Part shown: positions 1 to 29,234 of the stretch, in pieces
Numbering within the stretch: the stretch's first letter is position 1
Layout: the number at the start of each line of letters is the position of its first letter
Source: a virus
Virus record (IMG/VR): IMGVR_UViG_3300037502_001855
Location: 1-29,234 of that record
Reading direction: 5' to 3' (one strand)
DNA: 29,234 bases
The notes under the pieces: generated by a model
Told to the model about the DNA's origin: nothing
Database searches by the model: none
Seen by the model: the letters and a program-made list of their open reading frames with translations, nothing else
Translations under genes and position numbers: made by a program

Positions 1-63
1 CCCCGACCCCAGGCTTTCTCCCCCTACGGGGCGCGGCGGTTTGGCTAAACGCGAGGTTCATCC
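1..63. other. Left end of the window, possible cos-proximal leader
   Basis: No complete gene lies here. Bases 1-8 (CCCCGACC) are identical to the last 8 bases of the window. A small hairpin follows: four C at 21-24 pair with four G at 28-31 around TAC. A GAGG at about 53-56 can serve as ribosome binding site for the gene at 64. GC-rich dyads beside the terminase genes are common near cohesive-end or pac sites, but this role is inferred. No convincing promoter is seen, so the late genes may be transcribed from the other side of the end junction. Confidence 0.4.
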
Positions 64-459
64 ATGATCACAATAAGTAAGAACCCGCCACGAAAGAAAC
101 GAGGCGAGACGCCGCATGTCGAGGTCGTCGCGTTGCCATCGCCGCCGACCGTCGAACGCGACCGGGTCATCGACATCGAGCGACAGATCCTCCACATCGA
201 CCACTTGCTGAAGCTCGCGGAGGATCGCGACCTTCAAGGCATCGCCCGCCTGATGGGGACGCGTCGCGGACTCGCCGAGGACCTCCGAGTCGAGCTCGAG
301 CGGCGCGAACAAGTGAGTACATCGGGCAACGCGCGCGAGCTCGAGGAGGCCCTCGTCGTTGCGCTCGCCGAGGTCGACGAGGATCGACTCGCTCGCGTGC
401 TCGGGGAGGTCTCCCGTCGTCGCGGTCGTGACCTCGCGTCACTCATCGGAGGGGAGTGA
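64..459 (+). CDS. Possible terminase small subunit
   Basis: A 131-residue charged, mostly helical protein directly upstream of the large terminase, which is the usual place of the small terminase subunit that recognises phage DNA and recruits the motor. Residues 33-76 and 91-131 are rich in Arg, Glu and Leu and could form helical hairpins; the start is basic (PPRKKRG). I do not recognise a clear helix-turn-helix, so the call rests on position, size and composition. The ATG at 64 follows a GAGG. The stop TGA (457-459) overlaps the next gene's start as TGATG, so the two are probably coupled. It could also be an unrelated packaging accessory protein. Confidence 0.5.
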   Translation: MITISKNPPRKKRGETPHVEVVALPSPPTVERDRVIDIERQILHIDHLLKLAEDRDLQGIARLMGTRRGLAEDLRVELERREQVSTSGNARELEEALVVALAEVDEDRLARVLGEVSRRRGRDLASLIGGE

Positions 460-1901
460 TGGTCGCCGATCTCGCCGCCCTCCGTCGAGCGGCCGCCCTC
501 GCCGTCGAGCTCGCCGCGCGCGATACCGCGTGGGATGTCGATCATGTACGATGGACGCCGCCGCAAGGCGTGTTCCTTCGGTCGACAGAGCCGATCGTCC
601 TGCTTCGGACGGGCAACCAATGGCTGGGTAAGAGCACCGTCGGGATCGCCGACGTCATATTGCGCTGTCTAGGCCGGCACCCGGCGGATCCTCGGGGACA
701 GAGGCCGCCGATCATCGCCTGGGTGATCTCGCCGACGAACACTCACTCGGTCGGAATCCAGGGGAAAGCCTGGACGCTGGCGCCTCGTCACGAGCTATCG
801 CCCGGTCAGCAATACGATGACGTCAAGGGAATGCGCGGGCGATATGCGGCGTTACGGTTCTCGAATGGCTCGATCATTCATTTTCGGACCGACCGGCAAG
901 GCGCCCTCACGCTCTCCGGCGCGACGATCGATCACGTGCTCATCGATGAGCTGTGCAGCCCGCGTGTCTACCAAGAGCTGAAGAAGCGCGTTGCTCGCAG
1001 AAACGGCTCGATCCGCCTCACCTTGACGCCGATCAACGCGCCAGCGGACTGGCTCCGAGAGGCGTGCGCCCAGGGTGAGGTTCAGGACTTGCACTATAAG
1101 TGCCGTCCCGAGTACGCAATCCCGGAAGGCGAAGATGAGCCGCTCCGAGATCCGAAGTCGGGCCGCCCGATGGACGCGGACTGGTTCGCCGAGTTCCGGG
1201 CGTCATCACCCGAGGATGAGCGGCCGGTCGTGATCGACGGCGAGTGGCAGGTGGAGCACCGCGATCGCGAGCTCGCTGGCTGGTCTGACAAGTACATCTT
1301 CACGCAGCACGACGGGCTACCCCGGTTCGCCGAGTACGGGATCGGGATAGACTACGGGCAAGCGTCAGATCGGACGGTTGCGATCCTGGCGGCCTACTCT
1401 CCCGAGCGCGGGGTCTATGTGCTGGAGGAGTGGGTCGGGGACGGCAAGGTCCCCATCCTCGAACAAGCGGCCGCGATCCGGCGGATCGTGCGACGAAGGG
1501 GCCTTCACCTGAAGGACATCAACCACCGAATTGGCGACATCAACTCCGCCGGGATGTACGGATACATCGGCAGCATGAACGAGGCCCTGACAGACGCCAT
1601 GCGTCAGGTCGTCAAGGCCGAACGCGATCCGGCTCTCCCGGGTGACTGGATGTTCGTCCCGGCGAATAAGCGTCGGGGAAGTGTCGGATACCGCCTGCGG
1701 CTGCTGAACGGGTCGCTCGCCGCGCAACGTCTCTGGGTGCATGAGAGCTGCAACCGACTGATAACCAGCATGCGAACGTATAAACCGGGTCTGAAGTCGT
1801 CGCTGGTCCTGAAGGATCCGCTTGACGCGCTCGGCTACGTCGCAGAGACCTGGGTTCGGGGCGCGACACCGCAGCCGACGGCCATCGAGATGCGCCGCTA
1901 G
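459..1901 (+). CDS. terL: Terminase large subunit (packaging ATPase-nuclease)
   Basis: The packaging motor: an ATPase that pumps DNA through the portal and a nuclease that cuts the concatemer. Starting at ATG 459, the Walker A is at residues 52-60 (GNQWLGKST), Walker B at 160-164 (VLIDE), and a TP-N coupling motif at about 190-193. The C-terminal RNase H-like nuclease shows acidic motifs GIDYG (Asp298), VLEEW (323-324) and IGDIN (Asp360). At 480 residues it has the normal family length. ATG 459 is preferred over GTG 456 because the GGAGG at 448-452 then lies 6 bases upstream. The order small protein, terL, portal is typical of tailed phages. Confidence 0.95.
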   Translation: MVADLAALRRAAALAVELAARDTAWDVDHVRWTPPQGVFLRSTEPIVLLRTGNQWLGKSTVGIADVILRCLGRHPADPRGQRPPIIAWVISPTNTHSVGIQGKAWTLAPRHELSPGQQYDDVKGMRGRYAALRFSNGSIIHFRTDRQGALTLSGATIDHVLIDELCSPRVYQELKKRVARRNGSIRLTLTPINAPADWLREACAQGEVQDLHYKCRPEYAIPEGEDEPLRDPKSGRPMDADWFAEFRASSPEDERPVVIDGEWQVEHRDRELAGWSDKYIFTQHDGLPRFAEYGIGIDYGQASDRTVAILAAYSPERGVYVLEEWVGDGKVPILEQAAAIRRIVRRRGLHLKDINHRIGDINSAGMYGYIGSMNEALTDAMRQVVKAERDPALPGDWMFVPANKRRGSVGYRLRLLNGSLAAQRLWVHESCNRLITSMRTYKPGLKSSLVLKDPLDALGYVAETWVRGATPQPTAIEMRR

Positions 1902-1944
1902 CCGGCGGGCGTTCGGCGCGCTACCTGATTCCGTGGGGTTTCCG

Positions 1945-3438
1945 ATGTACTTGCCGATCCCGTCACATGAGCGCGCACGAATCGAGGAAGGTGAGCTTCG
2001 GATGTCGCTTCTCGAAGGCCGCTGGGATTCCGCTCTGCGTGAGAGGATGGGGCGTTTTTTCGCCGAGACGGTTCGCGACCGGATCGCGAGTGCGGTCGAC
2101 ATGTCGCGCGCTCCATTCAAGTATGCGATCGACGCCTTGAACCTGCTATACCTCGACCCGCCGACGGTCGCGGCCGGCGATGCTGATCTGGCGCCACTTG
2201 CCGGCGCAACGCTGTGGCCGATCCGGCATCAGGCTCACCGCATCGTTCTCGGGCTGGGCGAGTGTCTCATTCGATATGACGTGTCCGAATCCGGCGGGAC
2301 GCGCCGTCTCACTCATCGGCTCGTGCTGCCGCATCGGTGCGAGGTCATCACGGATCCGAGGGATCAGTACAAGATCCTCGTGATTCGTGAGATGATGGAG
2401 GTGCCGCAGCCCGACGGTCGGACCTGCTTGTATCGCGAGACGCACGACGCGCGCCCCGAGGCACCGACGCCCTACATGGTCGAAGAGTGGGTCAGCGACG
2501 AGGGCGGCGCGGCCGCGTGGATGGACGTCACAGCCGAGCAGACGCGCGGCCTAGAGGGCGGCGTCCCATACCGCGACACGGCCGGCGCGCAGATCATCCC
2601 ATACGCCCTACACCATCAAGCGATGGGAAGTCATACGTGGGCGTGGCGAGTGTGGGCCGAGCTGGTCGCGGCGCAACTCCATGCGGGCTGCCTGCAAACG
2701 TGGTTGCTGGCCGGGATCCGGGACAACGCATATCCGACCCGGGTGGCGATCGATCTCGATGTCCCGAGCGGGACGATCATCCCGGAGGGGTCCATCGCCG
2801 GTCAGGGATCGTCGGCGTACATCACCATCGAACCGTCAACGATCCTCCGAATGAGGACGGCAAACACCGCACAGGGCGGCGGGTCGATCACGACGCTGGC
2901 GGCGACGATGGACCCGGCCGCCGTCTCGAGTGTCATCGCGTCCTATGTGGAGCAGGCTCTACAGGATGCCGGCCTCGGGCCTCCCGACGAAGCGCCGAGC
3001 AAGGGCGTGTCGGGTCACGCGATCTCGATCTCGCGCGACGCGCTCCGGCGGTCGCAGCGTCAGCAGATTCCGGCCGCTCGGCTCGGCGATCAGGTCATGC
3101 TTGCGCTCGGCGCACGGCTGGCGAATCGCTACCTCGGGACCGCGCTGCCCGAGGAGCCGGCGGCCTATGCGATCAGCTACCACGGGATCCCGCTTTCGAC
3201 CGCCGAGATTCAGGTCGCGGTCGACCGGGTCACGAAGCTTCTCGACGCCGGCCTCATGACGCGCGCGATGGCACTTCGTGAGGTCCATCCGTATCTCTCC
3301 GAAGCAGACGCCGCCGCGCTCGCGGCCGAGATCGCAGGCGGCACGACTCCGGCCGCGCCGTCGCCTCGACCCGAACGAGTGATCGAGGTCGAAGATGAGA
3401 TCCCGGAGATGGACGACCTGACCGCCGAGGAGGAGTAA
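1945..3438 (+). CDS. Portal protein
   Basis: Probable portal: the dodecameric ring at one capsid vertex through which DNA passes and to which the terminase and neck dock. No short signature is readable, so the call rests on position after terL, length (497 residues), and composition: an alpha/beta wing-like first half, a helical middle and an acidic tail rich in Glu and Asp. The frame is open upstream to 1822, inside terL, but that extension is Arg/Ser-rich shadow sequence. ATG 1945, after a short GGGG stretch and just past the terL stop, is the natural start. The stop TAA overlaps the next ATG as TAATG. Confidence 0.82.
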   Translation: MYLPIPSHERARIEEGELRMSLLEGRWDSALRERMGRFFAETVRDRIASAVDMSRAPFKYAIDALNLLYLDPPTVAAGDADLAPLAGATLWPIRHQAHRIVLGLGECLIRYDVSESGGTRRLTHRLVLPHRCEVITDPRDQYKILVIREMMEVPQPDGRTCLYRETHDARPEAPTPYMVEEWVSDEGGAAAWMDVTAEQTRGLEGGVPYRDTAGAQIIPYALHHQAMGSHTWAWRVWAELVAAQLHAGCLQTWLLAGIRDNAYPTRVAIDLDVPSGTIIPEGSIAGQGSSAYITIEPSTILRMRTANTAQGGGSITTLAATMDPAAVSSVIASYVEQALQDAGLGPPDEAPSKGVSGHAISISRDALRRSQRQQIPAARLGDQVMLALGARLANRYLGTALPEEPAAYAISYHGIPLSTAEIQVAVDRVTKLLDAGLMTRAMALREVHPYLSEADAAALAAEIAGGTTPAAPSPRPERVIEVEDEIPEMDDLTAEEE

Positions 3439-3752
3439 TGCCGGTCCCTCCACCCGCCGTCCGCCGCGCTGCCGCCGATGGTCTCGCACTTCGGGCCGAG
3501 TATGGCCGTGGCGGGACCGAGATCGGCGTAGCTCGCGCGCGCGACCTGTCGAATGGCCGCGACGTTTCGATCGACACGCTTCGTCGGATGGTCGCCTACT
3601 TCGACCGGCACGAGGTCGATCTAGAAGCGCCGGCGGCGAAGCGGGGTAATCCGGGCTACCCGAGCGCTGGGAAGATCGCGTGGTATCTGTGGGGCGGCGA
3701 CGCCGGCCGCGCGTGGGCGCGTCGCGAACTCGCAGCGATTGACCGAGACTAA
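3438..3752 (+). CDS. Small conserved phage head-region protein, function unknown
   Basis: A 104-residue protein with the combination ARDLSNGRDVS (about 35-45), a middle helix (RRMVAYFDRHEVD) and SAGKIAWYLWGGDAGRAWA near the end. From memory, this pattern recurs in many phages in proteins lying between portal and capsid genes, sometimes fused to larger head proteins. Its biochemical role is not known to me; head morphogenesis is inferred from place only. It begins inside the portal stop codon (TAATG). Its last codons (IDRD, then stop) form the first half of a motif repeated in front of two other genes. No catalytic triad is visible, so I would not call it a protease. Confidence 0.7.
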   Translation: MPVPPPAVRRAAADGLALRAEYGRGGTEIGVARARDLSNGRDVSIDTLRRMVAYFDRHEVDLEAPAAKRGNPGYPSAGKIAWYLWGGDAGRAWARRELAAIDRD

Positions 3753-3763
3753 CCGGAGGAACA
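3739..3763 (+). repeat. Dispersed TTGACC...AACCGGAG leader motif, copy 1
   Basis: TTGACCGAGACTAACCGGAG followed by GAACA, directly before the ATG at 3764. It overlaps the end of the preceding gene. Close copies precede the starts at 5518 and 9115. CCGGAGG is the ribosome binding site; the conserved TTGACC part has no obvious translational role and no -10 box follows it. Confidence 0.6.
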
Positions 3764-4360
3764 ATGGCCGAAGAACACGACGAAGCACCGCCGGAGCACT
3801 GGCGCACGATCACCCCGGAGGCGAGCTGGCGAGAGCTCTCCGGCGCGCGGGCGAAGCTGGCTGCCGAGCGGGCGACCGCGAAGCAGGCCGCCGCGCGTGT
3901 CTCCGAGCTTGAAGCCCTGTTAGCCGAGGTCGAGCCGAAGCTCTCGAAAGTCCAAGAACTCGAAACCACGACGGCGCGTCTCCAGTCGCGACTGTCCATG
4001 TCCCGGCTCGGGATCGTCGATGACGAGGTCGCCGAGATCGCAGAACAGCGATTCGCCCGGTATCAGGCCACGGCCGGGAAGGAGGCGAAGGCGCTCGATG
4101 CGTGGCTGGCCGAAGAGGGCAAGTCGGACCGCATCCTATCGCCGCTTCTCCAACCGGCCTCGACTGCGACGCCGGCGGCCGCGCCGCTCCCTCCCGTGCC
4201 GGTAGTCCCGCAGCCAACCGCGCCGCAGCGCACGGCCGGGACGACCGCCGATGAGATCGCGCGCATCCGAGCGGCGAACAATGGCCGGATCCCGCGCGAG
4301 ATTCAGAAGGAACTCGGCACCCGAATCGCGATCGGCGACTTGCTCGGGCCTCGGCGATGA
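3764..4360 (+). CDS. Probable capsid scaffolding protein
   Basis: A 198-residue protein immediately before the major capsid gene. Residues about 25-85 are an Ala, Glu, Lys and Leu-rich helix with heptad-like spacing, as in a coiled coil. A second helical part (85-128) is followed by a Pro/Ala linker (about 132-160, PAAAPLPPVPVVP) and a basic helical C-terminus (ARIRAANNGRIPREIQKELG). Coiled coil, linker and basic tail is the usual plan of scaffolds that bind capsid subunits through a basic C-terminal helix. The protease needed in some HK97-type systems is not recognised nearby, so this scaffold may act uncleaved. A CCGGAGG lies 6 bases before the ATG. Confidence 0.72.
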   Translation: MAEEHDEAPPEHWRTITPEASWRELSGARAKLAAERATAKQAAARVSELEALLAEVEPKLSKVQELETTTARLQSRLSMSRLGIVDDEVAEIAEQRFARYQATAGKEAKALDAWLAEEGKSDRILSPLLQPASTATPAAAPLPPVPVVPQPTAPQRTAGTTADEIARIRAANNGRIPREIQKELGTRIAIGDLLGPRR

Positions 4361-4401
4361 GGTAGCCTGACAGAAAGCAACGACCGTCGCTCCCGAGCTG
4401 C

Positions 4402-4475
4402 GTTACCGCTCGCGTATCAGGTCTGACACAGTCAACCGCGCGCCCCTCGGGGTGCGGATACGCGAGGGCCGTAAC
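4402..4475 (+). promoter_or_regulatory. Three-way-junction RNA leader of the major capsid gene
   Basis: The last 74 bases before the capsid ATG fold almost completely. Stem A is 10 uninterrupted pairs, 4409-4418 (CTCGCGTATC) with 4457-4466 (GATACGCGAG). It encloses hairpin B, 4420-4422 plus 4424-4427 with 4431-4437 (7 pairs, bulged C4423, loop ACA), and hairpin C, 4439-4445 with 4450-4456 (7 pairs with one G-U, loop CTCG). The junction has only one, one and zero unpaired bases. An outer helix pairs GTTAC 4402-4406 with GTAAC 4471-4475, which touches the start codon. The capsid ribosome binding site (GAGGG 4464-4468) lies partly in stem A, so folding should limit initiation. The regulatory role is inferred. 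Confidence 0.65.
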
Positions 4476-5420
4476 ATGGCGAATGAAGTAACTAATAGCT
4501 CCTTCGTGACGAATGGCGGTCGCACCGCCGAAATCCTTGCTGGCATCGTTCAGGAGGCTCTGTACGATCCGACCGACGTGCGCGCGACTGCGCTCTTCGT
4601 TCCTTGGGTTGCAGCCGGTAGCGCGACTCTCGAGGCGCTCGTTGACGCGGCGCCCGGTCCCGCCGCTGCCGATTCGAGCGAGATCGCGTCGGGCGCCTCG
4701 AACTCGGCCTACACCACCGCTGGCAAGCAGATCACCGTCGCGGGCTACACCCGGCAATACCAGATCAGCGACCTCTTCGGGGTAACCGCCGGCGCCGGTC
4801 AGGTGGACGCGAGCCGGGTCGCGATGAAGCTGGAACGGGCCCTGACGCTCACGCTTACTGACTTGATCACGGCGTTGTATGGGTCTTTCGCCAACTCGGT
4901 CGGGACCAGCGGCGTCAACTTGTCGACCTCCGACATGTATGCCGCAATGTACCAGTTGATCAACTCGAACGTTCCTTTCGGCCCGACCTCGCCGGTCTTC
5001 GCCGTGCTTCACCCGCAGCAGTTCGTGGACTTCATGAGCTCGCTCCGTGGCGAGACCGGCTCGGACGCCCTGCAGGCGGATACCGCGTCGCAGCTTCGCT
5101 TCTCGGGTCCGGGCTTCAAGGGTAGCTGGAAGGGCGTTCAGATCTTCACCTCGGATTCGGTGGCGACCGCGAACGGCGGCGCGGACCGTGCCGGCGCGAT
5201 GTACGGCCTCGGCGCCATCGCCTACACCCTCGGCGATGTCCGCCCGCTTGTCGGCCTGCACATCCCGGCCGAGGATGCACTCATGGTTACGCCCGAGATG
5301 ATCATCGAACGCCGTCGCGCGGCCGTCTCCGATCCGCTCTCGACCCTCGTGGCGCATATGTTCCCGGGCGTCGTGGAACTGGAAGACCTGCGCGGCGTCG
5401 GCATCGTCACGGACGCCTAG
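4476..5420 (+). CDS. Major capsid protein
   Basis: A 314-residue HK97-fold-type capsid subunit, inferred from position after the scaffold and from its pattern. The N-terminal arm (ANEVTNSSFVTNGG) is followed by an alpha/beta core with ITVAGYTRQYQISDLFG (about 88-104), the helix ERALTLTLTDLITALYGSF, a Pro-containing VLHPQQFVDFMSSLR segment typical of the A-domain, and late strands (AIAYTLGDVRPLVG, RRRAAVSDPLSTLVAHMFPGV). The ATG at 4476 is preferred to the in-frame GTG at 4452, which lies inside the leader stem-loop; GAGGG stands 8 bases upstream. Codons are clean and GC-rich, as expected for a strongly expressed gene. Confidence 0.88.
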   Translation: MANEVTNSSFVTNGGRTAEILAGIVQEALYDPTDVRATALFVPWVAAGSATLEALVDAAPGPAAADSSEIASGASNSAYTTAGKQITVAGYTRQYQISDLFGVTAGAGQVDASRVAMKLERALTLTLTDLITALYGSFANSVGTSGVNLSTSDMYAAMYQLINSNVPFGPTSPVFAVLHPQQFVDFMSSLRGETGSDALQADTASQLRFSGPGFKGSWKGVQIFTSDSVATANGGADRAGAMYGLGAIAYTLGDVRPLVGLHIPAEDALMVTPEMIIERRRAAVSDPLSTLVAHMFPGVVELEDLRGVGIVTDA

Positions 5421-5433
5421 TATCGGGTTGCGG

Positions 5434-5469
5434 GGTCGCGGTGGCCGGTCGCTCTCCGGTGCCGCGACC
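5434..5469 (+). terminator. Long hairpin after the capsid gene (terminator or attenuator)
   Basis: GGTCGCGG 5434-5441 pairs perfectly with CCGCGACC 5462-5469. Inside, CCGG 5445-5448 pairs with CCGG 5456-5459 around a 7-base loop. It stands 13 bases after the capsid stop. There is no good T-tract downstream, so it may be an attenuator or an mRNA-stabilising hairpin rather than a classic intrinsic terminator. Either would help set capsid level above that of downstream genes. Confidence 0.5.
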
Positions 5470-5486
5470 TTCGCGATCCCGCACCT

Positions 5487-5517
5487 TTGACCGACAACAA
5501 CCGGAGAACCGAAACCC
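5487..5517 (+). repeat. Dispersed TTGACC...AACCGGAG leader motif, copy 2
   Basis: TTGACCGACAACAACCGGAG followed by AACCGAAACCC ends exactly at the ATG at 5518. Compared with the copy before 9115 it shares TTGACC, ACAACCGGAGA and CCGAAAC. CCGGAG is the ribosome binding site. Confidence 0.65.
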
Positions 5518-6306
5518 ATGGCGACACCACAGCCGCTCCCCGCACCACAAGCCTACCGTCAAAGCGAGGTCGATCACAGCGACCGCCTTTCGCAGATGCG
5601 GCAGGTTCACCCCCGCTATGTCTACGCGCATCACTGGCAGGCGTGGGCCTACACCGAGGTCAACGACGCGGGCAAGGTCGTTCCCGGCGAGGATCTCGGG
5701 CGCGGCCTCGGGCGTGGTGAATGGGTTCCGGTTCTTCACAAGATCTACATTCGCAAGGGACTAAGCGGCGCATCGACTGACGCCGACGTCGAAGCCCCGA
5801 TCGCGAACGCCATCCGAAAGGGCGCGACCGTCATCCGTCCCGGCGACGCCCGGCTCGGCGCGTGGGCGGACTATCTTCGGATCTACCGCGATGTTTCCGG
5901 TTCCATCCACTACGTGGAGCAGACCGAACAGGCCGTCAGGCTTCCATCGGGCGAGACGGTACTTCGCCCGAACGAGCAGAAGTATCACGCATTCGTGACC
6001 CATGTTCGCGACGCCGGGATCGTGGACCCGATGTCGCCGATCGCCTATGAGGCGATCCGGACGAAGGCCGAGGCCGAGATCGAGTACCTGCGAGAGGCCG
6101 CGACCCGCACCGGGACCAGCCCGCAGCTTGAGCGGAAGACCCGGATCCTCGCGGCGATGGACGCGGCATGGCAAGCGGAACAGGAACGACAGGCCGGTCT
6201 CGCCGGTCCGGCCGTGGAGCTTGAGGTCGAGGTCATCGACGCGCCAGCGGCCGAACTCACCGCCGCCGAGGCCGCGCTGGCGCGCTCGAAGCGAGGGCGG
6301 AAGTGA
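5518..6306 (+). CDS. Unknown protein of the head gene cluster
   Basis: A 262-residue hydrophilic protein between the major capsid gene and the neck genes. The first part has a Pro/Gln-rich start and the aromatic stretch HPRYVYAHHWQAWAYTEV (about 31-48). The second half is helical and rich in Ala, Arg and Glu (about 180-225), followed by an acidic stretch and a basic tail (RSKRGRK). I recognise no family. Position and composition suggest a virion or head-assembly protein, inferred only. The leader carries a copy of a motif also found before 3764 and 9115. The TGA stop overlaps the next gene's GTG. Confidence 0.65.
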   Translation: MATPQPLPAPQAYRQSEVDHSDRLSQMRQVHPRYVYAHHWQAWAYTEVNDAGKVVPGEDLGRGLGRGEWVPVLHKIYIRKGLSGASTDADVEAPIANAIRKGATVIRPGDARLGAWADYLRIYRDVSGSIHYVEQTEQAVRLPSGETVLRPNEQKYHAFVTHVRDAGIVDPMSPIAYEAIRTKAEAEIEYLREAATRTGTSPQLERKTRILAAMDAAWQAEQERQAGLAGPAVELEVEVIDAPAAELTAAEAALARSKRGRK

Positions 6307-6542
6307 TCCCGGACCTCCGGATCAAGGGGCGGCCGGTGTCGCTCTCCGAGGTCGCGGCCGCACAGCCGATCGACCGGTCGGCGTTCGTGGTGCTCCCCGA
6401 CGAGACGCATTTCGGAGGCCGGGATCCGTTGGAGACGCGCGACAAGATGATCGCGCATCTGCGCGAGACTGGCGAGACCTATCAGGACGCCCGGCGTCAT
6501 GCCGACGGCGCCGCCCGAACCCATGACCGAAGGAGCCGATGA
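6303..6542 (+). CDS. Small protein of the head cluster, function unknown
   Basis: A 79-residue protein with a GTG start overlapping the previous stop (GTGA) and a GAGGGCGG just upstream. The first 50 residues look folded (IPDLRIKGRPVSLSEV, FVVLPDETHFGG); the last 30 are helical and basic (ARRHADGAARTHDRRSR). The stop TGA at 6540-6542 overlaps the next start. Not recognised. It is kept as a gene because both junctions are tightly coupled. Confidence 0.55.
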   Translation: MIPDLRIKGRPVSLSEVAAAQPIDRSAFVVLPDETHFGGRDPLETRDKMIAHLRETGETYQDARRHADGAARTHDRRSR

Positions 6543-6877
6543 TGGCGCTCGATTACGCACAGTTCAACGCCGAGAAGAAGCTTCACCCGACCGCCGAGCC
6601 GAACGCGCTGGACGTCCGGACCCTGTCGGGGAACATCACCCTCTCCGAGCGCGACGGCCGCTACCACGTCCTGAACAATGGCGGCAGCGCCCGAGACGTG
6701 ACGTTTTTCGCCGCGACTCCCGAGAATAAGGGCCGCGTCGATTACGTGTACAACTCCGGCGGCGGCGCCAACAACCTCGTGATCAAGGATTCGGCCGGTT
6801 CGACGCTGGCAACCCTCGCACAGAACGCCAGCGCGCAGTTCGCGTCTGACGGCAGCCTGCACATCCGGGTGGGCTAG
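6542..6877 (+). CDS. Possible head decoration or small beta-rich virion protein
   Basis: A 111-residue protein counted from ATG 6542 (ATG 6539 is also possible; AAGGAG at 6529-6534 suits 6542 better). It is rich in Gly, Asn, Ser and Thr with alternating beta-strand patterns: YHVLNNGGSARDVTFFA, VDYVYNSGGGANNLVIKD, TLATLAQNASAQFASDGSLHIRV. Compact beta-sandwich proteins of this look are common as capsid decoration or tail appendage proteins. The position between capsid and neck genes favours decoration, but this is inference. The stop TAG overlaps the next gene's GTG by one base. Confidence 0.55.
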   Translation: MALDYAQFNAEKKLHPTAEPNALDVRTLSGNITLSERDGRYHVLNNGGSARDVTFFAATPENKGRVDYVYNSGGGANNLVIKDSAGSTLATLAQNASAQFASDGSLHIRVG

Positions 6878-7638
6878 TGGAGCGCCGCCCGTCCATTCGC
6901 ATCCTCCGAGGTGGTCCCGACCTTATCCAGCGGGCAACCACGCAGACCCTCGTTTGTGAGGTGGGGGATCCGACGACGGGCGAGCGCCCCTCCATCACGG
7001 GAACGCCGACGTTCGACCTATACGACGCGTCGGGCGTTCAGGTCGTCACAGCCGGATCGGGGTCCGTTCTCGGCGCCGGCCGGATCGGCTACTCGCTGGC
7101 CGCCGCCACGGTGCCGGCCGCTACGCCGCTCGGTGAGGGCTGGCGAGAGGTCTGGACCTTCACGATCTCCGGCACGGCCTACACGATCGAGCGAGACGCG
7201 GCGCTGTGCCGCCAGATCCCGACGATCGCCATCACGGCCGAGGATCTGTACACCGTCGATCCGAGCCTTGACGGCGCGTGGCCGATCCGTCAGGCTGCGG
7301 AGCACTGGCGCCCGCAGATCGACGAGGCCGCCCGCATGATTCACCAGCGGCTGTGGGAGATGGGGCGCCGGCCGTGGCTCATCTGGTCGCAGGGCTCGCC
7401 CCGTCAGGCCGCTCTCCATCTCGCGCTAGCCCTGTGCTACGGCACGGTCGCGACCCGGCTCGGGGACTCCCGCTGGGGTGAGGAGCGGCAGCGCCACATG
7501 GACGCATACGAGCGTGAGTGGGAGCGCATCCGATTCGACGTCGACACCGACGATAATGGCACTCGAAACCGACAAGAAGCGCAGCCGATGGTCATCGGCT
7601 CGGCGGGTCCGCGCTGGTCGTTGTGGCGGGTTCGATGA
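6877..7638 (+). CDS. Probable head-tail connector (neck) protein
   Basis: A 253-residue protein with two visible parts. Residues about 20-115 look like an Ig-like beta domain (FDLYDASGVQVVTAGSG, WTFTISGTAYTIERDAAL). Residues about 115-230 form a helical domain (TAEDLYTVDPSLDGAWPIRQAAEHWRP as the start, then helices to about 220), resembling the adaptor proteins that bind below the portal. The GTG at 6877 overlaps the previous TAG. The stop overlaps the next gene as ATGA. Connector function follows from place between head and tail-completion genes and from the helical part; confidence is moderate. Confidence 0.6.
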   Translation: MERRPSIRILRGGPDLIQRATTQTLVCEVGDPTTGERPSITGTPTFDLYDASGVQVVTAGSGSVLGAGRIGYSLAAATVPAATPLGEGWREVWTFTISGTAYTIERDAALCRQIPTIAITAEDLYTVDPSLDGAWPIRQAAEHWRPQIDEAARMIHQRLWEMGRRPWLIWSQGSPRQAALHLALALCYGTVATRLGDSRWGEERQRHMDAYEREWERIRFDVDTDDNGTRNRQEAQPMVIGSAGPRWSLWRVR

Positions 7639-8075
7639 CTTCCGCCGAACTCCGCAGCCTGCTCGCCGCGCGCATCCGGGCGACGGGCCTTCCCGAGGCG
7701 GATCATCTGATCGGCGCCGAGGGAGCGCCGCGCACGATCGGGCCGGTCTGCTGGGAAGTTCGGCTCGGCGCATCCACGCCGCTGTCGTCTCGGCAGCGGT
7801 CTGCCGACGCGCAGGCGACCTACGTTCGACGCTCCATTCAGGTACGCGTGCTCGCGGCCGGCAACCCGGCGCGCCGTGTCGACCAGTGGGACGTCGTCGA
7901 ATCGGCGGAACAGTCGATCCGCCGGGCGCTTCTGACCGACCAGTCAGACGGCCTTTCGTGCGTTCAAAACTCCCTAGTCTGGGAGGGAACCGACGAACCA
8001 CTGTATCAGGACGGCGGCGCCTATCGGCTGTCAGTCCAGCGCTATCACGTCTCTTACCTCGAAAGCATGGAGTAA
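7635..8075 (+). CDS. Probable tail completion or tail terminator protein
   Basis: A 146-residue protein. The order helix (SAELRSLLAARIRATG), strands (PVCWEVRLGAS, YVRRSIQVRVLAA), helix (VESAEQSIRRALLT), strand (GAYRLSVQRYHVSYLE) is the usual topology of tail terminator proteins, which cap the tail tube and join it to the neck. It sits two genes before the tail tube, as expected. The ATG at 7635 overlaps the previous stop as ATGA; an upstream in-frame ATG at 7623 lies inside the previous gene and adds only MAGS, so 7635 is chosen. Confidence 0.62.
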   Translation: MTSAELRSLLAARIRATGLPEADHLIGAEGAPRTIGPVCWEVRLGASTPLSSRQRSADAQATYVRRSIQVRVLAAGNPARRVDQWDVVESAEQSIRRALLTDQSDGLSCVQNSLVWEGTDEPLYQDGGAYRLSVQRYHVSYLESME

Positions 8076-8078
8076 ATC

Positions 8079-8558
8079 ATGGCCGCGACCGTCCGCATCA
8101 AACTCGAGATCGAAGTCGTCGAATCCTATACGGGGGACCTCGGGAATCCCGGAAAGACCCATCGCATCTCGAAGGATCTGGTGTTCTCTTCGGGGAACGG
8201 CTCGGGTCAGTTCAATAAGGTTCACTCCGACATCGCCTCGGCCACCACTGACTATGACGTGGCGGGCGTCGTCACGGACGCGCAGGGCGCCGCGATCACG
8301 ATGGCGAAGCTCGGCATGGTGTACGCCGAGAATCGCGGCACCACGAGCGGCGATCTCATGTACGTGGGCGGCGACGCGAACTCCGTCCCGGTGTTCGGCG
8401 CGGCGGCGGACTTCGTCAAGATCGGGCCTTCGGGCTTCTTTCTCGCGGTCAACCCGATCGACGGCTGGACCGTGACCGGGACGACCGGCGACGTGGTCGA
8501 GATCAACCACAACGCCGGAACCTGGGATCATGCCGTGATCCTCGCCGGCCGCTCCTGA
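8079..8558 (+). CDS. Virion protein of the neck-tail region, function unknown
   Basis: A 159-residue beta-rich protein: VRIKLEIEVVESYTGDLG at the start, then LVFSSGNGSGQFNKVHSD, later VKIGPSGFFLAVNPIDGW and VVEINHNAGTWDHAVILA. The even alternation of polar and hydrophobic residues suggests a beta-sandwich. It starts 3 bases after the previous stop and precedes the probable tail tube gene. Candidates are a minor tail, decoration or neck protein. I recognise no family motif. Confidence 0.6.
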   Translation: MAATVRIKLEIEVVESYTGDLGNPGKTHRISKDLVFSSGNGSGQFNKVHSDIASATTDYDVAGVVTDAQGAAITMAKLGMVYAENRGTTSGDLMYVGGDANSVPVFGAAADFVKIGPSGFFLAVNPIDGWTVTGTTGDVVEINHNAGTWDHAVILAGRS

Positions 8559-8584
8559 TCACCGCTGACCATTCGAGGTGATTC

Positions 8585-9079
8585 ATGGCTTGCAATGCTA
8601 ACGATTACGTGACGAACTTCCGTGACGGTACGTTGTACCTGATCGACGGCGCCGGCACGACCCTGACCATCCCGCTCGAGATGGGGGATGTCAACATCTC
8701 CGGCTTGAATGGCGATATGTCCGAGGTCTCGGTCTATCGTTCTCGCGGTCGGACCGTCACTGTCCGAAAGACGAATGACATCAATCCGACGATCTCGGCC
8801 TCGGCGATGCTCAACCGCTTCACGTCCGCGACGAAGGACGTCATCGCAGACTTCCTTCGGTTCACCGGGAAGTATGCGACGAACGTGCGGACCTCGGGCG
8901 TCTGCGGCGACGCGAAGACGATCAACGCGAAGTGGGTTGTTTCGACCCCCGACGGCGACGAGACGATCATCGTGCGCGACGTGCTGTTCTCGTTCGACCT
9001 CGCCGAAGGCGATCCCTCGTCGATCAGCCTCTCGGGCACGATCTATAACGCCGACATCACGATGACTGGCGCGACCTGA
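8585..9079 (+). CDS. Probable major tail (tube) protein
   Basis: A 164-residue protein in the position of the tail tube subunit, just before the tail assembly chaperone and tape measure genes. The pattern DGTLYLIDGAGTTLTIPLEMGDVNIS, a variable loop with a basic strand (RSRGRTVTVRKTNDINPTIS), a helix (ATKDVIADFLRF) and long strands fits the tube fold shared by siphophage tail tubes and Hcp-like proteins. GAGGTG precedes the ATG. The order tube, chaperone, tape measure is strongly conserved and is the main support. Confidence 0.75.
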   Translation: MACNANDYVTNFRDGTLYLIDGAGTTLTIPLEMGDVNISGLNGDMSEVSVYRSRGRTVTVRKTNDINPTISASAMLNRFTSATKDVIADFLRFTGKYATNVRTSGVCGDAKTINAKWVVSTPDGDETIIVRDVLFSFDLAEGDPSSISLSGTIYNADITMTGAT

Positions 9080-9086
9080 TAGCGCC

Positions 9087-9114
9087 TTGACCCTCGACAA
9101 CCGGAGACCGAAAC
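9087..9114 (+). repeat. Dispersed TTGACC...AACCGGAG leader motif, copy 3
   Basis: TTGACCCTCGACAACCGGAG followed by ACCGAAAC ends at the ATG at 9115. It is the third copy of the motif found before 3764 and 5518, and is closest to the second. Confidence 0.65.
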
Positions 9115-9498
9115 ATGCCGACCGTGGACATCCTCGGACAGAGTTACGACATCACACCACCTCGCCGACGGATCTACGTTGTCGAGGTTAGCGCCGAGCT
9201 GACAGCTCGACCGGTGCGGGCGTTCGCGGCGGCGTTGGGTCTCGGTTGTCGGGGGCTGTGGGCGACGCGCACCGAACCGAAGTATGACGGGCGCGCCGCG
9301 CTGTATGGCGAGGAGGTCTTCGAGATCCTCGGTTCGGCCGGCGCCGATTCTGAGGCGATCACGATGGCCGGGATCGAGGTGTGGCGACACTGGGTCGGAG
9401 CCGTCCCGTCCGCCGAAGCGGTGACCGAGGCGCGCAATTTTACGCCAGCCGGCGCGGCAGTCTCGACCGCGAGCGCCGGCGGGTTGAGCGATACCTAG
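9115..9498 (+). CDS. Tail assembly chaperone, unshifted product (gpG-like)
   Basis: A 127-residue protein between tail tube and tape measure, where siphophages encode a pair of chaperones that hold the tape measure while the tube polymerises. It has a beta start (TVDILGQSYDITPP), then helices (SAELTARPVRAFAAALG, EEVFEILGSAGADSEAITMAGIEVWRHW), and a low-complexity Ala/Gly/Ser tail that looks like an alternative end. The -1 frame carries a protein-like extension downstream, so this gene is probably the first half of a G/GT pair. The CCGGAGACCGAAAC leader matches two other leaders in the genome. Confidence 0.7.
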   Translation: MPTVDILGQSYDITPPRRRIYVVEVSAELTARPVRAFAAALGLGCRGLWATRTEPKYDGRAALYGEEVFEILGSAGADSEAITMAGIEVWRHWVGAVPSAEAVTEARNFTPAGAAVSTASAGGLSDT

Positions 9499-9617
9499 GT
9501 CTCAGGTGGGGCGAGCTGGACGGCTATCCCGTTGAGCAGCAGGCCGAGATGATCGGGTTCGTCGCAGCGGAGGTGGCCGGTGAAAGTCGCAAAGATCAAG
9601 GGCATCGAAGAGGCTAA
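9115..9617 (+). CDS. Tail assembly chaperone, -1 frameshift product (gpGT-like)
   Basis: A second, longer chaperone predicted from a -1 frameshift in the overlap 9381-9498. The best slip site is 9435-9441, C AAT TTT: the Phe codon TTT (9439-9441) re-pairs perfectly as TTT (9438-9440). After slipping, translation continues YASRRGSLDRERRR and then VERYLGLRWGELDGYPVEQQ, AEMIGFVAAEVAGESRK, stopping at 9615-9617. The product would have about 167 residues. The new C-terminus has the compact helical look of gpT-type domains, whereas the unshifted tail is low-complexity. The Asn codon at the P site re-pairs poorly, so the exact slip site is uncertain. The C-terminus overlaps the next gene's start at 9580. 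Confidence 0.6.
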
Positions 9618-10086
9618 GATCGAGATCATGCGGCAGACGAAGGCCGAGATGCCCGAGATCCTGACGATGTTCGCCGATGAGTGCATGGACTACATCTGGC
9701 AACTCTGGCCGGCGAAGACCGGGCGCTCCATCGAGAACCTGTACGTTTCGCTAGCCGGAAACCTCGTCGCCATCGTGTGTCCAGAGGAGCACGCGCCGTT
9801 TATTCATCTCAAAGGCGAGCGCGGGTCCGCGCTGTTTACGCGGCTTCTTCCGGCGATCAACGATAACATCGACGCGATCTCGCAGGCCACATCGCAGCGG
9901 ATCCTAGCCGGCGATGTCGTGCGCGCCGGGCGCCGGGTTCCGTTCGCTCTGGTCGCGGCGAAGCAGGCCGAGAGCGCAGCCCGGGCGAAAGAGATGCGAC
10001 GCAAGCGCATGTCGATACCCGAGGTCAGGGAACGCGCTAAGGTACGCAAGCGGCTATATCGCGCGCGAAAGAAGGCGGGAGGGTAG
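9580..10086 (+). CDS. HK97 gp10-like tail protein
   Basis: A 168-residue protein with a GTG start 6 bases after GGAGG. Pattern: N-terminal helices (EEAKIEIMRQTKAEMPEILTMFADE), then AKTGRSIENLYVSLAGNLVAIVCPEEHAPFIHL, where a TGR..I start, a beta pair and a final aromatic-hydrophobic strand recall the HK97 gp10 or tail-component family, and a helical basic C-terminus (VRERAKVRKRLYRARKKAGG). That family normally lies upstream of the tail tube, so finding it between chaperone and tape measure is unusual. The family assignment is by eye and only moderately sure. Confidence 0.5.
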   Translation: MKVAKIKGIEEAKIEIMRQTKAEMPEILTMFADECMDYIWQLWPAKTGRSIENLYVSLAGNLVAIVCPEEHAPFIHLKGERGSALFTRLLPAINDNIDAISQATSQRILAGDVVRAGRRVPFALVAAKQAESAARAKEMRRKRMSIPEVRERAKVRKRLYRARKKAGG

Positions 10087-10089
10087 GCC

Positions 10090-11739
10090 ATGGCCGGCAT
10101 AACTGTACCCATCGATGGCGACCTCTCGCCGATCCTCAAAACGTTCGGCGAGCTGCCGGGTCGGACTCAGGAGGAGATGGCGGCGGTCGGCGCGGTTATC
10201 GATCGCGAAGCCCGACGAGGTAGCATCGCGAAAGGGTTCGCCGAGATGGAGGGCGTCAGCGCGGCTTCGGCGAAGAGGGCCGCTAACGCGGTCATCCGTG
10301 AGATGGAACGCGCCTCACGCGACAGTGAGAAGGCGCTCGGCGACCTGAAGAAGGGCGCGACGGTCGTGTTTGGTGGCGTCGTCGGCGATATCGAAGACGT
10401 CGTCGGCGCGCTCGGGGCGATGGGACCGGCGGCGGTCGCGGCTGGTGCGGCGGTCTCCGTTCTGGCGGCGGGAGCCGCCGCCCTGTGGGCAGAGTATAAG
10501 GTCGTCGGCATGCTTTACGAGTTCGCCGACGCCACCGGCAAGCTAAGTGACGAACAGGCCGGACTATCGGCAGCCATCGACGAAACGAAGAAAGCGATCG
10601 GCGATCGGTTTGTCCCGGTGTTCGAGGGCGCATTGATCGGCGTAACAGCCGGGACACTTGCGATCCGTGACTTCGCACTGAAGGCTCTCGACGCCGGATC
10701 GGCGATGCTTGCATGGTATCAGACGCTGCCGACGTTCGCGCGCGCGATGATCGGAAACGTCGTGCCGGCGCTCCAACAAGCCGACGCGATCAACAAACTC
10801 TCCGAGGGACTACGTACCGGGACTGTCGATGTCGGCGGGTATGTCGCCGAGGCGCGCACCTTGATCGGCACGCTCGCAGCAACGAAGGCCGCGACCGACA
10901 CCGCCGAGAAGTCGACGAAGAAGCAGGCAAGCGCACATAAGGCCGCCGCCGAAGCCGCGAGTGCGCAGGGAGATGCTGCCGGAAAGGCCGCGCTCGCCGA
11001 GATTCAGTACGATCAGGATCTCACCGATCAGATCCTAGCAAACATCGTCGCCGTTGACGAAGCCCGCGCGAAGTCTGCCGCGAACTACGCCGCGCAACTG
11101 GACGCACAGGCCGCCGCCGATGAGGAGCGCAGCCGCGCCGGCTTCGAGGCCGAGATCGCGCGCGTGCAGGAACTCCAACGCGCCCGAGCACAGGCGACAC
11201 AGGAGTACTTGTTCTCGGGCATCGCCGCCGCCGCGACCCTCGCACAGGCCGTCGCCGACTCGGCCGAGGAGGGTAGCGCCGCACAGCAGGCCGCCGCCAT
11301 CGCGGCCTTCCGTCTGAATCAGGCCGGATCCATCGGGACGATCGCGATCAATACGGCCGAGGCGATCACGAAGGCGATCGCGCTCTTCGGTCCGCCGCCG
11401 TCTCCGGCCGGTGTCGCGGGTATAGCCTTCGCCTCGGCCATCGGTCTCGCACAGGCCGCCGCCGTCGCCGCACAGGCGCCGCCGAGTTTCCACACCGGCG
11501 GCGTCATCGCAAGTAATCCGCTCGCACCGGATGAAACGATGATCGTGGCCCGAAAGGGAGAGGAGGTCCGGACCCGCCAGGAGCAGGGTGGCGGCGCGAA
11601 CGTGACGGTTCAGATGGTGTACCAGCATCGCATCTTTGACAGCTTCGTCATGGACAACATGCGACAGGCAGGCAGCCCGCTCCGGCGCGAGATACAGAGG
11701 GCGAGCGGTCGCCGCGTCGGACACAGGAGTAACGTATGA
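10090..11739 (+). CDS. Tape measure protein
   Basis: A 549-residue Ala-rich protein that sets tail length and is thought to assist DNA entry. It has an N-terminal helical part with coiled-coil character (about 20-90), a hydrophobic stretch at about 105-140 (AAVAAGAAVSVLAAGAAALW), long Ala/Glu/Gln helices (255-390), a second hydrophobic stretch (about 440-475), and a C-terminal PPSFHTGGVIASNPLAPDE and MIVARKGEEV segment, a typical tape measure ending (GG near the end, then a turn with GE.V). At roughly 0.15 nm per residue, a known rule of thumb, the tail would be near 80 nm. GGGAGGG precedes the ATG. The stop overlaps the next gene as ATGA. Confidence 0.85.
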   Translation: MAGITVPIDGDLSPILKTFGELPGRTQEEMAAVGAVIDREARRGSIAKGFAEMEGVSAASAKRAANAVIREMERASRDSEKALGDLKKGATVVFGGVVGDIEDVVGALGAMGPAAVAAGAAVSVLAAGAAALWAEYKVVGMLYEFADATGKLSDEQAGLSAAIDETKKAIGDRFVPVFEGALIGVTAGTLAIRDFALKALDAGSAMLAWYQTLPTFARAMIGNVVPALQQADAINKLSEGLRTGTVDVGGYVAEARTLIGTLAATKAATDTAEKSTKKQASAHKAAAEAASAQGDAAGKAALAEIQYDQDLTDQILANIVAVDEARAKSAANYAAQLDAQAAADEERSRAGFEAEIARVQELQRARAQATQEYLFSGIAAAATLAQAVADSAEEGSAAQQAAAIAAFRLNQAGSIGTIAINTAEAITKAIALFGPPPSPAGVAGIAFASAIGLAQAAAVAAQAPPSFHTGGVIASNPLAPDETMIVARKGEEVRTRQEQGGGANVTVQMVYQHRIFDSFVMDNMRQAGSPLRREIQRASGRRVGHRSNV

Positions 11740-14700
11740 ACCGGGACGTGACTCCTTCGAGGTATTCGGCGCTGGTTGTCCCGTTCGATGCGGAGATCTG
11801 GCCGGATCACACGACGATCACACAGGCCGGACCGCGCGCCGGCGTGCCGGTCCCTGTCGACGGGGAGGGCGCGTCTCGAATGGCGCTCGGCGCTCGAGGC
11901 ACACAGACCGCCGACGTACAGGTGAGGAGCCAGCGCGGCGGGTTCGCGACTCGCGACGCCGAAGAATCTGGCGCCGCATTCGTCTGGCGCGACGCGACGA
12001 CCAGCGGATCGACGACGACTTATGGCGACTGGCGCGGCTGGGATCCGCCTCGGAATGTGACCCGATTCGACGCGCCGATCGTCGCGGAGTCGGCGGCCGG
12101 AACCATCCGATATACGAAGAAGCCTAGCGCGGTCGTCTGCGCTGACGGGTCAGTCCTGATGGCGGTCGAGGTCCGCGACACCTCGCAGGCCCTGCCGTAC
12201 CAGATCGCGATCTGGCGTCGATCCGGCGTTTCCGATTCGTGGTCGCGCGTGACCTCGCCGTATGGTCAGACGTCGGCGCCGACGTGGGATCTATGCCCGT
12301 GTCTGGTCGCGCTCGACTCCGGGCGAGTCGTCCTGTACTATGTCCTATACGACTCCGTCCTCTCGGCCGGTGCGATCTCGGCGTGGTATTCGGACGACTA
12401 CGGCACGACGTGGAGCTTCGTCGGCGACGGCCTCGGCGACAGCAACCCGGGCGCCGCGATCACGTCACTGACGGCCGCGCAGAAAGACGGCGTGATCCTG
12501 CTGAATGCCTTCACGTCAGGCACGGGAGATATATACCAGTTCGCGAGCACCGACTTCGGAAACAGTCTGATGCTCGTGGAGCAGTGGGCGCCGACGAACG
12601 CTGTTCTGGCGGTGTCAACGACCGCGACTCCATCGGGGTTTCTGGTCGTGGTCAACGGCGGCAAGGCCGCGACCGGGACGTATGCCGTCCGGCTCGGCGA
12701 TGCGTTCCAGCCGATCTCGACGACGGATGCGGTCACGATTCGCGCGGGATCGACCTTTACGCCGTATGTGGGTGTCGCCTGTGATGAGGCGGGCGTCCTT
12801 TACGCCTACGTCTTTCAGACGGACTTCCTCGATCCTTACTACTCCTTCGACGATGGCGCGTCGTGGCAGGGCTATCAGGGGCCGGCCTACACGTTCCAAT
12901 ACTCGGGAACAGCGACCTTCAGTCTCGACTCATACTGCGTCGTCCCGGTGCGCGGTCAGGTGCTTATCATCGGAACTTATGACGTTAGCCTGACGACGGT
13001 TGACGGTCTGCGGGTCTGGACCCTCGGAGGGTATAGCACCGTCACCATGCCGCGATATGGTCGGACGTTCCTGCCGCTTGCCTTACAGGGCTGGCCGGGA
13101 ACGTGGCATCCGGTCAACCTGCCCGAGCGAATCGGCTGGACGCGCACGGCGACACCGCCGGCGACGATTGCGAGCATCGCGACCGGCGCGCTTGTGATCA
13201 CGACAGTTGCCGAGCAGGAGTGGTACAGCCAGACGCCGGGAACAACGAACGTCGCCGGCATGATGGCGCGCTTCGTGCTCGAGGTCTCGGCCGGCGCCGG
13301 ATTCGCCGATGGTCTCTCGGCGCTGGTTCGGTTGGACGATGGCGTCAACCGGTTCGGAGCGAGGCTTCAATGGACGACAACGCAGTGGCGTCTGCTCGAT
13401 GACGTGTCGGGCGCGGTCATCGGCGCGGCGCAGAACTATACCGGTCGGGTTGAGATCCTTCTCGGCATCAATGTCCCGACGGCGACGGCCGCGACCGCCG
13501 GCACGGTGCGGACATGGAGCCGCCGTGTCGACGTGACGGCACAGTCGGGCGTGCGGGAGTTCACGGCCGGTCCATCCTCGCTGGTCCTGACGCGCGCCGC
13601 GACTTCGACCGGACACCGCATTCAGTGGGGACACAGGGCGGCCGGGACGTATACGTCAACGTGGTATGAGGTCGCGTGGACCTACGGATCGACGAACATA
13701 AACGTCAATCTTTCGCAGGGTCAGACGTCGCCTGACGACCTCTTCGCGCGCCCGTATGCGTCCAGCGGTTCGGGCGCTTACGTCGGTTCGGGCGTGACGA
13801 TCGAGGCGAAGGGCGGTCCGACGTGGCTCGGCGAGGCATGGGACATCGAGCGCCGGTACGACTACGGCATCGAACGTGCGCTCTCGTTCCCGTCGCCGCG
13901 TCATGCGTGGGTCGCGACGACGAACTCGGAGATCGTGGCGTTGCTGTGGGCGACTTCGGGCGCGAACAACTACACGTCAAAGGGACTTGTCGCGATCTTC
14001 CTCGGCAACTGCAACGCCGAGACTGTCGCGGTGAGCTACCGCAACGTGGCCGGGTCGAGCTGGACCAGTCTCGGGACCGCCGACCGGTGCGTCGGGCTGA
14101 CCGGTCTCGCCTTCGACCAGCGCGACGCATCGGTGAAGCCGACGACGGACGCCGAGATCTATCTGCGGGCAAACGAGTTCGCCGGGTCATGGTTCATCGA
14201 TACGGCCGGCGCGTTGCAGCGCCAGATCGTGTCGCACCCGGAGGGGCGCTGGTCGAGCTCGGCGCCGCTGCGGACTTCGCTTGTCCTGACGTCCAGCATC
14301 GGCACCACGACTGGCCGCACGAACGGCAAGATCGTCCCGAAAGATACCGTGATCCTCGTCGATCTGTCGACCATCGACACGCCGGCGATCCGCTTGACGC
14401 TCGCGAAGTCGAGCACCACCGACGCGGTTCAGTGTGGCGTGCTCCGGATCGGCAAGGTGATCGGCCTCGGAACGCGGTACGACTGGGGGCGAACGATCGA
14501 CCTCGACCTCGCCGGCACGGAGGTCGCCGAAGCACGGGATCGGACGACGCGCTCCATCGTCGCAGCGCCGTCGCGCCGAACCGTCTCGGTCGCGTGGGCG
14601 GATACCGCCATCGATCAGACCGACGTGGATCGACACGGCGATCCGGACTACCTCCTCGGGGCTGGTCAGGCCGTCGCCGGTGTGCAGTCGACGGCCTACA

Positions 14701-14921
14701 CCGTCGAAGGCGTGGCGCGCGAGATCGACGGCGCCGATACGCCGGTCGTTTACCTTCCGAGCGTGGCGCCGATGGTCGGCAGTCTCGCCGTCCTGAACCG
14801 GCGGCATCAACTGCTTTACGGGCGAATCACCTCCGACATCTCGGTAGAGAACGTGCTGGGTGAGGAAGGCGATTCCGAGCTGGTCCGCGTCGCGACGATG
14901 TCCATCCGGGAGGAGGTATGA
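11736..14921 (+). CDS. Large tail protein with sialidase-like Asp-box repeats
   Basis: A 1061-residue protein, the largest here, directly after the tape measure. Asp-box (BNR) motifs, S-x-D-x-G-x-T-W, are visible: YSDDYGTTW (218-226), a degenerate STDFGNS (271-277) and YSFDDGASW (369-377). They are separated by beta-rich stretches, so residues about 120-460 may form a beta-propeller of the sialidase type. Asp-boxes are structural, not catalytic; I cannot identify the arginine triad of true sialidases, so sugar binding rather than cleavage is the safer guess. The rest is beta-rich with Thr/Ser repeats. It may combine tail-tip structure with receptor binding. Coupled by ATGA at both ends. Confidence 0.7.
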   Translation: MNRDVTPSRYSALVVPFDAEIWPDHTTITQAGPRAGVPVPVDGEGASRMALGARGTQTADVQVRSQRGGFATRDAEESGAAFVWRDATTSGSTTTYGDWRGWDPPRNVTRFDAPIVAESAAGTIRYTKKPSAVVCADGSVLMAVEVRDTSQALPYQIAIWRRSGVSDSWSRVTSPYGQTSAPTWDLCPCLVALDSGRVVLYYVLYDSVLSAGAISAWYSDDYGTTWSFVGDGLGDSNPGAAITSLTAAQKDGVILLNAFTSGTGDIYQFASTDFGNSLMLVEQWAPTNAVLAVSTTATPSGFLVVVNGGKAATGTYAVRLGDAFQPISTTDAVTIRAGSTFTPYVGVACDEAGVLYAYVFQTDFLDPYYSFDDGASWQGYQGPAYTFQYSGTATFSLDSYCVVPVRGQVLIIGTYDVSLTTVDGLRVWTLGGYSTVTMPRYGRTFLPLALQGWPGTWHPVNLPERIGWTRTATPPATIASIATGALVITTVAEQEWYSQTPGTTNVAGMMARFVLEVSAGAGFADGLSALVRLDDGVNRFGARLQWTTTQWRLLDDVSGAVIGAAQNYTGRVEILLGINVPTATAATAGTVRTWSRRVDVTAQSGVREFTAGPSSLVLTRAATSTGHRIQWGHRAAGTYTSTWYEVAWTYGSTNINVNLSQGQTSPDDLFARPYASSGSGAYVGSGVTIEAKGGPTWLGEAWDIERRYDYGIERALSFPSPRHAWVATTNSEIVALLWATSGANNYTSKGLVAIFLGNCNAETVAVSYRNVAGSSWTSLGTADRCVGLTGLAFDQRDASVKPTTDAEIYLRANEFAGSWFIDTAGALQRQIVSHPEGRWSSSAPLRTSLVLTSSIGTTTGRTNGKIVPKDTVILVDLSTIDTPAIRLTLAKSSTTDAVQCGVLRIGKVIGLGTRYDWGRTIDLDLAGTEVAEARDRTTRSIVAAPSRRTVSVAWADTAIDQTDVDRHGDPDYLLGAGQAVAGVQSTAYTVEGVAREIDGADTPVVYLPSVAPMVGSLAVLNRRHQLLYGRITSDISVENVLGEEGDSELVRVATMSIREEV

Positions 14922-16597
14922 GCCTCATCGACGGGACATCGCCGGGATACAGCCGCGACGCCCTGATCGATGGCCGGCTGGTCTGGCTTCTCGACATCGA
15001 GTTCGCCGGGGCTGTCTATCGCTGGTCATCTCGGCCGGTCGAGCCCGTGAGCGATGGCGGCACCCTGACCTATCCAGGCGGGTTGGATGCGCTGGACTTC
15101 ACCGACGCGCTCGCTATCGTCAGCGATGCAAGCCGGGATCGGTCTGTCTCGCTGTCTGTGCTGTGGCCTCGGCCGGGCGTCGCCTTGCTTATCCAGCGCG
15201 GCCATGACCTCGCGGCGGCGGTCGGCGCCCTGTCGCTGTGGATGGAGGGTCAGCCGTGGGAGAGCCGGATCGTCGTTATCTCCGGCCTCCTTTCGCAGCC
15301 CGAGTACGAGGCCGCCGACCAGCCGGTATCGTTCACTCTCACGGAACAGCCTCTCGACGACCTCGCAGAACTGATCCCGCCGAGCTACCAGATCGACGAC
15401 GCGACATGGCCGCTTGCGCCCGAAAGCAGTCATAACCAGCGATACCCGCTGCCATTCTTCGCGCCCGGAGCGCATCGGTCCGACGGCGTTCTGTCGCCGG
15501 CCTATGCGATCGAGTACACGGCCGGCACGAAGAAGGTCGACACGGTCATCATCTCAGGCTTCCCGGTGATGGCGACGACGGTTGATCTAGGGATCTGGGT
15601 GGACCATGAACTGCAGACCGCGAACCTCCCGGTGCAGACCTTCACCGACGGTCTCGGCCGCACGGTGTGGGGCCTCGACATCACCGGCCTATCGGCGGAC
15701 TTCACGCAGGCCGACCAGTGGTTCGTCCATGACTGGAAAGAGGGCGGGATCCGCAGCCCGTATCGTCAAGGTCCGCTGACGACCGCTGGCGAACTGCTTC
15801 GGTATCTCGCCGACCGGTCTTCGGTGCGGGTCGACCGCGCCCGATTCGCCTCGGTCGCGAGCCAGCTTTCATGGCCGGTCGAGGGGTATATCGACGATGA
15901 GGCGACCGCGCTCGGGTATATGTGCGACGTCCTTCTCCCGATCCTCCCGGTATCGCTGGCAAGCGGTCCGCTCGGGCTGTTTCCGGTCCTGTGGCGGTAT
16001 GATGCACGGCGGACTGATGCGGTCGAGACCCTGACGAACGGCTACAACTGCGCGCGGGTCGGCGCCGTGACGTACCAGAGCAAGCCGTCCGAGGTCATCC
16101 AGCGGATCGTACTCGAATGGGCCTTCGACGCGCATACACGGGAGTTTACCCGTCAGACGTGTCTCGAACCCTACGACACGGTCGGCGACAGTCGGTCGCA
16201 CTCCTCGGCGTTCGTTCGCGCGGCCGCGACCCGATACACAGACAACGACCCGTCAAAGTGGCGGACATACCACACCGAATCCGAGATCATCGGGACCGAC
16301 ATCACCGCCGCGCGATACTTGAGCTGGAAGATCCGCCAGCTCGGATACAGTCCGAGGCTTGTTGAGTACGATGTCGGTCAGGAGATGGGGTGGCTCGAAC
16401 TCGGGGCGGTGGTTCTTCTCACGGACGCCGAGATCTACTTTGACGAGATCGTCGCGCTCGTCGTCGCGCGAACCTTGACGGATACCGGGATCTGGAGGCT
16501 GCAACTGCAGATCCTTGACGACCTCGCCTCTTCGCAGTCGGTCGGGCCGTCGCTCGACCAGACCACGCAACCGACTTGGACTCCGGGGGGCAACTGA
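14918..16597 (+). CDS. Tail hub or baseplate-like protein
   Basis: A 559-residue protein following the large tail protein with an ATGA overlap. The N-terminal region (LVWLLDIEFAGAVYRWSSRPVE, then GGTLTYPGGLDALDF) resembles distal tail domains that recur in small-phage and gene-transfer-agent tail tips, followed by LTEQPLDDLAELIPP. The C-terminal part (EMGWLELGAVVLLTDAEIYF, then VARTLTDTGIWRLQLQIL) resembles the barrel-like end of tail hub proteins. Function as hub at the tail tip is inferred from position, size and this pattern. The stop TGA overlaps the next ATG by one base. Confidence 0.6.
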   Translation: MSLIDGTSPGYSRDALIDGRLVWLLDIEFAGAVYRWSSRPVEPVSDGGTLTYPGGLDALDFTDALAIVSDASRDRSVSLSVLWPRPGVALLIQRGHDLAAAVGALSLWMEGQPWESRIVVISGLLSQPEYEAADQPVSFTLTEQPLDDLAELIPPSYQIDDATWPLAPESSHNQRYPLPFFAPGAHRSDGVLSPAYAIEYTAGTKKVDTVIISGFPVMATTVDLGIWVDHELQTANLPVQTFTDGLGRTVWGLDITGLSADFTQADQWFVHDWKEGGIRSPYRQGPLTTAGELLRYLADRSSVRVDRARFASVASQLSWPVEGYIDDEATALGYMCDVLLPILPVSLASGPLGLFPVLWRYDARRTDAVETLTNGYNCARVGAVTYQSKPSEVIQRIVLEWAFDAHTREFTRQTCLEPYDTVGDSRSHSSAFVRAAATRYTDNDPSKWRTYHTESEIIGTDITAARYLSWKIRQLGYSPRLVEYDVGQEMGWLELGAVVLLTDAEIYFDEIVALVVARTLTDTGIWRLQLQILDDLASSQSVGPSLDQTTQPTWTPGGN

Positions 16598-16857
16598 TGC
16601 CAGCACCACGCCGAGACGCAGCCGCGACCCTGCCTTCGCTTCGGAGCCTCGGCACCGGGTCGACACAGGCAGCGGCCGGCGATCACGGGCACGGCGGCGC
16701 CGTCATTACCGGCACGACCGGCGGCCTCGGCGACGTGCTCACGATCACAGGGACCAGCCCGCTCACCGCGACATGGCAAGCGCCTTCGGGCGGCGGTGGC
16801 GGTGGCGGCGGCCTCACCGCATCACAAGCGCGCTCGCTCGCGTGGCTTTCGGGTTAG
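16597..16857 (+). CDS. Small tail-fibre-like protein with poly-Gly stretch
   Basis: An 86-residue protein starting at the ATG that overlaps the previous TGA; the GGGGGG at 16585-16590 is the likely ribosome binding site. The frame is open further upstream but only as shadow of the hub gene. Visible parts: a low-complexity start, AAAGDHGHGG, a histidine motif seen in phage fibre and tip proteins, a Thr/Gly-rich strand region, and a run of eight glycines followed by the helix LTASQARSLAWLSG. It may be a flexible adaptor between hub and fibre. The family is not identified. Confidence 0.6.
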   Translation: MPAPRRDAAATLPSLRSLGTGSTQAAAGDHGHGGAVITGTTGGLGDVLTITGTSPLTATWQAPSGGGGGGGGLTASQARSLAWLSG

Positions 16858-16865
16858 GAGACTCC

Positions 16866-18032
16866 ATGCTTATCCTCGCTTCTACCTCCGAGAGTCTCGA
16901 GATCATCACGTCCGCCGCCGGATCGGTGGACTATGTGGCCGGGTATGCCGACCATACCACGTCCGGCGCGACGGCCGGCTCGGCGACCGGGAACATCAGT
17001 ACCGCGACGACGACGACCGCCATCGCGGCGCCGGCCTCATCGACGCAGCGACAGATCCGCGAAGTCACAGTCAGGAACGCCGGAACCGCCGCGAATCACG
17101 TCACGGTGCAGCTCAAGCCGAGCGGAACCGCACTGACAGTCGTAAAGGCCGCGTTGCAGCCCGGTGAGACGCTGGCCTACTCGGCTGGTCAAGGGTGGTA
17201 CAGCCTGGACAGCGCGGGCCGGCAGAAGACGACATCGGCGCTGGCACAGGAAACTGGGTACACCATTGCAATCCATAAGGTCGGCGCGACCATGGAGGCG
17301 ATCGGCGTGTGGCACAGCCATCACGCCGCGGCGGGCACTCCGGGCGCGTGGTCTCCCGGGACGCCGGGACTCGCTGGCCGGGCAACCGACGGCACCACGG
17401 CGGCGGATGCGGGATCGCTGCCGATTCGAACGCCGGCAAGCGGAGGCGCGTACCTCGCCAGCTTCGTCGCAGCCGGGTCGGTTGCGGCGTCCTTCATGCT
17501 GATCGACATTCTCTGGGTCAATACTGGAACAGTCGTCACGACGACCACGGCGCAGACCGTGACTTCGGCGACGTTCGGCGCGCGCGATCTGGACGGAGCG
17601 ACGGCCGGGAATGGCGTCATGCTCGGGATCCTCGTGACGACCGCGACGACGAACGCGAGCGCGGTCACGAACACGACCGCGATCTACACGAACAGCGGAG
17701 GGACCGGGTCAAGAACCGCGACGATCTCATCCTTCCCGGCGACCGCTGTGGCGGGTACGCTGGTCCCGTTTCTGCTCGCGGCCGGCGATGAGGGCGTTCG
17801 AGCCGTTACTTCCGTGACCCTCGGGACCAGCTACGGCGGCGGTGCGATCTCGCTGGTCGCCTTTCGGATCCTCGCGTTCGTCGGATGCCCGGTCGCGAAT
17901 GTGGCGGCCTCGGCATTCCTTCCAGGCGCCGGGACTCGGCTTTACGCCGGCACAACCGCAACGCTCGTACAGATCCCGACGGCGACGACGGCAACCTCGG
18001 TGAGCGCCGCCGCCTATGTGGTGGAGCAATGA
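16866..18032 (+). CDS. Probable tail fibre or minor virion protein
   Basis: A 388-residue Thr/Ala-rich protein starting at ATG 16866, with AGGAG 5 bases upstream; the long upstream open frame is shadow. Residues about 30-120 form a beta domain of a kind frequent in phage minor structural proteins (TTTTAIAAPASSTQRQIREVTVRN, then a strand pair and ALQPGETLAYSAGQGWYSLDSAG). The remainder is a beta-rich region with Thr repeats that could be a virion-surface domain. Position after the hub suggests a fibre or receptor-contact role. The stop overlaps the next start as ATGA. Confidence 0.6.
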   Translation: MLILASTSESLEIITSAAGSVDYVAGYADHTTSGATAGSATGNISTATTTTAIAAPASSTQRQIREVTVRNAGTAANHVTVQLKPSGTALTVVKAALQPGETLAYSAGQGWYSLDSAGRQKTTSALAQETGYTIAIHKVGATMEAIGVWHSHHAAAGTPGAWSPGTPGLAGRATDGTTAADAGSLPIRTPASGGAYLASFVAAGSVAASFMLIDILWVNTGTVVTTTTAQTVTSATFGARDLDGATAGNGVMLGILVTTATTNASAVTNTTAIYTNSGGTGSRTATISSFPATAVAGTLVPFLLAAGDEGVRAVTSVTLGTSYGGGAISLVAFRILAFVGCPVANVAASAFLPGAGTRLYAGTTATLVQIPTATTATSVSAAAYVVEQ

Positions 18033-18289
18033 GGGCGGCGGGTCGCGCCGGCGAACTCGCGGACTATTATCACCCGCACCCATGGTCGCTGGTCGAGTGG
18101 CTGCGATGTGACCTGTGCGACTCCGAGTTGTATGTCGCGCGCTCCGAGGCCGGCCATCTTGGCCAGTGGTCGGTCTGCGCGGAAGAGCAGTGTCGGCGAC
18201 TGTATCGGCTTTCTGTCGAGGCCGGAGACGTGGTCGGAACGTGGGACGGCGAACTACCGCTCGGGCTGCATCGCCACCTCACCACATAG
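18029..18289 (+). CDS. Small zinc-ribbon-like protein in the tail cluster
   Basis: An 86-residue protein starting at the ATGA overlap with the fibre gene. Four cysteines, C27-x2-C30 and C50-x4-C55, are spaced as in a zinc ribbon, with a Trp/His-rich N-terminus (YYHPHPWSLVEWLRC) and an acidic C-terminus. Zinc ribbons are unusual inside a tail operon; the protein could be a structural metal-stabilised piece or a DNA/protein-binding accessory. No family recognised. The tight coupling and even cysteine pattern support it being real. Confidence 0.55.
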   Translation: MRAAGRAGELADYYHPHPWSLVEWLRCDLCDSELYVARSEAGHLGQWSVCAEEQCRRLYRLSVEAGDVVGTWDGELPLGLHRHLTT

Positions 18290-18316
18290 GTAGCGCCGAT
18301 GGCCTTGCCATGCTAC
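18290..18316 (+). terminator. Bulged hairpin in the 50-base gap before 18340
   Basis: GTAGC 18290-18294 pairs with GCTAC 18312-18316, and ATGGC 18299-18303 pairs with GCCAT 18307-18311 around CTT, leaving GCCG 18295-18298 bulged. There is no T-tract, so attenuation or mRNA processing is as likely as termination. It marks one of the few real gaps in the tail operon. Confidence 0.35.
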
Positions 18317-18339
18317 GCCATGCGAGGTGAGGTGTACCT

Positions 18340-18675
18340 ATGGCCGCCATCGTGATCGACGCGAACGACGGACTCCACAATATCGCCGCTCGGGCGGCCA
18401 CTACCGTTCAGGAGATGACCCTCCCGAAGTGGACGCGGCGGGTCTCGCTGGCAGTGCAGGCCGGCGGCGCGGCGGTCGAGGTGGCATGGTCCGGCACGGA
18501 TGGGGCGGCCTCGTTCACCGCCGGGACGTTCGTTCTGTGTCCGGGCGGGTCGAGCCTGAATGACTTGGAAGTCCCTCACAAGTACGTAGAAGGGAATACG
18601 ATCGCGCTATTCGTTCGGTGTCAGGCCACGACTTCGACGAACATCGACTTCGTCTGTACCGGGACGGTCCTGTGA
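18340..18675 (+). CDS. Small beta-rich virion protein, function unknown
   Basis: A 111-residue protein preceded by GAGGTGAGG. Its strands alternate evenly (AAIVIDANDGLHNIA, RRVSLAVQAGGAAVEVAWSG, TIALFVRCQATTSTNIDFVCTG), suggesting a single beta-sandwich. It stands alone behind a hairpin after the zinc-ribbon gene. It may be a fibre or tip component. The TGA stop overlaps the GTG start of the next gene. Confidence 0.55.
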   Translation: MAAIVIDANDGLHNIAARAATTVQEMTLPKWTRRVSLAVQAGGAAVEVAWSGTDGAASFTAGTFVLCPGGSSLNDLEVPHKYVEGNTIALFVRCQATTSTNIDFVCTGTVL

Positions 18676-19424
18676 GGTTCGGCGGAACCGAAGGATCGGG
18701 CGGCATGTTCGGCGGGGTGCCAGAACTCGGCTGGCGGTTCGTCAGTGTCGCCGAGGCGACCGCGACTCAGTCGACGCTCCTGCAGACCACCTTCTCGGAT
18801 CAAGCGTCAAACGAGATCCGCTGCACGGTGGCGAGCGGGGCGAACAACGCCGGGGCGATTGAAAGCGCCGGGTATATGCTGTTCCCGTTGACGGACACGC
18901 GCGGCCGGGCAATCACCGGCACGACCGCTTGTCTTGTCGAGGTCGAAGTTATTCCGGTAACCTCCCCGGGAAACGCGACTTTTCCGTATTTCGTCGCCGG
19001 CGTCACCACGAAGACGACCACGGCGGCGATGACGACGACGCCGACGTTCTTCGTCTCTGGCCTGAACTATCAACCCGCCGCGAATCCGCGTGGATACTAC
19101 TTCATCCGCGTTGCCGGTGGCGCATTGAACAGCCTCACCATCGGGACCGGATCGGCCTTCGGGACTTCGGGCGGTCGACTGTACATGCAGGCGGAGATCA
19201 ACCGAGCGCCGGCGTACATCTCGTTTTTGACGGCCTCGGGCTTCGACGGTTCTAACGCCTATCTCACAGGCGCACCCTTCAATATCGCATCGACCATGGA
19301 CGCCTCGGCGGCGGCGCTTCGCCTGATCGTCGCGGCGGGCTCGTTCGGCGGCGCCCTGACTGCCGACCGGACGATCGGCGCGAAGGTGAAATACCGGGTT
19401 CATCGACTGACGGAGGACGCATGA
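18672..19424 (+). CDS. Probable minor tail or fibre protein
   Basis: A 250-residue beta-rich protein. GTG 18672 overlaps the previous stop as GTGA and is chosen for coupling; ATG 18705 (MFGGVPELGWRF) is an alternative start. Composition is Thr, Ala and Gly-rich with aromatic strands (TFFVSGLNYQPAANPRGYYFIRVAGGALNSL, read in parts at about 135-165) and a basic C-terminal strand (KVKYRVHRL). This looks like a receptor-contact or appendage domain, but no family is recognised. The next gene starts in an ATGA overlap. Confidence 0.55.
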   Translation: MRFGGTEGSGGMFGGVPELGWRFVSVAEATATQSTLLQTTFSDQASNEIRCTVASGANNAGAIESAGYMLFPLTDTRGRAITGTTACLVEVEVIPVTSPGNATFPYFVAGVTTKTTTAAMTTTPTFFVSGLNYQPAANPRGYYFIRVAGGALNSLTIGTGSAFGTSGGRLYMQAEINRAPAYISFLTASGFDGSNAYLTGAPFNIASTMDASAAALRLIVAAGSFGGALTADRTIGAKVKYRVHRLTEDA

Positions 19425-19573
19425 TCGACCCGTTTATCCCGCTCTATGAGCGATTCGGCGGCGGCGCTTGCTCGCTGGCGCTGGCCGCGCTCGGGTATGA
19501 AGCGCAGCCGGAGACCGAACCCGAGCGCGCCGAGGCCGCAGCGCTGGTTCTCGCCTACCTCGAGGAGGCGTAA
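19421..19573 (+). CDS. 50-residue small protein
   Basis: A short gene starting ATG 19421 in an ATGA overlap with the previous stop and with GGAGGA upstream. It encodes MIDPFIPLYERFGGGAC, then a helical Ala/Glu/Leu-rich part ending LVLAYLEEA. The stop TAA overlaps the next ATG as TAATG. The function is unknown. Tight coupling on both sides and GC-rich third positions support it. It could be a small adaptor linked to the lysis genes that follow. Confidence 0.6.
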   Translation: MIDPFIPLYERFGGGACSLALAALGYEAQPETEPERAEAAALVLAYLEEA

Positions 19574-19758
19574 TGCCGTTCACGCCGGCCGAAGTCTCGG
19601 AGATCGTGCACACCGTCGCCGAGCTGTCGAGCTGGCTCCACGGCGCGCTCAAGCGTGACGCCGAGGGCAAGGTTCGGCTGGACAAGGCCGAGAGTCGACA
19701 GCTCCTGAAACGGCTCACCCTCCTCGCCGCGATGGTCGCGCGCGACGCGCTCGACTAG
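19573..19758 (+). CDS. 61-residue helical protein
   Basis: A small protein starting in a TAATG overlap. It is one long helix-like sequence (EVSEIVHTVAELSSWLHGALKRD, then a Lys/Arg segment and LLKRLTLLAAMVARDAL). The first helix is amphipathic; no strong membrane segment is present. It directly precedes the endolysin gene. It may be a regulator or accessory of lysis or tail, but nothing more can be said. Confidence 0.55.
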   Translation: MPFTPAEVSEIVHTVAELSSWLHGALKRDAEGKVRLDKAESRQLLKRLTLLAAMVARDALD

Positions 19759-19759
19759 C

Positions 19760-20281
19760 ATGGTCGATCTAAGCGTCAGACTGACTCAGAACTTCACCCT
19801 CCGAGAACTCGCCGGGGTGGATGACGCTCGCTGGCGCGCCGCACAGGTCGCCGGCCTTCTCGTCGTCCCGGCGCACGGACCGCGTCAACCGGTTTACGAG
19901 CGGCTGGCCGTCCTGGCGCGAACCATCCTCCAGCCGATCCGAGATCATATCGGGCGGCCGCTGCGAATCAACTCCGGGTTCCGCTCCCCGGAGAAGAACG
20001 CCGCAACGCCGGGCGCTTCTTCGACGTCACAGCATTGCTTCGGCGAGGCCGCCGACATCGCCGTCCCGGGCTACTCGGATGCACAGCTTGCCGACCTCGC
20101 CGACTGGATCGGAACGTCGGGCGCGTTCCCCTTCGGTCAGGTCATCTTCGAGGACAACCGCCCCGGATCCGAGGGCGGCGCGTGGATCCATGTGTCGCTC
20201 GGAGCGCCATACCGATCCGCCTCTCGATGCGGCCAGCGTCTGACCTGGTCTCCGGCGACCGGGTATCGGAGGATCGTATGA
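19760..20281 (+). CDS. Endolysin, peptidase M15 family
   Basis: A 173-residue zinc peptidase that cuts peptide cross-links of peptidoglycan at lysis. The M15 signature is clear: N-terminal FTLRELA (12-18), RINSGFRS (69-76), and the metal site SQHCFGEAADI with His92 and Asp99; the third ligand His144 sits in AWIHVS (141-146). The length is normal for the single-domain M15_3-type lysins. No signal peptide is seen, so release needs a membrane partner, probably the next gene, which overlaps as ATGA. In this context lysis is more likely than tail-associated wall degradation. Confidence 0.88.
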   Translation: MVDLSVRLTQNFTLRELAGVDDARWRAAQVAGLLVVPAHGPRQPVYERLAVLARTILQPIRDHIGRPLRINSGFRSPEKNAATPGASSTSQHCFGEAADIAVPGYSDAQLADLADWIGTSGAFPFGQVIFEDNRPGSEGGAWIHVSLGAPYRSASRCGQRLTWSPATGYRRIV

Positions 20282-20652
20282 GCACCGACGACAAGATCGA
20301 CCAGCTCTCGGCCACGATCGGCGGACCGGACGGCGTTCTCGTCCGGCTGGCCGTCGCCGAACATAGCCTTCGCGCGCTCGGGATCGCGGTCGGGCGCATC
20401 GAGACCGAGATCCTCGAGCATCGGCGGTCATCGTCGGATGCGCATCGACAGACGCTCGACGCGATCAAAGCGGCGAACGAGACCACGATCCGGCTGGATG
20501 GAAGCACGAAGTGGATCGCCGGCGTCATCGTCGCCGTCGTGTCCAGCCTCGGCGGGATCGGAGGGCTGACCGTGGTGCGGCAGGTCGCCTCACCCTCGGC
20601 CTCCGCGAGCACCGCGCCGCCGGTCAGCCCGCAAGCGGTCCCGGCTCCATGA
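20278..20652 (+). CDS. XhlA-like holin or lysis accessory membrane protein
   Basis: A 124-residue protein that overlaps the endolysin gene as ATGA. Residues 1-77 are hydrophilic and helical with coiled-coil-like heptads (VAEHSLRALGIAVGRIETEI). One clear membrane segment follows at about 79-101 (WIAGVIVAVVSSLGGIGGL), then a Ser/Pro/Ala tail. This order, coil then one membrane helix next to a lysin, matches XhlA-type lysis proteins and single-span holins; assignment is by architecture. It ends 29 bases inside the convergent gene on the other strand, so no space remains for a terminator. Confidence 0.62.
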   Translation: MSTDDKIDQLSATIGGPDGVLVRLAVAEHSLRALGIAVGRIETEILEHRRSSSDAHRQTLDAIKAANETTIRLDGSTKWIAGVIVAVVSSLGGIGGLTVVRQVASPSASASTAPPVSPQAVPAP

Positions 20653-21061
20653 TGCGGTAGTAACAGACCCGGTCGAGGAATTGCGCCCGGAGATACCCGC
20701 GCGTGACCAGCTTCGGCAGCCACTCTTTCAGGATGTGGTGTGACATGTCGAGGCCGGCGCCGATCTGGCGGCGGTCGGAGTTCGGGTGGGTCGCGACGAA
20801 CCGAACAATGAGCTCTCCGGCCGTCCCTCGCAGCTCGGGCTGGCGCTTCGGTCTCGCGGTCGCCGGCGCCTCATCGGCGAAGCGCAACGCTTTGCCGGCC
20901 GTCACTGGCGGTAGCTTGACTGGCGCGCCGATCCCCATGGCGGCGACTGCATGACGCGGGCACAGGTCGATGAGATCCGCGCCGACCCGCACCAGCGTCG
21001 CCGGGCTGGCGTCACATCGGACGCCGTTCTCGATCTTCGTGCATGAACGGCTGTACTTCAT
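20624..21061 (-). CDS. Zinc-finger plus winged-helix protein
   Basis: A 145-residue probable DNA-binding protein, last gene of the leftward operon. Cys7, Cys16, Cys34 and His37 form a possible zinc site (CTKIENGVRC ... LCPRHA). Residues 80-138 look like a winged helix: helix (ELIVRFVATHP), recognition pair (DRRQIGAGLDMSHHILKEWLPKL) and wing (GYLRAQFLDRVCYYRI). ATG 21061 overlaps the previous TGA as ATGA; ATG 21073 is an alternative, and the longer open frame is shadow. It is one of three small winged-helix-like proteins in this operon. A role in early-to-late switching is possible but unproven. Confidence 0.62.
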   Translation of the reverse strand: MKYSRSCTKIENGVRCDASPATLVRVGADLIDLCPRHAVAAMGIGAPVKLPPVTAGKALRFADEAPATARPKRQPELRGTAGELIVRFVATHPNSDRRQIGAGLDMSHHILKEWLPKLVTRGYLRAQFLDRVCYYRIMEPGPLAG

Positions 21062-21258
21062 GTATTCCACCATTGATCGCCCTGACCTCGGAAGGCCCGT
21101 TGCTCCTTCTCGAGGTACGCGAGGCAGGCATAGACCCGGATCACGGGCATCCGAGCGATGGATGCGATGATCCCGGGCGTCGGGCCATCGACGCACCGAA
21201 GCGCGTCGAGAACCCGATCACACTCGATCCTGAACCCGATGTCAGACGAAGAGGCCAT
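21058..21258 (-). CDS. Small winged-helix-like protein
   Basis: A 66-residue protein. ATG 21258 is chosen because GGAGGCGG stands upstream and the N-terminal extension beyond it is shadow of the exonuclease gene, which it overlaps by 17 bases. Pattern: helix (RVLDALRCVDG), helix-turn-helix (TPGIIASIARMPVIRVYACLAYLE), wing (RAFRGQGDQWWNT). This matches short DNA-binding winged helices. It is a likely paralogue of the neighbours on either side of the exonuclease gene. Confidence 0.55.
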   Translation of the reverse strand: MASSSDIGFRIECDRVLDALRCVDGPTPGIIASIARMPVIRVYACLAYLEKEQRAFRGQGDQWWNT

Positions 21259-21931
21259 CGTCTTCCGCCTCCTCGAACTCGTACCCCATTCGCGCGCCGA
21301 CCTCACGCAGCAGCTTGACGTCACCCTCACAGTACGCCCGGATCCGGTCGACCTCGCCACGCATGAAGGCCGGATACACCTCGGCGCCGGTCAACCCGGC
21401 CTCCTTCTCGAGGCCGAGGTACGCGCCGAGCTCGGAGAGGGGCGGCGCCTTGTCGCCCCATCCGATGCTCAGGTCGAGCCAGCCTTTCGCCCACTTGTCT
21501 CCGGGTCCGCCCGGGAGCCGGAATCGCATCTCCGAGGCGAAGCCCTGACGAAAGGCCGCCGCGCGAAGGAAGTGCAGGTCGAAGTATCGATAGCTGGCGC
21601 ATTCATGGCCGCGCGCGGATCGCAGAGTCGCGAAGAACGCCTCGAGGATCCGGGTCTCGACCCGGTCATAGACGGCCGGGTCAATGTCCTTGACCGACCA
21701 GTCATCTTCGGCGAACCCGTGAGAGATGATCGGGCCGCCGTCAACGCACCACGCGGCGCAAAGGATGCGGCCATGAATCGGAACGAGGGAGAGACTGCGG
21801 TAGGTCTCGTCGCGGTCGGCGGCGACCTTCGCGGGGTCGGTCAGGCGCTTGTCGCGGCGATGCGTCAGCGCGGCGTCGAGGCCGGGCGCGGTTCGCGGGG
21901 GAGGGACGGTTTCCAAGTCGATGAAGATCAT
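21242..21931 (-). CDS. DnaQ-fold 3'-5' exonuclease (PolB-like exo2 type)
   Basis: A 229-residue nuclease. Exo I motif IFIDLETVP carries Asp5 and Glu7; Exo II lies in YRYFDLHFL with Asp118; Exo III is YCEGDV with Tyr200 and Asp204. The spacing and the GRILCAAW strand (54-61) match the predicted PolB-type exonuclease family (DNA_pol_B_exo2), known in phage and bacterial genomes as stand-alone exonucleases. The start ATG 21931 follows CCGGAGAACCT; the long upstream frame is shadow. Next to a RecT-like protein it may trim 3' single strands during annealing or serve host-polymerase-based replication. Confidence 0.8.
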   Translation of the reverse strand: MIFIDLETVPPPRTAPGLDAALTHRRDKRLTDPAKVAADRDETYRSLSLVPIHGRILCAAWCVDGGPIISHGFAEDDWSVKDIDPAVYDRVETRILEAFFATLRSARGHECASYRYFDLHFLRAAAFRQGFASEMRFRLPGGPGDKWAKGWLDLSIGWGDKAPPLSELGAYLGLEKEAGLTGAEVYPAFMRGEVDRIRAYCEGDVKLLREVGARMGYEFEEAEDDGLFV

Positions 21932-21942
21932 AGGTTCTCCGG

Positions 21943-22194
21943 TTAGAAGCTGGCGAGGGAATCGTAGATCTCGGCGAAGGTCCGAGGGCGAAGGAAAGGC
22001 GTTACCGAGTAGAGAACGAGCGGGCGTTCGCTGCGATAGATCCGGCCCTGTCGCAGCAGGGTTCGCGCATGGAGCCGCACGAGCGCGACCGACCAGCCGA
22101 GCGCGCGCGACAGCTCCGACGCCGTCTGCGCGCCGCCGATGAGGAGCTGGTCGAGCAGCGCGCGCCGACGACGCGCGCCACGGTCCGAGATCAT
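21943..22194 (-). CDS. Small winged-helix DNA-binding protein
   Basis: An 83-residue protein whose ATG 22194 overlaps the RecT-like gene's stop as ATGA. Pattern: helix (RRRRALLDQLLIGG), helix-turn-helix (TASELSRALGWSVALVRLHARTLL), wing (GRIYRSERPLVLYSVT). The fold assignment is by pattern. The basic N-terminus (SDRGARRRR) suits DNA contact. It resembles the two other small proteins downstream in the same operon, which suggests duplication and divergence. Its target is unknown. Confidence 0.6.
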   Translation of the reverse strand: MISDRGARRRRALLDQLLIGGAQTASELSRALGWSVALVRLHARTLLRQGRIYRSERPLVLYSVTPFLRPRTFAEIYDSLASF

Positions 22195-23009
22195 CCGTTG
22201 CTCCCGGGTTCGGGGAGGGTGCCGCGCCATGCGTAGAAAGCGTCAAGCGTCGCACCTTTCGCAAGCCAGCCGCACAGGGCGGTGCGCTGGTCGCGGGTCA
22301 TCTGGCTCGGCCGAGGCTTGCCGAGGTGGGTCAGGTAGGCGGCGATCTCGTCATAGTCGAGGCCGCGATCCCGCAGATATACGAAGAAGCCGGGACGGTC
22401 CGCTTCCCAGCTCTCATGGTGTGCGCGCGGTTCCGGCTCCGGGGTCACATCGACGACGACCGCCGCCGCGACCGGCTCGGCGCGTTCGACGACTTCCCGC
22501 ACCTTGGACTTCGGCGCGGCCGGCTGTTCCAGCTCTTCGGGATCGTACAACCCCATCAGAAGATCGGGGTAAACGTCCCGAGCCAGCGCCGCCTTCGCCC
22601 GTGCTCGCAACATCGACGCCGGGTGAGCGCGCCACGTCTCCTTGCTGGTTAGGCCGGCCGTCTTCGCGTCGGCGATGGTGTAGGTCAGACGCGACGGCGC
22701 CGGGTTGCCGACACGCTGCGTCTCGACCGTGCAGCTTGTCGGGCTGCTCTCGATGGTCGCGAAGTAAGCGCAGATGTCCTTCCTTCCGACACAGATCGCG
22801 ACCATGCCATCCGCGGACAACGTCGGGCGGCCGGAGACGACGTGGAAGGCTCGGAGGGACTGGGTGTAGGACAAGCCGAGGTCGCGGCCAGACATGGCGA
22901 TCATCAGGGCTTGAACGGGGTTCTTCGCGCCAAAGAATCCGGACTCTGCGGCGTGCTTCGCGAACTCTTTCAGTTCGGACATATCTCGGGGCTGGATGGC
23001 GGTTTCCAC
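22191..23009 (-). CDS. recT: RecT-like single-strand annealing protein
   Basis: A 272-residue recombinase that anneals complementary single strands. Matches to the RecT family pattern: ALMIAMSGRDLGLSYTQSL (34-52), a beta hairpin FHVVSGRPTLSADGMVAI, the region TYTIADAKTAGLTSKETWRAHP (about 109-130) and MLRARAKAALARDVYPDLLMGLYDPEEL (133-160). The C-terminal third is a linker followed by a helical domain (LDYDEIAAYLTHLGKPRPSQMTRDQ) as in many SSAPs. GTG 23009 is chosen because GGAGG lies 6 bases upstream, and it overlaps the stop of the small membrane peptide. No 5'-3' exonuclease partner is seen; the 3'-5' exonuclease downstream may act instead. Confidence 0.8.
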   Translation of the reverse strand: METAIQPRDMSELKEFAKHAAESGFFGAKNPVQALMIAMSGRDLGLSYTQSLRAFHVVSGRPTLSADGMVAICVGRKDICAYFATIESSPTSCTVETQRVGNPAPSRLTYTIADAKTAGLTSKETWRAHPASMLRARAKAALARDVYPDLLMGLYDPEELEQPAAPKSKVREVVERAEPVAAAVVVDVTPEPEPRAHHESWEADRPGFFVYLRDRGLDYDEIAAYLTHLGKPRPSQMTRDQRTALCGWLAKGATLDAFYAWRGTLPEPGSNG

Positions 23010-23101
23010 TAGTATCCTCCGGTCAACAGGATCAACCCGTGACAAACGTAAAGAGTGAAAGGAACAGCAATCAGGATGAAGCCGATGATGTCATCGCGCA
23101 T
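23009..23101 (-). CDS. 30-residue membrane peptide
   Basis: A very short gene, MRDDIIGFILIAVPFTLYVC and then HGLILLTGGY, nearly all of it one membrane helix with a charged N-terminus. GGAG stands 6 bases before ATG 23101. Its TAG overlaps the RecT-like gene's GTG, so the two are coupled. Micropeptides of this form in early phage operons often act on host membrane proteins, but here the role is unknown. Longer upstream readings in this frame lack a good start. Confidence 0.5.
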   Translation of the reverse strand: MRDDIIGFILIAVPFTLYVCHGLILLTGGY

Positions 23102-23166
23102 GGCAGTCTCCGAGACGCCGCCCCGTCGGAATACCAGAGGACGAGACGGCGCGTTCAGTGTGAGGA

Positions 23167-23343
23167 TCAGCGAACAGGGATGACGGCGTCGAAGGGCCAG
23201 GAATCCGTGTCGTGGTCGTCGAATCGGAGCCACAGGCACACGGTCTCAATGTCGACGATCTCGGCGTGCTCTCCAAACTCCGGCACATACACGCGGTCGC
23301 CGATGGCGAAGCGGGCGAGGGTCTCAGGGGTGGCGTCGGTCAT
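23167..23343 (-). CDS. 58-residue small acidic protein
   Basis: A complete small gene with ATG 23343 behind CCGGAGAGACACC. It encodes a start of MTDATPETLARFAIGDRVY, then VPEFGEHAEIVDIETVCLWL and RFDDHDTDSWPFDAVIPVR. The alternating beta pattern with GDRVYVPEFGE resembles small SH3-like barrels seen in phage accessory proteins. The start region (16 bases, CATGGTGTCTCTCCGG on the plus strand) is identical to that of the gene at 23719. The function is unknown. Confidence 0.62.
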   Translation of the reverse strand: MTDATPETLARFAIGDRVYVPEFGEHAEIVDIETVCLWLRFDDHDTDSWPFDAVIPVR

Positions 23344-23377
23344 GGTGTCTCTCCGGTATCGTGAGGTGAGGTGCGAA

Positions 23378-23719
23378 TCAGGCGACCACGAAGGCCGCGA
23401 TCTCGGCGGCGGTCATCTTCTCATTGTGCCGCACGTAGGCAGTATCGCAGCCAAGGGAAGCCGCGATCTCGTCGGCGAGGCGCCAGGCCTTCGCCTCAGA
23501 GTATACGCCACGCTCACGGATCGAGCCGTCGCCGCCGCGCAGGGTGCCGAGCAGGTTGCGGCGGCTCAGGCGCCACACCCACACACCGGCCCGAGTCTGG
23601 TGCGGAATGTACACCGCCGGGGCGAGCGGGGCGCCCTTGCCAGAGCCGCAGGGGATCTGGCGGACACAGATGATGCTCTTCGTGGTCGTCGTGGAGGTGG
23701 TGGAGGTCGTGGTCGTCAT
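23378..23719 (-). CDS. First gene of the leftward operon, function unknown
   Basis: A 113-residue protein with a Thr/Ser-only N-terminus (TTTTSTTSTTTT), then a beta-rich middle (VYIPHQTRAGVWVWRLSRRN) and a helical end (AKAWRLADEIAASLGC ... MTAAEIAAFVV). ATG 23719 follows CCGGAGAGACACC, the same 16-base initiation region as the next gene. It is the first gene behind the proposed leftward promoter. The low-complexity start may be a disordered tail. No family recognised. Confidence 0.6.
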   Translation of the reverse strand: MTTTTSTTSTTTTKSIICVRQIPCGSGKGAPLAPAVYIPHQTRAGVWVWRLSRRNLLGTLRGGDGSIRERGVYSEAKAWRLADEIAASLGCDTAYVRHNEKMTAAEIAAFVVA

Positions 23720-23764
23720 GGTGTCTCTCCGGCGGGGCGCTGGTTCCTCGCTCCCGGTGCCTGA

Positions 23765-23793
23765 CTAGTATCCACCCCTCGGACGGCGTGCAA
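23765..23793 (-). promoter_or_regulatory. Candidate leftward early promoter
   Basis: On the minus strand TTGCAC (complement of GTGCAA 23788-23793) lies 17 bases from TACTAG (complement of CTAGTA 23765-23770); GATACT at 23767-23772 is an alternative -10 with a 15-base gap. The -35 is the same as in the opposite promoter, and both match the operator half-site GTGCAA. The -10 is weak, so the promoter may need an activator. Confidence 0.4.
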
Positions 23794-23796
23794 GCG

Positions 23797-23818
23797 TTCG
23801 CACGAACATTCATGCGAA
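23797..23818. promoter_or_regulatory. Dyad operator in the divergent region
   Basis: TTCGCACGAA-CA-TTCATGCGAA is a 22-base inverted repeat: TTCGCACGAA against the complement TTCGCATGAA of the right arm, with one mismatch per arm. It lies midway between the two divergent transcription starts and fits a dimeric repressor such as the XRE-type protein at 23919. The binder is inferred. Confidence 0.5.
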
Positions 23819-23862
23819 TAGTCGCACAACGCAGCTTGCATGCCGATCAATCGTGAATCGTC

Positions 23863-23878
23863 GTGCAATACCTTGCAC
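23863..23878. promoter_or_regulatory. Palindromic operator over the rightward -35 box
   Basis: GTGCAA-TACC-TTGCAC is a perfect 16-base dyad (6-4-6). Its right arm TTGCAC is the -35 of the rightward promoter, so a bound protein would block RNA polymerase. GTGCAA also occurs at 23788-23793 and the related GCTTGCATGC at 23834-23843. A shared operator for the divergent switch is the simplest reading. Confidence 0.55.
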
Positions 23879-23901
23879 AGGGCACGCGGCGGGTGTATGA
23901 T
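23873..23901 (+). promoter_or_regulatory. Rightward early promoter of the XRE-type gene
   Basis: TTGCAC 23873-23878, a 17-base spacer and TATGAT 23896-23901 form a good sigma70-type promoter. Transcription should begin near 23908, only about 10 bases before ATG 23919, with GGGG as ribosome binding site. The -35 sits in a dyad operator, suggesting autoregulation. Confidence 0.65.
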
Positions 23902-23918
23902 GTGGACATGGGGGAACG

Positions 23919-24167
23919 ATGTTCGCTGACAGATTGAGGGCGGCAATGACGGAGAGAGGCTGGAGCGCCATGGACCTCGCGGCGAGGATGGAGGGCGTCG
24001 CGTCGCGGCGGACTGTCTATGAGTGGATAGCCGGGAACCGCGCCCCTAGCCTCGTGGCGCTCGTGGCGCTGCTAGACGCCCTAGGAGTCGAGCGCGCGTC
24101 AGCGGCCGCCGTGGCGTGGCAGGATGACGCAGCGCGGGCCAGTGCCGCTCGTGTGAGCGACCGATGA
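23919..24167 (+). CDS. XRE-family helix-turn-helix regulator (Cro or repressor type)
   Basis: An 82-residue DNA-binding protein. It shows an HTH_3 pattern: ADRLRAAMTERGWSAMDLAARM (helices 1-2), VASRRTVYEWIAGNRAPSLVALV (turn and recognition helix) and LLDALGVE. The C-terminus is only a short Ala/Arg tail, with no LexA-type peptidase domain, so cleavage control is unlikely. It faces the divergent promoters with dyad operators and probably binds them. Cro-like or immunity function cannot be told apart here; no integrase is present. The next gene starts in an ATGA overlap. Confidence 0.82.
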   Translation: MFADRLRAAMTERGWSAMDLAARMEGVASRRTVYEWIAGNRAPSLVALVALLDALGVERASAAAVAWQDDAARASAARVSDR

Positions 24168-24403
24168 GGCACAGTCCATGGCCGTGGCGGGTCGAGGGTG
24201 TCATCTCGCCAGAGATCCGGGACGCGAACGGGGCGGCGGTCGCGCTGCTCCACGGCGACCGCCGGAACGTGCGCCTCATCGCGCACGCGCCCGACCTGCT
24301 CGCGTTCGTTCGGCGGGTCCATCGGGCCGAGGAGCCGGGCGAGTGGGAGAGACTGCGGAACGACGCGGACGACTTGATCCGTGATTGCGGGGAGGTTCCA
24401 TGA
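24164..24403 (+). CDS. Conserved small phage protein (HTPGPWxV-like)
   Basis: A 79-residue protein starting in an ATGA overlap. Its start (RHSPWPWRVEG), middle (IRDANGAAVALLHG) and ARLIAxAPDLL-like segment (VRLIAHAPDLLAFVRRVH) match a very common phage family whose function is not known. The C-terminal 20 residues are acidic and helical. The next gene also starts in an ATGA overlap, so it belongs to the same early rightward operon. Confidence 0.7.
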   Translation: MRHSPWPWRVEGVISPEIRDANGAAVALLHGDRRNVRLIAHAPDLLAFVRRVHRAEEPGEWERLRNDADDLIRDCGEVP

Positions 24404-24537
24404 CCATCCGAGATGCGATCCGCCTCTCATACGGCGCCGCCGAGCGGTACATCGGCGACACCGACCGCGCGATCCTTGCGGCGTTGATCATCTGGGCCTA
24501 TCAGGGCCCGAGCTGGTTTCAGGTGGGTGAGGCATGA
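24400..24537 (+). CDS. 45-residue small protein
   Basis: A short gene with ATGA overlaps on both sides (starts 24400, stop 24535-24537). It encodes MTIRDAIRLSYGAAERYIGD, then TDRAILAALIIWAYQGPSWF and QVGEA. The middle is hydrophobic (AILAALIIWAY) but too short to be sure of membrane insertion; it may be a helix packing on another protein. The function is unknown. The tight coupling supports it. Confidence 0.55.
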   Translation: MTIRDAIRLSYGAAERYIGDTDRAILAALIIWAYQGPSWFQVGEA

Positions 24538-24809
24538 TCAGGCGGAAGACGGTCGAGGAATACCGCGAAGAATACAAGGAGCTCGCGAACTCGTGGCTGG
24601 CGAACGGTCCGGGGACGCGCGCCGAGTTCGACGCCCTGACTCGCGAGCTGGCGGACCAGCGACACGGCCGGCTCGAGACCCACAGGCCGGTCGACCTGGT
24701 CGCGGCGGCGCGGTTCATCTCGCTTAGCCGGAGCAACCCGGGCTACGCGCGCTGGTACAAATTGTGGCGGGAGATCGTGGCGACGCGAACCGCACAGGAG
24801 ACGCCATGA
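24534..24809 (+). CDS. Small early protein, function unknown
   Basis: A 91-residue charged protein. The N-terminal half is helical (VEEYREEYKELANSWLANG, then RAEFDALTRELADQRHGRL), possibly coiled-coil; the C-terminal half has RPVDLVAAARFISLSRSNPGYARWYKLW. ATGA overlaps couple it to both neighbours, the downstream one being the RuvC-like resolvase. It could be a partner in DNA processing but no family is recognised. Confidence 0.6.
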   Translation: MIRRKTVEEYREEYKELANSWLANGPGTRAEFDALTRELADQRHGRLETHRPVDLVAAARFISLSRSNPGYARWYKLWREIVATRTAQETP

Positions 24810-25273
24810 TCCTCGGCATCGATCCGGGCCTGTCATGCGGGTGGGCGATCATCGGAGCAGGCGACCGGCGCGTCGGCTCCGGCGCGTGGGATCTCTCGGT
24901 TCGCTCGCGGTGGGAAGGCGCCGGCGTCGGATGGCTCCGGCTCCAGCACAGCTTGCAGGTCATCCTCGGCGCGCACCAGATCGAGGCCATCGGGTACGAA
25001 GAGGTCCGCCGCCATGCCGGGACGGATGCGGCGCACGTCTATGGGGCGATCGTGGGCGTGATTCAGTACGTCGCCGAGGCGCGGTCGGTGCCCTACACGT
25101 CAATCCCGGTCGGGACGGTCAAGCGCACGGCGACCGGCAAGGGCAACGCTGGGAAGGACGAGATGATCGCGGCGGTGCTGTCCAGGTGGGGACATCGCTG
25201 CGAGACGGATGACGAAGCTGACGCACACTGGGTCGCAGTCGCGACCGCACGAGAGATCGGGAGGCGAGGATGA
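24806..25273 (+). CDS. RuvC-like Holliday junction resolvase
   Basis: A 155-residue RNase H-fold nuclease that cuts four-way junctions, expected to clear recombination intermediates before packaging. Catalytic acids are visible: Asp6 in LGIDPGLS, Glu65/66 in YEEV, and the C-terminal DDEADAHWVA with Asp136 and Asp139. The basic region TVKRTATGKGNAGKDEM (104-120) matches the RuvC substrate-binding segment. ATG 24806 overlaps the previous stop as ATGA; the open frame further upstream is shadow. It works logically with the RecT-like protein of the opposite operon. Confidence 0.87.
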   Translation: MILGIDPGLSCGWAIIGAGDRRVGSGAWDLSVRSRWEGAGVGWLRLQHSLQVILGAHQIEAIGYEEVRRHAGTDAAHVYGAIVGVIQYVAEARSVPYTSIPVGTVKRTATGKGNAGKDEMIAAVLSRWGHRCETDDEADAHWVAVATAREIGRRG

Positions 25274-25518
25274 CCGGAAAGACGCCCTACATCGTGGGGC
25301 ATAGGTACTTCATGGTGATCGGCGAGTGGCTGTCCGTCACGGCGCGGATCGTGTGGGTCGGCTCCGATGAGCTGGTCTGCGATGAGGTCAAGTCGATCGG
25401 ATCGGACGCGAAGTGGTCAACCACGGCAATCGCACGGCGATACTTCATCGAACCGTGCTCGGAGCAGATCGTCGTGAGGCGCGCGGCCGTCGACCTCGCG
25501 GTCGAGGTGCTGCCATGA
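25270..25518 (+). CDS. Small beta-rich early protein
   Basis: An 82-residue protein in an ATGA overlap with the resolvase gene. Strands: GHRYFMVIGEWLSVTARIVWV, ELVCDEVKSIGSD, then a small helix (STTAIARRYFIEPC) and the strand IVVRRAAVDLAVEVLP. The pattern recalls a common small phage family that has an aromatic first strand and a final LP; the function is unknown there too. The next gene starts in ATGATG at its stop. Confidence 0.55.
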   Translation: MTGKTPYIVGHRYFMVIGEWLSVTARIVWVGSDELVCDEVKSIGSDAKWSTTAIARRYFIEPCSEQIVVRRAAVDLAVEVLP

Positions 25519-25868
25519 TGGTCCCGGACTGGGTCGAGCCGTTGGGTCGGCGCGCGGTCGCGGCGCCGGCGTGGCAGTGGGTCTCGGGGATGATGATCCT
25601 CGGCGGCGAGAAGGTCTTCGAGCGGTATATGTTCTCGCCCGGTGTCGAACCTCCGGCGGGATACCCGAACCTTGACGACCCGGCGACGTTCGGGGCGATG
25701 GTCGCTCTGGTTCGGCTCGTCCGGCGGGAGTCGATCGGGTACGTCGCGCCGGTCGCCGAGCGCGGGTACGTGTGGTTCGCGCACCAGCATTGCCGAGGTC
25801 AGGTCGAGGCGGACACGCCGGCCGAATGTGTGGTCAGGGCGCTCGAAGCGGTGAACAACCAGCGCTGA
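25515..25868 (+). CDS. Unknown protein, paralogue of the gene at 28701
   Basis: A 117-residue protein; ATG 25515 overlaps the previous stop and ATG 25518 is also possible. Features: a Trp-rich start (PDWVEPLGRRAVAAPAWQWVSGM), YPNLDDPATFGAMVALVRLV, and an end EADTPAECVVRALEAVN. The same three blocks occur in the 28701 product (KGWRWLPGM, LPDLGDAATRGCVLELVRMA, ATEADALIAALEAA). The WxWxxGM ... PDLxDxAT pattern is frequent in small phage proteins of unknown function. Having two copies in a small genome suggests a useful role. Confidence 0.62.
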   Translation: MMVPDWVEPLGRRAVAAPAWQWVSGMMILGGEKVFERYMFSPGVEPPAGYPNLDDPATFGAMVALVRLVRRESIGYVAPVAERGYVWFAHQHCRGQVEADTPAECVVRALEAVNNQR

Positions 25869-25895
25869 CGCGGTAGCATGGTGTCAGGAGATACC

Positions 25896-26177
25896 ATGGC
25901 GCACGACGACGAGAAGACCGACCCGCATCGAAACCGACCGACCGGGAAGAACACGCTGGCCGTGGAGAAACAGAAGCTCCTCCTCGAACAACGGCGAATC
26001 GAGCTGGCCGCCGAGGATCGGGCGCGCGATGACCGCCGGGCGATGGTTCGGCAGCTCATCGCGGCCGTCGTCGTGATCGTGGCGCTCGCTCTCATCGGCG
26101 CGGCCCTGTACTGGGGGCGGTCGTTCTCGTTCTCGGGGCTCGGCATCGAGGCGACGACGCACGGCGGCAACTTGTAA
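25896..26177 (+). CDS. Single-span membrane protein
   Basis: A 93-residue protein with AGGAG 6 bases before ATG 25896; the in-frame ATG at 25878 is less well placed. Residues 1-52 are highly charged and helical (EKQKLLLEQRRIELAAEDRARDD), then a membrane helix at about 53-73 (QLIAAVVVIVALALIGAALYW) and a short outer tail. A charged coil plus one span may anchor a complex at the membrane or act as a lysis or exclusion protein. The early location makes a second holin less likely, though not excluded. Confidence 0.6.
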   Translation: MAHDDEKTDPHRNRPTGKNTLAVEKQKLLLEQRRIELAAEDRARDDRRAMVRQLIAAVVVIVALALIGAALYWGRSFSFSGLGIEATTHGGNL

Positions 26178-26205
26178 GTCATGCTTACAGGTTCGGGCGT
26201 GGGCC

Positions 26206-26235
26206 TTGACGCGGTTGGTCGAGGTCTGGTATGCT
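26206..26235 (+). promoter_or_regulatory. Promoter of the helicase gene
   Basis: TTGACG 26206-26211, an 18-base spacer and TATGCT 26230-26235, with TGG just before the -10 (extended -10). This is the best match to sigma70 consensus in the window. Transcription should start near 26242, giving an 87-base leader that is highly structured. Confidence 0.72.
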
Positions 26236-26243
26236 GGGTGTGC

Positions 26244-26323
26244 CTCCTCGGCGCCGGAGTAGCTATCCGGCCGCGTCGCCCCATCACGGGGCGGCGCTTC
26301 CCGAGAAGGCGAAGAACGAGGAG
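26244..26323 (+). promoter_or_regulatory. Structured leader of the helicase gene that buries its ribosome binding site
   Basis: CTCCTCG 26244-26250 is perfectly complementary to CGAGGAG 26317-26323, which contains the ribosome binding site of the gene at 26329. Between them are hairpin B, GCCGGA 26253-26258 with TCCGGC 26266-26271, and hairpin C, GCGTCGCCCC 26273-26282 with GGGGCGGCGC 26288-26297 (10 pairs, one G-U, loop ATCAC). The transcript starts just before the anti-site strand, so the fold can form at once. The overall plan resembles the leader of the capsid gene. A regulatory role is inferred. Confidence 0.6.
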
Positions 26324-26328
26324 ATAGC

Positions 26329-27837
26329 ATGGAACTAGCACCGGGCGACGTGGCTCTCGCAGCCGCGCGCCGACTCGCAGAGGCGATCCGAGTGCCGGGC
26401 GCCGACTACACCGCCGCCGTCCGCGCATTCCTCGCCGCTCCGGGCGTCGCCGAGGACCTCGAGTACCTCGGCGAGCGTAAGGGGTGGCGAGAACTCTCCG
26501 CCGAGCTGCGACTCGTGCCTATCGTTTGGCGGGCGTTATCACCGCTGGTCCGACCACGTCGCACGTCAGAGGATCGGGCGGCGCGCATCGAGATCCAGAT
26601 CGAGCGGGCGATCGCACCAAATGCCATCGGCGAGGGGCCGGTGGTGAGTATGATGCAGCGCGGTCGACCCCGCGAAGACGGGTCCGCGCAACTATCAAGA
26701 AATCCTTTCAACTTGGGAATCATCCTGACGCATGACTCGCGCTGGAAGGGGAGGATCCGGCTCAACGAGTTCAGGGCCGACGAGGAGATCCTAGACTGCG
26801 GCCGGTGGCGCGGCCTAACCGACGTGGACGCGATCAAGGTTCAGCGCTGGGTCTCAGCGGAATATCGCCTCGACTACCAGACGGCGACGGTTCATGAGCA
26901 GCTCATCGGAGTGGCGCACGAACATCGCCGGCACCCGGTCAGGGACTACCTCCAATCGCTGCTCTGGGACGGCACGAAGCGCATGGACTCGTGGCTCGGC
27001 GACGTGTTCGGCGTCGAGCCGACCGTCGGAGCACATCGCGTCGGGCGGGCGTGGCTTATCTCGATGGTCGCGCGCATCATGTCGCCCGGATGCAAGGTCG
27101 ACACCGTCCCGATCCTCATCGGGAAACAGGGGCTCCGGAAGTCGACGACGCTGCGGGCGATGATGCCGGACGCGGCGTGGTTCAGCGACAGCGACATCCC
27201 GCTCCACCACAGTCAGGACAAGTATCAGGTGATCCAAGGCGTCTGGTTGTACGAGATCGCCGAGTTCGACCGGTTCACCTCGAAGGCCGACGCCGCCGAG
27301 GTCAAAGCCTACGTCTCGAGTCAGCGCGACACGTTCCGGCGCTCGCATGGTCGACGGGTGGCGAGCGTTGATCGCCAAGTCGTGTTCGCGGGGAGCACGA
27401 ACGCCGCCGAGTTCCTCGTCGATGCGACGGGTAGCCGGCGGTACTGGCCTCTCGTCTGTGCGAAGGCCGACCCCGATGTGATGCGCGAGCTGCGTGACCA
27501 GCTCTGGGCCGAAGCGGTCGCGGCCTATGAGTCGGGGGAGTCGTGGTGGTTATCGTCCGACGTCGCCGCCGAGGTTGCCGAGATGGCCGACGAGTTCCGG
27601 GTCGGCGACCCATGGGATGAACCGTTAGCCGCTTGGCTCGCCGAGCAAACCGCGACCGCCCGGATGTCGGGGTTGATCATGGCCGACATCCTCGCGAACG
27701 CGGTCGGGACTCCGATCGGGGTGGCGACGAAGCGCGAACAGGGGCGGGCGGGCGCCATTATGGTGCGGCTCGGGTGGGTGAAGAAGAAGAGGAAACACGA
27801 CGTCCGGTGGTTCCCGCCGGCGGGTGGACACCTATGA
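26329..27837 (+). CDS. VapE/D5-type replicative helicase (primase-helicase family)
   Basis: A 502-residue SF3-like ATPase of the virulence-associated E family, expected to open and unwind the phage origin. Visible motifs: NPFNLGIILTHD (125-136), RHPVRDYLQSLLWDG (201-215) that opens the VapE domain, Walker A GKQGLRKST (265-273), Walker B VWLYEIAEFD (305-314), sensor GSTN (355-358) and GSRRYWPL (368-375), the typical arginine region. The N-terminal 120 residues do not show a clear primase zinc finger, so priming ability is uncertain. GAGGAG is 5 bases from ATG 26329 but can be masked by the leader. The iteron array follows its stop. Confidence 0.88.
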   Translation: MELAPGDVALAAARRLAEAIRVPGADYTAAVRAFLAAPGVAEDLEYLGERKGWRELSAELRLVPIVWRALSPLVRPRRTSEDRAARIEIQIERAIAPNAIGEGPVVSMMQRGRPREDGSAQLSRNPFNLGIILTHDSRWKGRIRLNEFRADEEILDCGRWRGLTDVDAIKVQRWVSAEYRLDYQTATVHEQLIGVAHEHRRHPVRDYLQSLLWDGTKRMDSWLGDVFGVEPTVGAHRVGRAWLISMVARIMSPGCKVDTVPILIGKQGLRKSTTLRAMMPDAAWFSDSDIPLHHSQDKYQVIQGVWLYEIAEFDRFTSKADAAEVKAYVSSQRDTFRRSHGRRVASVDRQVVFAGSTNAAEFLVDATGSRRYWPLVCAKADPDVMRELRDQLWAEAVAAYESGESWWLSSDVAAEVAEMADEFRVGDPWDEPLAAWLAEQTATARMSGLIMADILANAVGTPIGVATKREQGRAGAIMVRLGWVKKKRKHDVRWFPPAGGHL

Positions 27838-28139
27838 GGGGGGTGTCCACCGGGGTGTCCACCCGAAAGGGTGCGGTGTATCTATATGGTGGACAGGTGG
27901 ACACCTGTGGACACCTATACGCACACATAAGAGAAATCCCATGTGTGGCGCGCGCGCACACACGACAACACACACGGCCTACATGCACGACTGAGGTGTC
28001 CACACCTGTCCACCCTCGGCGGAAGCGAGCTAACATCGCCAGCAATCGCGCAACGAAGGGGTGTCCACCTAGGTGTCCACCGGGGTGTCCACCGGGTAGG
28101 GGTGTCCATCGGGGTGTCCATCGCGATGGGGTGTCCATC
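27823..28139. repeat. Iteron-like array of GGTGTCCACC decamers
   Basis: Direct copies of GGTGTCCACC (or one-base variants) lie at 27842, 27854, 27995, 28005, 28060, 28072, 28084, 28101, 28113 and 28130, the last three as GGTGTCCATC. Inverted copies (GGTGGACACC type) lie at 27823, 27888, 27896 and 27906. One further copy is at 28678 inside the next gene's end. Typical steps are 12 and 17 bases. The unit is nearly palindromic, GGTG-NN-CACC. Spacers of 2-7 bases rule out CRISPR. Confidence 0.85.
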
Positions 28140-28152
28140 ATGAGGGGGAACG
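27838..28152. other. Gene-free region, candidate origin of replication
   Basis: This 315-base stretch has no credible gene; its open frames only translate the repeats. It contains the decamer array, AT-richer patches (TATCTATATGG near 27880; ATAAGAGAAATCCC near 27927-27940), an alternating purine-pyrimidine tract 27948-27963, and the palindrome CCATCGCGATGG at 28118-28129. Repeats, AT-rich patches and position just after a helicase gene are the hallmarks of iteron-type phage and plasmid origins. Replication function is inferred. The last repeats could also act as operators for the gene at 28153. Confidence 0.6.
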
Positions 28153-28704
28153 ATGACCAAGCATAAGACAGAACTGATCCACGTCTATCAGATTGACTTT
28201 GATAGCGAAAACTACTGGATTCGGCGGGCGCTTGAGGAAACCCTGCCCATGACTGACGGCGTCGCCCTCGATAACGTCAAGTTTCTATCACATGGGGTCG
28301 CCATCGAGACTGCGAAGGCAGTCCTCCTCAAGTACGCCGAGCTAACCCCTTACACCCGAGGAAGCTTCAACTCCACCTATGACCGAAAACTCGCCTCAGT
28401 CGCCTTTAAGGAGGACCTGAGTATGGCCAGCATCGAGGGACGATTCGTCGGTGATCCGCGGATTGAGGTCACTGACAACGGTTCAGTGAGCCTTAAACGA
28501 CCGACTCAGGCCCGGTTCGTTGGTCGTAAAAAAACCATCAAGACGGCGTTGATCGACGGTGAGACCTACACGAAGGAGACAACCGAGGAGATCTCCTCCC
28601 CCTGGTTCCCGGGTGTCATCGAAACTGTCACCCTGTGGTTGTCGGGCAGTCAAGTCTTATTTTTCGAGGAGGACAAGGGTGTCCACCTCGAGGAGGAACG
28701 ATGA
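28153..28704 (+). CDS. Orphan gene, lower GC, beside the iteron array
   Basis: A 183-residue protein with GAGGGGGAACG before ATG 28153. It has IHVYQIDFDSENYWIRRALEE at the start and a beta-rich end (TVTLWLSGSQVLFFEEDKG). Codon use is visibly less GC-rich than in all neighbours (many A/T third positions), suggesting recent gain. One iteron copy (28678-28687) lies in its 3' end, and its stop overlaps the next ATG. I recognise no family. It might bind the repeats or be an accessory gene carried with the origin; neither can be decided from sequence. Confidence 0.65.
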   Translation: MTKHKTELIHVYQIDFDSENYWIRRALEETLPMTDGVALDNVKFLSHGVAIETAKAVLLKYAELTPYTRGSFNSTYDRKLASVAFKEDLSMASIEGRFVGDPRIEVTDNGSVSLKRPTQARFVGRKKTIKTALIDGETYTKETTEEISSPWFPGVIETVTLWLSGSQVLFFEEDKGVHLEEER

Positions 28705-29099
28705 CCGAACGTCAGACCGAACTTGCTCGTCGTGCCGTCGCGGCGAAGGGTTGGCGATGGTTGCCGGGGATGCTCGAAAGCAAGGGGCTGCGGATCCTGC
28801 GTGTCGCGCCGGACGGGTATGCGTTCGCCTGGAATCAGAAGTATCACCATGGGTGGACCATCGGTTCGGAGGCGCTGCCGGACCTCGGAGATGCGGCAAC
28901 ACGGGGCTGTGTGCTCGAGCTGGTGCGAATGGCGTGGGAATCCAAGCGCGGCGCCGACGGCATCGCATCGACAGTCCACACCATGTCGGGATGGGGCGTC
29001 GGTAGTCGAGTGGGGTCCGAGTGTCTCGCGGCTATCGTACTCCCGACCTATGCGACCGAGGCCGACGCTCTCATCGCCGCGCTGGAGGCTGCACCATGA
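28701..29099 (+). CDS. Unknown protein, paralogue of the gene at 25515
   Basis: A 132-residue protein starting at the ATGA overlap with the orphan gene; GAGGAGG stands 6 bases upstream. It shares blocks with the 25515 product: KGWRWLPGM, LPDLGDAATRGCVLELVRMA and ATEADALIAALEAA. The middle differs (ILRVAPDGYAFAWNQKYHHGW). Together the two suggest an ancient duplication in a phage family of unknown function. GC content returns to the genome norm here. The stop overlaps the following ATG as ATGA. Confidence 0.65.
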   Translation: MTERQTELARRAVAAKGWRWLPGMLESKGLRILRVAPDGYAFAWNQKYHHGWTIGSEALPDLGDAATRGCVLELVRMAWESKRGADGIASTVHTMSGWGVGSRVGSECLAAIVLPTYATEADALIAALEAAP

Positions 29100-29234
29100 T
29101 CATAGGTTCGACCGACATTGTTAGCCCTGCACGCACCAGCGCGCGGGGCGTTCGTGCGTCGAAGTGGCGGGTCAACCTGCGTCATCGCGCACGCACGGGG
29201 GTACCCCCCTTATGTCACGGCCCGGGCCCCGACC
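29096..29234 (+). CDS. Terminal open frame, cut by the window end
   Basis: It starts at ATG 29096 in an ATGA overlap with the previous gene and stays open for 46 codons to the end: MIIGSTDIVSPARTSARGVR, then a basic segment ASKWRVNLRHRARTG, then VPPLCHGPGPD. If the ends are joined over the shared CCCCGACC, the frame goes on for 19 codons to a TGA at 65-67 that overlaps the first gene's ATG (64-66) as ATGA, giving about 65 residues. Composition is not strongly protein-like at the end, so part may be non-coding cos DNA. Confidence 0.4.
   Translation, partial: MIIGSTDIVSPARTSARGVRASKWRVNLRHRARTGVPPLCHGPGPD
29197..29234. other. Right end: palindromes and terminal 8-bp repeat
   Basis: GGGGGTACCCCC (29197-29208) is a perfect 12-base palindrome and GGCCCGGGCC (29219-29228) a perfect 10-base one. 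The last 8 bases, CCCCGACC, equal bases 1-8. Placed before the terminase genes in a circular map, this would be a typical cohesive-end region. The cut site itself cannot be seen. Confidence 0.45.

Follow-up and report, generated by a model that had tools for sequence, protein, structure and literature searches.

The major capsid gene of this virus is preceded by a 115-nt gap in which a strongly paired RNA reaches up to the start codon, raising the question of what such a structure contributes to capsid synthesis. The window, meaning the whole stretch of DNA analyzed, is a virus record of 29,234 bases; its relevant features are listed in Table 1 together with comparable elements of other phages. 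A preliminary description had read a three-way junction from the letters, and its stem coordinates, its 10-pair stem A and its junction bases (A4419, G4438, then none) agree with the predicted fold. The minimum-energy fold of the element (4402-4475, 74 nt) reproduces the described structure and adds a single C-G pair within the outer helix; it reaches -41.0 kcal/mol and occupies 66% of the ensemble, against -25.6 ± 3.3 kcal/mol for shuffled sequences (z = -4.70, 0/200 as stable). The two hairpins described as having 7 pairs are both present, with the corrections that the first contains a bulged C and that one pair of the second is G-U. No pseudoknot is seen in the window fold, for which the prediction was nested only. 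Folding the wider segment 4390-4490 still separates it from shuffles (z = -3.24, 2/200). When the whole predicted 5′ untranslated region is folded, z is only -1.97 in the window and -0.85 to -1.28 in relatives, which counts against a translational reading; the fall from -4.7 to -1.97 indicates that the fold signal is local to the element. A conserved, unusually stable RNA fold directly 5′ of the major capsid start is confirmed.

Table 1. Features of the capsid locus in the window and class-a elements preceding scaffold-position genes in other phages.
Feature	Position	Strand	Remark
Putative capsid assembly scaffold, 198-aa ORF	3764..4360	+	Assigned from position
-35-like hexamer TTGCTC	4340..4345	+	17 bases before TAGCCT
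-10-like hexamer TAGCCT	4363..4368	+	Predicted transcript start about 4375
Predicted 5′ untranslated leader of capsid mRNA	4375..4475	+	Predicted start to capsid ATG
Outer helix, 5′ strand GTTAC	4402-4406	+	Pairs with 4471-4475 in the window fold
Stem A, 5′ strand CTCGCGTATC	4409-4418	+	10 perfect pairs with 4457-4466
Hairpin 1	4420-4437	+	7 pairs, one bulged C (GGU-C-UGAC/GUCA-ACC)
Hairpin 2	4439-4456	+	7 pairs, one of them G-U; tetraloop CUCG
Stem A, 3′ strand GATACGCGAG	4457-4466	+	Last three bases shared with the Shine-Dalgarno sequence
Likely Shine-Dalgarno GAGGG	4464-4468	+	From sequence; GAGG retained in L018-L020; half inside stem A
Outer helix, 3′ strand GTAAC	4471-4475	+	Adjoins the capsid ATG
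Major capsid protein, 314 aa (P0001)	4476..5420	+	HK97-fold model match, PHROG match
Terminator-like hairpin without a good U run	5424..5481	+	-44 kcal/mol, z = -2.44
Class-a RNA before scaffold-position gene	L153:2708-2746	-	Other capsid family
Class-a RNA before scaffold-position gene	L155:1247-1285	-	Other capsid family
Class-a RNA before scaffold-position gene	L129:5732-5770	+	Other capsid family

The identity of the downstream gene, proposed earlier as the major capsid gene, is upheld by HK97-fold matches in the PDB and by the head-protein PHROG matches of its relatives. The window ORF itself matches a PHROG major head protein weakly (E = 0.0015), the relative L015 does so at 4.4e-7, and the relatives share ∼26% identity with annotated capsids. 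An AlphaFold2 model of modest confidence (mean pLDDT 58) retrieves the capsids of NF5, N4, Che8 and T7 as well as encapsulins in Foldseek with a probability of 1.00 (best E = 1.7e-7) and TM-scores of about 0.3, so that the product is predicted to adopt the HK97 fold. The ORF upstream of the gap has no Pfam or PHROG match; it is a putative capsid assembly scaffold on the basis of position, since the gene order is that of phages DSL-LC06 and HTVC112P, in which the gene before the related capsid is annotated as a scaffold. Elsewhere in the window, positions 26329-27837 encode a VapE-like (PF05272) domain protein (E = 1.6e-70), likely a replication primase/helicase.

The most plausible reading of the gap is a weak sigma70-like promoter followed by a 5′ untranslated region of ∼100 nt. 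The promoter-like pair TTGCTC-N17-TAGCCT is weak, with only 6/12 matches to a sigma70-like consensus, and this counts against the transcript model; relatives carry TTGACR-N17-TANNNT at the same place, and a TTG..TA...T promoter with at least 8/12 matches occurs in 18 of 50 non-redundant upstream regions of relatives, where shuffles lead one to expect 0.9. Hairpins similar to the one beyond the capsid stop codon lie 3′ of the gene in most relatives, many with T runs. With a promoter-like pair, a 5′ untranslated region and a strong hairpin after the stop, the capsid gene looks like a transcription unit of its own, with structured RNA at both ends.

The claim that the fold buries the ribosome binding site is borne out computationally: half of the Shine-Dalgarno sequence lies in stem A, and the mean unpaired probability is 0.17 for its GAGG (range 0.08-0.23) and 0.12 for the AUG. 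Opening the capsid start region would cost 20.6 kcal/mol, the third highest value among 31 candidate starts in the window, compared with 6.8 kcal/mol for the scaffold-like ORF upstream and 9.4 kcal/mol for the next gene. The other candidates in the top four are doubtful starts; computed burial is common in this GC-rich window, where several other (doubtful) starts are equally costly, and this counts against a translational reading. Two more distant relatives, L021 and L027 (67% and 41% capsid identity), possess unrelated, branched leaders (z = -4.25 and -3.86) whose closing helix pairs GCCAU with AUGGC and thereby covers the AUG. An upstream in-frame GTG at 4452 was rejected as an alternative start; it is missing in L019 and L020.

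Only three close relatives were found (L018, L019 and L020), with capsid identities of 95, 94 and 90%. Across the element they are 93, 89 and 70% identical to the window, and across the first 300 capsid coding bases 82, 82 and 80%, so that in L018 and L019 the element is better conserved than the coding sequence. Stem A is invariant in all four sequences and is therefore uninformative for covariation. In L020, hairpin 2 shows one two-sided substitution (C-G to A-U) and a G-U to G-C change, while hairpin 1 has a different sequence that still folds; in L019, hairpin 1 has gained an inserted compensating pair (UGAC/GUCA to UGAAC/GUUCA). The loop of hairpin 2 is UUCG in L018 and L019 rather than the CUCG of the window. 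The outer GTTAC/GTAAC helix, which had been described as part of the structure, forms in the window fold but is not conserved: all three relatives have a C.A mismatch, and L020 has a second one. Because the hairpin changes mostly keep pairing and the outer helix is mismatched, the core junction is supported and the outer helix is not. The expected covariation is therefore present in part (one two-sided pair, one G-U to G-C change and one inserted pair), and support within the window's own group of four sequences is limited. Indels of 1 and 2 bases in the leader make a coding role unlikely on either strand, and an antisense ORF across the leader (3810-5519), considered and rejected, is not open in L018-L020. 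In IMG/VR, the exact 17-base stem sequence occurs in the contigs of these three relatives and in three chance matches inside coding sequence. The phage collection, searched by DNA and by capsid protein, yielded no close cultured relative; of two genome contig scans, the first gave no match and the second three MAG contigs.

Comparison with catalogued RNAs returned no match. Rfam 15 gives no gathering match in the window. Relaxing the cutoff to E = 5 for 4340-4520, to E = 2 for 16 relatives and to E = 1 for L129, L153, L155, L113 and L104 also brought up no match. The absence of hammerhead and tRNA features noted in the preliminary description is in line with these searches: no covariance model of the self-cleaving ribozymes in Rfam matches the window, 4340-4520 or the relatives searched, and ARAGORN finds no tRNA or tmRNA. 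The literature within reach contains nothing on the element.

The wider capsid family, represented by 60 viral loci from a profile scan, places this leader in context. A gap of 75-127 bases before the capsid gene is retained in most relatives, and a structured leader by nearly all full-length ones (33-95% protein identity); the distant cultured capsids of DSL-LC06 and HTVC112P have no such leader, with gaps of 29 and 15 bases. Structured leaders at the capsid start are the rule in this family, a regularity that points to a role in capsid expression. Most members carry a different RNA, here named class a. It is defined by a variable, covarying outer helix (P0) around GGGUCGCACCCGUNAACAGCG, with a possible pseudoknot; inside P0 lies a hairpin, GGG-UCGCN-CCC, followed by GUNAACAGCG. 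The corresponding class-a model (R1) takes as its criterion a P0 helix around GGG-UCGCN-CCC and NAACAGCG. The phage records behind 18 loci were searched, and the class-a phages among them have one strong class-a place each, besides a tandem case and weak chance matches.

The pairing of class a is well marked. Complementarity of the two P0 strands scores 13.9 versus 8.1 ± 0.8 for mismatched partners. In the model-based alignment, 8/8 helix pairs show two-sided changes and covariation is 0.436 versus 0.159 ± 0.024 for shuffled alignments (0/500 shuffles); an alignment of 48 distinct sequences that also covers the pseudoknot gives 0.314 versus 0.125 ± 0.015. These alignments were fitted to the structure and so favor it, yet P0 had been recognized in the raw sequence beforehand, and the signal drops sharply in slid controls. 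The CGC/GCG pseudoknot is 91% paired and nearly invariant; its single two-sided change lies in L113, where two tandem class-a copies precede one capsid gene (L113:3082-3170) and copy 1 combines a UGGCA loop with AGCC, so the pseudoknot is suggestive only. A second tandem pair before one capsid gene is found at L104:1339-1434, on the same contig as L053. Class a also contains strictly conserved unpaired bases, and this core is at most compatible with riboswitch-type binding of a small molecule.

In most class-a leaders the outer helix stops short of the Shine-Dalgarno sequence, which counts against a translational reading. Pairing of the core with the leader's own Shine-Dalgarno sequence was rejected as a general switch: the signal is weak, at -11.4 versus -10.3 ± 0.4 kcal/mol (9/2000 shuffles, these not being GC-matched). 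The class-a 3′ strand pairs more strongly with a downstream segment before the Shine-Dalgarno sequence, at -11.25 versus -7.50 ± 0.56 (0/5000 shuffles; 2/5000 when GC-matched). This pairing is absent in short leaders and is thus not a defining part of the class.

Class a also reaches beyond this capsid family. The pattern GGTTCGCAACCGTNANCAGC, the AACC form of the core, occurs in 35 IMG/VR contigs, in every case 33-79 bases before an ORF; 32 of these precede capsids of the family, and the other three precede the gene before the capsid (Table 1). In L155 the gene following class a is a scaffold (phrog_194, 1e-44) and the capsid belongs to phrog_247; the capsid of L129 belongs to phrog_1328; in L153 both genes lack a PHROG match, and their scaffold and capsid roles are assigned from gene order. 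P0 contains the Shine-Dalgarno sequence in L153 (CUCCU/AGGAG) and in L155 (UCCUAU/AUAGGA). The pattern of the other main class-a form is found in 38 contigs, of which about half have it before capsids; in most of the others it lies within coding sequence. In the cultured Stenotrophomonas phage BUCT702, a class-a-like stretch (L164:586-612) lies 12 bases before the annotated scaffold gene; its hairpin departs from the class-a form and it receives no score from model R1, so it is a lead only. Further class-a-like stretches with a deviating hairpin part occur directly before scaffold or scaffold-like genes in L173 and at L172:8167-8186. Class a has no match in plasmids, nor in 299 bacterial genomes at E = 1e-4 in a search run without a positive control.

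The window RNA does not belong to class a by sequence. Model R1 reaches at best 4.8 bits on the window leader (E = 0.22 in 221 bases, unfiltered), while true members score 15-47 bits, and the P0 helix with the class-a core is lacking; homology to class a is accordingly unsupported. The best partial alignment matches only GUCAACCGCG at 4431-4440, in hairpin 1 and its flank, which resembles the class-a strand GUCAACAGCG and is too short to tell a relic from chance. The window RNA does lie in the leader of a capsid gene, where class a is found in leaders of capsid or scaffold genes, and it occupies the homologous place of a homologous capsid gene, which makes it a positional counterpart of class a and not a sequence member. 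In the capsid tree, class-a rows surround one clade of 12 with a support of 100/100. This clade holds the window, L021, L023, L027 and a group termed class b (L022-L035), all with other leaders; the class-a-like L079 is its sister, but on a long branch. Class b leaders (e.g., L025:1932-1979) are defined by GAGC...GCUC around ACCCGG and by a covarying hairpin with the conserved loop CCGUCA, with two-sided changes at 3 pairs; they could form a CGG/CCG pseudoknot. The plain reading of this distribution would be one loss of class a with several structured leaders in its stead, or else divergence beyond recognition.

Control of translation in cis is the best supported function, given that the window fold ends on the Shine-Dalgarno sequence, that the AUG is covered in related leaders, and that P0 takes in the Shine-Dalgarno sequence in part of class a. 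From the predicted fold and its conservation, it appears somewhat probable that the element is a cis-acting structured 5′ leader controlling the start of capsid translation. RNA polymerase with a sigma70-like factor would start at about 4375; the RNA is predicted to fold into the three-way junction, with the closing stem ending on the Shine-Dalgarno sequence and a start region that is costly to open by computation. The ribosome would then load only when the stem opens, whether through the folding equilibrium, kinetically before folding is complete, or by means of a factor. The hairpin after the capsid gene would end the transcript, and the leader would set the amount or timing of the capsid protein, the most abundant protein of the virion. 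The window clade may have swapped an older, widespread class a for another leader at the same spot, probably to the same end.

A rather unlikely alternative is that the fold and the 3′ hairpin armor an abundant, long-lived capsid mRNA against nucleases, in which case shape and not sequence would matter. The leader does begin near the predicted transcript start, a strong hairpin stands at the other end of the message, and sequence and even architecture have been swapped within the clade with a stable fold retained; this reading nevertheless leaves unexplained both the stem that covers the Shine-Dalgarno sequence and the strictly conserved unpaired bases of class a. A feedback operator, with capsid translation shut off once surplus capsid or scaffold protein occupies the leader, would suit both a leader placed between the scaffold-position and capsid genes and the presence of class a before scaffold genes of other phages. 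It is nonetheless improbable: the same class-a core is used with capsid and scaffold proteins of different PHROG families, while in the window clade a related capsid protein goes with other RNAs. The occurrence of class a before scaffold genes of phages with capsids of other PHROG families makes a capsid or scaffold protein less likely as the class-a ligand, and a host factor or small molecule would fit better.

Two further readings have still less in their favor. The position just 3′ of a promoter and 5′ of a terminator-like hairpin would be that of an RNA of the HK022 put type, which makes RNA polymerase resistant to termination so that it can pass hairpins; such a transcription-level role is very improbable, as the element sits on the Shine-Dalgarno sequence of scaffold genes in L153 and L155 and as a role of this kind would leave the terminator-like hairpin that directly follows the capsid gene without a purpose. 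Absence of any regulatory role, through a chance fold of a GC-rich spacer or a site acting at the DNA level, would agree with a GC-rich background that raises folding energies and with the modest z-scores of whole leaders. The z of -4.7 for the element, its compensating changes, its higher conservation than coding sequence in two relatives and its fixed orientation and position across the family make this very improbable.

Returning to translational control in cis, a broader and tentative proposal, possible though by no means probable, is that class a represents an undescribed cis-regulatory RNA common to tailed phages with different capsid families, which may act as a sensor of a host factor or small molecule and so gate capsid and scaffold synthesis; the window junction would then be one of several lineage-specific replacements.

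Known systems offer partial parallels. Autogenous repression is known for phage coat proteins and for the T4 gene 32 protein, which stop translation of their own messages, the ompA leader is a 5′ structure that protects its mRNA from nucleases, and the pseudoknot in the T4 gene 32 leader is thought to control translation. Like the latter, the window RNA is a leader structure of a phage mRNA before a highly expressed structural or stoichiometric protein; unlike it, it is a three-way junction closing on the Shine-Dalgarno sequence and precedes a capsid gene, not a gene for an ssDNA-binding protein. The coat-protein operators of MS2 and Q-beta are likewise RNA structures at a start codon in a phage genome, but belong to RNA phages, act on the replicase gene and consist of a single hairpin with a known coat-protein ligand. 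Riboswitches of the preQ1 and SAM-II type, with a pseudoknot beside the Shine-Dalgarno sequence, resemble class a in small size, a conserved unpaired core and a variable covarying helix, which in class a sometimes contains the Shine-Dalgarno sequence; the tandem copies of L113 and L104 are a further likeness. Class a differs in having no Rfam match and in being found before capsid and scaffold genes only, and the window RNA lacks the class-a core. Leaders of ribosomal protein S15 share a three-way junction by the start codon and the use of unrelated folds in different lineages, but the window gene does not encode a ribosomal protein and its leader has no Rfam match.

The capsid protein is made in the largest amount, and the ratio of capsid to scaffold decides head assembly; to our knowledge, control of capsid synthesis at the RNA level is little described in tailed DNA phages. 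If the present reading is true, capsid synthesis in a large group of environmental phages has a dedicated RNA control element of its own, from an apparently uncatalogued class that Rfam 15 does not contain and that turns up repeatedly across different capsid families. As an element of 37-45 nt, class a is directly testable for a ligand, and the locus would provide a case in which a single ancestral leader RNA gave way, at an unchanged position, to several unrelated folds.
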